From Nitrosopumilaceae archaeon (GTDB taxonomy: Archaea > Thermoproteota > Nitrososphaeria > Nitrososphaerales > Nitrosopumilaceae): a stretch of DNA of 52,550 nucleotides. The position numbers were made by a program, and so were the translations under genes. The DNA lies in contig JANQNN010000007.1 in NCBI GenBank assembly GCA_028279545.1, positions 1 to 52,550 on the forward strand, given 5' to 3'. A model generated the notes under the pieces. That model made no database searches. It was not told the origin of the DNA and saw only the letters and a list, made by a program, of their open reading frames with translations. Below are positions 1 to 52,550 of this stretch, in pieces (the stretch's first letter is position 1; the number at the start of each line of letters is the position of its first letter).

Positions 1-60
1 TCTAACTATAGTTATTCTAGAGTCTTAAACGATCTAGTTCGGAAGTATTTCAGCTGAAAA

Positions 61-186
61 ATGTCTAAATTTAGTTGTCCCAATTGTGAAAAGAATGGTT
101 TAGAAATTCCTCTATCTAAAGTACAAAATGATATTTCGTGTGCTTTTTGTAATTTAACTTGGGAATTAACACCAAAAGTTTCTTGA
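61..186 (+). CDS. 41-aa zinc-ribbon-like microprotein
   Basis: An ATG-initiated reading frame of 41 codons encodes a protein with two CxxC pairs (CPNC near residue 6 and CAFC near residue 28), the spacing expected of a single zinc ribbon. The second knuckle is followed by a Trp in a short hydrophobic stretch. It has no signal peptide or membrane segment, so it is probably cytoplasmic. No function can be assigned; such single zinc ribbons often bind nucleic acid or protein. It lies upstream of a second Cys-rich small gene on the same strand, 52 bases away. Confidence 0.6.
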   Translation: MSKFSCPNCEKNGLEIPLSKVQNDISCAFCNLTWELTPKVS

Positions 187-238
187 TTTAGTTTTCAGAT
201 AAAAAAATCCTTAATTTCCAGTTTAAAGGTAATTTTCC

Positions 239-382
239 ATGGAGGATGAAAATTTCCCCGATCAATGCCATCCAAAATTTGAATTAAAAAAGAAACAAAA
301 CTGTGGATATTGCCCTGTAAACAAATGTCTACTGGATTGTAAAATCTGTAATCCCAAATTCGCTAACAGGTCAATCAATTAA
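239..382 (+). CDS. 47-aa Cys-rich microprotein
   Basis: An ATG start, preceded by weakly purine-rich sequence, opens a 47-codon frame. The product has six Cys residues, five of them clustered (CGYC, then CLLDC and KIC) after a basic linker, and ends in a short polar tail. The pattern suggests a metal-binding or disulfide-stabilised mini-domain, probably Zn, but matches no family I can name. It may be co-transcribed with the zinc-ribbon gene just upstream. Coding status rests on Cys conservation-like spacing only. Confidence 0.5.
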   Translation: MEDENFPDQCHPKFELKKKQNCGYCPVNKCLLDCKICNPKFANRSIN

Positions 383-482
383 TCATTGATTTTTTTCACT
401 TGATCCCCTTTCTTACTTATTTGGTAAAGAATTGGACCAAAACTGGGCAATATCCTAAATAACCAAAAGAATTTCCTAAATC

Positions 483-989
483 ATGAAAAAATCTTTCCTT
501 GCAATTATTGCCATTGTAGTTATTGGTGCAATTACTGCATATGCCATTTATCCTTACTTTACTGAATCAACAATAAATGAGGCCTTACCTGAAGGGGCTA
601 TCTATCAAACAGAACAAGAAGATTCAAGTTCAACAATTAATGATGCAATGATGGAAAAAGCAATGCCGGGTTCATATTCCGGGACTTTTGTTGATCCCGG
701 CGATGGAATTCATGACGCTGAAGGAGATGTATTTACGGTTCTTTTAGAAGATGGAAGTAGTGTTTTACGGTTAGAGAATTTCAAAACAACAAATGGACCA
801 GACTTGTTTGTTTATTTATCAACAGATGAAAATGCTTCAGACTTTATCAATCTAGGAGTTCTAAAGGCAAACATTGGAAATCAAAATTATGAAATTCCAA
901 ATGATGCTAATTTAGAGAAATATAACAAAGTCTTAATCTGGTGTAAGTCTTTTAGTGTATTGTTTGGAAGTGCTGAACTATCTTCCTAA
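483..989 (+). CDS. Membrane-anchored DM13 domain protein
   Basis: This 168-aa protein has an N-terminal hydrophobic helix (residues about 4-24) that serves as a signal anchor, a Ser/Glu-rich linker to about residue 60, and a C-terminal DM13 domain. The domain shows the characteristic YSGTF, GDGIHDAEGDV, LENFKTTNGPDLFVYLS and VLIWCKSFSVLFG segments, including the single conserved Cys in IWCK. DM13 domains are predicted redox or electron-transfer modules acting outside the cell; the partner here is unknown. The gene ends two bases before the convergent dienelactone-hydrolase-like gene. Domain assignment is firm, role is inference. Confidence 0.85.
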   Translation: MKKSFLAIIAIVVIGAITAYAIYPYFTESTINEALPEGAIYQTEQEDSSSTINDAMMEKAMPGSYSGTFVDPGDGIHDAEGDVFTVLLEDGSSVLRLENFKTTNGPDLFVYLSTDENASDFINLGVLKANIGNQNYEIPNDANLEKYNKVLIWCKSFSVLFGSAELSS

Positions 990-991
990 AA

Positions 992-1969
992 TTATTTTAG
1001 ATTTGTTTCTAAAAATTTGATAGTCTTTTCCCATGCATCCATCGAAGCTTCTGGTGCATATCTATCTCCAGATGGATTTGCAAACGCATGGTCTACACCA
1101 GAAAAGATGTGAATTTCATTAGGGATTTCAAGTTCATTTAATACCGATTCAAATTCATTTACTGTCTCAGGTGGAATCCCTTGGTCAAGTTCTGCAAAAA
1201 TTCCTAAGATAGGTAAATTAATTGTAGAAAGACTTTCCTTTTCAGTAACTAACTGTCCATAATAAATTACTGTAGCATCCAAATCATTATTGTTAAGAGC
1301 CAAATTCAATGATTGACCTCCCCCCAAACACCAACCAATCGAACCCATACTTGATGGAGTATACTGATTTTCAAGATATGTAACCGCAGAGTTCATGTTT
1401 TCAATCCATAGAGTTCTATCAAAAGAGGTTACAAGTTGCCGTGCCTCTTCTGATGTAGTACCTACTTGACCTTCATAAAGATCAACTGCTAAAACAACAT
1501 AACCATGAGAAGCAAGTTTTTCTGACATGTCTTTGATGTTATCATTCAAACCCCACCATTCATGAATCATTATTATCCCAGGGTAATCCCCATCAGTTAC
1601 AGGTTTTGCAAGATATCCACTAGTCTCATCTAGGTACTGAACAGTTTCTGAAGCTACCTCAAAATTTCCAGTGGTAAAAACAACGGAATTATTACTCTCA
1701 CTTTTTTCGTAATCAGGTAAAACATGTATTGCCCATCCTCTTTGGATTAGTTTTTCAACCGATGAGGGCTTGATACAGGCTGGATTTCCATTTGATTGTT
1801 TTAACACTAACTCAAGACCTTCTGTACAAGTAACATTAGAAGGGTTTGTTCCTGCCTGAATTTGTTTTAAAGGTGGTGGAAAGTAGGCAATGCCATTTAC
1901 AAAATCAAAATATTGTGAGGAGACAAATATTGATGACACAAGAAAGACTGTAAAAAGTAAAATTTTCAT
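992..1969 (-). CDS. Secreted dienelactone hydrolase family protein
   Basis: The 325-aa product has a signal peptide (residues 1-about 20), a module of about 60 residues with a conserved Cys pair (TCTEGLELVLK ... PACIKPSSVEKLIQRGWA), and an alpha/beta-hydrolase domain. The nucleophile elbow reads GSIGWCLGGG, so the nucleophile is Cys as in dienelactone hydrolases. The oxyanion-side motif IMIHEWWGLN is present, the catalytic His lies in VDHAFANP, and an Asp follows LGIFAELDQG. The Cys/Lys-rich module precedes several exported thaumarchaeal proteins and is probably a surface-associated domain. The natural substrate is unknown; an ester or lactone is expected. Confidence 0.85.
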   Translation of the reverse strand: MKILLFTVFLVSSIFVSSQYFDFVNGIAYFPPPLKQIQAGTNPSNVTCTEGLELVLKQSNGNPACIKPSSVEKLIQRGWAIHVLPDYEKSESNNSVVFTTGNFEVASETVQYLDETSGYLAKPVTDGDYPGIIMIHEWWGLNDNIKDMSEKLASHGYVVLAVDLYEGQVGTTSEEARQLVTSFDRTLWIENMNSAVTYLENQYTPSSMGSIGWCLGGGQSLNLALNNNDLDATVIYYGQLVTEKESLSTINLPILGIFAELDQGIPPETVNEFESVLNELEIPNEIHIFSGVDHAFANPSGDRYAPEASMDAWEKTIKFLETNLK

Positions 1970-2016
1970 AGATTTTTTACGTAAAAGGAAAATATAAAGA
2001 AATTTTGTTTATTGGT

Positions 2017-2457
2017 CTAGTTCTTCATGGTTAAAACATGGCAATGGGCTTTATGATGAATTTGATTAATTATATCATCATGATGGTTGGCCTCAATCAT
2101 TGAAAGTTTAGGATAGTCAACCACTAACAAATCAATATGGTGTTCTTTAACATAGTCTATTACCCAATGAGCAATTGAATCAGTCAAAGCAAATTTGGTT
2201 TTTATTTTAATTCCATCTTGTAAAGCCAATTCCTTCCATTTGGCAAGTTCGTCTTTGATCTTTTTAACCTGATTTTCTGTTATTTTTTTATCTGATTTTG
2301 TTTCAAAAAAATAAAATTTTGGAGGAATCTTATAAACACACTCAATTACAGCCAAGTCAGAATCAAATTTTTTTGCCAAACCTAAACCCATTTCAAAAGA
2401 TTTTTTTGTGTGTGTTGGGGTGATTATGGCCACTGCTATATTTTTGAACAATTTCAA
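2017..2457 (-). CDS. Universal stress protein family protein
   Basis: A 146-aa single-domain UspA-fold protein: beta strand NIAVAIITP at the N-terminus, the long helix SFEMGLGLAKKF, and a C-terminal region IDLLVVDYPK ending in CHVLTMKN. The usual G-2x-G-9x-G(S/T) ATP loop is not intact, so nucleotide binding is doubtful. The start is TTG, because an in-frame stop lies immediately upstream. A TATA-like element (around 2475-2484 on this strand) lies about 23 bases above it, consistent with a leaderless transcript. It is divergent from the ureohydrolase gene. Confidence 0.75.
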   Translation of the reverse strand: MKLFKNIAVAIITPTHTKKSFEMGLGLAKKFDSDLAVIECVYKIPPKFYFFETKSDKKITENQVKKIKDELAKWKELALQDGIKIKTKFALTDSIAHWVIDYVKEHHIDLLVVDYPKLSMIEANHHDDIINQIHHKAHCHVLTMKN

Positions 2458-2591
2458 TTAATGATTCAGCAAAGTGTTATATGAATTTGTAAATTTTAAG
2501 GCTTAATATTGTATTTTTCCAAGTTTGAGTCTCTAAGGATTTAATTGAATTAATTGAAAACCTTAAGTGAAAAATACGAGTTCTAATTAAT

Positions 2592-2597
2592 GGAGGT
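2592..2597 (+). promoter_or_regulatory. Strong Shine-Dalgarno site for the ureohydrolase gene
   Basis: GGAGGT lies five bases before the ATG at 2603. Most genes in this window lack any such site and look leaderless, so this gene is probably translated from a conventional leader. Confidence 0.7.
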
Positions 2598-2602
2598 TAC
2601 CT

Positions 2603-3460
2603 ATGGAGAAAATTTGTTGGGCAAACACCGATAGTTTTGATGATTCAGAATTTGTTATTGTAGGAATTCCTGATGAATCACAGTCTCATGCATTAAGAAC
2701 TGGTACAGAAGAAGCTCCAATGAAAATTCGTCAAATCTCCAATATTCGTGATTCTTATACTCGAAATGGAAAAATTTCCCTTGGACGTCCTTTAAGTGGA
2801 ACCCAAAAAAAAGTTCATGATATGGGCAACATAAATCGCAATCAAATCAAAGACACTTTTGAAAAAATTATCGATTCTTCAAAGATTCCCATTTCTATAG
2901 GCGGAGATCATTCAATCACAAGCGAAATTATTACCTCCATATCAAAACAAAAAGGGCAACTTTCCCTTGTTTATTTTGATGCACATCCTGACTTTGTTAG
3001 CTCTCATACGAACTATTATGGTTCTGTAATAACTGATGTTCTTTCATGTATTGAGATTGATTCTAGTATTCAAATAGGAATACGTACTCCAGAAGAAGAA
3101 GAGTTAGAAAATCTCATTAAACATAATTTTCAAGTAATTACACCCTTTGACATTAAAAAGAAAGGAATAGAAGATATTACAAATTCTGTTCTCAATAAAT
3201 TAGGAGACAATGTTTACATTTCTTTTGACATGGATTGTATAGATCCTTCCTATGCACCAGGAGTTTCAGTTCCAGTTCCTTTAGGTCTTACAAGTACAGA
3301 TTGTGTATACTTGTTACAAAAAATTGCAAGAAAGGGAATCGTTGGTATGGATATTATGGAAGTATGTCCAAGTTTTGATATTAAAGATAGAACCTCTCAT
3401 TTGGCATCAAGAATAATATCAGAGGTACTCTATTCATCAGGTGAAACAAGTCTTGATTGA
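2603..3460 (+). CDS. Arginase/agmatinase family ureohydrolase
   Basis: The 285-aa protein carries all the binuclear metal-binding signatures of the ureohydrolase superfamily: GGDHSIT (about residue 98), DAHPDF (about 124) and SFDMDCIDPSYAPG (about 207). It should hydrolyse a guanidino compound to urea plus an amine. The substrate (agmatine, arginine, guanidine or another) cannot be told from the motifs. The gene overlaps the P5C dehydrogenase gene by 20 bases, and a proline dehydrogenase gene follows. This points to arginine-derived carbon entering proline/glutamate catabolism, although an ornithine-converting enzyme is not present here. Urea produced could also feed ammonia oxidation if the cell has urease. 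Confidence 0.88.
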   Translation: MEKICWANTDSFDDSEFVIVGIPDESQSHALRTGTEEAPMKIRQISNIRDSYTRNGKISLGRPLSGTQKKVHDMGNINRNQIKDTFEKIIDSSKIPISIGGDHSITSEIITSISKQKGQLSLVYFDAHPDFVSSHTNYYGSVITDVLSCIEIDSSIQIGIRTPEEEELENLIKHNFQVITPFDIKKKGIEDITNSVLNKLGDNVYISFDMDCIDPSYAPGVSVPVPLGLTSTDCVYLLQKIARKGIVGMDIMEVCPSFDIKDRTSHLASRIISEVLYSSGETSLD

Positions 3461-5024
3461 TTTTGAAAACGAATTCACGTGGGGAAAAGCGATCTCTACA
3501 AACTCTGTTGATGAATTTCATCAAAAATATGAAAAAGGAGTTGAAGAGGCAAAAAACGGATTTGGAAAGGAATACCCTGCTATTATTAATGGGAAAGAAA
3601 TCTATTCAGATGATAATTTTTCTGTCAATTCCCCTTCTGATACAAGAATAACCATTGCAAAGTTTCCAAAATGTACAGTTTCTGATACAAATGACGCAAT
3701 AGCTAGCTCAAAACAAGCCTTTGCAGATTGGAGTAACTTACCTTATCAAAAACGAGTTGAAGTGTTTAGGGAATGTGCCGATTACTTTTCCTCAAAAAAA
3801 TTTTTCTTGGCAGCCATTTTGGCATTTGAAAATGGAAAGAATCGTTTTGAGGCAATGGGAGATATTGATGAGGCAATTGATTTTATGCGATTTTATGCTT
3901 TCCAGATAGAAAAGAATGAAGGATTTTGTAAACAAACCAGTCACCCAAACCCTCAAGAAAAAACACAAACGGTTATGAAACCTTATGGTGTTTGGGGAAT
4001 AATTTCTCCATTTAATTTTCCTTCAGCCATTGCAATAGGGATGACAACTGGTGCATTAATTACAGGAAATACTGCAATCCTAAAACCAGCTAGTTCAACT
4101 CCCTTATCTTCTTTTTATTTTGTGAAATTTTTGTTCTCCAAAATACCTGATGGAGCAGTAAATTTTGTAACAGGTTCAGGTAGTATCGTCGGTAAAACCT
4201 TGATTGAAAGCCAATTGGTCGATGGTATCGCATTTACAGGCTCAAGAGAGGTTGGAATGCAAGGATTTCAAGAATTTACCAAAATCACGACAAAACCCTT
4301 CATATCTGAAATGGGTGGAAAAAACCCGGTAATTGTAACTAAAAATGCAGATTTAGAAAAAGCAGCAAATGGTGTGATGAATGCGGCATTTGGTTTTGGT
4401 GGTCAAAAGTGTAGTGCATGCTCGAGAGTATACTTGCAAAATGAAATAGCTGATCAGTTTATTGAAAAACTCGTTGAAAAGACAAAAAAGATCAAAGTTG
4501 GAATGCCATGGGAAAAAGAAGTTTTCCTTGGTCCAATAATCAACAAAGATACTTTTGAAAAATTTCAAGACGCATCTAATCTTGCAAAAAAAGATGGAGA
4601 AATTTTAACAGGAGGATCTGTAATTAAAACAAATGATCTTGAAAATGGTTATTTCGTTGAACCTACTATAGTTGAAAAATTACCTGAAGATCATAAGTTG
4701 ATGAAAGAAGAACTTTTCCTTCCATTTTTGTGCATTCAAAGATATGAAAATTTTGATGATGCAATAAAACTTGCAAACCAATCAGAGTATGGTCTTACTG
4801 CAGGTATTTTTTCAGAAGACAAAAACCAATTAGAAGATTTTTTCACAAAAATTCATTCAGGTGTTGTATATGCAAATCGTTCTGCAAGCGCTACAACTGC
4901 GGCTTTAGTATCTAGTCAGCCATTTGTAGGCTGGAAATATTCAGGAACAACAGGGAAGGGAGCAGGTGGTGAAAACTATTTACAACAATTCATGCGAACA
5001 CAAACTCAAACTCGTTGTAATTGA
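3441..5024 (+). CDS. 1-pyrroline-5-carboxylate dehydrogenase
   Basis: This 527-aa aldehyde dehydrogenase superfamily member oxidises glutamate-gamma-semialdehyde/P5C to glutamate with NAD(P)+. Visible landmarks are WGIISPFNFP (cofactor site), ITGNTAILKPAS, FTGSREVG, the general base in SEMGGKNPVIV, and the catalytic Cys in FGFGGQKCSACSR. The C-terminal segment ANRSASATTAALVSSQPFVG matches P5CDH rather than generic aldehyde dehydrogenases. The start is GTG at 3441, inside the ureohydrolase gene. The gene overlaps the convergent proline dehydrogenase by 19 bases. Together the two enzymes would form a two-protein version of bacterial PutA. Confidence 0.9.
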   Translation: MKQVLIDFENEFTWGKAISTNSVDEFHQKYEKGVEEAKNGFGKEYPAIINGKEIYSDDNFSVNSPSDTRITIAKFPKCTVSDTNDAIASSKQAFADWSNLPYQKRVEVFRECADYFSSKKFFLAAILAFENGKNRFEAMGDIDEAIDFMRFYAFQIEKNEGFCKQTSHPNPQEKTQTVMKPYGVWGIISPFNFPSAIAIGMTTGALITGNTAILKPASSTPLSSFYFVKFLFSKIPDGAVNFVTGSGSIVGKTLIESQLVDGIAFTGSREVGMQGFQEFTKITTKPFISEMGGKNPVIVTKNADLEKAANGVMNAAFGFGGQKCSACSRVYLQNEIADQFIEKLVEKTKKIKVGMPWEKEVFLGPIINKDTFEKFQDASNLAKKDGEILTGGSVIKTNDLENGYFVEPTIVEKLPEDHKLMKEELFLPFLCIQRYENFDDAIKLANQSEYGLTAGIFSEDKNQLEDFFTKIHSGVVYANRSASATTAALVSSQPFVGWKYSGTTGKGAGGENYLQQFMRTQTQTRCN

Positions 5025-5866
5025 ACAAGAGAGCTTCCAAGCAACAAAATGTTTCTCTTTCTTTCCTTTATTCTTCGTATAGAATATGCTAACCAATTTG
5101 TCCCATATGGAATATAGTCCGATACTACAAATTTCTCTTTTACAAGTTCAAATTTTAGATCTTCTCTAATTCCTTTCAGGAGCTGGAATTCAAACTTTCT
5201 AGGAAATTTTTTTGACAATGATTTTGCTTTTTTAATCATCTTCTCATCATGAGATGCAATTGCAAATTCATTTCCTTTTTTAAAAAGCGTATTCATTAGT
5301 CTAATGTAATTTTTATCAACATCTTCTCTTGATCTAAACGAAATAGTAGATTTTTCTTTGTAAGCACCCTTTACCAAACGAATCTTTGCACCAATACCAA
5401 TTAGGTGATTAAGATCATCTTCAGTTCTTTTGAGGTTTGCTTGCAGGGCAATTCCTAATCTTTCATATTTTGAAAAAAATGAACTATACAATTCAATTGT
5501 CTCATCTGTGTGTTCTGAGGATTCCATGTCTAGCCAAATAAAGACATGAGCATTACGCGTTCTTCGTATTATCTCTTCCAAATTTTTATAGCATTGCCTT
5601 TGACTTATTGACAAGCCTATCTGGGTTGGTTTTACAGAAATTGCCCCTCGAATCTTCCATTTTCTAAAAGAATTTGCAATTTTTTGATAATCCTCTATGG
5701 TGTTTTGAATTTGTTTTTTTGAGGTGTGATATTCTCCCAGTTTGTTTACTATTGCATGTCTTCCTGTTTGGTATGCAGTTTTTGCTGATAATAGAGCATC
5801 ATCGATTGTATCACCAGCAATCCATTTTTTTGCAATTTTGAACAAAAATTTTTCCATTAGCTGCAT
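5006..5866 (-). CDS. Proline dehydrogenase (monofunctional)
   Basis: The 286-aa protein has the TIM-barrel signatures of the FAD-dependent PRODH family: ISVKPTQIG, VFIWLDMES, GIALQANLKRTEDD, IRLVKGAYKE, ASHDEKMI, FEFQLLKGIR and a C-terminal YIPYGTNWLAYSIRRIKER. The last motif carries the Arg residues that bind the substrate carboxylate. It oxidises proline to P5C and would pass electrons to the quinone pool. A second in-frame ATG lies three codons downstream of the chosen start. It is transcribed convergently to the P5C dehydrogenase gene, with their 3' ends overlapping by 19 bases. Confidence 0.9.
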   Translation of the reverse strand: MQLMEKFLFKIAKKWIAGDTIDDALLSAKTAYQTGRHAIVNKLGEYHTSKKQIQNTIEDYQKIANSFRKWKIRGAISVKPTQIGLSISQRQCYKNLEEIIRRTRNAHVFIWLDMESSEHTDETIELYSSFFSKYERLGIALQANLKRTEDDLNHLIGIGAKIRLVKGAYKEKSTISFRSREDVDKNYIRLMNTLFKKGNEFAIASHDEKMIKKAKSLSKKFPRKFEFQLLKGIREDLKFELVKEKFVVSDYIPYGTNWLAYSIRRIKERKRNILLLGSSLVQLQRV

Positions 5867-6015
5867 TTTCTTTCTATAGATTTTCTAAATCCTTTGACAA
5901 TTAAAAATAGCTTTAATTACTTTCAATCGGTTTTAGGGTCTAATTTAAACCTGAAAATACAAAATCTTGTAATTTTGTAGACAAGCTTAAGTTAGGACTG
6001 TATAATGAATTTGTA

Positions 6016-6930
6016 ATGAGTCGAAATTTATTTTTAGTAATTTTTTTAATTTCAATCTCATTTGTTGGTTCAACTCAAGTTTTTGCTCAGCAAGCACCGT
6101 TAAGCATTGATGCCCAAACTAAGGAAAATTTCTATGAATATGGCGATCATGTAAGCGTTACGGGTAAAATAAAAAACTTTGATGCAGACATTCATTCAGG
6201 TCATGCATTGGTATACCAGGTTTTTGATCCTAATAATGAGCTTGTAGCTCTTGGGCAAACTGAACCAGGACAATTTGGTTCTTTTGACTTTAATTTTGTT
6301 GCAAAAGGAGACTTGTTTTTACCTAGCGGCAATTACTCAATTGAAATGACCTTTAATTCAGTTAGCTCTGAGATCTCAATGTTTCTCTCAGGAAGTGAAT
6401 CAGAGATTAACGATATTACTTCTCCTGAAATTTTGCAACCACAAAATATTGAAGTTTTTGCTGAATCTCACGATGCGGTCACAGAGGTTATCTTTGAGGT
6501 GTATGTAATTGATAATGTTGATGATAACATTATCCCAACATGCAAACCTGAATCAGGATTTTTGTTTGGAATTGGTGAAACAATAGTAAAGTGTACTGCA
6601 AAAGATTCAGCTGGTAATTTTGCCATTCCAGTTTCTTTTTCGGTAATTGTAAATCCTCCTGTAACATCGATTCCAAGTTGGATAAAAAATGTTGCAGAAT
6701 TTTGGTGTCACGACAAAATTGATGACGCATCATTTGTTGAAGCAATTCAGTATTTAATCGACAATAAAATAATCATAGTACCTGCCACCTCAGAAAATAC
6801 TGGTGAACCACAAGAAGTACCACAGTGGGTAAAAAATAATGCTTGTTGGTGGTCTGATGATTCAATTACTCAGTTGGAATTTGCCTCAGGAATTGAATAT
6901 TTAGTGAAAGAAGGAATTATTGTGGTATAG
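6016..6930 (+). CDS. Exported protein with HYR-like domain and two WIK helical modules
   Basis: The 304-aa product has a signal peptide (1-24) and an Ig-like beta domain (about 27-135) of the kind that reads SIDAQTKENFYEYGDHVSVTG. Next comes a HYR-like domain (about 137-212; DNVDDN, CKPESGFLFGIGETIVKC, DSAGN) and two copies of a roughly 37-residue helical module at 219-256 and 268-304. Each module opens with xPxWxKNxAxxW and ends with xGIxYL-like hydrophobic residues. The module recurs in the next gene and in the cupredoxin at 27804. It is presumably displayed on the cell surface; the function is unknown. A TTAA-type promoter element sits about 27 bases before the ATG. Confidence 0.75.
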   Translation: MSRNLFLVIFLISISFVGSTQVFAQQAPLSIDAQTKENFYEYGDHVSVTGKIKNFDADIHSGHALVYQVFDPNNELVALGQTEPGQFGSFDFNFVAKGDLFLPSGNYSIEMTFNSVSSEISMFLSGSESEINDITSPEILQPQNIEVFAESHDAVTEVIFEVYVIDNVDDNIIPTCKPESGFLFGIGETIVKCTAKDSAGNFAIPVSFSVIVNPPVTSIPSWIKNVAEFWCHDKIDDASFVEAIQYLIDNKIIIVPATSENTGEPQEVPQWVKNNACWWSDDSITQLEFASGIEYLVKEGIIVV

Positions 6931-7058
6931 CAGTTTTTGATTTTACCTCTCTTTTATGCCTAAAATTGATGTTTAATACTCATTTTTGGGCTATTTTCTT
7001 GAATTTCAAACAACATGATCCAATATGTTTATCTTGAAATACAACAGATTTTCTACTT

Positions 7059-9722
7059 GTGAGAACATTTTATTTTCTTCCAGCAGTTCTAATGATTTTT
7101 GCATTAATTCCAGTTTCATCGTTTGCTGATTCAGAAATCCCAGATTGGCTTAAACAAGTCGCAGAATTTTGGATTTCTGATCAGATTGATGATGAGGGTT
7201 TTGTTCAAGTAATTGAATATTTAGTACAGCAAGAAATTATTACTATTCCAAATGCTGAATCTCCTGAGGATGAATCAGCAGCTTCGGTTCCTGGTTGGAT
7301 TAAATCAAATGCAGAATTCTGGGTTAAAGGTGAGTTATCAAATGATGAATTTGCAGTTGGTCTTGAGTGGCTAATTAATAATGGAATCATCAAGGTGGCA
7401 ATGGAAAAAGAAACAATTGCTTCCACAGATGAAACTGGTACAAACCTTTCAGGAGAAGTAACAATTGGATTAATTCTCCCATTAACAGGTGATCTAGCAC
7501 ACAAAGGTCACGAAAATTGGGAAGGCTCGAAATTTGGAGTTGAAGAGTTTAACAAATATCTAAAAGAAATTGGAGAGTCATGGCAACTCAAACTAATATC
7601 TGAAGACTCTGCAACAAGTCCTGTTGTAGCATTAGAAAAATTAACTTCTCTAAAGGCAAAGGGAATTGATATTGTAGTTGGCCCAGAGACAAGTTCCAAT
7701 ATTCGAAATATCAAAGGATATGCAGATTCAAACAACATGTTACTTTTTAGCTGCTGTTCAACAGCACCTGCTTTAGCAATTCCAAATGATAGTGTGTTCC
7801 GACTAGTTCCAAATGATACTTTTCAGGGAACAGCACTTGCCAAAAAAGTTCAACATGACGGGATAGAAGTCTTGGTTCCAATTTGGAGAGGAGATGCTTG
7901 GGGCGACGGACTTAGAGAATCTACTGTAAAATCAATAAACGAGCGCGGTCTTGCAGCATCTGATGGAGTAAGATACAATCCCGAGTCTCCAGAATTTTCT
8001 GCATCAGTATCTCTTTTGGCATCGCAAGTAGATGAACAGATCAATCAATATGGCAAAGACAAAGTTGCAGTGGGAGTTTTTGGTTTTGGCGAGACTGTTA
8101 ATATTATGCAGGCAGCTTCACAGCATGATATACTTGACGAGATAAAATGGTATGGAGGAGACTCTAATGTAAAAGAAATTGCTTTTATTGAAGATCCTAT
8201 TGCATCAGAGTTTGCAAACAAGGTAGTATTTTCTGCCGCCCAGTTTTCAATTGGTGAAAACGATATTACTAAAAAGATTGATGCTCATGTCTTAGAAGCT
8301 TTAGGTAGAGAAGGCTATGCGTATATCAACACCTCTTATGATGTAGTATGGATTCTAGGGCTTTCCATTTTAGAGGCAAAGGGAACCGATGTAGATGATA
8401 TCAAAGAGGTACTTCCAAAAGTAGCTGAAAACTATTCTGGTGCGTTAGACTCTGTCCGTTTGAATGAAGCAGGTGATCTCAGTGGTGCCAACTATGGAGT
8501 TTGGAGCATAATTGATAACAAATGGGTGCTATCAGATCTTTACAACTTTGAAACTGACTCTATAACAACTCCAGCTGAAGAGGGTCCAAAACTTTCGGGA
8601 GAAGTGACAATTGGATTAATTCTGCCATTAACGGGCGACCTTGCAACTCATGGAATTGAAAATCATGCAGGATCTGAATTTGGAGTTGAAGAATTTAACA
8701 AACATCTTGAAGAAATTGGGGAGTCATGGCATTTGAAAATGATTTCAGAAGATTCTGCAACTAATCCAGTTATTGCCTTAGAAAAATTAACCTCCCTCAA
8801 TGCCAAAGGTATTGGCCTTGTAGTTGGTCCTGAAACAAGCTCCAATATTCGAAATATCAAAGGTTATTCTGATTCTAATAACATGCTCCTTGTTAGCTGT
8901 TGCTCTTCGGCACCTGCACTAGCAATTCCAAACGATAGCGTTTTTCGTTTAGTTCCAGATGATAGAAATCAAGGAACTGCACTTGCAAAACTAATTCAAC
9001 ATGAAGGAATTGAAGTATTAGTTCCGGTGTGGAGAGGAGACACATGGGGAGATGGACTTAGTGAAGCAACAACTAGTTCTTTTCTGAAAAGAGGTGGACA
9101 AACTGATGAAGGAGTTAGATACAATCCTGAATCGCCAGAATTTTCAGCTTCTACTTCTTTTTTGGCCTCATCAGTAAGCAAATATGTTGAAGAGTATGGA
9201 GAAGACAAGGTTGCTGTCTTATTTTTGGGGTTTGCAGAGATTCTACAATTTATGCAGTCAGCATCAGAACATGATGTTTTAAATGATGTTAGATGGTTTG
9301 GACCTGGGGCAAATACAAAAGAACACAAACTAATTGATGATCCAATTGGATTAGAATTTTCAACAAACGTACAGTTTACCACAGTTCAATTTGCAGCATC
9401 AAAAAATCCAATTTATGAAAAAGTCCAAGAACACCTAACAGAAACCCTTGGTACAGATCCAAATACTTTTGTACATTCATCATATGATGCTGTGTGGATT
9501 ATTGGACTTTCAATTCTTGAAACTCAGAGTTCTGATGTCAGCATAATCAAGGCCAAAATTTCAGAAATTGCAGATAATTATAGCGGCGCAATAGGTCCTA
9601 CAAAACTTAACGAAGCCGGTGATTTAGCTCAGGCCGATTATGAGGTGTGGGGAATTAGGGGAGCAGAATGGGTTCTCCTTGGAAAATATACCCAAAGTGA
9701 GGATTCTATTACATTAAACTAG
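7059..9722 (+). CDS. ABC importer binding protein with duplicated ligand-binding domain
   Basis: An 887-aa exported protein with a GTG start. Order: signal peptide (1-24), two WIK helical modules (27-64 and 77-114), then two tandem type I periplasmic-binding domains of the LivJ/urea/amide class (about 131-505 and 512-880). Both copies begin SGEVTIGLILPLTGDLA and share long identical stretches such as VVGPETSSNIRNIKGY and APALAIPNDSVFRLVP, so the duplication is recent or kept similar. The stop codon overlaps that of the convergent livF-like gene within CTAG. The adjacent permease and ATPase genes make this the receptor of that importer. The helical modules probably tether it to the S-layer or pseudo-periplasm, an inference. 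Confidence 0.88.
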   Translation: MRTFYFLPAVLMIFALIPVSSFADSEIPDWLKQVAEFWISDQIDDEGFVQVIEYLVQQEIITIPNAESPEDESAASVPGWIKSNAEFWVKGELSNDEFAVGLEWLINNGIIKVAMEKETIASTDETGTNLSGEVTIGLILPLTGDLAHKGHENWEGSKFGVEEFNKYLKEIGESWQLKLISEDSATSPVVALEKLTSLKAKGIDIVVGPETSSNIRNIKGYADSNNMLLFSCCSTAPALAIPNDSVFRLVPNDTFQGTALAKKVQHDGIEVLVPIWRGDAWGDGLRESTVKSINERGLAASDGVRYNPESPEFSASVSLLASQVDEQINQYGKDKVAVGVFGFGETVNIMQAASQHDILDEIKWYGGDSNVKEIAFIEDPIASEFANKVVFSAAQFSIGENDITKKIDAHVLEALGREGYAYINTSYDVVWILGLSILEAKGTDVDDIKEVLPKVAENYSGALDSVRLNEAGDLSGANYGVWSIIDNKWVLSDLYNFETDSITTPAEEGPKLSGEVTIGLILPLTGDLATHGIENHAGSEFGVEEFNKHLEEIGESWHLKMISEDSATNPVIALEKLTSLNAKGIGLVVGPETSSNIRNIKGYSDSNNMLLVSCCSSAPALAIPNDSVFRLVPDDRNQGTALAKLIQHEGIEVLVPVWRGDTWGDGLSEATTSSFLKRGGQTDEGVRYNPESPEFSASTSFLASSVSKYVEEYGEDKVAVLFLGFAEILQFMQSASEHDVLNDVRWFGPGANTKEHKLIDDPIGLEFSTNVQFTTVQFAASKNPIYEKVQEHLTETLGTDPNTFVHSSYDAVWIIGLSILETQSSDVSIIKAKISEIADNYSGAIGPTKLNEAGDLAQADYEVWGIRGAEWVLLGKYTQSEDSITLN

Positions 9723-10450
9723 GAAATTCCCAAGTAAAGTTTGCTTAATTCAGGATGTGCTAAAAGCTCGTCGGGTTTTCCGGTGAAGACTCCTTTTCCA
9801 TTTGCGTATAGATAGACTTTATCCCCAATCCTGAGTGCACGTTTTACGTTTTGTTCAACTAGAATAATTGTAATCCCAAAATCGTCCCTCAATTGCTGGA
9901 TTTTGTTTAATACCTCGTCAGCTAGCTTTGGTGAAAGGCTGGCTGTAGGCTCATCAAAAAGCATTACCTCCGGTTGTCTGATTAATGACATTGCCATTGC
10001 AAGCATCTGTCGTTCACCACCACTTAGTGATTCAGCTTTTGATTTTTCATATTTCTTTAAAACAGGAAAAGTTTCAAAAACTTCTGGTATTCTTTTTGAA
10101 AAAGTTTTAGAATCAAGAGTATAACTGGCAATCAAAAGATTTTCTCTAATTGTAAGATTTGAAAAAACATTATCAACTTGGGGAAGATATGCAATTTTTT
10201 TCCTTGCTATATCATGTGGTGCAAGACCAGTAATTTTTTTGTCATAAAAACTAATTTCACCAGAGTATATTGCGCACAGACCAAAGATGCTTTTTAGCAA
10301 TGTACTTTTTCCGCTTCCATTTGGACCGACAACTATTGTAATTTCCTTTTCTTTTGCTTCAAAATCTACTCCAAAAAGTACATGGCTATTTCCATAACCT
10401 GAGTTTAATTCATTTACATTGATGATAGATCCTATAGTTTTTTGTGACAA
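9719..10450 (-). CDS. livF: ABC transporter ATPase, LivF type
   Basis: The 243-aa ATPase has Walker A GPNGSGKST, signature LSGGERQMLAMA, Walker B VMLFDEPTASLSP and an H-loop replaced by Gln in ILVEQNVKRAL, which is normal for LivF. It drives import through the LivH/LivM permeases. The start is TTG, placed directly against the stop codon of the livG-like gene, so the two are translationally coupled. Substrate class (branched-chain amino acid, urea or short amide) cannot be fixed from the ATPase. Confidence 0.88.
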   Translation of the reverse strand: MSQKTIGSIINVNELNSGYGNSHVLFGVDFEAKEKEITIVVGPNGSGKSTLLKSIFGLCAIYSGEISFYDKKITGLAPHDIARKKIAYLPQVDNVFSNLTIRENLLIASYTLDSKTFSKRIPEVFETFPVLKKYEKSKAESLSGGERQMLAMAMSLIRQPEVMLFDEPTASLSPKLADEVLNKIQQLRDDFGITIILVEQNVKRALRIGDKVYLYANGKGVFTGKPDELLAHPELSKLYLGIS

Positions 10451-11206
10451 TTATTCTCCTAGATAAGACTCTATTACTTTGGGATTTTTAAGTACCTCTT
10501 CAGAGCCACCTTTAGCAATAATTTTTCCTCTATCCATTGCAAAAACATAATCCGAATATTGCAATGCAATGTCTAGTCTATGTTCTACGATCAAAAAAGT
10601 AATTTTTTGTTCATCACAAATCTTTGAAATTTTCTTAAAAATTTCATGAGCTAGAGTTGGATTTACTCCTGCTATTGGTTCGTCCATTAAAATCATCTTT
10701 GCCCCTGACATCATAGCACGTCCTAACTCTAGCAACTTTTGTTGTCCTCCACTAAGATTCTTACTTGCTGTACCTTTTTGTTCAGTAAGATTTACCATTT
10801 CCATAATTTCAAATGCTTCTTTAGAGATTTTTTCCTCGTCACTTTTCCATTTTGATTTTAAGGGAGCTAAAAGAAATGATTCTCCCATATTTGCACTGCT
10901 AGAAATTAAAAAATTTTCTAATGTTGTTAAATTTACAAATGGCTGTGGTATTTGCCATGTTCGTACTAGACCAGTTTTGTAAGTATGATACAGGTTTTTG
11001 TTTGTAATGTCAACTCCATCAAAAGTAATTTTACCATCATCTGGTTTTAAAAGACCTGACACCACATTGATTAGAGTAGTTTTTCCGCTGCCATTTGGGC
11101 CTATGAGCTGATAAAGTTTCCCAGTCTCAAGGTCCATATCAATTCCATCTAAAACTGTTAAACCACCAAAATGTTTTCTGATTCCCTTAATGGTTAGGAT
11201 ACTCAT
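10451..11206 (-). CDS. livG: ABC transporter ATPase, LivG type
   Basis: This 251-aa protein has Walker A GPNGSGKTT, signature NLSGGQQKLLELGRAM, Walker B MILMDEPIAGVNP and the switch His in FLIVEHRLD. The segment KTGLVRTWQIPQPF is typical of LivG ATPases. It pairs with LivF to energise the heterodimeric permease encoded divergently from 11260. The ATG start at 11206 leaves 53 bases to the livH-like start, so the two promoters must overlap or share this interval. Confidence 0.88.
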   Translation of the reverse strand: MSILTIKGIRKHFGGLTVLDGIDMDLETGKLYQLIGPNGSGKTTLINVVSGLLKPDDGKITFDGVDITNKNLYHTYKTGLVRTWQIPQPFVNLTTLENFLISSSANMGESFLLAPLKSKWKSDEEKISKEAFEIMEMVNLTEQKGTASKNLSGGQQKLLELGRAMMSGAKMILMDEPIAGVNPTLAHEIFKKISKICDEQKITFLIVEHRLDIALQYSDYVFAMDRGKIIAKGGSEEVLKNPKVIESYLGE

Positions 11207-11259
11207 TAAAAACTAGCAAGGCATAAAGAAATTAAGGGTTTTCCATTGAAAGAAATGAT

Positions 11260-12186
11260 TTGGCCTTTGATCCTATTTTTTCAGATGCAATAATTTTCTC
11301 AAGCCTATTGGCTCTTCTTAGCATTGGTCTTTCCCTCACATATCTAACCACAAGAGTTCCTAACTTTGCTCATGCATCTTTTGCAACAATTGGTGTTTAC
11401 ATTGCATTAATTGCAACTAGGGTTTGGGATGTTGTCCCCTACCTTGCAATTCCAATTGCCTTTGTAATTTCTGGTTTGGTCGCATTGGCTCTTTACCACT
11501 TTATCTTAAAACCACTAATTAGAAAAGGTGCATCTCAGGCAATCCAGATGATTGCTACTTTAGCATTTGATTTAGTTGTTATCGCTTTACTAAACATAAC
11601 TGCAGATTTTATTGTAAAGACATTTCAAGTTACATCTAGAGAATTTACTTTACGAAGCTATGATGGTGAATTTATGGGACTTCCATTGATTGTGTTTGTA
11701 GCTCCCATTACTATTGCAATTTTAGCTATCTCTTTGCATATCGTGTTAAGAAAAACAAAATTTGGAATTGCTATGAGGGCTGCAACTCAAAATCCCGATT
11801 TAGCTGAGACTGTAGGGGTTAATGTTAAACTAGTTTATGGAGTATCGTGGATTTTAGGAGGAGGGTTTGCCGGAATTGCAGGCGCATTGATGTCATTATG
11901 GTTTTTAGGGGATCCAAATTTGGGACCGCTACTAATTCCAAGTGTATTTGCTGCAAGCATTGTTGGTGGATTTCTTAGCATTTACGGAGCAATTGCCGGC
12001 GGAATTTTTGTTGGATTAACGGAAGTTTTAGGTACGAGATTTTTAGCTGGTGAGTTTGGTTCATGGTTAATTGCGTATAGACCCCTTATTCCATTAGTGT
12101 TCATTGTAGTTACGTTACTTTTAGCACCCCGTGGATTAGCAGGAATTAATTGGTCAAGGTTGAGGAGAAATGGTTCTAGGAGCTGA
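11260..12186 (+). CDS. livH: ABC transporter permease, LivH type
   Basis: A 308-aa polytopic membrane protein with about eight hydrophobic segments. Family motifs include SIGLSLTYLTTRVPNFAHASFATIG near the N-terminus, and RAATQNPDLAETVGVNV in the cytoplasmic coupling loop that contacts the ATPases. The segment GGGFAGIAGALMSL is also diagnostic. The start is TTG at 11260, because an in-frame stop closes the frame 27 bases upstream and the nearby ATG is out of frame. The gene overlaps livM by 17 bases. Confidence 0.87.
   Translation: MAFDPIFSDAIIFSSLLALLSIGLSLTYLTTRVPNFAHASFATIGVYIALIATRVWDVVPYLAIPIAFVISGLVALALYHFILKPLIRKGASQAIQMIATLAFDLVVIALLNITADFIVKTFQVTSREFTLRSYDGEFMGLPLIVFVAPITIAILAISLHIVLRKTKFGIAMRAATQNPDLAETVGVNVKLVYGVSWILGGGFAGIAGALMSLWFLGDPNLGPLLIPSVFAASIVGGFLSIYGAIAGGIFVGLTEVLGTRFLAGEFGSWLIAYRPLIPLVFIVVTLLLAPRGLAGINWSRLRRNGSRS
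12162..12167 (+). promoter_or_regulatory. Shine-Dalgarno site for the livM-like gene
   Basis: A GAGGAG stretch inside the 3' end of the livH-like gene precedes the ATG at 12170 by only a few bases. It supports that start and translation of the second permease from the same transcript. Confidence 0.55.
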
Positions 12187-13255
12187 AACTGTTTTCATTG
12201 TAGATTTACTTGCAATATTTGCAGTATACGTGATTGTTAATCTTAGTTTGAATTTGGAGTTTGGATATACTGGAATTCCAAATTTTGGAAAGGTTCTTGC
12301 AGTAGGTGCGGGAGCCTTTGTAGCTGCATCAATTCCTGGGCGAATTTTTGCAAGTCTAGCAGGAATTGAGGGAGACTATATTTCCGATAACCTACTTATT
12401 GTTTCACAAATTAATGTCTGGTTAGTTGACAATGTTGGTATCGGTTTTGTTGTCTTCTTTTTGACATTAGGTATTGCAGCTGCTGTGGGGGGTGGATTAG
12501 GTCTTCTAACATCATATCCTGCTATACGTCTTAGAGGTGATTACTTGGCAATTACTCTTCTTGCTTTTGGAGAAAGCATTAGAATTATTGGAAACAACTT
12601 TACTCCCCTGGTTGGGGGCACACTAGGTGTTCAAATCCCAGATCCTTTATCCTTTTTACCAAACGAAATTCGTTTTCCAGTAGCAACGCTTGGAATGGTG
12701 CTAATTGCAATTGTTGTTTATGTTTATAGTGAAAGAATGATACGGTCACCCTTGGGAAGGCTTCTTAGGGCTGTTAGAGACAACGAGGTAGCTGCTGAAT
12801 CTTTAGGAAAAAACACAACTCAAATTAGAATTAAAGTCATTATGGTATCAGCTGCACTTGCAGCAATTGGTGGCGCACTATACGCATTTTACGTAGGTGG
12901 AACCATTGCATTTGCTTACGACCGTGCAAGCTGGACATTTTGGCCATTTCTTATGATCCTTATTGGAGGTTTAGCAAACAACAAAGGTGTTATAGTAGGA
13001 ACATTGGTTTTTGTGACTCTTCGAAAACTTATCATATATTTCAAAGATTCATTTGAGGGTTTTGTTCCATTTGATGTTGTTTGGTTAGACTTTTTACTTC
13101 TAGGAATAATTCTCCTAGTAGTTCTTTTGTACCGCCCTCAGGGAATACTAACTGAGAAACCAACACCGACTATATTTCCAAAGGGTGATTCAAAAACTTC
13201 AGAAGGGTTTTGGTCCAAAAAATTGAATTTAAAAAAATTGAAAAGAAAACCGTAA
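12170..13255 (+). CDS. livM: ABC transporter permease, LivM type
   Basis: The 361-aa membrane protein contains the LivM landmarks NLEFGYTGIPNFGKVL, RLRGDYLAITLLAFGE, GRLLRAVRDNEVAAESLG (coupling loop) and GGLANNKGVIVGT, with about ten hydrophobic segments. A basic C-terminal tail of about 40 residues (rich in Lys) extends beyond the last helix. It forms the heterodimeric pore with LivH. The start overlaps the end of livH. Marine thaumarchaea live mainly by ammonia oxidation, so an importer for organic nitrogen would be a supplementary nitrogen source. Confidence 0.88.
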   Translation: MVLGAETVFIVDLLAIFAVYVIVNLSLNLEFGYTGIPNFGKVLAVGAGAFVAASIPGRIFASLAGIEGDYISDNLLIVSQINVWLVDNVGIGFVVFFLTLGIAAAVGGGLGLLTSYPAIRLRGDYLAITLLAFGESIRIIGNNFTPLVGGTLGVQIPDPLSFLPNEIRFPVATLGMVLIAIVVYVYSERMIRSPLGRLLRAVRDNEVAAESLGKNTTQIRIKVIMVSAALAAIGGALYAFYVGGTIAFAYDRASWTFWPFLMILIGGLANNKGVIVGTLVFVTLRKLIIYFKDSFEGFVPFDVVWLDFLLLGIILLVVLLYRPQGILTEKPTPTIFPKGDSKTSEGFWSKKLNLKKLKRKP

Positions 13256-13309
13256 CCCAAATTGTATTTCTGTAAAAATTTTTAATATTCAAAAACTCGA
13301 TAATTTGGT

Positions 13310-13726
13310 ATGCCCGATGAAATCAATATGCTAGGAGGAGCGATTGTTATGGTTTCCAATCAACAAAGAGCCCTTGAATTTTACTCAGAAAAATTGGGTT
13401 TTGAAATTAAGGAAAACATAGAAGATGGAAAGGGAAAATGGATTGAAGTTCGTCCAAAAAATTCAGGCGCTCCCATAAGTTTAGTAGATCCAAATATTGC
13501 TGAAATGCCCACAGAAAAAAGAAAACAGGCCCTACAAAAAATTGGAACTCCTACTGGAATTTGGTTTTATGCAAAAAATATCAACTTGGTTTATCAAACC
13601 CTAAAATCAAGAGGGGTTGAAATTACGGTTCCTGAAAAACAACCTTGGGGTGTCTTTATGTCACGCTTTTATGATCAAGATAAAAATGAATATTCTCTAT
13701 TAGAAAACCCAGAACTAATTTTTTAA
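13310..13726 (+). CDS. VOC/glyoxalase superfamily protein
   Basis: The 138-aa protein has the two beta-alpha-beta-beta-beta repeats of the vicinal oxygen chelate fold: an N-terminal strand GGAIVMVSNQQRALEFYSEKLGFEI and a C-terminal PWGVFMSRFYDQDKNEYSLLE. The last motif keeps the acidic metal ligand position (E in YSLLE), but the His/Glu at the first strand is not obvious, so metal binding is unsure. The reaction is unknown; members range from glyoxalase I to dioxygenases and antibiotic-binding proteins. Confidence 0.8.
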   Translation: MPDEINMLGGAIVMVSNQQRALEFYSEKLGFEIKENIEDGKGKWIEVRPKNSGAPISLVDPNIAEMPTEKRKQALQKIGTPTGIWFYAKNINLVYQTLKSRGVEITVPEKQPWGVFMSRFYDQDKNEYSLLENPELIF

Positions 13727-13743
13727 TTATCATTTTAATCTAA

Positions 13744-13905
13744 TTACATTCTTGGAACTTTTCTCAAAATTACTTCATGGCAATCTACTTTGTATATACT
13801 TCCACATGTAGCATAAACCATTAAAAATGTGGCAACAACTACAATGAGAAAAATTATCCCCATCTTTTTAAAACTATAATTTTGTAACTTTTTCCATATA
13901 TCCAT
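13744..13905 (-). CDS. Small single-helix membrane protein, 53 aa
   Basis: An ATG-initiated frame on the minus strand encodes a basic N-terminus (KKLQNYSFKK) and one hydrophobic helix at about residues 16-33. A short tail with two Cys residues (TCGS and DCHE) follows. It begins six bases after the stop of the two-helix membrane protein gene 13912-14100, so the pair probably forms a small operon. It matches no family I know. The two Cys on the outer side could form a disulfide or bind metal. Confidence 0.5.
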   Translation of the reverse strand: MDIWKKLQNYSFKKMGIIFLIVVVATFLMVYATCGSIYKVDCHEVILRKVPRM

Positions 13906-13911
13906 TACAAA

Positions 13912-14100
13912 TCATTCCGGAATTTGTTTTTTTACTTTGCTATACAAAACTATTTCAATTGCGATAATAATTCCAAAAATTGCCAAAGCAATTCCTAAAA
14001 TTAAACTTGATTCAGATGCACGATAAATAGTTGAAATAATCATTTGTATAACAAAACCTACAGCTGCAATTATCATCATTAACAATATTTTTTTATTCAT
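13912..14100 (-). CDS. Small two-helix membrane protein, 62 aa
   Basis: The product is almost entirely two transmembrane helices (residues about 4-26 and 33-54) joined by a short polar loop (YRASESS), with a basic C-terminal tail ending KVKKQIPE. No conserved motif is recognisable. It is upstream of, and likely co-transcribed with, a 53-aa single-helix membrane protein. Confidence 0.55.
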   Translation of the reverse strand: MNKKILLMMIIAAVGFVIQMIISTIYRASESSLILGIALAIFGIIIAIEIVLYSKVKKQIPE

Positions 14101-14233
14101 AAAACAAATAATAGAATCAATTGTAAGATTTAATTTTATGCCTCGTTTTGTTCCGAAAGTTACAATTCTTTACCAAAAATTCAAAGACAATAAAATTTAA
14201 TTTAAATTATCATTTGTTTTTTCCAAAGTAGAA

Positions 14234-15025
14234 ATGAACAAAATTCTTTATGTAATTATTCCTGTTGGAGCAATATCTTTAATTTTGCTAAATATGTTGT
14301 ATGGTCACACTTTGTTTGAATCTAATTCTAATGAAGTTGCAAACAAATATGAGATTTATGTTCATTTGCAACCTGAATGGAATAAACAACAAAAAAACAT
14401 TCTTTTTGAAATAACAAATTATTGGAACAAAGAAGGCTCTGAAAATACATTTGAAAAAAATGTGAGTAACCATAACTTTAACGAATTACAATACTTAGGA
14501 GAAAAATCCTACGTGGAACTAAAACATGATTTTAGTGATTGCCAAGATGAATGGCAACCCATCCTATACAGAAGAGCCGTAGATACATTTCGTAATGAAA
14601 TTGAGCTTTTGCAGGGAAATCAAATAGATCCTGATTCTAAAATACCAATTTACCCAAACGTAGAAAATGAGTCTTATGATGAATCTGAACAAGAATTAAA
14701 AATTAGAGAGGGATTCTCTCAATTTATTCCGATTTGTACCTCAAAAGAAACAACCTCATATGATTACAGCATTAAAACAGATAGCAGTAAGGTTGGCTTT
14801 GATGTATATTTTGTTTCATCAATAGAAGAGCGTGAAGATTTTCACGAATCGAGTAATGACTTTGAATTTTACACCAAAGATGGTTGTTTTGCTAAAAATA
14901 AAAAAAGTTTTAGTGGATTTTGTGATGATGTAAATAAAAACAGCGGATTGTTAATTGTAATTCCTGATGATCTTGAAAAACCACTAACCAAGGTTGTGGT
15001 AACATTAAAGGAAAGAGAAGTCTAA
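14234..15025 (+). CDS. Membrane-anchored exported protein of unknown function
   Basis: The 263-aa product has one N-terminal hydrophobic helix (about 4-23) followed by an acidic, hydrophilic extracellular domain rich in Asp, Glu and Asn. Four Cys residues are spread through the domain (near DCQDEW, PICTSK, DGCFAKN and GFCDD), compatible with two disulfides. No enzyme motif is visible. It is flanked by intergenic gaps of about 130 and 95 bases and seems to be a single-gene unit. Confidence 0.6.
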   Translation: MNKILYVIIPVGAISLILLNMLYGHTLFESNSNEVANKYEIYVHLQPEWNKQQKNILFEITNYWNKEGSENTFEKNVSNHNFNELQYLGEKSYVELKHDFSDCQDEWQPILYRRAVDTFRNEIELLQGNQIDPDSKIPIYPNVENESYDESEQELKIREGFSQFIPICTSKETTSYDYSIKTDSSKVGFDVYFVSSIEEREDFHESSNDFEFYTKDGCFAKNKKSFSGFCDDVNKNSGLLIVIPDDLEKPLTKVVVTLKEREV

Positions 15026-15120
15026 AAATCCTGAAATTATCTATTTCTTGAAAATTTTAAAAAATTTTAGAGTTTTTTGATTAGAACATTAAAACCAATT
15101 CCAATATTTTTTTAATGGAA

Positions 15121-15885
15121 TTATTCTAATTTTAAAACCTTTAAAAGATTTTCAAAACTATCCTGTGAAGGATCTTTTTTGTATTTCCGTAATGCTTCAA
15201 TAATTTTTTCTTTTGGAGGAATCTTGTATATTCTTTGAATCTCTTTTGCTATTCCTGAACCAATAAAAATTGCTTGGGTAATTGAGGTAATATTAGATGC
15301 TCGTCTATCAGAACTAGAACTTTCAAAATCAATCAATGTTGATTTATTTTTTCCAACAATAACGTGTTTTGATATGCTACTTAATTCTCCATGGTCAAAA
15401 CCTATTTGATCTAGCCTAAAACAATCGTTTAAAATTTTTTTAATTGTAGTTTTTAATTTTTTTGCAGTTCCCAACCCTTTTAATGATCTTATCCAATTGC
15501 CAATTTTCCCCCCTTCTAGATATTCCATTACAACAAAATTTTTACTGTAATCAAAGAGTTTAGGGCCTACATTTACGTTATTAACTAATTTTAGAAGTTT
15601 AGCTTCACTTTTCATCTCCTTTCTTGGAGAATCTGTTCTTCGAATCTTTAAGGCGACGTTTTTATTTTTTCTTTTTGCAAGGACTACCACTCCAACATAA
15701 CCCTTCCCCAAAATTTCCATTTTTCCAATTGTAGTCTCTCCTGTTAATGAAATGGATTTTACTTGCAATTTTTCAAGCTCCAAAACCCTCGAGTTTAATT
15801 GCCTTTTTGTAGTTCTTGGATATCCAAGAATTTTTGAATATGGCTCTTTTGTGAATTGTTTAATTGAAATGAAAGATTGTCTCAT
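15121..15885 (-). CDS. Atypical Ser/Thr protein kinase (COG2112-like)
   Basis: The 254-aa protein has a kinase-like core: glycine-rich loop LGKGYVGVVVLA, ATP-anchoring Lys80 in VALKIRR, Glu94 in the following helix, the hinge VVMEYLEGG, a catalytic-loop equivalent DHGELS at 164-169, and the metal-binding LIDFESSS. The usual catalytic Asp of HGD/HRD is Glu here (E167), which may be a family trait or a loss of activity. Its target is unknown. It overlaps the CCA-adding enzyme gene by 26 bases, so it is in a tRNA/RNA-maturation operon with cca and thpR. Confidence 0.78.
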   Translation of the reverse strand: MRQSFISIKQFTKEPYSKILGYPRTTKRQLNSRVLELEKLQVKSISLTGETTIGKMEILGKGYVGVVVLAKRKNKNVALKIRRTDSPRKEMKSEAKLLKLVNNVNVGPKLFDYSKNFVVMEYLEGGKIGNWIRSLKGLGTAKKLKTTIKKILNDCFRLDQIGFDHGELSSISKHVIVGKNKSTLIDFESSSSDRRASNITSITQAIFIGSGIAKEIQRIYKIPPKEKIIEALRKYKKDPSQDSFENLLKVLKLE

Positions 15886-17191
15886 CAGTAGAAATAAGAT
15901 CCTTTATTGCCTCTTTAATGGATTTGGTCAGAGTTTTTGTGCCTAAAATTATCTTATATCCTCTTTTGAAATCATCTTGAAGACCTTTTGGTATGCCGGT
16001 TTGAAGATTACCTTTCAAATAATTTGCGAGAAATTTTGTCGCTTTGAATTCTTTTCGTTTTTCTAAGGATACAACTTTTCCTTTCTTATTAATCCACATC
16101 AATTCCGTTTTTGATTTATTTTTAAAAATGAAGCTTTGACAATCCTTTTCTCTAAAAACTTCTGGTCCAATTTTTGAATATTTTTTTGGAATTTCAAGTG
16201 ATTCCAACAAAAAGAAAAGATAGGCTTCATTTTTTTCATCAGTGTACGAACCGCTACGTAATATCGTGAATCCACCTATTTCTAATTGAGTCTGCAAAGA
16301 GTTCGTTGCTCTTTTTATTTGACCCCAAATAATATCTGGGCTTCTTGCTTTAAAATTAAATTTTATTATTAGAACATTTTCAGAATTATTTTTTGTCAAT
16401 TTGTAATTTTTATTTTTAAAGAATTTCTGGGAGGGCTTTGCTTGAAATGCTCTACAACATAGAATAAATTTTCCAATATTTTCTGTTGATACTGCAGCAG
16501 CTAAGTTTCTATTTTTATCAATTGGATCAATAATGACAATGGGAGTTTCAAACTTTTTAGTTGTTTTTCCTATTGTTTGATTTTCTTTAATTTTTGCAAA
16601 TGATTTTACAACATTTTCAAAACTTCCAAAATTTAGAATCAGTACTTCTGATACATAACCACTAAACCCCTGTTTTGCCATCTCAGCACCATAGATGTTT
16701 GCAGATCTGAGAAATGTTTTAAGTAATCTTACCTCGTCTTTCATTTTTGATGAAAGAACCTTTTTCATGTTTTTTGTGTGGAAAGGAGATCTATCTGCTG
16801 AACTTTTCCAATTACCCAATTTTACATCATAACAAGGAACTACATTGATTTTGGTACCCTTAATTTTTGCCTCAACATAAGGATGTTCTGAATATCTTAC
16901 ATAGGGTTTAAAGGATTTCATAGCTTCAAATCCAATTTTTTTAGAAATATTTTCAAATTTTTTCTCAGAAGTTTCTTTTTTGAATTTTATGAAAATATCT
17001 ACATCTGCATTTTCTGGTAACCATGTTCCTTTGGCAAATGAACCTCCAAATTCTAGGCTAATCACCTCAGGAAATTTGTTAATCTGATTGTCAACTAAGT
17101 TAAAGGCCAAATCTGCTGTTTTCTTTTTTGATTTTTCTAATGATTTGGTTGGAATAACTGATTTTCTAATCTTTGAAATAGTATCTTTCAT
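15860..17191 (-). CDS. cca: CCA tRNA nucleotidyltransferase, archaeal class I
   Basis: This 443-aa enzyme adds or repairs the 3'-CCA of tRNAs without a nucleic acid template. The nucleotidyltransferase signature GGSFAKGTWLPENADVDIFI (about 48-67) supplies the catalytic Asp pair. The RNA-contact region with LKTFLRSANIYGAEMAKQGFSGYV and the C-terminal tail domain follow as in archaeal class I enzymes, and the length is normal. Its ATG overlaps the stop of the upstream thpR gene (TCAT on the plus strand), indicating coupled translation, and it overlaps the kinase gene downstream. Confidence 0.93.
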   Translation of the reverse strand: MKDTISKIRKSVIPTKSLEKSKKKTADLAFNLVDNQINKFPEVISLEFGGSFAKGTWLPENADVDIFIKFKKETSEKKFENISKKIGFEAMKSFKPYVRYSEHPYVEAKIKGTKINVVPCYDVKLGNWKSSADRSPFHTKNMKKVLSSKMKDEVRLLKTFLRSANIYGAEMAKQGFSGYVSEVLILNFGSFENVVKSFAKIKENQTIGKTTKKFETPIVIIDPIDKNRNLAAAVSTENIGKFILCCRAFQAKPSQKFFKNKNYKLTKNNSENVLIIKFNFKARSPDIIWGQIKRATNSLQTQLEIGGFTILRSGSYTDEKNEAYLFFLLESLEIPKKYSKIGPEVFREKDCQSFIFKNKSKTELMWINKKGKVVSLEKRKEFKATKFLANYLKGNLQTGIPKGLQDDFKRGYKIILGTKTLTKSIKEAIKDLISTDETIFHFN

Positions 17192-17730
17192 GGTTTTGCT
17201 TTTATCTCCTCTAAATCAGAGTATATTGGTCCTTGTGGAGTAAGAACACTTTGTTTTAGCTTGATTACTGATATTTCTTGATCTCCAAAATCTTCAGTTT
17301 TATATCTCTCAAATTCTTTGCTAACGTTTTCAATCCTATTTTTTACTCGAAATACTGTAAGGTGTGATTTGAAGGGCTTGTCAGGAACAAAACCCAAGGG
17401 AGCTAAAACGCTTTCAACTTTTTTTGCTAAATCTGTAAGAGCTTTGGCTCCTACTTCATCTGTTCCAATCCAAATAACTCTAGGGGTTTTCATTCTAGGA
17501 AAAGCTCCTATTCCCTTAAAATTAACTTTGAAAGTCTTAAATTCGATAGTTTGGAGAGCTTGTTTTATTTTTTGAGAAATTTCTTCTGAGACTTCCCCTA
17601 AAAACTGAAGAGTAAAATGAAGGTTTTGAGTTTCTACAGGTTTTGCTTTAATGTTAACTTTTGATTGAAATTTTTTTATCGAATTTATTAAATTCTTATC
17701 TGAAATCTCTGCAGCTACAAATGTTCGCAT
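17188..17730 (-). CDS. thpR: RNA 2',3'-cyclic phosphodiesterase (2H family)
   Basis: The 180-aa protein has the two catalytic HxTx motifs of the 2H phosphoesterase family, HFTLQFLG and HLTVFRVK, and the N-terminal MRTFVAAEIS typical of ThpR/LigT. It hydrolyses 2',3'-cyclic phosphates and can ligate 2'-5' ends in vitro; the physiological substrate is unclear. The open frame extends upstream to 17949, but that part runs into the opposite-strand UPF0200 gene and has no family homology. I chose the ATG at 17730. Its place before cca suggests RNA-end processing. Confidence 0.9.
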   Translation of the reverse strand: MRTFVAAEISDKNLINSIKKFQSKVNIKAKPVETQNLHFTLQFLGEVSEEISQKIKQALQTIEFKTFKVNFKGIGAFPRMKTPRVIWIGTDEVGAKALTDLAKKVESVLAPLGFVPDKPFKSHLTVFRVKNRIENVSKEFERYKTEDFGDQEISVIKLKQSVLTPQGPIYSDLEEIKAKP

Positions 17731-17803
17731 TACAACCTTCTTTGAATTATCTTTATAATAATTTCCGGTAGCTTCATAGATTAGCGGATTTGATCTAATT
17801 ACA

Positions 17804-18352
17804 TTGGCAAAGCTCATTGTTTGCTTAACTGGAATGCCTGGAGCAGGAAAATCTACCATTGCAGATGGTCTAAAATCAAAAGGATATGAGATTATCAATA
17901 TGGGAAATGCCGTTAGAAGTGAGGCAAAAAATAGAGGTATTGAACCCACAGGAACTAACCTAGGGAAATTAATGCTAGACCTTAGAACTAAAGATGGACC
18001 AGGAGCTATAGCCGAGTTAATAAGACCTCAAATTGAAAACTCCAAGTCCAACGTTATAATCATTGATGGTATTAGATCTTCTCCTGAAATAGAAGTTCTT
18101 AGGAAGTATGGACGAGTAAAACTACTTGCAATTCATGCCTCAACAAGTACAAGATTTGGCTTTTTACAGCAAAGAGGACGTTCTGATGATCCCCAAACAA
18201 AAGAAAATTTTGAAGAAAGGGATAGTCGAGAGTTAGGTGTGGGTATAAGCAATCCAATTGCCCTATCTGATGATGCAATTTCAAATAACAATCTCACAAA
18301 AGATGAGTTGGTTGAAATTTCTTTTAGAAAAATTGAAGACTGGCAAAAATGA
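17804..18352 (+). CDS. UPF0200 P-loop kinase-like protein
   Basis: The 182-aa protein has a Walker A motif GMPGAGKST at residues about 10-18 and the family segments YEIINMGNAVRSEAK and DGPGAIAELIRP. Walker B-like NVIIIDGIRSSPEIE and a LID-like RGRSDDP follow. It belongs to the archaeal UPF0200 group, related to dephospho-CoA/adenylate kinases, with unproven substrate. The start is TTG at 17804, and the stop overlaps the next gene by four bases (ATGA), the usual archaeal UPF0200-UPF0201 pairing. Confidence 0.87.
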   Translation: MAKLIVCLTGMPGAGKSTIADGLKSKGYEIINMGNAVRSEAKNRGIEPTGTNLGKLMLDLRTKDGPGAIAELIRPQIENSKSNVIIIDGIRSSPEIEVLRKYGRVKLLAIHASTSTRFGFLQQRGRSDDPQTKENFEERDSRELGVGISNPIALSDDAISNNNLTKDELVEISFRKIEDWQK

Positions 18353-18750
18353 AAACACCTTCACTTAAATGTAAAATTGAGGTATTTTGTGCTATTAACC
18401 CATCTGAGGATCCAAGTAAAGTTGAATTTGCTTTAGAAAATGTGATTCCAAATTGTAAAATTATCTTTGATAAATTTTCTCTTAAAGGAGTTTCAAATGA
18501 TTTGTATTCTTTAGAAAAAATCCATGAAGATATTAATTCAATGAATTCTCAGAGAATTTACCTAAGAACCTTAAAAAAAAATCTTAGTAATGATTCTACT
18601 TGGTTTTATCTTAACAAGCAAGCAGCATTTGCAAACAAAATAGCAATTTGTGAAGAATCAAATGAATCTCCTTTAGGTCCAATTAAAATTATTTTAACAT
18701 CTTTTGATATCGATAGAATTATTGAATGGTTAGTTTATGGCGAGGAATAA
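18349..18750 (+). CDS. UPF0201 family RNA-binding-like protein
   Basis: A 133-aa protein with two alpha/beta halves: IEVFCAINPSEDPSKVEFALENVIP, then a helix/strand pair, and the ending SPLGPIKIILTSFDIDRIIEWL. It matches the UPF0201 (COG1325) family, which has been predicted to be an exosome-associated RNA-binding protein. No catalytic residues are visible. It is translationally coupled to the UPF0200 gene. Confidence 0.85.
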   Translation: MKTPSLKCKIEVFCAINPSEDPSKVEFALENVIPNCKIIFDKFSLKGVSNDLYSLEKIHEDINSMNSQRIYLRTLKKNLSNDSTWFYLNKQAAFANKIAICEESNESPLGPIKIILTSFDIDRIIEWLVYGEE

Positions 18751-18784
18751 ACACTCAAAACTAATTTTAAATAAATAATATTCT

Positions 18785-19510
18785 TTAATTTTTATTTTTA
18801 ATTTCTGATAATAATTTTGGTAAGGCAGTGGCAGAAGTGGCTCTAATTGATAAATCCATATCGGGTGTCATTGCAGTTTCACTGGGATTAATTTCCACAA
18901 GAGTAGCATTGTTTTGTTTTGCATAAAATGGAAGAGTATTTGCAGGTGATACAACCAAAGATGTACCGGCAATAATCATTACATCACAATTATTTGCATG
19001 CTCAATTGCTTCTTGCCATACATTTTGAGGTAAACCTTCACCAAACCAAACTACATCTGGTCTAAGAATATTTCCACAATTACAAAGAGGTGGAAATTGT
19101 GAAAATTTGTATTCAGTTTCCTCGTTAAAATCACAAACCGTACATTTGATTTTTACAATACTTCCATGTAGTTCTAGGACTTTGGAGCTTCCGGCTCTTT
19201 GATGGAGTCCATCAATATTTTGTGTAAGAACCACCACCTCAAAAAATTCTTCTAATTCTGCAATTGCTTTATGTCCTAAATTGGGCTCAGCCTGAAAAAT
19301 ATTTTCCCTTCTCTCGTTATACCACTCCCAAACTAGTTTGGGATTTTCGTAAAATGCATCAATCGTGGCTAATTTCATGGCATCATAATTCCGCCATAAC
19401 CCATCTTTTCCTCTAAAAGTAGGAATTCCGCTTTCTTGGGAAATCCCTGCACCTGTGACAAAGACCACTTTTTTTGCCTTTTTTAATGATTCAGAGGCTT
19501 GATTTAACAT
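18785..19510 (-). CDS. cobB: Sir2-family NAD-dependent protein deacylase
   Basis: The 241-aa sirtuin shows GAGISQESGIPTFRG (NAD site), TQNIDGLHQRAGS with the catalytic region followed by LELHGS, and a zinc ribbon CTVC...CNCG. The pair Y/R in EWYNERR in the alpha region is the class III (desuccinylase/deacylase) signature, so activity may extend beyond acetyl-lysine. Archaeal homologues act on chromatin proteins such as Alba. It is the last gene of the prs-trmG10-rnz-sir2 string, one base after rnz. Confidence 0.92.
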   Translation of the reverse strand: MLNQASESLKKAKKVVFVTGAGISQESGIPTFRGKDGLWRNYDAMKLATIDAFYENPKLVWEWYNERRENIFQAEPNLGHKAIAELEEFFEVVVLTQNIDGLHQRAGSSKVLELHGSIVKIKCTVCDFNEETEYKFSQFPPLCNCGNILRPDVVWFGEGLPQNVWQEAIEHANNCDVMIIAGTSLVVSPANTLPFYAKQNNATLVEINPSETAMTPDMDLSIRATSATALPKLLSEIKNKN

Positions 19511-19511
19511 C

Positions 19512-20411
19512 TTATTTTATTTCAACTTCCAAAAGGTCTCTTGCAGTAATTACAGATTTGTGAATACGGCTGGCTTCAGCAAGATGAAGTGTTTCATCTT
19601 TGTATCTTGCTGAAAAATGAGTTAAAATTAGATTTTTTACACCTGCATCTGCAGCTAAGGTAGCTGCCTCTTTTGCAGTAGAGTGACATGTTTCTTTTGC
19701 TCTTTCATTCATTTCATCTAAAAATGTCGAATCAAAAACAAGGTAATCACAACCTTCAAAAAATTTTTCTAATTCCTTAGTTGGAATTGTATCTCCTGAA
19801 ATCCCAATTTTTTCCCCAGGTCTTTTTTCTCCTAGTACCTGATCTGATGTAATTAACTTTCCATTCAATTCAATTGAATTTCCATTTTGTAATTTACTCC
19901 ACAAATGGCCTTCAGGAATACCAAGTGATTTTGCCTTTTCAAGATTAAATCTACCAGGTTTGTCTTTTTCATCAAAACGATATGAAAAGGCTGTAATAGA
20001 ATGACTAGCTTTGCATGCATAAACAGAATAAAATTTAGATTCCATTACTTTTCCCTCATTTACTATTGAAATCATAATGGGAAATGAAAGTCCAAAATTT
20101 AGTACTTTGATGTTTGAAGAGATAAATTCATCTATTCCCTTTGGTCCAAAAATCTCCAGAGTCTCTGTTCTTTTTTGCATAGACATTGTTTGAAGAAGTC
20201 CTAGAATTCCAATGCAATGGTCCCCATGAAGATGTGTTACAAAAATTTTCATTTTTTTGTTCCAACCTAATCCTGATTTAAGATAAGAAATTTGAGCAGA
20301 TTCACCTGCATCAAACATAAGAATTTCTCCTTCCCTTTCTAGACAAACACATGATAATCCTCTGTTTTCTGTGGGTTGTGCACCAGATGTCCCCAAAAAA
20401 ACAAGTTTCAT
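19512..20411 (-). CDS. rnz: Ribonuclease Z
   Basis: The 299-aa metallo-beta-lactamase enzyme removes 3' trailers from tRNA precursors. The zinc motif [10 protein letters not shown] has H60, H62, D64 and H65. Further landmarks are [22 protein letters not shown]-like Asp site (DYLVFDSTF) and [10 protein letters not shown] near the C-terminus, which supply the remaining zinc ligands. The start overlaps the trmG10 stop (TCAT). Together with the methyltransferase it forms a tRNA-maturation unit. Confidence 0.93.
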
Positions 20412-21355
20412 TTTATCAAAATTGTCCGAGTCAGAGTTTTGTGCCGAAAGATATCATATGTTTTTGAAGGATTCATTTTCAGTTCTTTTTCGAACCCTTT
20501 TTTGCACATTATTGCAATTTTTTTTCGGCGTGGAAGCATTGAAACAAATTTTTTAATTAATTCCTTAGGATCTTGAGAGGTTTTTGAGGCTATTCCGTAG
20601 GGAAGGTCCGTTACTATTCCATCAAATTTATCTTGCATTTTTGTAAATTCACTAAAATCTGCTCTAATCATTTTTGAGTTATATCCATTGACTTCTAAAT
20701 TCTCCTTGGAAATTTTGTACATTTTTTTATCAAAATCTACTCCGATAGCCTTTATCCCCATCGACTCTGCTTCCAAAAGTGTTGTTCCAGTGCCACAAAA
20801 AGGATCACACACTGTTTCTCCTTCTTTTAATCCAATCAAGTTAATCATAACTCTTGCCAATTTCCAATCTAATTCATGTGGATGTTTTTTAACTTTTTTA
20901 GGTCTCTTGGAAGGTGTGGTCGGTCTTGAAAACCCAAAAAAATTTTCCTGATTGGTGAAAATTAAATAAATAATAATATCTGGATTTTCTAAATCAACCT
21001 TAGCGGAAGAAAGTTTTGAAACCATATCTCCCATAGAATTTTCTAATTCCTCAATTTCGAATTTTTTTGAGGATAAATTAATAATCCTACAAGCAAATGT
21101 TTTTGCATTTTTTAATACCTCAAAATTATCCTCACCCAAAAACAATCCTGACATTTTGCGTAAAATTTGTCCAGATGTTTTTACAAAAGTTGCACGGTCA
21201 GCTATTTTTTCCCAATTTATTTTTGATTGTATTATTATCAAATTAGAAAAAGATTTAGATTTTGCAAATCGATCATATGTTTTTGCTATGGCAATTACCT
21301 CGTCTTTGGCCATTTCCAAATTTTCTTTTGATAAAATAAAGAAACTTTCTGGCAT
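20408..21355 (-). CDS. THUMP-domain tRNA (guanine-N2) methyltransferase, Trm-G10 type
   Basis: A 315-aa protein: an N-terminal THUMP-like RNA-binding half (residues about 1-150), a linker with [16 protein letters not shown], then a Rossmann methyltransferase with [18 protein letters not shown] (SAM loop) and the catalytic motif [11 protein letters not shown]. This arrangement matches archaeal Trm-G10, which methylates G10 in the D-stem of tRNA. The ATG shares one base with the prs stop codon (TAATG), so it is translationally coupled. Confidence 0.9.
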
Positions 21356-22230
21356 TATTTTATTGCCTTTACAATTGTTTTTGAAATATCTACAACCGAA
21401 GTTTTTCCCGGTATTGAATTGGTACTAACAACTTTTGAAACTCCTGATTTTTTTATTTTTCTTTCTGCATCATTGATTAAAAGAGCATGTGTACAGGCAA
21501 CAAACACTCTTTTGCATTTTTGTTTCTTAAGAAATTTTGTGGCTTTGATTATGCTGCCTCCTGTACTGATCATGTCATCGACAATAATTACATTCCGTCC
21601 TTGTACTTGATTGAGGCCTTCAGTCTTGATTTTGACTTTACCTGTTTTTCTATCTCGTTGTTTGTTTAAGGCAATATAGTCTGAATCATAAATTTGCGCA
21701 AATTGCTTTGCTCTTTCTTTACCCCCTTGATCAGGAGAAATGATTAAGGGATTTTTTATTCTTAATTTTTGAAAATATGAGACTAAATCATAAATTGCTG
21801 ACACATTTTCAGTCTTGATTTTAAAGTGCTTTAATCCAATTTTACTATGAATATCTACAACTATAATTTTCGAGGCTCCTGCTCCCTTAAACAATTGTCC
21901 AAGAACTTTCATTGATACAATTTCACCTGGTAGAAATTCCCTATCTTGTCTTGCATATCCAAGATATGGAGCTACAACAATTACTTCATTTGAGGTTTCT
22001 TTAGCCTTTGAAACCAGAGCTAAGGCTTGAACTAAGTTTGAATCTACTGGAGGATAAATGGATTGCACAATGACAGTTTTGTTTTTCGACAAATTTCCCT
22101 TTAGTGTAATTTTACATTCGCCATCTGGAAAAATTTTTAATTCAGATTTTACAAAATTTGCCTTTAGTTTTTTTGATATGCTTTTACCTAAATCTTCTGA
22201 TGAGCTTCCAGCAATAAGGTTAATCAACAA
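21355..22230 (-). CDS. prs: Ribose-phosphate pyrophosphokinase
   Basis: This 291-aa PRPP synthetase has IFPDGECKI, the ATP-side PYLGYARQDREFLPGE, DIHSKIGLKHF, ISPDQGGKERA and the PRPP-binding VIIVDDMISTGGSI. It makes PRPP for nucleotide, histidine and tryptophan synthesis. The length is that of the shorter archaeal class. It is the first gene of the minus-strand operon with trmG10, rnz and sir2. Confidence 0.93.
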   Translation of the reverse strand: MLINLIAGSSSEDLGKSISKKLKANFVKSELKIFPDGECKITLKGNLSKNKTVIVQSIYPPVDSNLVQALALVSKAKETSNEVIVVAPYLGYARQDREFLPGEIVSMKVLGQLFKGAGASKIIVVDIHSKIGLKHFKIKTENVSAIYDLVSYFQKLRIKNPLIISPDQGGKERAKQFAQIYDSDYIALNKQRDRKTGKVKIKTEGLNQVQGRNVIIVDDMISTGGSIIKATKFLKKQKCKRVFVACTHALLINDAERKIKKSGVSKVVSTNSIPGKTSVVDISKTIVKAIK

Positions 22231-22274
22231 ATGAACGTGTAGTAAAGGGATTCTTAAGTTTTGAGAAAAAGAAT

Positions 22275-24008
22275 CTATTCTTCTCCTCCCTTTCCAATAT
22301 CTCCTATACCAAATTCTTCAATAACTTTATTCCTATCTGAATCCTTTTGGCTAATTTCTTCAAACTCTCTTTTTTCATCCCCTTGGTAAATTGTTCTAAT
22401 TGGCCATGGAATTCTAATGTCATATTTCTGAAATTCTTCGTACATGATCATTCTAAGGTCTGTTTTAGTTTTGAATTGAGCTCCATAATCTCTAACATAA
22501 ACCCACATTGAAAAGTCAAGAGAAGAATCATTGAACTCATTAAATCTAACAACTGGTTGAGAAATATCAACATGCAAATCCTTATCGCAACCACAACTTT
22601 TTTGATTATTATCTAAATAGGGACATCTGTTTTGTCTAACTAGATGTCTTCCTTTTTTATCCACACATTCTCTCATCCCTCTTTTTCCAACTTTAACAAG
22701 AATAGACGCGACTTGTTTTGGATTATTTAGATAAGAAACTCCCACCTTCACTTCGGCTGGTACTAACTTGTTTTCTTTTGTATAATTGATAACTTGAGAG
22801 TTAATTAATGACCTTGTTGGAACTATGGCTATAGATTCATGTAGAGCATCTCTTACATAGGTAACTCTAGGATTTATTTTATTTACATAACCATTAAATC
22901 CAGTGTCAAGTTTGATCCTTTCCCCTTCAGAAATTATCTTGTCTTTTCTAATTACAATATATGCAAAATAATTTTGCAAAGTTTCTTGTAAAGCTAAACC
23001 TAATCCAATTGCAAATCCACCAGTTGCAGTTGCTAATACAACCAAGTCTACTCCCCACCATGCAACCACACCCAGTATGACTGCTACAAAAATTCCAATA
23101 GGTAAAATCTGTTTAAACGATTTAGGTAAGCCTTCTCGTTTTTTTAGAGCATAACCAGGTGGACGGGAACTTGGAATAATTGGTTCAAAGTCATGAAATC
23201 TTTTTTCTTCTCTCCATACATCTATTGGATAAATTTCATCAGGTTTTGCACCAGGTTTTAATTTTCGTCCAGATTGATTATTTCCAGTTATACAGTTTTT
23301 GTAATATTTTTGATATTTTTCCCTCTCTGATTTCTTCCATTGTTCAAATGGATCTTTAACTAATTTTTCGTAACTTCCAATTGGATTTCCTTTTGTGGTA
23401 CGGAATTCCTCAAGAAATAACAATCCTTCTTTGGTTCCAAGATGTTTTTGAAATTCTTCTTCAGGAATTTCATCTACAGTCATTTTTGGTGGTACAAAAC
23501 TGTATAACTTATGGAACAAATCTCCATCATCGTCTGAGAAACCCCTATGGTCAAACCAAGCATCAAAATCTTCTCTTTCAAGTATGGATTTTTCTCGTTT
23601 TGTTAATGCTATGGGAACTAGATGAGCAACTGTGTATCCTATTACTAAAATATTAAAAGTATTCAGAATTTTTGTAAATGTCGCTTCTGCGGTTGCTTCA
23701 TCGTTTTCATCAATATCTTCTACATTGAAAAAACCAGACGTTTGCATATAGGCATTTGTTGATGAAATAAGAGCAATGGCAAAAAACGGCAAGACCGCTC
23801 TTCTGATAAATCTAGCTAAATGTGGTCTGTCATAGTATATTTTATGAGCTTTTACAAAATTAGAAAATTTACTATAAACTACGGCGATAACGATCATGCC
23901 AATTATCATTGCAATAAATGCAAATTGCAAAGGCTCTGACGAACCTATTAATTGTGATACATTCTCAAATTCTCCAATTGAAATTTGTGATCCTTCATGC
24001 TCGGCCAT
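22275..24008 (-). CDS. MscS-family mechanosensitive channel with Cys-rich insertion
   Basis: The 577-aa protein has a periplasmic N-terminus, three N-terminal helices (about 28-45, 68-88, 112-135), a large soluble acidic region (about 140-295) and a channel core. Pore helix TM3 carries ATATGGFAIGLGLALQETLQNYFAYIVI, the Ala/Gly-packed MscS signature. The following beta domain has KLDTGFNGYVNKINPRVTYVR. In the C-terminal domain, Cys448, Cys462, Cys472 and Cys474 form an unusual putative metal site. It would release solutes on osmotic downshock, or sense redox/metal if the Cys site is real. Confidence 0.88.
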   Translation of the reverse strand: MAEHEGSQISIGEFENVSQLIGSSEPLQFAFIAMIIGMIVIAVVYSKFSNFVKAHKIYYDRPHLARFIRRAVLPFFAIALISSTNAYMQTSGFFNVEDIDENDEATAEATFTKILNTFNILVIGYTVAHLVPIALTKREKSILEREDFDAWFDHRGFSDDDGDLFHKLYSFVPPKMTVDEIPEEEFQKHLGTKEGLLFLEEFRTTKGNPIGSYEKLVKDPFEQWKKSEREKYQKYYKNCITGNNQSGRKLKPGAKPDEIYPIDVWREEKRFHDFEPIIPSSRPPGYALKKREGLPKSFKQILPIGIFVAVILGVVAWWGVDLVVLATATGGFAIGLGLALQETLQNYFAYIVIRKDKIISEGERIKLDTGFNGYVNKINPRVTYVRDALHESIAIVPTRSLINSQVINYTKENKLVPAEVKVGVSYLNNPKQVASILVKVGKRGMRECVDKKGRHLVRQNRCPYLDNNQKSCGCDKDLHVDISQPVVRFNEFNDSSLDFSMWVYVRDYGAQFKTKTDLRMIMYEEFQKYDIRIPWPIRTIYQGDEKREFEEISQKDSDRNKVIEEFGIGDIGKGGEE

Positions 24009-24168
24009 AATTTTTTCCTTTTAATCTAATTTGATTCAAAAGAAAGGAAAGTTAACCCATTTTATCATATCTTGTTACAATTATAATCAAAAATTTTACC
24101 AATTTTGGTCCTTTTTGAGCCCAAAAAAATATGCAACCTTTAACAAGGGTAAATAGCTATTATACTAA

Positions 24169-25527
24169 ATGACTTATCAGAAGACCGTTTGGGATGAATC
24201 ACCTTCTCTAAAATCATATACACTATCAAATTTTCGTGATATTCCCCAGATTCAGGAACTCTCAGAACAAAAGCAATTTGAGATGGAGGTTGTGGGAAAT
24301 GTTTTACCATTTAAGGCAAATAATTATGTCATAGAACAACTAATTGATTGGAATAATATTCCCGAAGATCCTATGTTTGTTCTAACGTTTCCACAAAAAG
24401 GAATGCTCCGTACTGAACATTTTGAAAAAATGTCAAACACTCTAAAAAACAGTTCTGATAGAAAAGAGATCGCAGAGGTGGCTAATGAAATTCGCTTACA
24501 GCTAAATCCACACCCAGCAGGACAAATGGAGTTAAATGTTCCAACACTAAAAGATGGCACAAAACTGTATGGCATGCAACATAAATACAAAGAAACATGT
24601 CTCTTTTTTCCAAGTCAAAGTCAAACTTGTCATGCATATTGTAGCTTTTGTTTTAGGTGGCCACAATTTGTTGGGATGGATGAAATGAAATTTGCTATGA
24701 AAGAGGGAGAACAACTTGTCCAATATTTAGTTGAACACCCAGAAATTACTGATGTGCTTTTTACTGGAGGAGATCCCATGATCATGAAGGCAAAAATATT
24801 TTCACAATATATGCAAACTTTGATAGATGCAAAGCTTCCTAATCTGAGAACAATTAGAATTGGAACAAAATCGCTTTCATATTGGCCATACAAATTTTTA
24901 ACTGATAATGATGCTGATTTAATGTTAGACGTTTTTAGAAATGTAACCAAAAGTGGTCTACACCTTGCATTTATGGCACATTTTAATCATTTAACTGAAT
25001 TAACAACTGACTCAGTAAAAAGAGCAATTCAAGAGGTTCGAGCCACAGGAGCTCAGATTAGAACACAATCTCCTCTTTTAGCTCACATCAATGACGATGC
25101 AAACATGTGGGCAGAAATGTGGACCAAACAAGTACAGCTAGGATGTATTCCGTACTACATGTTTGTTGTAAGGGATACTGGCGCTCAACATTATTTTGGA
25201 GTTTCATTAGAAAAAGCAAATAAAATTTTCCGAAATGCCTACAAAAAGGTTAGTGGGCTTGGAAGAACAGTTAGAGGCCCTAGCATGTCTGCTACACCTG
25301 GCAAAGTGGTAGTGGATGGTGTTGTTACAATAAAGGGCGAAAAATTATTCTCCTTACGTTTTCTTCAAGGAAGAAATCCTGATTGGGTACAAAAACCATT
25401 TTTTGCAAAATTTGATGAAAGTGCAATTTGGCTAGATGACCTGAAGCCAGCTTTTGAAGAGAAATTTTTCTTTGAGGAGGAACTAGCAACATTCAAAAAA
25501 TCAAAAGCGACTGAGCCAAATCAGTAG
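24169..25527 (+). CDS. KamA-like radical SAM protein (aminomutase family, substrate unknown)
   Basis: The 452-aa protein has the radical SAM triad Cys154, Cys158 and Cys161 (CHAYCSFC) and the GGDP turn at 200-203 common to lysine 2,3-aminomutases. The residue aligned to lysine-binding Asp293 of the clostridial enzyme appears to be Arg335. The PLP-lysine loop (PDAPGGGGK-like) is not recognisable: the corresponding stretch is short, reading RGPSMSATPGK. Annotation as lysine aminomutase is therefore unsafe. It stands 79 bases before the glutamine synthetase gene on the same strand, in keeping with an amino-acid role. Confidence 0.75.
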   Translation: MTYQKTVWDESPSLKSYTLSNFRDIPQIQELSEQKQFEMEVVGNVLPFKANNYVIEQLIDWNNIPEDPMFVLTFPQKGMLRTEHFEKMSNTLKNSSDRKEIAEVANEIRLQLNPHPAGQMELNVPTLKDGTKLYGMQHKYKETCLFFPSQSQTCHAYCSFCFRWPQFVGMDEMKFAMKEGEQLVQYLVEHPEITDVLFTGGDPMIMKAKIFSQYMQTLIDAKLPNLRTIRIGTKSLSYWPYKFLTDNDADLMLDVFRNVTKSGLHLAFMAHFNHLTELTTDSVKRAIQEVRATGAQIRTQSPLLAHINDDANMWAEMWTKQVQLGCIPYYMFVVRDTGAQHYFGVSLEKANKIFRNAYKKVSGLGRTVRGPSMSATPGKVVVDGVVTIKGEKLFSLRFLQGRNPDWVQKPFFAKFDESAIWLDDLKPAFEEKFFFEEELATFKKSKATEPNQ

Positions 25528-25606
25528 TCTTAAGTTTTCCCTTACTATATTGACAAAAGAATCTTACTATCTACCCTTAGTAAACGCGATTTATTAAAAA
25601 AAACAG

Positions 25607-27052
25607 TTGAATGCAGACCAAGTCCTTCAAGCTTTGCAAGATGAAGATGTTTCATTTGTAAATCTCTGGTTTGTTGATATTTTTGGGGAACTACATCGGC
25701 TTGGAATGCCTAGTTATGCTATAGATAAGCATAGTTTTGAAAATGGATTAGAAAAATTAGACGCAAGTTCTATTGTTGGATTTAAGGCTGTAAATAATTC
25801 AGATATGATTTTAAAACCAGATCCAAGTTCTTTTAGAATTTTACCTAACGATTATGACCCTGGCCCTAGAAAAAATGCCATTATTTTTTGTGACCTATAT
25901 GAGGGAAATACTGCTAAAGAGGTTAGATATAACAGGGATTCAAGAGGAATCGCTCACAAAGCAACAAATCAATTAAAGAATTTTGGACTAACACACACTA
26001 ACTGGGGTCCTGAAATTGAATTTTTTGTATTTGATACAATTAATGTTTATCCATCACCTTATGCTGCAACTCATTCAGGTGGAGGATCAGGATATTCGAT
26101 TGAATCAAAAGAGTCTCCTTGGGCAAAGGGAAATGTTAGTACTGCAATTGACATCAAGGAAGGCTATTATCCATCGCAACCAAAAGACACTCTTGAAACT
26201 TTTAGAAAAGATGTATGTGAAGATCTTTACAATAATTTTGGCATAAAAATAGAAGCAGAACATCATGAAGTTGCAACTTCAGGCCAATGTGAAATTAATC
26301 TCGTTTACGATGAAATGATTTCGATGGCAGACAGTGTAGTTACAGTCAAAAACATTGTAAAGGTAAAAGCAAAGCGTAAAAATAAAGTAGCCACTTTTAT
26401 GCCCAAACCAATTTTTGGTGATAATGCATCTGCAATGCATACACATCAGAGTTTATGGAATGACCAAGTCAATGTAATGTTTGACCCAGATGATGAAGTT
26501 GCACAAATAAGCCAAATCGGCAGATATTATATTGGGGGAATTTTATCACATGCTTCTGCACTTTGTGCAATTTCAAATCCTACTACTAATTCCTATAAAC
26601 GACTAGTTCCTGGATTTGAAGCACCTGTAAATGTTTGCTGGGGAATGGGAAATCGCTCAGCAGCTATTCGCGTTCCAATGTATTATCGAAATCAAGAAAA
26701 AAGTAAAAGAATAGAATATCGGGTACCTGACCCAACTGCTAATATTTATCTCCTTGAGGCAGCACTACTATTGGCTGGATTAGATGGAATTAAAAATAAA
26801 ATAGATCCTGGGGATCCAGTTGAGGAAAATGTTTACAAGTTAAGTACAGAAAAAAAGAGAGAATATCATATTGGTTCTCTACCTGTTTCCTTAAAAGGTG
26901 CTCTTGATTCTTTGAAAAGTGATCAAAAATTTTTAGAAGAAGTATTCACCAAGGATTTTTTGGACAAGTATGTAGAATTAAAATACAAAGAATATACTTC
27001 ATTTGCTCAAACCCCAACTGCTTGGGAAGTATCAATGTATGCAGATGCATAA
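25607..27052 (+). CDS. glnA: Glutamine synthetase, type I
   Basis: The 481-aa enzyme makes glutamine from glutamate, ammonia and ATP. It has the latch region WFVDIFGELHRLGMP, the metal-binding GPEIEFFVFD and EAEHHEVATSGQCEINL, the ammonia-site NASAMHTHQSLW, and the ATP/glutamate Arg residues in KRLVPGFEAPVN and RIEYRVPDPTAN. One point is odd. The position of the second active-site Arg in the usual SARNRS is Gly348 here (GMGNRS). The start is TTG at 25607. It could act on a glutamate analogue made by the upstream radical SAM enzyme, which is speculation; as a lone GS it would assimilate ammonia. Confidence 0.9.
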   Translation: MNADQVLQALQDEDVSFVNLWFVDIFGELHRLGMPSYAIDKHSFENGLEKLDASSIVGFKAVNNSDMILKPDPSSFRILPNDYDPGPRKNAIIFCDLYEGNTAKEVRYNRDSRGIAHKATNQLKNFGLTHTNWGPEIEFFVFDTINVYPSPYAATHSGGGSGYSIESKESPWAKGNVSTAIDIKEGYYPSQPKDTLETFRKDVCEDLYNNFGIKIEAEHHEVATSGQCEINLVYDEMISMADSVVTVKNIVKVKAKRKNKVATFMPKPIFGDNASAMHTHQSLWNDQVNVMFDPDDEVAQISQIGRYYIGGILSHASALCAISNPTTNSYKRLVPGFEAPVNVCWGMGNRSAAIRVPMYYRNQEKSKRIEYRVPDPTANIYLLEAALLLAGLDGIKNKIDPGDPVEENVYKLSTEKKREYHIGSLPVSLKGALDSLKSDQKFLEEVFTKDFLDKYVELKYKEYTSFAQTPTAWEVSMYADA

Positions 27053-27149
27053 AAATTCTAATTTACAGATTTTTCTTAATTTTTGACCAAATTTCACTTT
27101 GAGAAAGACACTATAACATTTTTAAATTGAAATTTTAATTTTCTAATTA

Positions 27150-27788
27150 TTGAATTTTATTTATTTGGCCTTGTTTTTGTTATTAATTCCAGGATTGATT
27201 GGAAATGTTTTTGCCCATACAGTTGATTCCGTCGGAGATTTCAGACTTGAAATTGGATGGATGAATGAACCAGTGGTATCAGGTGAAACCAATGGAATTG
27301 AACTTTTTGTTAGTCCACTTGAACCTGGCTTATCCTTGGAAGAACAAGAATTCAAAAATGGAGTAACAGGACTGGAAAAATCATTAAAACTCCAATTAGT
27401 TCTAGCTGAAGATAAAATTACTTTACCCTTAGATGAGGACCACAATATTCCTGGAAAATATTATGCTTTTGTAAATCCTACAGTATCAGGATTTTATCAA
27501 GCAAATGTTCTTGGAGATATTGGAGACACAAAAGTAAGCTTATCAATGCATCCACCTAAAGTTAGTGAAAGATCTTACATTGAATTTCCAGAACCTTCTG
27601 ATATGACATTAAATCAACTAATTGATGGACATACTACCCTTGTAGGAGAAATTAACCATCTAAATGAATCAGTTTCTGAACTAGAAAAATCAAACCAACA
27701 AATGAATATTGGATATGCCGGAGTCGGATTAGGATTAGCAGGAATTGCTATTGCATTATTTTCACTTAGAAAAAAGAAAAATTCCTAG
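27150..27788 (+). CDS. Exported protein with C-terminal membrane anchor, unknown function
   Basis: The 212-aa product has a signal peptide (1-22, ending NVFAH), a beta-rich domain (about 25-145) with GDFRLEIGWMNEPVVSGETNG and the hinge DEDHNIPGKYYAFVNPTVSG, then a short coiled coil (about 160-180) and one helix (about 186-206) before a KKK tail. It should sit outside the membrane, tethered by its C-terminus. The single His after the cleavage site resembles the mature end of copper-binding proteins, which is only suggestive. It is convergent with the cupredoxin gene. Confidence 0.7.
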   Translation: MNFIYLALFLLLIPGLIGNVFAHTVDSVGDFRLEIGWMNEPVVSGETNGIELFVSPLEPGLSLEEQEFKNGVTGLEKSLKLQLVLAEDKITLPLDEDHNIPGKYYAFVNPTVSGFYQANVLGDIGDTKVSLSMHPPKVSERSYIEFPEPSDMTLNQLIDGHTTLVGEINHLNESVSELEKSNQQMNIGYAGVGLGLAGIAIALFSLRKKKNS

Positions 27789-27803
27789 GAAAAAACTAGA
27801 TTT

Positions 27804-28337
27804 TTATCGAACAGTTATGATTCCAACTCTCCAAGGATGGAGGGAGCAATAGTAATTGTATACTCCTGATTCATCAAATGTGTGCAAAAAAGTCTCCCCT
27901 GTTAAAAGCGGGGCGCTATTAAATAAAGCAACAATGTTACCTTTTTCATCTTGGCTTTGAATTGTATGGGGTACAGAATCTTCATTTACCCAAGTAACGG
28001 TCGTTCCTGCTCGAACTTCAAGATTCAATGGAATGTAAAAACCAGTATTTGCAACATCAAAGTTTCCATTGGGAATAATTACTCTTGGTTCAACATATTC
28101 AAAAACAATTTCTTTTTCAGTTTCGTTTTCTAAAATAATAATTTTATTTTCTAGGAGAAATTTAATTGCGTTAAGAAACTCAGTTTCAGAAATTGAACCA
28201 TCCCCATACCACAATGCAGTGTTTTTTATCCAAGGAGGCAAACTTTCAGCAGAGGCCATAGAGAAAATAGCTACAGAGCTAATAAGAAAAACACAGATTG
28301 AAGCAATTATAGAGTTTTTTAGAATTTTTGACACCAT
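27804..28337 (-). CDS. Exported cupredoxin with one WIK helical module
   Basis: The 177-aa protein has a signal peptide (1-30), one xPxWIKxxAxxW helical module (about 33-70) and a cupredoxin domain (about 85-177). The copper ligands His124 (PHTIQS), Cys164 and His167 (CSLH) are present, but the usual axial Met at position 170 of CSLHPWM is Arg. A type 1 site without Met would have altered potential or may prefer another metal. Plastocyanin-like proteins are presumed electron carriers in ammonia-oxidising archaea, replacing cytochrome c. This one could be a carrier or a Cu store. Confidence 0.85.
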   Translation of the reverse strand: MVSKILKNSIIASICVFLISSVAIFSMASAESLPPWIKNTALWYGDGSISETEFLNAIKFLLENKIIILENETEKEIVFEYVEPRVIIPNGNFDVANTGFYIPLNLEVRAGTTVTWVNEDSVPHTIQSQDEKGNIVALFNSAPLLTGETFLHTFDESGVYNYYCSLHPWRVGIITVR

Positions 28338-28481
28338 TTAAGATGAATATTATTTTATTTAACCCGCCTTTACAAATTCCAAAATTGATAATTAGAGATA
28401 AAAATTCTTTAATTTTTTTTAAAATAACCTTCATAATTTTTAAAAATAAAATAAAAATTTTATAAAAAGAAGAAAAATTTT

Positions 28482-28814
28482 TTAGGAAATGTTTGGCACA
28501 ATTTCAATCTCTACATCATGACCATTAAAAGAAGTAGCAATGGCTTTTACCTTACTTTTGTAGAGAAAATATTTTTTCCCATCATCACTGATGGACCCAG
28601 AAATTCCTAATAGTTTGTTATCATGGAGAGTCTGTAATCGTCTATAAACTGTGCTAATTGGAATTTTGGTTTCAGAGCTTATTTCCATAGCAGATTTTGA
28701 CTTTTCCATAGTATTTTCTAAAATAGCTCGGCAATACTTGTCAGACATTACTTCAAGAATAGTGTCTTTTCTTGAATCGTCCTCAATTTTTCTTGCTGAA
28801 ATTAGGGTTTGCAT
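28482..28814 (-). CDS. Winged-helix transcriptional regulator
   Basis: The 110-aa protein begins with a DDSRKDTILEVMSDKYCRAIL helix set, then a DNA-recognition helix in SAMEISSETKIPISTVYRRLQTLHDNKLL, and a beta wing with GKKYFLYKSKV. It is a small archaeal wHTH factor of the ArsR/TrmB-like class, without a sensor domain. It lies between a cupredoxin gene and a divergent J-protein gene, and may regulate either. A TATA-like element lies about 25 bases above its ATG, consistent with a leaderless mRNA. Confidence 0.75.
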   Translation of the reverse strand: MQTLISARKIEDDSRKDTILEVMSDKYCRAILENTMEKSKSAMEISSETKIPISTVYRRLQTLHDNKLLGISGSISDDGKKYFLYKSKVKAIATSFNGHDVEIEIVPNIS

Positions 28815-28983
28815 GCGTAAACTTCGTTTTCTTTAGATTTATTAGATCAGTGTACTTTGCAATGCACCGCACTAGTATTTTTATAAAGAAAAGAGTATTT
28901 TTCCTTCTTTTTACCAGATCCTTCATATTTTGCATGGGCAAAGAAGAGGTAATGGTTCAATTATTTCTAAAACTGTGGTGTCA

Positions 28984-30114
28984 ATGGTAGAGAGCAATTA
29001 TGATATACTGAATATTAAGGAAGGATCTACTGAAAAAGAGATTAGGGATGGTTTTAGACGTTTAGCCCTCCAATTTCATTCCGATAAAGGTGGTGATAAC
29101 GAACAATTTATCAAAATCAAACAAGCTTATGAAGATCTAAAAGTTGGAAAAAAATTTCCTGAGACAGATATTGAAAAATTAAGGAATTCAAGAGTATTTT
29201 CAGGAGATTCTGAAGAAGAAATCAGGAGAAAAAATAGAATTCTAGGTCAGGAATTATCCAAAGAAATGAAGACTGCTCAAGAATGGGCATCAGCTCTGAA
29301 TAGATCCAATGCAACTGGTACTAGATTATTTGGATCAAAAACCTTGGGCGAAATGGAACTAGAAAGAAAAGCAAATGGAGCCCTTTCAATTAAAGGGAAC
29401 TTTATGGCAGGAGAACTTTCCTATGATGGACCAATTATTATGCAAGGAAACATCTCTAGCCCCTCATGGACTGAGGAGTTTAAAACTATAATTCGTGTTT
29501 CCAAGGGAGATTTCAAATTTGTTGATCCAGTTGAAAATAAATACAGAATAGATAACGGGGCAAAATTGATAGTTGCTCAAGGAAATGCTGTTGTTGGAAA
29601 TATTTTTGGAAGAAAATACAAGGTCCAAGACCCAGAAGGCAGAGTAGGTATTTTTTTAACCCAAGAACACAGAACTCAAATTTTAGCTCACCAGGGAAAA
29701 ATAGTTTTAGAAAATGCCGTAAATACAGTTTCTCTTGAAGCAGATACTATAATTGCATTAAATTTAGAAGATGATGTCAAAATAAGAGCGAGAGAGATTT
29801 TAATTTATGGTAGCAAGGTGACCTATGATGTGGTTATTGAATTAAAAAAAGGTGGAATTATCAGATTTTTTGAAAACTTTTCAGTCCAAGGATTTAGTGG
29901 AGATGCAAAGATAAGATTAGAGAATGGTAAGGAAATTCGATTATTTGACGTTAAAACTAAAAAAATTAAAGATCTTCCTGATGAATTTGTACCTTATAAA
30001 CAAAATTACAATAAAGATGATACTTTAGTAGGAAAAGGATTTACTATCACCTATCAAATGTTAGAAAACTTGGATAAAAAATCAAAGAAAAATAGATGGG
30101 GAATGGGTTTTTAA
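28984..30114 (+). CDS. J-domain protein with C-terminal beta-rich (bactofilin-like?) region
   Basis: The 376-aa protein opens with a J domain (1-about 55): NYDILNIKEGSTEKEIRDGFRRLALQ, then His32-Ser33-Asp34 in place of the invariant HPD, followed by KGGDNEQFIKIKQAYEDL. After a helical linker there is a beta-rich tract (about 150-350) of repeating strands such as KGNFMAGELSYDGPIIMQGN and KIRLENGKEIRLF, reminiscent of bactofilin or beta-helix folds. The ATG at 28984 was chosen since a longer frame from TTG 28930 adds a tail with no J-domain homology. Function is unknown; it could be a co-chaperone for a polymer-like partner. Confidence 0.72.
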   Translation: MVESNYDILNIKEGSTEKEIRDGFRRLALQFHSDKGGDNEQFIKIKQAYEDLKVGKKFPETDIEKLRNSRVFSGDSEEEIRRKNRILGQELSKEMKTAQEWASALNRSNATGTRLFGSKTLGEMELERKANGALSIKGNFMAGELSYDGPIIMQGNISSPSWTEEFKTIIRVSKGDFKFVDPVENKYRIDNGAKLIVAQGNAVVGNIFGRKYKVQDPEGRVGIFLTQEHRTQILAHQGKIVLENAVNTVSLEADTIIALNLEDDVKIRAREILIYGSKVTYDVVIELKKGGIIRFFENFSVQGFSGDAKIRLENGKEIRLFDVKTKKIKDLPDEFVPYKQNYNKDDTLVGKGFTITYQMLENLDKKSKKNRWGMGF

Positions 30115-30217
30115 TTAGAAAGTAGGTAAATTTCTGGTTCTCATAAATGATAATTATAATTAAATTAATAATTTCTCCAAAGACTTGATATTCATATAAA
30201 ATTAAAAGAGGATTAAG

Positions 30218-31960
30218 TTGGCAATTTCATTTGCATTAGATAAAAAACTGATTCTCTTGGTAATGGTAGTCTCAATTACCGCTTTATCTATTACTGCATT
30301 TTTGAGCTTTAATTATGCCGAACAAATTCTCAAAGAAAGAGCTAGCGAGCAATTATTTGGTGAATCCACAATACGAGGCGATACCTTAAGAATTTTATTT
30401 CAATCACGTATTGAACAAAATCAGATATTAGCTACAGACCCAATGATTAGGATTCTGGTTACAGAATTAAACCAATTTTCAGGAGAAGAATTATCAAAAG
30501 TAAAAGAAGAAAGACGAAGAGATTTCTTAACTCAAGTTCAAGCATTTCAAACTTTAATTGGATTTTCGATTGGCTTTGAAGATGTCAAATTAATAGGAAA
30601 AAATGGAGATGTTTTCTTTTCTTTAGGAAGAACGGAAAAAGAAAATTTTCTAAATGATTCATTATTTCAAAGAGGATTACAATCGTCTTTTGTTGATTTT
30701 GAGCCTTTTCAAAATAGTAAAAAAATGATTGTAGTATCACCAATTTATTCTGAAGAAAGTAAAATTGGTGATGAAGCAATTGGAGTTTTAATATCCAGAA
30801 TGAGGACATCAGCAATTGATGATATTTTATTAAATAGAAGTGGTTTGGGAGAATCAGGAGAAATCTATATTGTCAATAAAGATTTTCTAATGTTATCCGA
30901 ATCAAGATTTATTGAAAATGCAATTTTTAATCAAACGGTTGATAATATTCCAGTTCAAAAATGTTTCAGTAATGGAATAAATCATGAAGGGTTATACTTA
31001 GATTATCGAGAAATTCCAATCTATGGTTCATCGTATTGTGCAAAAGATTTGGGATTTGTATTACTTGCAGAAATAGATGAAGCTGAAACAATTCAACCCA
31101 TTTTAACTTTACAGGAAAGAATTTTTCAAACGGGATTATTGATAATGGCATTGATGGCAATAATGGCATTTATAATTTCAAAAACACTTTCAAAGCCTTT
31201 GAAAAAACTGAAGATTGCTGCCAACACAATTGCAAGTGGTAATTTTGAAGTAAGAACACAAATTACAACAAAAGATGAGATAGGAGAACTTTCACACGCA
31301 TTTGATTCTATGGCAGAAAAACTTCAAGAATCATTAATTGAAATTAAAGAAAAAGAGGATGTTATTAAACAACAAGAAGATATTCTTTTACAATTTTCTG
31401 ATTATAGTGAAAAATATTGTGTATGTATGATTGATATTATGGACTCAACTAAAACTACCTCTCAATTATCCGAAACTCAAACAAGTGAATTCTATAGAAT
31501 CTTTTTAAATTCAACGGCCTTGATTGTTAGAAATTTTGGAGGTATTGTAATTAAAAATATTGGAGATGCTTTACTTTTTTATTTTCCAGTTATTCATTCA
31601 GAAACAGAAAAAACAATCCAAAAGTGTCTTGATTGCTGTTTAACACTAGGAGAATCCCATAAAGAAATTACTGCAAAATTACAAAAGGAAAATCTCCCAA
31701 TTATCAATTATAGGACTAGTGCTACTTTCGGAATGGTAAGAATTGCGAGAACTTCTACCTCTTCAGTCAATGATATTTTTGGTGCCACCGTTAATAGATG
31801 TGCCAAAATTAATAGAAGTGCTCCAGCAAATGGGTTAATAATTGGAGAAGATTTCTATAAGAACGCCAAAAATCTTGAGGGTTTTTCTTTTAAAAAAATA
31901 GAGAGCGAAATTATCTCCCCTGAGCATGGATATACAGGGTTTATAGTTTCTAGACAATAA
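30218..31960 (+). CDS. Receptor-type class III adenylate/guanylate cyclase
   Basis: A 580-aa membrane protein with TM1 (about 11-31), an extracellular sensory region (about 35-300, Cache-like), TM2 (about 303-321), a HAMP linker (LSKPLKKLKIAANTIASGNFEV) and a short coiled coil. The C-terminal domain is class III nucleotide cyclase: metal ligands Asp406 (IDIMDST) and Asp450 (IKNIGDALLF), and FGATVNRCAKINRSA with Asn526. The start is TTG at 30218 behind a GAGG. The product would couple an outside ligand to cAMP or cGMP; the nucleotide is not assigned because the base-selecting residues are unclear. No cNMP receptor is present nearby. Confidence 0.85.
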   Translation: MAISFALDKKLILLVMVVSITALSITAFLSFNYAEQILKERASEQLFGESTIRGDTLRILFQSRIEQNQILATDPMIRILVTELNQFSGEELSKVKEERRRDFLTQVQAFQTLIGFSIGFEDVKLIGKNGDVFFSLGRTEKENFLNDSLFQRGLQSSFVDFEPFQNSKKMIVVSPIYSEESKIGDEAIGVLISRMRTSAIDDILLNRSGLGESGEIYIVNKDFLMLSESRFIENAIFNQTVDNIPVQKCFSNGINHEGLYLDYREIPIYGSSYCAKDLGFVLLAEIDEAETIQPILTLQERIFQTGLLIMALMAIMAFIISKTLSKPLKKLKIAANTIASGNFEVRTQITTKDEIGELSHAFDSMAEKLQESLIEIKEKEDVIKQQEDILLQFSDYSEKYCVCMIDIMDSTKTTSQLSETQTSEFYRIFLNSTALIVRNFGGIVIKNIGDALLFYFPVIHSETEKTIQKCLDCCLTLGESHKEITAKLQKENLPIINYRTSATFGMVRIARTSTSSVNDIFGATVNRCAKINRSAPANGLIIGEDFYKNAKNLEGFSFKKIESEIISPEHGYTGFIVSRQ

Positions 31961-31985
31961 AATTAAGATTACTTAAAACTCGAGA

Positions 31986-32312
31986 TTAGATTACTTCTGA
32001 GGATTTTTCTTTGGTTGAAATATCATAAGATTCTTCAACATTTGTGACAAAGATTTTCCCATCTCCTTTCTCTCCGGTGTGAGCTGTATCCATAACAGCC
32101 TTTACCACAGAATCTAATTGAGAATCATTTACCATTGTAATGATAACATCAGTGGAATTAAATTCAATTTGTTTCCCACCTATTTCTGGTCTTTCTCCTC
32201 CCCCCTGGCCTAAGGATTCAATCAATGTAACACCACTAGCACCGGCCCTTCGAACAGCCCTAACAACGTCTCTTGATACTTCACTCTGGACAATAATCTC
32301 CAAACGCTTCAT
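31986..32312 (-). CDS. PII-family nitrogen regulatory protein
   Basis: The 108-aa protein has the PII B-loop TGEKGDGKIFV and the alpha/beta ferredoxin-like fold of GlnB/GlnK. The T-loop GQGGGERPEIGGKQIEFN has no Tyr51, so uridylylation is not possible, and its basic residues differ from bacterial proteins. The N-terminal substrate Lys pair (IIKPFK) is also not conserved (EIIVQSEVS). Regulation by ATP/ADP and 2-oxoglutarate is expected but the target (ammonium channel, GS or other) is not shown. It is separated from glutamine synthetase by about 5 kb. Confidence 0.85.
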   Translation of the reverse strand: MKRLEIIVQSEVSRDVVRAVRRAGASGVTLIESLGQGGGERPEIGGKQIEFNSTDVIITMVNDSQLDSVVKAVMDTAHTGEKGDGKIFVTNVEESYDISTKEKSSEVI

Positions 32313-32384
32313 AGTTTTTTTTGGAAAATTTGCCTTTTAAAAATAGCTAAATCCGTTACAATTATCGTATTTGAATATCAAAAA

Positions 32385-32579
32385 ATGAAACACAACTTAA
32401 TTATTTTTCAAAATGGAAAAGAGATAATTAATGATGAATGGATAAATCAAATTCGGGGAGCTTATCGTAATTTTGTTTTTGATGAATCAGGTTCTATATT
32501 TATTAGGATTGAAGGAATTGAATCTAGGACATTTTTGGCTGAAGAAGGAGTTACAGTATCTGGAAAGGCTGAGCAATAA
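32385..32579 (+). CDS. Small protein of unknown function, 64 aa
   Basis: The ATG-initiated product is all-beta in appearance (NLIIFQNGKEI, NFVFDESGSIFIRIEG, TFLAEEGVTVSG) with no Cys and no signal. The stop is followed in the same frame by about 36 further codons without a stop and then a TAG, so this may be the intact start of a decayed longer gene. Alternatively it is a complete small gene. It matches no family I know. Confidence 0.45.
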   Translation: MKHNLIIFQNGKEIINDEWINQIRGAYRNFVFDESGSIFIRIEGIESRTFLAEEGVTVSGKAEQ

Positions 32580-32782
32580 AGTCTGAGGTCTGTTGACTTT
32601 ACTGCCGTTGTATATGATAATCCAGAAAAGACAATACATGAAGCTTACCATATTAAACCTGCTCAAAGGCTAGAAATTTACTATGAATAGGCAATTCCAA
32701 TTCCCACGATTATGTTTGGAGGATTGATTATTTGGATGAAGAGAACACCCAAAATAACCGAACAAAAATCAAGTGCAATTTA
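32580..32782 (+). pseudogene. Possible decayed 3' part of the 32385 gene
   Basis: The frame of the 64-aa protein continues past its TAA for about 36 codons (containing VDFTAVVYDNPEKTIHEAYH and AQRLEIYYE) to a TAG, and then for about 29 codons with a hydrophobic tract (IPTIMFGGLIIWMKR) to a TAA. The peptide looks coding-like with a membrane-anchor-like tail, but two in-frame stops break it. It may be a remnant of an exported protein, a sequencing artefact, or chance in AT-rich DNA. Confidence 0.35.
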
Positions 32783-32821
32783 ATTTAAAATATAAAAATA
32801 AATTAAAAATGATTGAATAAA

Positions 32822-33121
32822 CTAGTCTACTAGTTCTGTCCAACCTTTTACGAAGACTGAATCTTTGTGAAGAGGTACTGGTTGTCCAACAGTAAAGTCC
32901 ATTGGTCTCATCCAAAAGATTGCCTTTGTTGGGCATACACCAATGCATGCACCATCAGAAATACATCTTTCTGGGTAAAAGACAAATGCCTTTCCTCTCT
33001 TCCAGCCTTCAACTGGTTTTACTCTAAGGACATCTGGACCAAGTGTTGTACAGATTTCTACACATAGTGCACATCCAATACACATTTGTTCGCTAATGTC
33101 TGGAATAATTCCTACTGGCAT
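32822..33121 (-). CDS. Ferredoxin, 7Fe-type with Asp in second cluster motif
   Basis: The 99-aa ferredoxin has a first motif C14-x2-C17-x2-C20-x3-C24, and a second motif C53-x2-Asp56-x2-C59-x3-C63-Pro. The Asp replaces a cluster ligand as in Sulfolobus-type [3Fe-4S][4Fe-4S] ferredoxins, although cluster order is swapped here. It would carry low-potential electrons for 2-oxoacid oxidoreductases or related enzymes. A TATA-like AAATTATATAAA element precedes it by about 30 bases, giving a nearly leaderless transcript. The start region overlaps no other gene. Confidence 0.88.
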   Translation of the reverse strand: MPVGIIPDISEQMCIGCALCVEICTTLGPDVLRVKPVEGWKRGKAFVFYPERCISDGACIGVCPTKAIFWMRPMDFTVGQPVPLHKDSVFVKGWTELVD

Positions 33122-33146
33122 AACAAAAATTTTTCATCTTTTGATC

Positions 33147-33158
33147 TTTATATAATTT
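33147..33158 (-). promoter_or_regulatory. TATA box of the ferredoxin gene
   Basis: AAATTATATAAA on the minus strand is centred about 31 bases above the ferredoxin ATG at 33121, a position matching a transcription start a few bases above the ATG. Confidence 0.6.
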
Positions 33159-33176
33159 ACCTAAAAAAAAGAGACT

Positions 33177-33210
33177 ATAACAGCGTTTGAAATTTTATAA
33201 CGCCGTTTGA
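33177..33210. repeat. Imperfect direct repeat above the ferredoxin promoter
   Basis: ATAACAGCGTTTGA (33177-33190) recurs as ATAACGCCGTTTGA (33197-33210) with two mismatches. The start-to-start distance is 20 bases, about two helical turns. It lies just upstream of the ferredoxin TATA box and before the 3' end of the convergent-side RecA-like gene. The higher GC content and the spacing suggest a regulator site, an inference. Confidence 0.5.
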
Positions 33211-33232
33211 GGACAAGATTGTTTTTCCCAGA

Positions 33233-33844
33233 TTATTTTGTGATCGCAAATGTTTGGATATTTTGCATTTTTTTATTAATAATTTTAATAATTAAATCAG
33301 TTTCAGACTCAACTAGGTAATAGTTTCTAGAATTTTTTGAGTCAAAAAGATGATTTCCGTTTGGGGAAAGAATCCATTCTCCTCTGTCATTTTTTATAGT
33401 CATTGCTGTGACTAAAATCTGAGCCTGAGTATTCCTGGATATAGATGATAATAGCATTATCACCGAATTGATAAATCTAATTGATTCAAGATCATCAAAA
33501 AGATTGTAAATCCCATTCAAAGAATCTAAAATAACCAGTGTTTTTTCCTTGGTTATTTTTTTAATAGTCACCTTTAGATCTTTTTCCCAATTTTTTTTAT
33601 TGGAACTATAAATCATTACATTTTCATTTTTTTTAATCATCCCAGATTTTACATAACCACTATACATCAAATCAAAATCAAAAAAAATTTTTGGAATAGC
33701 ACAGGAATTAATTAACCTATTTAAAAAGTCAGTTTTTAGAAATGGATTGGAAAATAAAATAAGATTAGGGTTTTTTTCAGAAAATTTATTTTTCAATGGG
33801 TCTAGATTTTCATCTAAAGTTTTGTTAGGATTTTTATCCAACAC
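33233..33844 (-). CDS. Degenerate RecA/KaiC-like ATPase-fold protein
   Basis: The 203-aa protein has a RecA-like layout: an N-terminal strand LILFSNPF followed by a helix, where the Walker A P-loop should be, but no GxxxxGK[ST] is present. A strand-helix TLVILDSLNGIYNLF looks like Walker B, and AQILVTAMTIKNDRGEW a sensor strand. It is therefore a probable pseudo-ATPase of the KaiC/RadA-like group seen in archaea. The start is GTG at 33844, only 26 bases from the divergent aminotransferase-like gene. Its function is not known. Confidence 0.55.
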   Translation of the reverse strand: MLDKNPNKTLDENLDPLKNKFSEKNPNLILFSNPFLKTDFLNRLINSCAIPKIFFDFDLMYSGYVKSGMIKKNENVMIYSSNKKNWEKDLKVTIKKITKEKTLVILDSLNGIYNLFDDLESIRFINSVIMLLSSISRNTQAQILVTAMTIKNDRGEWILSPNGNHLFDSKNSRNYYLVESETDLIIKIINKKMQNIQTFAITK

Positions 33845-33870
33845 TGATTTTATTACATTCAGATATAATA

Positions 33871-35019
33871 ATGAATTTAGATTCTAAAGATGTTTCAATT
33901 GATTTTCCCTATAAAAAAATCTATCTTAATAATGCATCAGTTTCTCTAATGCCAATACAAAGCATAGAGGCAATGAAAGAATTTTTAATTTCCTATAATT
34001 CAGTAGGTCCTGATTCTCTTGAATCTGAACCATTTATTTCAGAAAAATTGAGAAACACCAGGAAAATTATTTCAAAGATAATAAACTCTCAACCCGATGA
34101 GATTATTTTAACCCAGAGTACAACGGATGGAATAAATTTTGTGGCCAATGGTCTTTCCTTAAATCAACAAGATAATATTATTATTCGCGGAATGTCTCAT
34201 GAACACCATGCAAATTTTTATCCTTGGCTTAGACTAAAAAATAAAGTAGAAATAAAAAATCTTTCCATTGATGAGAATGGTTTTTTTAATTTTGAAGATT
34301 TTAATCAATTTCTAGATAAAAACACAAAACTCGTATCCTTGAGTCATGCATTATATAATACAGGTTCAATTCTTCCTATAGAAAATATTGGAAAAATTCT
34401 TGACGAAAAGATTCCTTTTTTTGTTGATAGTGCTCAGACAGTAGGTTGTGTAGATAATGTAGATGTAAAAAATCTTAAATGTAATTTTATGTCTTTTAAT
34501 GGATCAAAATGGCTTTGTGGACCTATGGGAACAGGATTATTTTACTGCGACCGTAAGTCAAGTGATTTAATTGAACCTCTCTCTATTGGAGGAGAATCTG
34601 CAATGCTGTTTGATGAATCAAATTTGGTTTTCAAAAGTTTACCTGAGAAGTTTCAAACGGGCTTCCGAAATTATGTGGGTATAGTAGGCTTAGAATCTTC
34701 TGCAAACTATCTTTACCAGTATGGTATTGAAAATATACGTAGAAAAAACATTCATCTTTCAACTATGTTCAAGGAAGAATTATCAAAAAATAGAAATGTA
34801 ACATTTTATGGGCCAGAAAACCCAGAAGATAGGACAAGTATTATCTCCTTTAACCTAGAAGGACATGAACCTCAAACAGTAGTTGAAAAACTTGAAAAAC
34901 AAGATATCATTTTAGCCGTAAGAGAAATTTATGATAAAAAAATAATTCGAGTATCCCCACATTTTTTTAATACAGAATCTGAAATTCTTAAGGTCGTAGA
35001 TGCAATAAGGAAATTATAA
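33871..35019 (+). CDS. Class V aminotransferase-like PLP enzyme
   Basis: The 382-aa protein has the fold type I PLP signature of the cysteine desulfurase/isopenicillin-N-epimerase group: LNNASVSLMP, MSHEHHANFYPW, Asp186 in VDSAQTVG and the Schiff-base Lys213 in FNGSKWLCGPMGTGLF. The catalytic Cys loop of SufS/NifS is not visible; the equivalent region reads LAVREIYDKKIIRVSPHFFN. It is therefore unlikely to be a desulfurase, and may be a racemase, lyase or transaminase. It shares a short divergent interval with the RecA-like gene. Confidence 0.8.
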   Translation: MNLDSKDVSIDFPYKKIYLNNASVSLMPIQSIEAMKEFLISYNSVGPDSLESEPFISEKLRNTRKIISKIINSQPDEIILTQSTTDGINFVANGLSLNQQDNIIIRGMSHEHHANFYPWLRLKNKVEIKNLSIDENGFFNFEDFNQFLDKNTKLVSLSHALYNTGSILPIENIGKILDEKIPFFVDSAQTVGCVDNVDVKNLKCNFMSFNGSKWLCGPMGTGLFYCDRKSSDLIEPLSIGGESAMLFDESNLVFKSLPEKFQTGFRNYVGIVGLESSANYLYQYGIENIRRKNIHLSTMFKEELSKNRNVTFYGPENPEDRTSIISFNLEGHEPQTVVEKLEKQDIILAVREIYDKKIIRVSPHFFNTESEILKVVDAIRKL

Positions 35020-35271
35020 TTTCTCCTGTTCTTCTATTACCATCATTGTAAGAGTTGATTGAACCTTACTAATTTTCCTTATTTTATTTGTGATGATTGC
35101 TCGAAGATTTTCAGCGTTATCTGAAGATAGTTTCAAAACAATATCATAAACGCCATAAACACCTTTTACTTCAAATTCTATTTCTTCATCTTGAAGAATT
35201 TTTTTTATTTCATCAATTATTGACATATCTGAACCTAGATCAGAATTTAATAATACGTATGCTGTGGGCAT
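35014..35271 (-). CDS. Stand-alone Lrp/AsnC ligand-binding domain protein
   Basis: The 85-aa protein comprises only the RAM domain of Lrp/AsnC regulators: AYVLLNSDLGSD, KGVYGVYDIVLKLSS and the C-terminal LTMMVIEEQEKL. It lacks the HTH. Such proteins bind amino acids and can modulate full-length Lrp partners or enzymes. The longer frame from 35286 adds five residues; the ATG at 35271 gives the conserved MPTAYVLLN start. Its 3' end overlaps the convergent aminotransferase by six bases. Confidence 0.85.
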   Translation of the reverse strand: MPTAYVLLNSDLGSDMSIIDEIKKILQDEEIEFEVKGVYGVYDIVLKLSSDNAENLRAIITNKIRKISKVQSTLTMMVIEEQEKL

Positions 35272-35348
35272 GTTGCAGATTTTCATAATCAGTATTTAAC
35301 CTTTCATAGACATCAAAAGCTGATTAACTACCCACTGAATTACTTTAT

Positions 35349-35993
35349 GTGGGACAGTTAGATCTAACTTTAACTATTTCTGAATCCATTCCAAATTTTC
35401 CTGGTTCACCTCCTCCTCAATTCATTTTTTGGTCTTCCATAAATGACGAAGGTTATAATTTAGAATTACTTTTTCTTAGCTCTCATACGGGTACCCATCT
35501 TGATGCACCATATCATTTTAAAAAAGACGGAATGAAAATACATCAAATACCTCTAGCTCGACTTATGGGTAATGCAATATTAATTAAAATTAAAAAATTG
35601 AAAGATCAAGCTATCTCAAAAAAAGATATAATTAATTTTGAAAAGAAAAATGGTAAAATACCAAATCATTCTTCAATAGTTTTTTTCACTGGTTGGCAAA
35701 AAAACTTGAAAAAAAATATTTATTTTAAAAATAATCCGGGATTATCTAAATCAGCTGCAAAATATCTTGTGCTAAAAAACGTTAACCTTGTAGGTATTGA
35801 TTCCCCAAGTATAGATTTGGGAATTGACAAATCTTTTTCTGTTCATAAAATTTTTGCAAAAAAAAATATCCTTATAGTTGAAAATCTTTCAAATCTAGAA
35901 AAAATCCCAAATTCAGATTTTCAATTCACCATTTTGCCTCTTAAATTAAAAAATGCTACAGGTTCTCCAGTAAGGGCCATAGCAAGTTATTGA
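35349..35993 (+). CDS. Cyclase/arylformamidase family metal hydrolase
   Basis: The 214-aa protein has the family signature HTGTHLDAPYHF (about residue 47), which is HxGTHxDxPxHF, with the zinc/manganese ligands. Another His/Glu pair (VHKIFAKKNILIVENLSNLEKI) follows as in kynurenine formamidase-like enzymes. It might hydrolyse formylkynurenine-type amides or cyclic lactones; no tryptophan-catabolic neighbour is seen. The start is GTG at 35349, since the overlapping ATG two bases upstream leads quickly to a stop. It overlaps the convergent radical SAM gene by seven bases. Confidence 0.85.
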   Translation: MGQLDLTLTISESIPNFPGSPPPQFIFWSSINDEGYNLELLFLSSHTGTHLDAPYHFKKDGMKIHQIPLARLMGNAILIKIKKLKDQAISKKDIINFEKKNGKIPNHSSIVFFTGWQKNLKKNIYFKNNPGLSKSAAKYLVLKNVNLVGIDSPSIDLGIDKSFSVHKIFAKKNILIVENLSNLEKIPNSDFQFTILPLKLKNATGSPVRAIASY

Positions 35994-37045
35994 ACAAAAT
36001 GAAATCGATTTTTTTTATAATTTTTTGATAGTTTACCCACAATTGGAATTTTATTCCCACAAAATCTACATTGATTTTTTTCATCTAGATGCCATGATTC
36101 AATGTCAAAGCTAAACCTCTTAATTACAATATTATTACATTCAGGACAGTAGGTATGCTCTAGAGGATGACCTGGAACATTTCCAATATAGGCATATTTT
36201 AAACCAATTTTTTTAGCCACCTTATGATGATTTTCTAATGTCTTAACTGGTGTAGAATCAAATTCCATCATTTTGTAATCGGGATGAAACCGTAGAAAGT
36301 GTATAGGCATTTCTGGACCAAATTCATCGTAGACAAATTTACATAATTTTTCAGCGTATTCTAAACTATCTCCAACTTGTGGAACAACCAAATCAGTAAT
36401 TTCAACATGGATTTTTGTTTTATCTCGGATTTCCAACAAGGTTTCAAAAACTGGCTGGGGATCAGGAACTCCAATGTATTTTCTTGTAAACTTTGGCTCA
36501 GCATTTCCCTTGAAATCTACTGTGATTGAATCTAAAAATTCGCTCATCATTTTTACTGATTCAGGTGTATCATAACCATTTGAAACAAAAACATTGTAGA
36601 GATTTTTCTTGTGTGCTACTACCCCACAATCTCGTGCAAATTCGATAAAAATTGAAGGTTCATTGTAAGTATAAGCAATTCCGTCGGCTCCATTATCTAT
36701 TGCAGTTTGCACCACTTCGTTGGGAGTCATGTCAGTTCCTTCAATTTTTCTTCTTTGACTGATATCATAATTTTGGCAATATTTACAAAGCCAATTACAT
36801 CCAGTAGTGGCAATCGAATATACTTTTGAACCTGGATGAAAATGAGTAACTGGTTTTTTTTCTATAGGATCTACATGTCCTGCAATCACCTTTCCATAAA
36901 CCAACAAGTCCAACTTTCCATTCTCATTCCCTCTAATCCCACAAAGACCTATTTGTCCTTCAGCCATCTCGCAATATCTTGCACAAGCTGTACAACGTAC
37001 TTTGTTATTTTCTAATTTTTCATAAAGAATAGCTTCTTTTTTCAT
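35987..37045 (-). CDS. amrS: AmmeMemoRadiSam-type radical SAM protein
   Basis: This 352-aa protein has an N-terminal Cys motif (CTACARYC ... GLCGIRG), the radical SAM triad CNWLCKYC, and YTYNEPSIF and HFLRFHPDYK segments. A C-terminal zinc ribbon (YCPECN ... CRFCGN) follows. This is the AmrS group, whose physiological role is uncertain. The usual partner genes AmmeMemo (amrA/amrB) are not in the window, so the system is split or partners lie elsewhere. It shares only a short promoter interval with the divergent phosphatase gene. Confidence 0.88.
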   Translation of the reverse strand: MKKEAILYEKLENNKVRCTACARYCEMAEGQIGLCGIRGNENGKLDLLVYGKVIAGHVDPIEKKPVTHFHPGSKVYSIATTGCNWLCKYCQNYDISQRRKIEGTDMTPNEVVQTAIDNGADGIAYTYNEPSIFIEFARDCGVVAHKKNLYNVFVSNGYDTPESVKMMSEFLDSITVDFKGNAEPKFTRKYIGVPDPQPVFETLLEIRDKTKIHVEITDLVVPQVGDSLEYAEKLCKFVYDEFGPEMPIHFLRFHPDYKMMEFDSTPVKTLENHHKVAKKIGLKYAYIGNVPGHPLEHTYCPECNNIVIKRFSFDIESWHLDEKNQCRFCGNKIPIVGKLSKNYKKNRFHFVQ

Positions 37046-37096
37046 TTTCCACCATACAATATTTTTTTACCAATATAAGGTCCATGTTTTTTCGCA

Positions 37097-37624
37097 ATGC
37101 TAAAAATAGACAATAAACTACCCCTATCTATGAGCAAACCAGGAAATATGTGGAGAAAGGTTCATGGAAAAATTACAAAACGTCCCACCAATTTCTCCTG
37201 GTTAATTGAAGAAAAACTTGCGGGTTCAGGTATGCCAACAAGCTTTGATGAAATTGATTGGATTTTGAGACAAGGTGTAAAATCAATTGTAACAATGACA
37301 GAGAATGAGCTACCCGAAAAATGGGTTAGTGATATTGGATATCTACATATTCCAACGCCTGACCTAACAGCACCCGATATGGAAAAAATAGACTTGGCAG
37401 TAGACTTTATTCATGAAAAAATTGAGAATAATCAGGCCGTTATGGTTCATTGTGCTGCAGGAATGGGAAGAGCTGGAACAATCTTGGCCTCTTATTTAGT
37501 AAAGTATCAAAACTATTCAGCAGAAGAGGCAATAAAAAAAATAAGAAAAGAAAGACCCGGGTCTATTCAATCAGAAACTCAAGAACTAGCAATTACTTTT
37601 TATCAGAAACATGTAAGAAATTAA
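37097..37624 (+). CDS. Dual-specificity/tyrosine protein phosphatase
   Basis: A 175-aa phosphatase with the CX5R loop HCAAGMGRAGT (about residues 118-128), the general-acid region HIPTPDLTAPD and the N-terminal WLIEEKLAGSGMP typical of archaeal and DUSP23-like enzymes. It would remove phosphate from Tyr/Ser/Thr residues or small phosphorylated substrates. The stop overlaps the 3' end of the first tandem microprotein gene by four bases. Confidence 0.87.
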   Translation: MLKIDNKLPLSMSKPGNMWRKVHGKITKRPTNFSWLIEEKLAGSGMPTSFDEIDWILRQGVKSIVTMTENELPEKWVSDIGYLHIPTPDLTAPDMEKIDLAVDFIHEKIENNQAVMVHCAAGMGRAGTILASYLVKYQNYSAEEAIKKIRKERPGSIQSETQELAITFYQKHVRN

Positions 37625-37767
37625 ATAAATTCTGAAACTAACTTTCCATCTACTACTTTAATTTTTAATTTAATATTTTCTTGAAATTCTAAAGTTATTC
37701 CTCCTTCAGAATTTGGGTCTTCAACTTTTACAAGTTCTATCATTTTTATTTTGTCAAATTTTCCCAT
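37621..37767 (-). CDS. Tandem microprotein 1, 48 aa
   Basis: An ATG-initiated 48-codon frame encodes MGKFDKIKMIELVKVEDP, then NSEGGITLEF and KVVDGKLVSEF. It is a paralogue of the 50-aa product encoded nine bases upstream on the same strand; both keep E-D/P-P-x-x-E-G-G-I-T and V-D-G-K. It has no Cys, signal or TM segment. Both may be small regulatory or adaptor proteins. The function is unknown. Confidence 0.6.
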   Translation of the reverse strand: MGKFDKIKMIELVKVEDPNSEGGITLEFQENIKLKIKVVDGKLVSEFI

Positions 37768-37776
37768 TTTTTTCAC

Positions 37777-37929
37777 CTATTCTGGAATGGACACCGTTTC
37801 AATTTTTCCATCAACTGCTTTTATGAATAAAAATCGATTATCTTTTAAAATAAAAGTTATTCCTCCTTCCTTGTCAGGTTCTTCAACTTCTAAAATTGGT
37901 TGACCTAAAAGACCATCATATTTTGCCAT
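37777..37929 (-). CDS. Tandem microprotein 2, 50 aa
   Basis: An ATG-initiated 50-codon frame reads MAKYDGLLGQPILEVEEPDK, EGGITFILKDNR and KAVDGKIETVSIPE. Its spacing and shared E-x-P-x-x-E-G-G-I-T ... V-D-G-K pattern show it is a paralogue of the next gene downstream. The pair looks like a tandem duplication. It lies opposite the phosphatase gene end. The function is unknown. Confidence 0.6.
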   Translation of the reverse strand: MAKYDGLLGQPILEVEEPDKEGGITFILKDNRFLFIKAVDGKIETVSIPE

Positions 37930-38042
37930 GTAGAGTTTCTAAAATAGTTCCTTATATCCCTAATTGAATATAATAAAAAATCTTAGAGGGCATATTCTAG
38001 TTCAAAACCAAATATGATTCTGAATTTACCACAATTAAAAAA

Positions 38043-38576
38043 CTACCTTACGGTTAGTTCGATCTCGTTTGAATTTTTTTTAATACTATCTGATTCTGTA
38101 TAATCATGTTTTTGCCACGAAGCAAATACTTCTGCTCCAATTTTATGGGTTCCAGCACCAAGGCTTGAAGCTTTTATGATGATTTTTTCATTAAAATCAA
38201 ACAATTCTTGTCTTACTTCTTCTTCAGATAAGCGAATAAAGGGCTCGAAATTTTTAGCTATTTGTACCCAGATTCTTTTGTCTTTCATTGGGTTGACCAA
38301 TTTTGGATTTCTTGTCCAAAAAATCGCTGCTTTCCTGTATGAATCAATTGGTTTACCGACCTCTTTTTTTCTAATACTTCCAGAGGTCAATTTTATACCA
38401 TACTTTAACTTGAACGATACATCATTGTTATTGTAGGCCCGAGTCCAATTGGCCTCATTGAAGGCATTCCTAATATCCCCTTCAATAGAAAATTGCACAT
38501 TAATCTCTATTATATCGTCAGATTGGTACTCATTTTTCCCATTAATTAATGAAATTTCTGAAAATTTACTACTCAT
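38043..38576 (-). CDS. Conserved-looking hypothetical protein, 177 aa
   Basis: The product (MSSKFSEISLINGKNEY) has predicted beta strands and an acidic/basic mix, with no signal or membrane segment. Landmarks are YNNNDVSFKLKYGIKLTSGS, SYRKAAIFWTRNPKLVNP and IKASSLGAGTHKIGAEV. The frame extends upstream to 38636, but that part overlaps the rpoL start and looks unlike protein, so I chose the ATG at 38576. It is divergent from rpoL with 48 bases between starts. No family is recognised. Confidence 0.55.
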   Translation of the reverse strand: MSSKFSEISLINGKNEYQSDDIIEINVQFSIEGDIRNAFNEANWTRAYNNNDVSFKLKYGIKLTSGSIRKKEVGKPIDSYRKAAIFWTRNPKLVNPMKDKRIWVQIAKNFEPFIRLSEEEVRQELFDFNEKIIIKASSLGAGTHKIGAEVFASWQKHDYTESDSIKKNSNEIELTVR

Positions 38577-38624
38577 TCCTAACCATAAGGGTTTATATCC
38601 ACAATAAGTTCTTTTTCCGAATAC

Positions 38625-38903
38625 ATGCGTGCTCAAGTAGTAAGCTCAGAACCAAAAGAGATCAACCTATCTATCCAGGATACTGATGTAGGGCTTTTGT
38701 ATATTATTCAGCACGAATTATTAAAAACATCAGGAATTGATTTTGCCGGAGTCATCATTAAACATCCCTTAACAAATGAATGTTGGATGAGAATTAATTC
38801 AAATACCAAACCTTTGCAAGAAATCAAAAAAGCAACAGATACTGCGATTAAAACAGTAGATGGTCTTGAAAAATTATTTAATTCTTCAATTAAGGGAAAT
38901 TAA
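38625..38903 (+). CDS. rpoL: RNA polymerase subunit L (Rpo11)
   Basis: The 92-aa protein is the small Rpb11/RpoL assembly subunit, which dimerises with RpoD. Landmarks are INLSIQDTDVGLLYIIQHELLKTSGIDFAGVIIKHPLTNECWMRI and a C-terminal helix DTAIKTVDGLEKLF. It is followed immediately (no gap) by tfs, the usual thaumarchaeal order, then pcn. Confidence 0.9.
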   Translation: MRAQVVSSEPKEINLSIQDTDVGLLYIIQHELLKTSGIDFAGVIIKHPLTNECWMRINSNTKPLQEIKKATDTAIKTVDGLEKLFNSSIKGN

Positions 38904-39218
38904 ATGAAATTTTGTCCCAAATGTGAGATCAAATTAAAAAAGGACAGTGGCGTACTCAAATGCTCCAAATGTGGGTATGTTGAAGGTGAAGCTGATCCAC
39001 AACCAAAAAAAGTCATTCAGGAAAAATCAGATGAATCCTTTCATGTCTTTGCTGAAAATGAGGGAGAAGAGACAATGCCTACCATTAAAATCGAATGCGA
39101 AAGCTGTGGACACGATGAAGCTGTCTGGTGGATGCTACAAACCCGAAGTGCAGATGAACCAACTACACAATTTTATAGATGTGTAAAGTGTAAAAACACC
39201 TGGCGTAATTACGCATAA
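38904..39218 (+). CDS. tfs: Transcription elongation factor TFS
   Basis: The 104-aa protein has two zinc ribbons: CPKCEIKLKK...CSKCG at the N-terminus and CESCG...CVKCKNTWRNYA at the C-terminus. The acidic hairpin LQTRSADEPTTQFYRC carries the D-E pair that induces RNA cleavage in stalled RNA polymerase, as in TFIIS. The ATG directly abuts the rpoL stop, so it is co-translated. Confidence 0.94.
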   Translation: MKFCPKCEIKLKKDSGVLKCSKCGYVEGEADPQPKKVIQEKSDESFHVFAENEGEETMPTIKIECESCGHDEAVWWMLQTRSADEPTTQFYRCVKCKNTWRNYA

Positions 39219-39253
39219 CGTTTAACTGGAACTTAAAGCACCTGAAAATCAGT

Positions 39254-40000
39254 TTGACATTTGGAGCAAAAACAAATGGATCAGATGATCTAAAGGCAAT
39301 CCTTTCAGCTATATCTACTCTGGTTGAAGAAGCTACTTTTGTTGCCACAGCAGAAGGGATAACCTTTAGAGGAATGGATCCTTCTCATGTGGCGCTAATA
39401 GATATTTCATGGCCAAACTCCGCTTTTGAAAAATATGAATGCGATAGCGATATTAAATTTGGTGTTAGGATCGATGAATTTTCTAAACTCATCAAAAGGG
39501 CCGATAAAAAAGATAGTATTGAAATTAGTATTTCAGAACAAAACATGTTGCTTGTAACTGTTGGAAAAAATAAAAAATACAAAATTCGATTAATTGAAAG
39601 TTCGGCTACAGATACCCCTTTACCAAAAATTCCATATAATTCAAAAATTATTTTAACTTCTTCACAATTTGATAAGATTTTAGGAGATGTTCAAGTGGTT
39701 TCCGATTATCTAACGATAAATACTTTTGATTCAAAAGCCAATTTTTCCGGCAAAGGAGATTCTGGAGAAGTAACAATAGATCTTGAAAAAGAACCTGAAA
39801 ATGTTGAAGAAATATCATCCAAAGAAGATAGTAGTGGAACATATAGCTTAGAATATCTAAACCCCGTCGTAAAAGCCGTAGGAACAAATGCGGGATTAAT
39901 TACCTGTGAATTTTCAAGTGCCAAACCACTCAGAATTGAATTCAAAGTGGCCAATATAGGCAGAATTCACTTCTATTTAGCCCCAAGAGTAGAAAGTTAA
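39254..40000 (+). CDS. pcn: DNA polymerase sliding clamp PCNA
   Basis: The 248-aa protein has the ring-clamp signatures FRGMDPSHVALIDISWP (loop binding region) and KPLRIEFKVANIGRIHFYLAPR at the C-terminus, with internal repeat of the two-domain fold. It tethers polymerases and other replication proteins. The start is TTG at 39254, with no in-frame ATG upstream. It follows tfs by 35 bases. Confidence 0.93.
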   Translation: MTFGAKTNGSDDLKAILSAISTLVEEATFVATAEGITFRGMDPSHVALIDISWPNSAFEKYECDSDIKFGVRIDEFSKLIKRADKKDSIEISISEQNMLLVTVGKNKKYKIRLIESSATDTPLPKIPYNSKIILTSSQFDKILGDVQVVSDYLTINTFDSKANFSGKGDSGEVTIDLEKEPENVEEISSKEDSSGTYSLEYLNPVVKAVGTNAGLITCEFSSAKPLRIEFKVANIGRIHFYLAPRVES

Positions 40001-40035
40001 AGCATTTAAAGATAATATTATCCAGTAAGTTTGAA

Positions 40036-41439
40036 TTGAAACTTGTACTAAAATACGGTGGAACCTCCATTTCCTCTTCAAAGGATATTAAAAATATTGC
40101 AAAGCATATTCAAAATTTATCAAAAAAAAATAATCTGGTAATTGTTTGCTCCGCAATAAGTGACACGACTGATGACCTAATTGAAATATCTCAAGCCATC
40201 AAGAAAGAAAATAAGAAAAAAGCAGAACAACTTGCCAAAAAAATTTCAAATAGACATAGCCAGCTTGCTAAAAAAACGGTAAAAAAATCACAAATAAGAA
40301 AGAAATTATTGCAAACATTTGATGAATATTTTTCTGAACTCCTTGCTTTAATTGATGGGATGGTTTTATTGGGAGAAGTAACTCCAAGATCATTAGATTA
40401 TTTATTTTCATTTGGAGAACGCCTTTCGATCCAATTAATTTCTGCTGCAATTAACGATATAGGAAAAAAATCAATACCCCTAACTGGTAAGGAAGTAGGT
40501 ATTGTTACAGATTCAAATTTTGGTGAATCAAAACCATTAATGGATACAACCAAACTTAGAGTTTCAAAAACTTTAGATTCTTTATTTTTAAAGAAGGTAA
40601 TTCCAGTAGTTGGTGGATTCGTAGGAGCAGATCAGCATGGTCATGTTACAACTTTTGGTAGAGGGGGTTCTGATTATTCAGCTACCATAATTGGATCTTG
40701 TATTAAGGCAGACAAGATTTGGTTGATGAGTGATGTTGATGGATTGATGACTGCAGATCCTAAAATTGTCAAGGATGCGAAATTACTCAAAGAGGTCTCA
40801 TATATTGAAGCAATAGAGATGGCAATGTTTGGTGCAAAACAAATTCATCCTAGAACATTTGAACCATTGCTGTCAAAAAAAATACCCATGCAAATAAGAA
40901 GCTCATTTAATATTAATAATGAAGGGACATTGGTTACTTCGTCTCCATCACTTGATGCTAAAAATACTGTAAAGTGTGTGAGTTGTGTTTCTCAAACAGG
41001 ACTGATTGATATTAGAGGGGGAAGTATGGTTGGAACACCTGGAACAGCAGCAAAGATTTTCTCAACATTGGCTAAGGCAGGAGTAAATGTAATGATGATT
41101 TCTCAAAATCCCTCTGAATCTAGCATTACTATTGTGGTTAAAAACACTGATCTTGATAAAGCCGTAAACACTTTGGAATTGGAATTATTAGGAAAAATTA
41201 TCAAAAAACTTGAGGTAACTACCGATATGGCCATAATAGCCTTAATTGGCTCTGGAATGCGCGGAACAGTAGGGGTAGCCTCGAAGGTATTTGGTTCGAT
41301 GGCAAAAAATAAGGTAAATGTATCAATGATTACTCAAGGTTCTTCAGAACTAAATCTTGCATTTGTGGTAAAAAGTCCTGACGCAAGTACTGCAGTTAGA
41401 GCTATCCACAGTGAATTTGAGCTTTCTAAAATAAACTAA
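40036..41439 (+). CDS. Aspartate kinase
   Basis: The 467-aa kinase phosphorylates aspartate as the first step to lysine, methionine, threonine. Landmarks are KYGGTSISSSKDI near the N-terminus, the substrate motif VGGFVGADQHGHVTTFGRGGSDYSA, the LMSDVDGLMTADPK segment, and two C-terminal ACT domains (about 320-390 and 400-467). The ACT repeats imply feedback by an end product. The start is TTG. It is on the same strand 36 bases after pcn. Confidence 0.9.
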   Translation: MKLVLKYGGTSISSSKDIKNIAKHIQNLSKKNNLVIVCSAISDTTDDLIEISQAIKKENKKKAEQLAKKISNRHSQLAKKTVKKSQIRKKLLQTFDEYFSELLALIDGMVLLGEVTPRSLDYLFSFGERLSIQLISAAINDIGKKSIPLTGKEVGIVTDSNFGESKPLMDTTKLRVSKTLDSLFLKKVIPVVGGFVGADQHGHVTTFGRGGSDYSATIIGSCIKADKIWLMSDVDGLMTADPKIVKDAKLLKEVSYIEAIEMAMFGAKQIHPRTFEPLLSKKIPMQIRSSFNINNEGTLVTSSPSLDAKNTVKCVSCVSQTGLIDIRGGSMVGTPGTAAKIFSTLAKAGVNVMMISQNPSESSITIVVKNTDLDKAVNTLELELLGKIIKKLEVTTDMAIIALIGSGMRGTVGVASKVFGSMAKNKVNVSMITQGSSELNLAFVVKSPDASTAVRAIHSEFELSKIN

Positions 41440-41478
41440 AAATAAAATAATTTAAGGGAACAAAATTAAAGAAATTTT

Positions 41479-42942
41479 GTGAGAAAGTACCTTATTATTT
41501 TTATTTTAGGAATTTCCATTGCAGGTATATTTTCAATCTCTCTTTTACCAGACCAATTTGTTGACGCAAATTCTAGGAAAAAAATCCATTTTACGGAAAC
41601 ATTAACTTCCTTACAGGATCCAGGTCAAGGACATGAAAGTCATCAATTAGCAATAATTCTCTCTCCAAGTGAGGGAACAATCTATGATGGTTCATTAACT
41701 TATACAGCAAGTGAACCCGTTCAAGTTGTTGTTCTACATGAGATTAATAAAGAGGATTCAAAAGGACAACCCATTTGGACAATTGATGGAAAAAAAATTT
41801 ATGGCTTATCCTTAATTGATAAGGAAAAAAATTCGGGCTCATTTGAATTCACAGGAGCAGCTTTAGCTTTACACTCTTCAAATTCTGATAAATTTACCGC
41901 TACAGTTAGTGTTGATGGTTGGATTAGAGGACAACCAACAGAAATTATTTTTCAACAAATAGAACCCAAGAAGGAAATTACTTCATTTAATTTATCGAAA
42001 ACCAATGTTGCCGCCACGATACCTATGCATAAAGGAATTTTTAATTCAAGTGCTGTATTTTATATAATTACAGATTCAAGCGATAAAGAATTAGGAAAGA
42101 AAATAACTGAAAAACAAGGATGGACAGTAGAGACTGCTCCACCAATTGCAGATGCTCCAGAAACAGCACTTCAGAAAATTTTTGTTTTTACCAATGGTAT
42201 TAGTGGTGAGGGAATTTATGGCTATCAATCCGAAGTCTTTTCAAAAACACCCTCTCAGGAATCAGAATACAGTGCACTAAACTCTGTGGTAGAGGTTTCG
42301 TGGAAACCAGGTCAGAACAAGAAAATTTTTGAATCAGCTGAAGAAATTTTAGAAGCTGGAGACGGGGGCAGAATAGAAATCAAAGAAACCAATCTAGTGA
42401 TTAATGCACCTCAAATAATCTGGCCTGAAGGCCAAATGGTTGTTCGAGAAGATACCGAAATTACCGACCATTCATTGTATACTGGAGGTCAAATTACTGA
42501 AATCAATAAAGAAGACATGACTGTAACCTTCATTGCTCACAGGGGATGGGGACCAGATGGAAGAACCATCTACTATATTGTAACAGATGCTACTCCAAGC
42601 GATCCAGCTGAAATGATGGGTGTCACTTATGCTCCTGTTACTTCGGAATTACTTGCAAACCCCGCTGCTGTAGATTTATTTCAATTCAAAAATGGTATAC
42701 AAGGTTCGGGTCCCATGGGTTTTCAACCTGGTATAGCCTCTGCAGCTCCTGGTGATGAAACCTATAGCCCAATTTGGAGAATTTACAATGTTGAATGGAA
42801 TAACTCAGACGATGCAAAAATTCTTGAGACAAGATTTGATATCGATTCTTTTAGTGAAGAAGATTTGCTTACAGTAAGTATTGCAAGACCAATGAATAGT
42901 GATCATCTCGTAAATTGTCCCTTTATAGATCCCTTCCAATAG
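41479..42942 (+). CDS. Exported protein with two copies of an unnamed beta domain
   Basis: The 487-aa product begins with a signal peptide (1-about 30) and a beta-rich region. It then has two related domains: one around 175-300 (AVFYIITDSSDKELGKK ... LQKIFVFTNGISGEGIYGYQ) and one around 350-487 (IYYIVTDATPSDPAEMMGV ... VDLFQFKNGIQGSGPMGFQP). Each repeats Y-I-[IV]-T-D-[AS]-[ST] and [FY]-x-[FN]-G-[IT]-x-G-x-G-x-x-G-[FY]-Q. I recall similar thaumarchaeal proteins but cannot name the family with certainty. The start is GTG. Likely a surface or periplasmic protein. Confidence 0.7.
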   Translation: MRKYLIIFILGISIAGIFSISLLPDQFVDANSRKKIHFTETLTSLQDPGQGHESHQLAIILSPSEGTIYDGSLTYTASEPVQVVVLHEINKEDSKGQPIWTIDGKKIYGLSLIDKEKNSGSFEFTGAALALHSSNSDKFTATVSVDGWIRGQPTEIIFQQIEPKKEITSFNLSKTNVAATIPMHKGIFNSSAVFYIITDSSDKELGKKITEKQGWTVETAPPIADAPETALQKIFVFTNGISGEGIYGYQSEVFSKTPSQESEYSALNSVVEVSWKPGQNKKIFESAEEILEAGDGGRIEIKETNLVINAPQIIWPEGQMVVREDTEITDHSLYTGGQITEINKEDMTVTFIAHRGWGPDGRTIYYIVTDATPSDPAEMMGVTYAPVTSELLANPAAVDLFQFKNGIQGSGPMGFQPGIASAAPGDETYSPIWRIYNVEWNNSDDAKILETRFDIDSFSEEDLLTVSIARPMNSDHLVNCPFIDPFQ

Positions 42943-42988
42943 AAACTAATTTCTATAAACGGATAAATTACTTAAAAAAAGATTTATT

Positions 42989-43789
42989 GTGAATTTGACT
43001 GGAAAACTCTACATTGTCGGGGTTGGACCTGGCCATCATGATCATATGACATTTAGGGCCAAAGAAGCTATTGCTGAAAGTGATACGATAGTCGGGTATG
43101 AAACTTATGTTAATCTTGTTGCCGACCTAATCGAGGGTAAAGAAATTCATCGATATGCTATGACACAAGAAGTAGAAAGAGCTCACCAATGTATTGACTT
43201 AGCAAAATCAGGAAAAATAGTTTCACTGGTTTCGAGTGGTGACCCAGGAATTTATGGGATGGCTGGTTTAATTTATGAAACACTTGCAGAGTCTGATTGG
43301 AATCCTAAAGATGGATTGCCAGTTAATATCATACCAGGAGTATCTGCATTAAACTCCTGTGCATCAATAATTGGTTCACCTTTAATGACTGATTTTGCAG
43401 TTGTAAGCATGAGTGATTTGTTGGTGCCTTGGGAAATAATACAAAAAAGAGTTGAGGCAGCAGCAAAAGGTGATTTTGTAATTGTAATTTATAATCCGGC
43501 CAGCAAAAAACGTGTTCATCAACTACAGGATACTAGAAAAATTCTTCTAGAGCATAGAAAACCTACAACACCTGTAGCGATAATTAAGGGAGCCTTTAGA
43601 AATTCTCAAGAAATCGTAATGACTACCTTACAAGATTTGCCTAATTTTTCAGACAAGTTAGGAATGATAAGCACCGTCATTGTTGGAAATTCATCAACGT
43701 ACAATTACAAAGACCTAATGATAAATCCAAGGGGTTACAAATCAAAGTATAATTTAGAAGAACAAACAAATCCAAATCTTAAGGTCTAG
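42989..43789 (+). CDS. cbiH: Precorrin-3B C17-methyltransferase
   Basis: The 266-aa corrinoid-pathway methyltransferase has GVGPGHHDHMTFRAKEAIAESD, VGYETYVNLV, ASLVSSGDPGIYGMAG-like SAM loop (VSLVSSGDPGIYGMAG), GVSALNSCASIIGSPLMTDFAVVSMSD and the C-terminal MISTVIVGNS. It is the C17 ring-contraction methylase (CbiH/CobJ). The start is GTG. Its 3' end overlaps tyrS by four bases. Other cob/cbi genes are not adjacent. Confidence 0.92.
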   Translation: MNLTGKLYIVGVGPGHHDHMTFRAKEAIAESDTIVGYETYVNLVADLIEGKEIHRYAMTQEVERAHQCIDLAKSGKIVSLVSSGDPGIYGMAGLIYETLAESDWNPKDGLPVNIIPGVSALNSCASIIGSPLMTDFAVVSMSDLLVPWEIIQKRVEAAAKGDFVIVIYNPASKKRVHQLQDTRKILLEHRKPTTPVAIIKGAFRNSQEIVMTTLQDLPNFSDKLGMISTVIVGNSSTYNYKDLMINPRGYKSKYNLEEQTNPNLKV

Positions 43790-44841
43790 AAGCTTTTCTT
43801 TATTTCATCAAACAACTCATCATCCAAGGTTAAATTATCACGAATTGGGGACACCAATTTTACCAAGTAATTTCCCACGGTTTGTTTTAGATCCATAGGA
43901 TGTAGCTTCTTTGCTGCAAAATCGGTTTCTAATTGATTATAGCTAGCGTAATTTACATTCCCTCCAAATTTTTCTGGCCTTTCTACTTTGATTTCATCAA
44001 ATTCATGAAAAATTACATTTTTTGAAATTTCTAACAGAGGATTATTTTTAATGTTAGCCTCCTCACACCATGCCTTTTTGATTTTATTTCTAATTTCATC
44101 ATCAGTATTATGAATAAAAATACCCGAATTAGGATCGGATTTACTCATTTTTCCTATTTCAGCAACAGTATCTCCTCCTTCATTCTCTATGGGATTTTTA
44201 AGTCCCGGTAACAATTTGTGATGTACAGCAACTGGCACCTTCCAGCTCATTTTCGGAAAAATTTCTCTAACTAACATGTGGATTTTTCTTTGGTCCATTC
44301 CAGCATGTACAATGTCCAAATCAAGTGAATGAATATCTACTGCTTGCATTGGTGGATAAAGTAATTTTGCAAGGTCAATTTTTGATTCATCTTCAGATCT
44401 TCCCATTATTGTTAGGGTTCTCATGGTTCTTTTGAGGGACATATGTTTTGTAAATTTCATAAAATCTTTCCAATACTCTTTTCTAGAATCATAAAGTTCA
44501 GTCCCAAGTACAATTTTTGCCTCAGGGCAAACTAGTTTGAATGCGGCAGAATAATATTTTGAAACTTTGTTGATAGTATCCCAATTTCCTTCCAATTTAT
44601 CATTTATCATGGTGTGCCAATCTGCTAGAAAAATTGTACAGTTTACGCCAGCTTTTACAAAGTCATTAATTTTAAAACCTGTACTAATTAAACTCCCTAA
44701 ATGTAAAAATCCTGAAATTTCTAGACCGATATAATGTTTGGGAGAAGAGTTAGTTTCGAATAAGGTCCTTAATTCCTCATCTGTAACTACTTCTTCTGTT
44801 GGTGGTCTTTTTACCAATTCAATTTTTTCTGAAATATCCAA
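43786..44841 (-). CDS. tyrS: Tyrosyl-tRNA synthetase, archaeal type
   Basis: The 351-aa class I synthetase has the HIGH-equivalent GFLHLGSL, YPPMQAVDIHSLDLDIVHAGMDQRKIH for tyrosine and ATP binding, and the KMSKS loop IGKMSKSDPNSGIF. It charges tRNA-Tyr. The start is TTG (Met as Leu codon), with a GGAGG element upstream on this strand. Length matches the archaeal/eukaryotic short class. It is convergent with cbiH. Confidence 0.94.
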   Translation of the reverse strand: MDISEKIELVKRPPTEEVVTDEELRTLFETNSSPKHYIGLEISGFLHLGSLISTGFKINDFVKAGVNCTIFLADWHTMINDKLEGNWDTINKVSKYYSAAFKLVCPEAKIVLGTELYDSRKEYWKDFMKFTKHMSLKRTMRTLTIMGRSEDESKIDLAKLLYPPMQAVDIHSLDLDIVHAGMDQRKIHMLVREIFPKMSWKVPVAVHHKLLPGLKNPIENEGGDTVAEIGKMSKSDPNSGIFIHNTDDEIRNKIKKAWCEEANIKNNPLLEISKNVIFHEFDEIKVERPEKFGGNVNYASYNQLETDFAAKKLHPMDLKQTVGNYLVKLVSPIRDNLTLDDELFDEIKKSF

Positions 44842-44851
44842 TTCAAAACAT

Positions 44852-44857
44852 CCTCCA
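44852..44857 (-). promoter_or_regulatory. Shine-Dalgarno-like GGAGG above tyrS
   Basis: TGGAGG on the minus strand lies about ten bases above the TTG start at 44841. It supports TTG rather than a downstream start, and marks this as one of the few genes here with a leader. Confidence 0.5.
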
Positions 44858-44940
44858 AATAGTAACCCTATAAAGATTCTGACTTTGAAATCAAACCCTA
44901 TTGTCGCAGAATACTATTTTTTTAAAAAAGAGATGTAGAA

Positions 44941-45129
44941 TTACTTGCAATTTTTCTTATGCTTTCTCAAATCTTCTGAATAATCAAATTCTTGTCCACA
45001 AACTCTGCATTTTTCTTTTTTCTTGTTATGTGCCTTTTCCTGATGTTTTTTAAGCCTCTGAGAATCTGATAAAACAGTTCCACATTTTTTACATTTTAAT
45101 TCGTTTTTATTTGATCCAAATAATCCCAT
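44941..45129 (-). CDS. Two-finger C2H2 zinc protein, 62 aa
   Basis: The small protein has two classical fingers: CKKCGTVLSDSQRLKKHQEKAH (C2H2) and CRVCGQEFDYSEDLRKHKKNC (C2HC), joined by a basic linker. Finger residues are highly basic, consistent with nucleic-acid binding. C2H2 proteins of this size are scattered in archaea, where their roles are mostly unknown. It stands alone between tyrS and a membrane protein. Confidence 0.8.
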   Translation of the reverse strand: MGLFGSNKNELKCKKCGTVLSDSQRLKKHQEKAHNKKKEKCRVCGQEFDYSEDLRKHKKNCK

Positions 45130-45190
45130 ATTATCATAATTAGATAATGAAAAAGTAGTTTAACTTTTTGAATTTTGAAAAAATAAAATC

Positions 45191-45769
45191 TTATTCATCT
45201 AGACTTTTTCTAGGTTTTGTGCTAAGATAAAATGCATGGGCACTTATAATAAAAGCAGCCAAGAAAACCTTAGTTGCAAATACTAAATTCCATGGTCTAT
45301 CTGGATCGGGATATGCAATTGACAACTTATCTATATCCGGTACTTGCCCTTCAACCACTCCAGCAGCAATTGTTGCGTTTAAAACGGTAAAATTATACAA
45401 AACCTCGTAAAACGTGATAATTGCAAATCCCAACAGCATTAATTGTAATAATGCCATTCTTGTGCCATTTATTTTATCTCCGGCTGTTCTTTTCCAACCT
45501 ATTCTTGAAACACAGTACCAACCAATAATGGTTGAAAAAAATATCCAGGTTGAACCTCTTGCGAAATTTTCAAAGGGAAATACTGTATTGTGTATTGCCT
45601 CTCCCATGACATAGGTCCCTTTTTCCATCCATTCTATCATGGTAACATATACTCCAAAAATAAAAATAAATGCCATAATGAAGGCACAAATGTAAAATAT
45701 ATACAGAAAAACTTTGTAAGCCGAATCTGAATTTTGGAGATGATGTGTTTTCACTATGCGATTTGCCAA
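45191..45769 (-). CDS. Four-helix membrane protein of unknown function
   Basis: The 192-aa protein has helices at about 19-43, 74-92, 104-128 and 160-183, short loops, and a C-terminal tail TKPRKSLDE. An exoplasmic loop of about 30 residues (ATIAAGVVEGQVPDIDKLSIAYPDPD) lies between TM3 and TM4. Charged residues in TM1 flanks and a GWYCVSRIGW loop are conserved-looking. No catalytic motif is obvious. Because small membrane subunits of thaumarchaeal energy complexes are poorly annotated, this merits a comparison. Confidence 0.65.
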   Translation of the reverse strand: MANRIVKTHHLQNSDSAYKVFLYIFYICAFIMAFIFIFGVYVTMIEWMEKGTYVMGEAIHNTVFPFENFARGSTWIFFSTIIGWYCVSRIGWKRTAGDKINGTRMALLQLMLLGFAIITFYEVLYNFTVLNATIAAGVVEGQVPDIDKLSIAYPDPDRPWNLVFATKVFLAAFIISAHAFYLSTKPRKSLDE

Positions 45770-45836
45770 ATTTTGAAATATAAAAATTCATAGTTATTCA
45801 ACGAAATTTATAGACAACCTAGGCATATGCATATTA

Positions 45837-46925
45837 TTGAAAATTCCAATTAACGTCCCAAATTTAGATAAAAAAGAGATTGCAGCCATTATTCCTATTT
45901 TAAAAGAAGGATCTTTAACGTCTTCAGCACGATATGGGGGAAAAAATGTCCGCGAATTTGAAAAACTAGCTGCCTCCTTTGTAAAATCAAAATATGCTGT
46001 TGCTGTTAATTCTGGAACAGCTGCCCTACAAGCTGCTCTTTATGCTTTAGACCTAGGAGCAGGAGATGAAGTTCTCGTTCCTTCATTTACCTTTATTGCA
46101 ACAGCAAATGCCATAGTTTCTACAGGAGCTAAACCAGTATTCGTTGACATTTTTGCAGAAAATTATACCATGGATACAAAAGACCTTGAAAAAAAAATAA
46201 CCAAAAAAACTAAAGCAATAATTCCTGTTCATATTTATGGAAATGTTTCTTTTATTGACAGAATTTTAGAGATTTCAAAAAAACATAATCTTAGAGTTAT
46301 TGAAGATTCTGCTCAATCTTTAGGTTCAAAATTAAAGGGAAGACATACTGGAACATTTTCCGATTTGGGATGCTATAGCATGTATCCTGGAAAAGTAATG
46401 ACATCAGGCGAAGGTGGTTTTATCGTTACAAATAACAAAAAATTACGTGAAAAGTTATTGATGATTAGAAATCATGGAATGGTTCAGGGATATGATTCAA
46501 AAATTTTTGGTTTGAATTTTAGACTACCGGAAATTAGTGCAGCAATAGCTAAAATACAAATAAAAAAACTTCCCAAGTTTTTAGAAATTAGAAGAAAAAA
46601 TGCAACTCAATTAAGCCAACTAATTTCTGATTTCAAAGTAAAAATTCCCAAAGAGAGAAAAAATGAGAGAGTAAATTGGTATCTTTATACTATATCCACT
46701 TCAAAACGAAATAAAATTTTAAGCAAGTTACGTTCCAAAGGAATTGAAGCCTCCCCATATTATTCCCGTCCGGTTCATAAAACTCCTTATTACAAAAATA
46801 AAATAAAATTACCAATTACTGATTGGGCAGCATCTCATGTCCTTTCATTGCCCATTCATCCAAAAGTTTCTTCAAAAACCATTGAATTTATAGCAAAATC
46901 CTTACGTGAAATTCTAAATGAGTAA
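45837..46925 (+). CDS. DegT/DnrJ/EryC1/StrS family aminotransferase
   Basis: The 362-aa PLP enzyme of the sugar aminotransferase class has NSGTAALQAALYALDLGAGDEVLVPSFTF (PLP phosphate site), VEDSAQ-like VIEDSAQSLG, and the Schiff-base Lys in MYPGKVMTSGEGGF. It would transaminate a nucleotide keto-sugar, probably for surface glycan or S-layer glycosylation. The start is TTG at 45837; a nearer upstream ATG is out of frame. Its stop overlaps the MtrA-like gene start by eight bases, hence co-translation. Confidence 0.9.
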   Translation: MKIPINVPNLDKKEIAAIIPILKEGSLTSSARYGGKNVREFEKLAASFVKSKYAVAVNSGTAALQAALYALDLGAGDEVLVPSFTFIATANAIVSTGAKPVFVDIFAENYTMDTKDLEKKITKKTKAIIPVHIYGNVSFIDRILEISKKHNLRVIEDSAQSLGSKLKGRHTGTFSDLGCYSMYPGKVMTSGEGGFIVTNNKKLREKLLMIRNHGMVQGYDSKIFGLNFRLPEISAAIAKIQIKKLPKFLEIRRKNATQLSQLISDFKVKIPKERKNERVNWYLYTISTSKRNKILSKLRSKGIEASPYYSRPVHKTPYYKNKIKLPITDWAASHVLSLPIHPKVSSKTIEFIAKSLREILNE

Positions 46926-47388
46926 TTTGGGAAATTTTCTAGGAGAAATATGCAAGGTAATATTGCCCATACATGAAGAATCCTATAAAGGAAACCAGGA
47001 TTCTAAGATTGCTGTATGCACACTTTCAAGTTTAGATTTGCTTAAAAAAATAGCTAACTCTGAAATTCTTCAAAGTATTTCAATTGTTGGTAGATTACTA
47101 TCAGAAAACAAGGGAATAGATGAAATAATTGAGTATGTAAATCAGAATAAAAAAATTAAGAAAATAATAGTTTGTGGAAAAGAAGTCTGGGGACATAAGG
47201 CAGGGCATTCTTTAATAGAATTACATAAAAATGGGATAGATAAAAATGGCAAAATAATTGGATCCACTAGCCCAGATCCCTATCTAAAAACCTCTCTTTC
47301 GAAAATAAATTATTTTAGAAATGAGGTAAAACTTGTGAATTTAATAAATGAAATTAATTTTAAAAAAATCAAACAAAAAATTAACTAG
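46918..47388 (+). CDS. MtrA-like corrinoid-binding protein (stand-alone, no membrane anchor)
   Basis: The 156-aa product has the MtrA signature: SKIAVCTLSSLDLL near the N-terminus, IKKIIVCGKEVWGHKAGHSLIELHKNGIDK (with His93 of GHxxG[HQ]) and GKIIGSTSPDPYL. In methanogens MtrA binds cobamide through this His in the Mtr methyltransferase complex. The anchor helix and other Mtr subunits are absent here. The gene overlaps the DegT-type aminotransferase gene by eight bases. It presumably carries a corrinoid in some other methyl transfer or cobalamin binding role; that is inference. Confidence 0.78.
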   Translation: MSNLGNFLGEICKVILPIHEESYKGNQDSKIAVCTLSSLDLLKKIANSEILQSISIVGRLLSENKGIDEIIEYVNQNKKIKKIIVCGKEVWGHKAGHSLIELHKNGIDKNGKIIGSTSPDPYLKTSLSKINYFRNEVKLVNLINEINFKKIKQKIN

Positions 47389-47744
47389 TAACCCGTTCTT
47401 TGTCGTTCCCTGTTAATTTCATTTTTTTTCTTATATTCTTCAACAATATCTTTAGGAGTTAGATTTAGCTCCAATGAGGCTTGGACAACAAAATGCCAAA
47501 TATCAATCAATTCTTCTCTTGCTTCACTCTCATTAAATTGAGTAGGAGTTTTCCACCATTTCCAATTGGTAGTTCTTTGTAATTCTACTGCTTCATGCAT
47601 GATTGCTGTACACAGAGCAGAAACTCTTCCCTCGGGATCCTTTGGATATCTATCTAAATTCATCATTCCAGATAATCCCTTCTGTAAATCAAATATTGTT
47701 TCTAGATTATCTTCATTTTTTTTCGAAGTTTCTTCAGATAACAA
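47385..47744 (-). CDS. All-alpha NTP pyrophosphatase, dimeric dUTPase-like
   Basis: The 119-aa protein has the ExxE...ExxD metal motifs: MHEAVELQ and EELIDIWHF. Conserved NWKWWK and the tail NEINRERQRTGY match the dimeric dUTPase/MazG-like superfamily. It would hydrolyse dUTP (or a related dNTP) to dUMP, limiting uracil in DNA. The start is TTG. Its stop overlaps the convergent MtrA-like stop in CTAG. Confidence 0.85.
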   Translation of the reverse strand: MLSEETSKKNEDNLETIFDLQKGLSGMMNLDRYPKDPEGRVSALCTAIMHEAVELQRTTNWKWWKTPTQFNESEAREELIDIWHFVVQASLELNLTPKDIVEEYKKKNEINRERQRTGY

Positions 47745-47781
47745 ACACTCTCATAAAATAACTGATTTAAATTAAATCTTT

Positions 47782-48675
47782 TTAAAAACGAATCATTCTT
47801 TCATATAATTTCATCCTATTTTTTATATCTAATTTTTTTAATTGGGTTAAACCATCAATTCCATATTTTTCAACTACAAAAGAACCTAAAACATTTCCAT
47901 ATACAATGGCTTTTTTTATTGAAGAAAGACTTGTGGATTTTTTGCTTGCCAAATAACCAATCATTGCCCCTGCAAATGAGTCGCCAGCTCCCGTAGGATC
48001 AACCACATCTTCTAAAGAAAAACCAGCTGAAGGAAAAATAACGTCATCAAAGAACATAAGTGATCCGTGTTCACCTTTTTTAATAATTACATACTTTGCT
48101 CCCCACTTCATTATTTTTTTTGCACATTTTATTAGGTTGAATTCTTTGGTTAGAAGTTTTGCTTCTTCATCATTTATTACAACGGCGTCTACAGCTTTTA
48201 TCATCCTAATTACTGATTCTCGTTTAGTAGAAATCCAAAAATCAATAGTATCACACATTGAAAATTTTACCTTATCAAACTCTTTTATGAGGTTTATGTT
48301 TTGATCTGGGTCGTTATTTGCTAAATAAACAAATTGAGATTTTTTATATTCCTCAGGTACTGATGGTTTGAAATCCTGGAGAACATTTAATTCTGTTTTT
48401 ATTGTCTCTCGGGTACTGAGAGTATTATCAAATTTTCCATCATAATGAAAGGTTTTTCCTTGCTTTACTATCAATCCCTTAAGGTCCACATTTTCAGATA
48501 AAATTTTTTGATATTTTTTTGGAAAATCTGTTCCCACGACTGCAATTAAACCTGTATCTACAAAATTACTTGCAGATAAGGCAGCAAAGGTCGCTGCTCC
48601 TCCTAAGACATTTTTTAAAACTTTTCTGGGTGTCCTTATAGTGTCTAAAGCTGTAGATCCAAAAACAGTTAGCAT
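47782..48675 (-). CDS. PfkB-family carbohydrate/nucleoside kinase
   Basis: The 297-aa ribokinase-superfamily enzyme has an N-terminal GGAATFAALSASNF and the signature DPTGAGDSFAGAM with the catalytic Asp. VINDEEAKLL marks the acceptor side, and the SEHG-like VIIKKGEHGSLMF is the nucleotide wall. The substrate (sugar, nucleoside such as cytidine or inosine) cannot be told. It follows the exported protein gene on the same strand after 11 bases. Confidence 0.9.
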   Translation of the reverse strand: MLTVFGSTALDTIRTPRKVLKNVLGGAATFAALSASNFVDTGLIAVVGTDFPKKYQKILSENVDLKGLIVKQGKTFHYDGKFDNTLSTRETIKTELNVLQDFKPSVPEEYKKSQFVYLANNDPDQNINLIKEFDKVKFSMCDTIDFWISTKRESVIRMIKAVDAVVINDEEAKLLTKEFNLIKCAKKIMKWGAKYVIIKKGEHGSLMFFDDVIFPSAGFSLEDVVDPTGAGDSFAGAMIGYLASKKSTSLSSIKKAIVYGNVLGSFVVEKYGIDGLTQLKKLDIKNRMKLYERMIRF

Positions 48676-48686
48676 TTTATAAAAAA

Positions 48687-49139
48687 TTATTCTTTATGTA
48701 TAAATTCTCTTGCCTGTTCTTCAGTTGGATAAAATTCAAAAGGAATGTCAATGGTAGAAAATAGAACATCATATTTTGTTATGCCATTAATTTTAACTAC
48801 AGAGGTTTCTTTTTCTTTAATTTTAGATTCGGTTTGGAAAGTTCCAGTAGCTAAAGTGCTATCTAATGGTTGCAAATTAAAAGGCTCTAATTTTCCTTCA
48901 CCGATTGTTTTTCCATCTGATATCACAAAAAAATCTGTTTCCCCTGCTGTTAGAATAAGCAAGGAAGGATTCTCAAATTTCAACTCAACATTATATGATG
49001 AGCCTTTTTCAGTTTCTTCAATTAGATCACTTTCGGTAATCATTACCCCTATTTGAGAGGCTGACGCGTACTGTGAATACCCGAATATACTTATGGCTAA
49101 AACAAACGAAATAATTATGATTTTTTTTGAATTGTTCAT
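48687..49139 (-). CDS. Exported LEA14/WHy-like domain protein
   Basis: The 150-aa product has a signal peptide (1-27) and one beta-sandwich domain with YNVELKFENPSLLILTAGETDFFVISDGKTIGEGKLEPF and LDSTLATGTFQTE. This pattern recalls LEA14/WHy domains, which stabilise surfaces under desiccation or stress. A polar tail follows. Domain identity is a resemblance, not proven. It is upstream of the PfkB gene. Confidence 0.65.
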   Translation of the reverse strand: MNNSKKIIIISFVLAISIFGYSQYASASQIGVMITESDLIEETEKGSSYNVELKFENPSLLILTAGETDFFVISDGKTIGEGKLEPFNLQPLDSTLATGTFQTESKIKEKETSVVKINGITKYDVLFSTIDIPFEFYPTEEQAREFIHKE

Positions 49140-49270
49140 GCGTAAATTATGAAAAATTCCTTTTTAATACAGAAGAGAAAAATTTCCAATAACGTGTGTA
49201 AATAATTTGATCTAGTCTTTAACCTCATTAGAGCTAACAGGATAAATCGAAACTCCCTAACTAAAATTGG

Positions 49271-49768
49271 ATGGCAAAAATAAAATTGAGATTTGGGGAA
49301 AATGAAATTGAAGTAGATTCTCGGGATTTTTATGTTGATAATCAGTCCTTAGGCGAGGTTATTGAAAATTTGTCAAAATTAATTGAAGAAAATAAAACTG
49401 CCCCAAGTTATGAAAACTCACAAACTGCCCCAAGTTATGAAAACTCACAAAAAATTAGTCCAACAAATTTCAATGGTCTAAACTCTTTAGAGGACATCGA
49501 AATCTTTGAACCAGAATTTAGCGAACCAAAACCAATCTCATTAAATGAAATTAAGGATAAGCTACAAATTTTGGAGAAAAACACTTTCTTCAATGTACCT
49601 CGAACAGTTACAGATACTGTTCAACAATTAAGAGAATATGGTTGGGTTGCCAGTCCCCTCGATGTCTCCAAAGCTCTAGTAAATATGGCTTTAAACCGAG
49701 AAATTTCCAAAAATTCAACAGAAAATAGAACTCAATATTTTGTGCCAGAACCTATACTAACTAACTAG
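49271..49768 (+). CDS. Hypothetical protein with 9-residue tandem repeat
   Basis: The 165-aa protein starts with a beta-rich domain (IKLRFGENEIEVDSRDFYVDNQSLGEVIENLSKL) and then has a tandem nine-residue repeat (TAPSYENSQ twice, 27 bp each, perfect). A C-terminal helical domain PRTVTDTVQQLREYGWVASPLDVSKALVNMAL with KNSTENRTQYFV follows. No signal peptide is seen. The C-terminal part resembles DNA-binding-like helices but I do not recognise it. The last eight bases overlap the convergent Cys-rich gene. Confidence 0.65.
   Translation: MAKIKLRFGENEIEVDSRDFYVDNQSLGEVIENLSKLIEENKTAPSYENSQTAPSYENSQKISPTNFNGLNSLEDIEIFEPEFSEPKPISLNEIKDKLQILEKNTFFNVPRTVTDTVQQLREYGWVASPLDVSKALVNMALNREISKNSTENRTQYFVPEPILTN
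49397..49450 (+). repeat. Perfect 27-bp tandem duplication inside a gene
   Basis: The 27-bp unit (49397-49423) is repeated exactly at 49424-49450, adding nine codons. Identical third-codon positions indicate a recent event or a slippage-prone linker. Confidence 0.9.
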
Positions 49769-49952
49769 AATCAAATTCGCAAATTTTACAGGAATCAAAA
49801 ATTTCTCCCTCTAAATGGTCAAAATGGGTATTGCAACTTTTACATGTGTGATGCATGTCAAAATATCCATCATTTTCGATTTCCCCTATTCGATTTGAGT
49901 CTAAATCTGTACTTCCACATTTAATACAATGACATCCACATTCAATTTTCAT
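49761..49952 (-). CDS. Small Cys/His-rich metal-binding protein, 63 aa
   Basis: The 63-aa protein has three Cys pairs: CGCHCIKCG, CKSCN and CKICEF, plus a HH/H cluster (DMHHT, HFDH). It can form two zinc sites. No nuclease, signal or DNA-binding motif is seen. It is the first of two facing Cys-rich small genes (this and 50002). Confidence 0.6.
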   Translation of the reverse strand: MKIECGCHCIKCGSTDLDSNRIGEIENDGYFDMHHTCKSCNTHFDHLEGEIFDSCKICEFDSS

Positions 49953-50001
49953 GATGTAATTCTCAATAATCTATGTATAGTTCTTTCAAATAATATTAGT
50001 A

Positions 50002-50160
50002 TTGGAGAAAGAAAAAAGAGAAATTCCAATCGAAATAGATGACCATTTTAAATTATTTGGGAAGGAACCTTGGGAGGTAGAATATGGAGAAAAATGTCCT
50101 TTTTGTAATATTAGGATTGACGAATATGGTTTTTGTTCTTGCGGTTCAGGGGGAGACTAA
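50002..50160 (+). CDS. 52-aa zinc-ribbon microprotein
   Basis: A TTG-initiated frame of 52 codons encodes an acidic N-terminus (EKREIPIEIDDHF), GKEPWEVEYGEKCPFCNIRIDEYGFC and SCGSGGD. Two Cys pairs (CPFC and CSC) make a plausible zinc ribbon. It ends one base before the stop of the convergent membrane-anchored protein. No in-frame ATG is available upstream. Function is unknown. Confidence 0.5.
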   Translation: MEKEKREIPIEIDDHFKLFGKEPWEVEYGEKCPFCNIRIDEYGFCSCGSGGD

Positions 50161-50161
50161 T

Positions 50162-51073
50162 TCATTTTTTTCGTTTATAGAAAAATACTCCAGCAATAAC
50201 TAATCCAACGATGATAATTCCGATTACGATTATTCCAGTTTGATCTAATGGTTCTTCTGGAATTATAATTTCTGGAACTAGAGTTCCAACTATTGATATA
50301 TCTCCAGAACTTTGAGGTTTAAAATTTAACCAAACATGAGTTTCATTATTAAAATTTTTATGAAATTTGATATCTTCTTCATTTAAAAACACTTGATATG
50401 GTTCAGCCAAAAAATTTTTTGGAATTATTGTTGTCACAAAATTATTTTCCATATTTACTTTAAAATTAATCCTATCTATTGAATTAAAATTAAATTGGTT
50501 TATGTTATTCCAGGATAAAATTTCAATTAAAAATTCATCATCTTGAGTTTTTATTTTTTCAATATTTTTTGGTTCATTAAAAGTATACTCCAAAATCATT
50601 TGACATCCATGACACAAAATTCCATTTTTGTCCCCAAGATAAGCTGGATTATTATTAACAAAAATAAGATCTACCTCCTCAGGAAAAATGAATGATGTAC
50701 TTTCAAGATATAGAAATTCTAGGGTCCAAATATTTCCTTTTTTAAATAATATGTCTGATAGATCATAATCAATAATTATTTCACTCCTTGATGGTGGAAG
50801 GATTATCGAGTTATCAATTAGTTCCGTAAATTCAACATTATTACCTTCTTCATCTTTGATTACAAGGTTTGAAATTGTTCCATCAATTAATTTAATTTCA
50901 ATTGATTCATTCAAAGTTTGTATTACATGCGTAGCATGCATTTCTCCCATTGGACTTATTGTAACTTTAATTGATTTTTGGTTTGATCCTTCAGCTAAAT
51001 TTTGCGCATTTGCATCAGGAAAAATGACTATTATTGAAAAAATTATTAAAAGAATTACAAAATAATTTTTCAT
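50162..51073 (-). CDS. Exported protein with C-terminal membrane anchor, unknown function
   Basis: The 303-aa product has a signal peptide (1-23), a beta-rich ectodomain with a CHGC pair (LCHGCQMIL) near residue 152, and a C-terminal helix (about 275-297) followed by YKRKK. The layout is that of a type I surface protein. No enzyme motif is visible. Its cytoplasmic tail is only five residues. Cyclophilin follows upstream with no gap, possibly the same transcript. Confidence 0.65.
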   Translation of the reverse strand: MKNYFVILLIIFSIIVIFPDANAQNLAEGSNQKSIKVTISPMGEMHATHVIQTLNESIEIKLIDGTISNLVIKDEEGNNVEFTELIDNSIILPPSRSEIIIDYDLSDILFKKGNIWTLEFLYLESTSFIFPEEVDLIFVNNNPAYLGDKNGILCHGCQMILEYTFNEPKNIEKIKTQDDEFLIEILSWNNINQFNFNSIDRINFKVNMENNFVTTIIPKNFLAEPYQVFLNEEDIKFHKNFNNETHVWLNFKPQSSGDISIVGTLVPEIIIPEEPLDQTGIIVIGIIIVGLVIAGVFFYKRKK

Positions 51074-51550
51074 TTATTCCACTGTTACATGAAGCATTTT
51101 TGCTTCTTCCAAAGGACAATCATTACCATCTCTTTGTAGGTTTACAATTTTATCAGCAACTTCCATTCCTTCTGTGACTTCGCCAAAAACAGTATATTGT
51201 CTATCCAAAAAAGGGCTGTCTGAAGTTACAATAAAAAATTGTGATCCTGCACTATCTGGATCTTGCGCTCTGGCCATTGAAACTATACCTCGTAAATGAG
51301 ATCTTGAATTAAATTCCGCTTTTACGGAATATCCTGGACCGCCTGTTCCCCAAGATGCTTTATCTCCACCTTTTGTATTTGGATCTCCTCCTTGAATCAT
51401 AAATCCTGGAATTACTCTATGGAAAAGAGTTCCATCATAAAACCCCTCCTTGGCTAATTTTTCAAAATTTCTAACTGTTTCAGGGGCCAATTCGGGAAGC
51501 AATTTAAAAGAAATTTTTCCAAAATTAGTATCGATAATAATATTGCTCAA
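51074..51550 (-). CDS. Cyclophilin-type peptidyl-prolyl isomerase
   Basis: The 158-aa enzyme has FEKLAKEGFYDGTLFHRVIPGFMIQGGDPNTKGG, the catalytic segment SMARAQDPDSAGSQFFIV and the C-terminal VFGEVTEGMEVADKIV. It catalyses cis-trans isomerisation of Xaa-Pro bonds and, lacking a signal, acts in the cytoplasm. The start is TTG at 51550, and the stop lies directly against the downstream gene's start. A 16-bp palindrome lies 31 bases above the start. Confidence 0.93.
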   Translation of the reverse strand: MSNIIIDTNFGKISFKLLPELAPETVRNFEKLAKEGFYDGTLFHRVIPGFMIQGGDPNTKGGDKASWGTGGPGYSVKAEFNSRSHLRGIVSMARAQDPDSAGSQFFIVTSDSPFLDRQYTVFGEVTEGMEVADKIVNLQRDGNDCPLEEAKMLHVTVE

Positions 51551-51581
51551 TAATCCGATTGTAGGGTTTCACCTTAAGAGT

Positions 51582-51597
51582 CTTTTTGTACAAAAAG
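51582..51597. promoter_or_regulatory. 16-bp perfect palindrome, candidate operator
   Basis: CTTTTTGTACAAAAAG reads identically on both strands and lies 32-47 bases above the cyclophilin start. It sits in the archaeal BRE/TATA region, so a dimeric regulator could block or aid promoter use. A chance AT palindrome cannot be excluded. Confidence 0.4.
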
Positions 51598-51761
51598 TTT
51601 CGAAAAATATTAAAGTTCATAATTTATACATGAAAATTTTTCAAATGTTAATCCGTTATTCGCTAAGAAAATATAAGTAAAATTTTCCAAAAAACTACTT
51701 ATTAAAATTTTAACTTCATTACTTATTAAATCACAATAAATTCAATCCCCAAGTTATAGTG

Positions 51762-51768
51762 TTATATA
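51762..51768 (+). promoter_or_regulatory. TATA box of the small HTH protein gene
   Basis: TTATATA about 26 bases above the TTG at 51791 fits a leaderless archaeal promoter. Confidence 0.6.
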
Positions 51769-51790
51769 GAACGAATAAAATAAAAATTCG

Positions 51791-52015
51791 TTGAATCGTA
51801 CAAATCAGAGCACGATCATTAAAGAAGCAATTAATTCTTATCTAGACAAAGGCGTAACAGACAAACAAGATATCTATACCAAGGTAGTTGATGACCTAGG
51901 CGTTCCAAGACCAACCGTTAGAAGAGTTGCTCGCGATCTTAGAACAGAATTATTACAAAAAATCCAGATCTTACAATCTGATATGCCTAAAGTTACAACG
52001 GAAGAAGACGAATAA
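51791..52015 (+). CDS. Small helix-turn-helix protein, 74 aa
   Basis: The 74-aa protein has a basic helical set with SYLDKGVTDKQDIYTKVVDDLGVPRPTVRRVARDLR, a probable HTH where PRPTVRRVARDL is the recognition helix, and an acidic tail (TTEEDE). It starts with TTG 26 bases below a TATA box. I believe similar proteins are common in thaumarchaea as small DNA-binding factors, but no target is known. Confidence 0.7.
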   Translation: MNRTNQSTIIKEAINSYLDKGVTDKQDIYTKVVDDLGVPRPTVRRVARDLRTELLQKIQILQSDMPKVTTEEDE

Positions 52016-52098
52016 ATTCTGATTTTTTCTTTTTAATTAATATCGGATGCTGAATTCAAGCATTACTGTTATAAGCGATGAATTTTTCTGACTAACTA

Positions 52099-52550
52099 AT
52101 GGGCTATTTAGGGAATCATTTAGCTACAATAACGGTTGGTGTTTTTGCCGCAGTTTTAACTGGATTATGGCCCATATTTGTGGACTTTGCACCCATACTA
52201 GACTTTGTATTTATCATGGCAGTTCCAATAACTTGGTTCCTAGTTCTAATGTGCTGGCTTTCTCAAAAGAGTACTGACTATGCACATAAACATCAATCCC
52301 AAATTTCTACTGAAAAAAAAAGCTTGAATAAATCAGTTCAAGTTACCCAACTCTATAATGCTGATGGGCAAAAGGCTAGCCAAAATGAAATTAAGGACGC
52401 AAAAGTGGAATTAACCGAAGAATTAGATTCACTGAAAAATACTGTGAAAATAAAAGATGAAGAAATTGAAAGGTTAAACCAAGAGATCGCCAATTTACAA
52501 ACACTGGTCCAAATAGAATCCCTAAAAACTGAACTTGCTAATCTAAAGAC
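52099..52550 (+). CDS. Membrane protein with coiled coil, truncated by window end
   Basis: An ATG-initiated frame runs off the end of the window with at least 150 codons. It has two hydrophobic helices (about residues 8-26 and 36-56), a basic linker, and a long coiled coil with heptad Leu/Ile/Val from about residue 95 onward. This could be a membrane-attached structural or division-related protein. The rest of the gene is outside the window. Confidence 0.7.
   Translation, partial: MGYLGNHLATITVGVFAAVLTGLWPIFVDFAPILDFVFIMAVPITWFLVLMCWLSQKSTDYAHKHQSQISTEKKSLNKSVQVTQLYNADGQKASQNEIKDAKVELTEELDSLKNTVKIKDEEIERLNQEIANLQTLVQIESLKTELANLK

Follow-up and report, generated by a model that had tools for sequence, protein, structure and literature searches.

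The KamA-like gene at 24169-25527, here called KAM, probably encodes a glutamate 2,3-aminomutase that makes β-glutamate as a compatible solute. A route from glutamate to β-glutamate, and perhaps onward to β-glutamine, had been proposed in the original prediction and is now well supported by the loss of both lysine-binding aspartates, the IdnL4-type kinship, the co-occurrence with a channel and with a glutamine synthetase gene at 25607-27052 (GS), and the 730 mM β-glutamate of a cultured relative. KAM is probably an IdnL4-type aminomutase working in an archaeal osmolyte module that includes a GS with an altered loop.

Ammonia-oxidizing archaea rank among the most numerous cells of the ocean, and in one cultured strain, Nitrosopumilus maritimus SCM1, β-glutamic acid at 730 mM is the most abundant identified metabolite according to passages of Heal et al. 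(PMC8269262), which name no gene for it. KAM supplies one candidate gene, with two partners (GS and an MscS-type channel), for β-glutamate in this group, and it narrows the source of the dominant metabolite in a major group of the ocean to a one-gene question. No paper linking an aminomutase or a β-glutamate gene to ammonia-oxidizing archaea was found in the open literature searched; subscription papers and preprints lie outside that literature, and prior publication is possible.

Organization of the locus

The window, the whole stretch of 52,550 nucleotides that was analysed, belongs to a Nitrosopumilaceae genome of 1.92 Mb in 57 contigs, in which KAM is a single-copy gene. The features of interest are as follows.

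22275-24008, minus strand: MscS-type mechanosensitive channel, 577 aa (Pfam MS_channel_2nd, 6.9e-08; MS_channel_3rd, 8.3e-07)
24009-24168, no strand: divergent intergenic region between MscS and KAM, with a TATA-like TTTAACAA within an inverted repeat
24169-25527, plus strand: KAM, KamA-like radical SAM/PLP enzyme, 452 aa, proposed IdnL4-type glutamate 2,3-aminomutase (profile, fold, alignments)
24628-24657, plus strand: radical SAM triad C154-x3-C158-x2-C161 and R163 of KAM (alignments to lysine 2,3-aminomutase, LAM)
25171-25173, plus strand: R335 of KAM, replacing the side-chain-binding D293 of LAM (phmmer, MAFFT, hhalign)
25282-25305, plus strand: SMSATPGK of KAM, from S372 (LAM D330 site) to K379, the predicted PLP lysine (MAFFT, hhalign)
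25607-27052, plus strand: GS, GlnA-type paralog, 481 aa, TTG start (TIGR00653)
26420-26440, plus strand: altered GS substrate loop DNASAMH (G265A and G267A, Salmonella numbering, versus the usual DNGSGMH)

As predicted, GS follows KAM on the same strand; both open reading frames were confirmed, with 79 bp between them. The channel, in which both the MscS beta domain and the C-terminal domain were detected (Pfam), is divergent from KAM and is presumed to be the release valve for the solute; the original prediction makes no mention of it. The TATA-like TTTAACAA sits in the inverted repeat CCTT-TAAC-AAGG (about 24137-24149, some 30 bp 5' of the KAM ATG), which is found at the same position in most near relatives and might have a regulatory role upstream of KAM. 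A candidate promoter motif common to the upstream regions of KAM and GS in the window, CTATYTACCCTTRGTAA, was rejected, as it is not conserved in relatives.

Family placement and active site of KAM

The NCBIfam models nearest to KAM are those of KamA, AblA, EpmB, and the arginine and glutamate 2,3-aminomutases, and every match falls below its cut-off: 127.9 bits for TIGR00238 (KamA in the broad sense, cut-off 199.2), 106.7 bits for the AblA model TIGR03820 (cut-off 525), and 81 bits for the clostridial glutamate 2,3-aminomutase model TIGR04368 (cut-off 650). Since even the broad KamA model is matched below its threshold, KAM is, as judged from profile scores, an outlying KamA-like branch far from the curated lysine and glutamate aminomutases. 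A search of control genomes with TIGR04368 gave no match above the cut-off. The sole PDB relative by sequence is LAM (PDB ID: 2a5h), and the same structure is the top Foldseek match (E 5e-14, TM 0.55-0.60) of an AlphaFold2 model of KAM with a mean pLDDT of 77 and a pTM of 0.79. Loops 141-153 and 336-342, including the substrate loop, are of low confidence in this model; therefore, no claim is made on side-chain geometry.

KAM shows the broad features of the KamA family, namely the CxxxCxxC motif, GGDP at residues 200-203, a lysine (K379) at the PLP position, and a LAM-like fold. The radical SAM triad and GGDP had been recognized earlier and are indeed present, with C154, C158, and C161 matching C125, C129, and C132 of LAM, while R163 matches LAM R134, a residue with a role in carboxylate binding. 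In 2a5h, D293 and D330 are the lysine-binding residues and K337 the PLP lysine. The placement of Arg335 at the Asp293 site of the clostridial enzyme holds in phmmer, MAFFT, and hhalign alignments with Clostridium subterminale LAM. Moreover, the loop SMSATPGK of KAM aligns with DAPGGGGK of LAM and puts S372 at the D330 site (MAFFT, hhalign). By these alignments both lysine-binding aspartates of LAM are lost in KAM, a stronger result than the single loss originally predicted.

The same loop bears on the suggestion that KAM lacks the PLP lysine and performs a chemistry unrelated to that of PLP aminomutases. KAM does not retain the glycine-rich GGGGK loop in that form; however, K379 (within ATPGK) aligns with its lysine in both MAFFT and hhalign and, like R335, is invariant in 38 archaeal relatives and in the 9 bacterial homologs aligned. 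For this reason the claim of a missing PLP lysine is wrong, the different chemistry deduced from it is contradicted by the residue at the aligned site, and such a reading of KAM is hardly credible.

A lysine 2,3-aminomutase giving β-lysine, to be used in making Nε-acetyl-β-lysine or in modifying proteins, would agree with the match of the fold to LAM and with the 'lysine 2,3-aminomutase' annotation carried by bacterial homologs. The replacement of D293 and D330 by Arg and Ser and the AblA score of 107 bits (cut-off 525) speak against it, as does the lack of the acetyltransferase AblB, which was not found in the window genome by a search that was positive in the control Methanosarcina acetivorans. 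A lysine or β-lysine role was rejected on the residues and the absence of AblB, and we regard it as very improbable.

The glutamate reading draws on the nature of the substituting residue. Ruzicka and Frey are said to have noted, in 2007, a basic residue at the D293 position of the clostridial glutamate 2,3-aminomutase; KAM has Arg at this position as placed by the alignments with LAM. An Arg at this site is also found in further KamA-like groups without known substrate, so R335 is no proof of a glutamate substrate.

Bacterial homologs and the relation to IdnL4

Plasmid records searched by tblastn contain KAM homologs (45-53% identity) from Streptomyces, Mycetohabitans, Nocardia, Amycolatopsis, and Rhodococcus, among others. 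They are mostly annotated as 'lysine 2,3-aminomutase', a public annotation that is misleading and is corrected by the present reading of KAM, and NRPS/PKS genes often adjoin them. The homolog from Streptomyces NBC_00334 (48% identity to KAM over 92%) has as neighbors type I PKS genes, a PLP enzyme, two amino-acid adenylation enzymes, and a peptidase, together with a stand-alone 84-aa ACP and a VinK-type acyltransferase (PF21124). Judged by its gene content, this set matches a complete starter cluster of the incednine type (incednine, pretilactam). The PLP partner enzyme and one adjoining the Amycolatopsis homolog share 50% identity, which indicates that the pairing of aminomutase and PLP enzyme recurs.

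The machinery for the β-amino-acid starters of macrolactams has been reviewed, with IdnL4 assigned as a glutamate 2,3-aminomutase (PMC11284099). According to passages of that review, feeding established β-glutamate as an intermediate of incednine and disruption of idnL4 showed that the gene is needed, while purified IdnL4 gave no activity in vitro. In the pretilactam cluster, the corresponding PlmK (450 aa), annotated as a lysine aminomutase, is likewise termed a glutamate 2,3-aminomutase (PMC6631532). The kinship of KAM to IdnL4 is found by way of a cluster that appears to resemble IdnL4's own, not through the sequence of IdnL4 itself. KAM shares with IdnL4 and PlmK the radical SAM KamA-like character and a length of about 450 aa, and the cluster of its 48%-identical homolog has the same partner genes. 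It differs in being archaeal, in having MscS and GS as neighbors while lacking an adjacent adenylation enzyme, ACP, or decarboxylase, and in its proposed role, the supply of an osmolyte as opposed to an antibiotic starter unit.

In the phylogenetic tree, archaeal KAM forms one clade (100/100) joined to bacterial members (100/100), and further bacterial lineages lie outside this assemblage, mostly with modest support. The topology suggests that archaeal KAM is likely of bacterial origin.

The bacterial contexts also leave some room for a different substrate. Arg335 says no more than that the substrate probably lacks a positive charge at that end, the bacterial members occur in diverse NRPS/PKS clusters, and RPVKG-type relatives sharing the Arg adjoin EctB and ATP-grasp genes; KAM might thus use a different amino acid that is small or acidic (aspartate, glutamine, alanine), or a substrate bound to a carrier. 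On the other hand, archaeal KAM lies beside neither a carrier protein gene nor an adenylation gene, one bacterial member sits in the incednine-type gene set, and it is specifically β-glutamate that N. maritimus accumulates, according to passages of PMC8269262. A substrate of this kind is unlikely, and glutamate remains the favored reading.

Co-occurrence with the channel and the glutamine synthetase

Among the 151 Nitrosopumilaceae genomes surveyed, KAM is present in 97 and absent from 54, the GS ortholog (threshold of 55% identity or more) is present in 62, and an MscS of the 577-aa type in 86. All 62 genomes with GS carry KAM, while GS is absent from all 54 KAM-negative genomes (Fisher 2e-17, shared ancestry ignored). 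It had been argued that a lack of co-occurrence in relatives would count against the proposed pair; the relatives display the opposite. For MscS, 85 of the 86 genomes have KAM (Fisher 9e-28, shared ancestry ignored), and in the sole exception, G206, the channel gene reaches the contig edge, so that KAM may lie beyond the contig.

KAM and GS are conserved neighbors, less than 400 bp apart in 50 of the 62 genomes and about 2 kb apart in 4; in 6 they are found on different contigs. Both are kept in G096 and G156, though they lie on the same contig at a distance of at least hundreds of kilobases. At the 59 loci with enough flanking sequence, MscS lies upstream of KAM in divergent orientation in 56, and GS lies downstream in 44. 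The order MscS, KAM, GS seen in the window recurs in G102, which we take to be N. maritimus SCM1. This GS is absent from 35 of the 97 genomes with KAM, including most of genus g10, whose genomes are small (e.g., 1,232,128 bp in G108, presumably Nitrosopelagicus brevis).

Where the 577-aa MscS is missing, its place can be taken by genes for a different channel or an antiporter. In genus g2, two genomes without it have KAM, DUF432, a different MscS of 279-290 aa, and GS in a row, which in one of them continues with a Na+/H+ exchanger; in G240 (genus g9), a Na+/H+ exchanger is divergent from KAM. The appearance of unrelated channel and ion-transport genes in the same slot favors an osmotic role beyond simple synteny. 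A salinity proxy, the net charge of RNA polymerase, did not differ between KAM-positive and KAM-negative genomes in three mixed genera (p 0.7-1.0), a result that neither supports nor refutes that role. The 54 family genomes without KAM weigh against the proposed function. The distribution of KAM predicts which archaeal lineages are expected to make, or not to make, β-glutamate.

The KAM-linked glutamine synthetase

The window genome encodes three glutamine synthetases, of which the KAM-linked one shares 45-49% identity with the remaining pair. This enzyme scores 525 bits against TIGR00653 (cut-off 429) and retains all the catalytic residues of GlnA compared, namely E129, E131, E212, E220, H269, R321, E327, R339, R344, R355, E357, and R359. 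The Gly348 noted in the original prediction, where the SARNRS motif has Arg, is real; its value as a marker of specificity is not borne out, for it corresponds to the non-catalytic R337 site (Salmonella numbering), and the catalytic R339 is conserved. Gly is likewise found at this site in Nostoc GS (PDB ID: 3ng0), and orthologs vary among Gly, Ala, Ser, and Asn. Gly348 as a sign of a new specificity was consequently rejected, the position being variable and non-catalytic.

The substrate loop is altered in a more consistent way. The usual Gly265 of GlnA, which sits in the loop holding the glutamate substrate, is absent from the KAM-linked GS; each of the 11 orthologs compared carries G265A together with G267A (DNASAMH), whereas G265 is retained in the two paralogs of the same genome. 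Of 200 genomes from the phylum, 24 contain a DNA pattern for the DNASAMH motif, every one of the 24 being a KAM carrier. Given the location of Gly265, one may reasonably guess at a different substrate, β-glutamate for example, and it is plausible, if still doubtful, that the KAM-linked GS is a β-glutamine synthetase.

Alternatively, it may be an ordinary ammonia-assimilating GS, linked to KAM by a shared demand for glutamate, a view compatible with the role proposed for KAM and one to which we give about an even chance. The conserved catalytic residues and the score above the GlnA cut-off agree with it, and several KAM-positive lineages do without this GS, from which it follows that the formation of β-glutamate does not need it. 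Yet the window genome has two other GS, no genome has this paralog without KAM, not even where the two are chromosomally unlinked, and the loop carries G265A/G267A in all 11 orthologs, with G265 retained in both paralogs.

A GS near a pool of β-amino-acid osmolytes has a parallel in Methanohalophilus portucalensis, whose GS converts β-glutamate to β-glutamine (PMC1224877). There, β-glutamine is indeed made, while activity of the KAM-linked GS on β-glutamate is only proposed. The β-glutamate of methanogens arises without an aminomutase, which was excluded by NMR (PMC1224877); this sets the route proposed for KAM apart from theirs.

Proposed mechanism and related enzymes

We infer that glutamate is the substrate of KAM and that the β-glutamate of N. 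maritimus is its product. KAM would cleave SAM to yield the 5'-deoxyadenosyl radical, which would abstract a hydrogen from C3 of glutamate bound as a PLP aldimine, with K379 anchoring the cofactor and R335 holding the side-chain carboxylate. The amino group of L-glutamate would then be shifted to C3, as in LAM. The resulting β-glutamate, unused in proteins, could build up with K+ as an anionic compatible solute; GS may act on this pool, turning some of it into neutral β-glutamine, and MscS would let the solute out on down-shock. The full module in ammonia-oxidizing archaea, comprising a second, independent lineage of radical glutamate 2,3-aminomutases, a DNASAMH-type GS making β-glutamine, and an MscS release valve, is proposed only tentatively.

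KAM resembles LAM (AblA/KamA, 2a5h) in fold, radical SAM motif, PLP lysine, and the equivalent of Arg134, and differs from it by lacking both lysine-binding aspartates and by occurring, in the window genome, without AblB. With the clostridial enzyme Eam (TIGR04368) it shares the proposed reaction, and eam has been found under Na+ riboswitches, a tie to salt (PMC9337991). The two differ in sequence: KAM has 81 bits against the Eam cut-off of 650, while the same model gives 474 bits for a true AblA. The Eam family is therefore much nearer to LAM, and KAM would constitute a separate lineage.

Ectoine synthase was not found in the window genome; G102 does possess it, consistent with ectoine having been reported from N. 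maritimus, as cited in a passage of PMC8281238.

Distribution and gene neighborhoods of the KamA-like enzyme

The gene of the KamA-like enzyme (KAM) is absent from 54 of the 151 Nitrosopumilaceae genomes, including G029, G216 (genus g5), G222 (g102), G223 (g103), and parts of genera g2, g4, and g9. This patchy occurrence within genera suggests that it was lost or gained more than once.

Loci L202:5190-10204 and L203:5082-9761, genus g2: KAM, DUF432, small MscS (279-290 aa), and glutamine synthetase (GS), in operon order

The DUF432 protein may be a partner of the small MscS channel; in L202, the next gene after GS encodes an Na+/H+ exchanger.

Window 24137-24149: inverted repeat CCTT-TAAC-AAGG upstream of KAM, overlapping a TATA-like box
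Window 22275-24008, minus strand: 577-aa MscS protein, cysteine-rich stretch RNRCPYLDNNQKSCGCD towards the C-terminal part

The repeat is retained in most close relatives and differs from the one in the relatives' GS promoter region (ACTAA...TTAGT). The cysteine-rich stretch is atypical among MscS proteins.

Bacterial homologs

L118:4020-18988, Rhodococcus plasmid pDK3: cluster with a KAM homolog
L119:3469-11212 and L139, rhizobial plasmids: second KamA-like group

The Rhodococcus cluster, which resembles N-N bond forming clusters, encodes an N-hydroxylase (SidA/PvdA type), a cupin, a class I tRNA-ligase-like protein, an FMN-dependent monooxygenase, and ATP-grasp proteins. Members of the second group carry Arg at the site of the side-chain-binding Asp293 of lysine 2,3-aminomutase, and the motifs RPVKG and MSHxTGK. 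Their candidate substrate is perhaps diaminobutyrate-derived; the L119 gene adjoins EctB, aspartate-semialdehyde dehydrogenase, and ATP-grasp genes.
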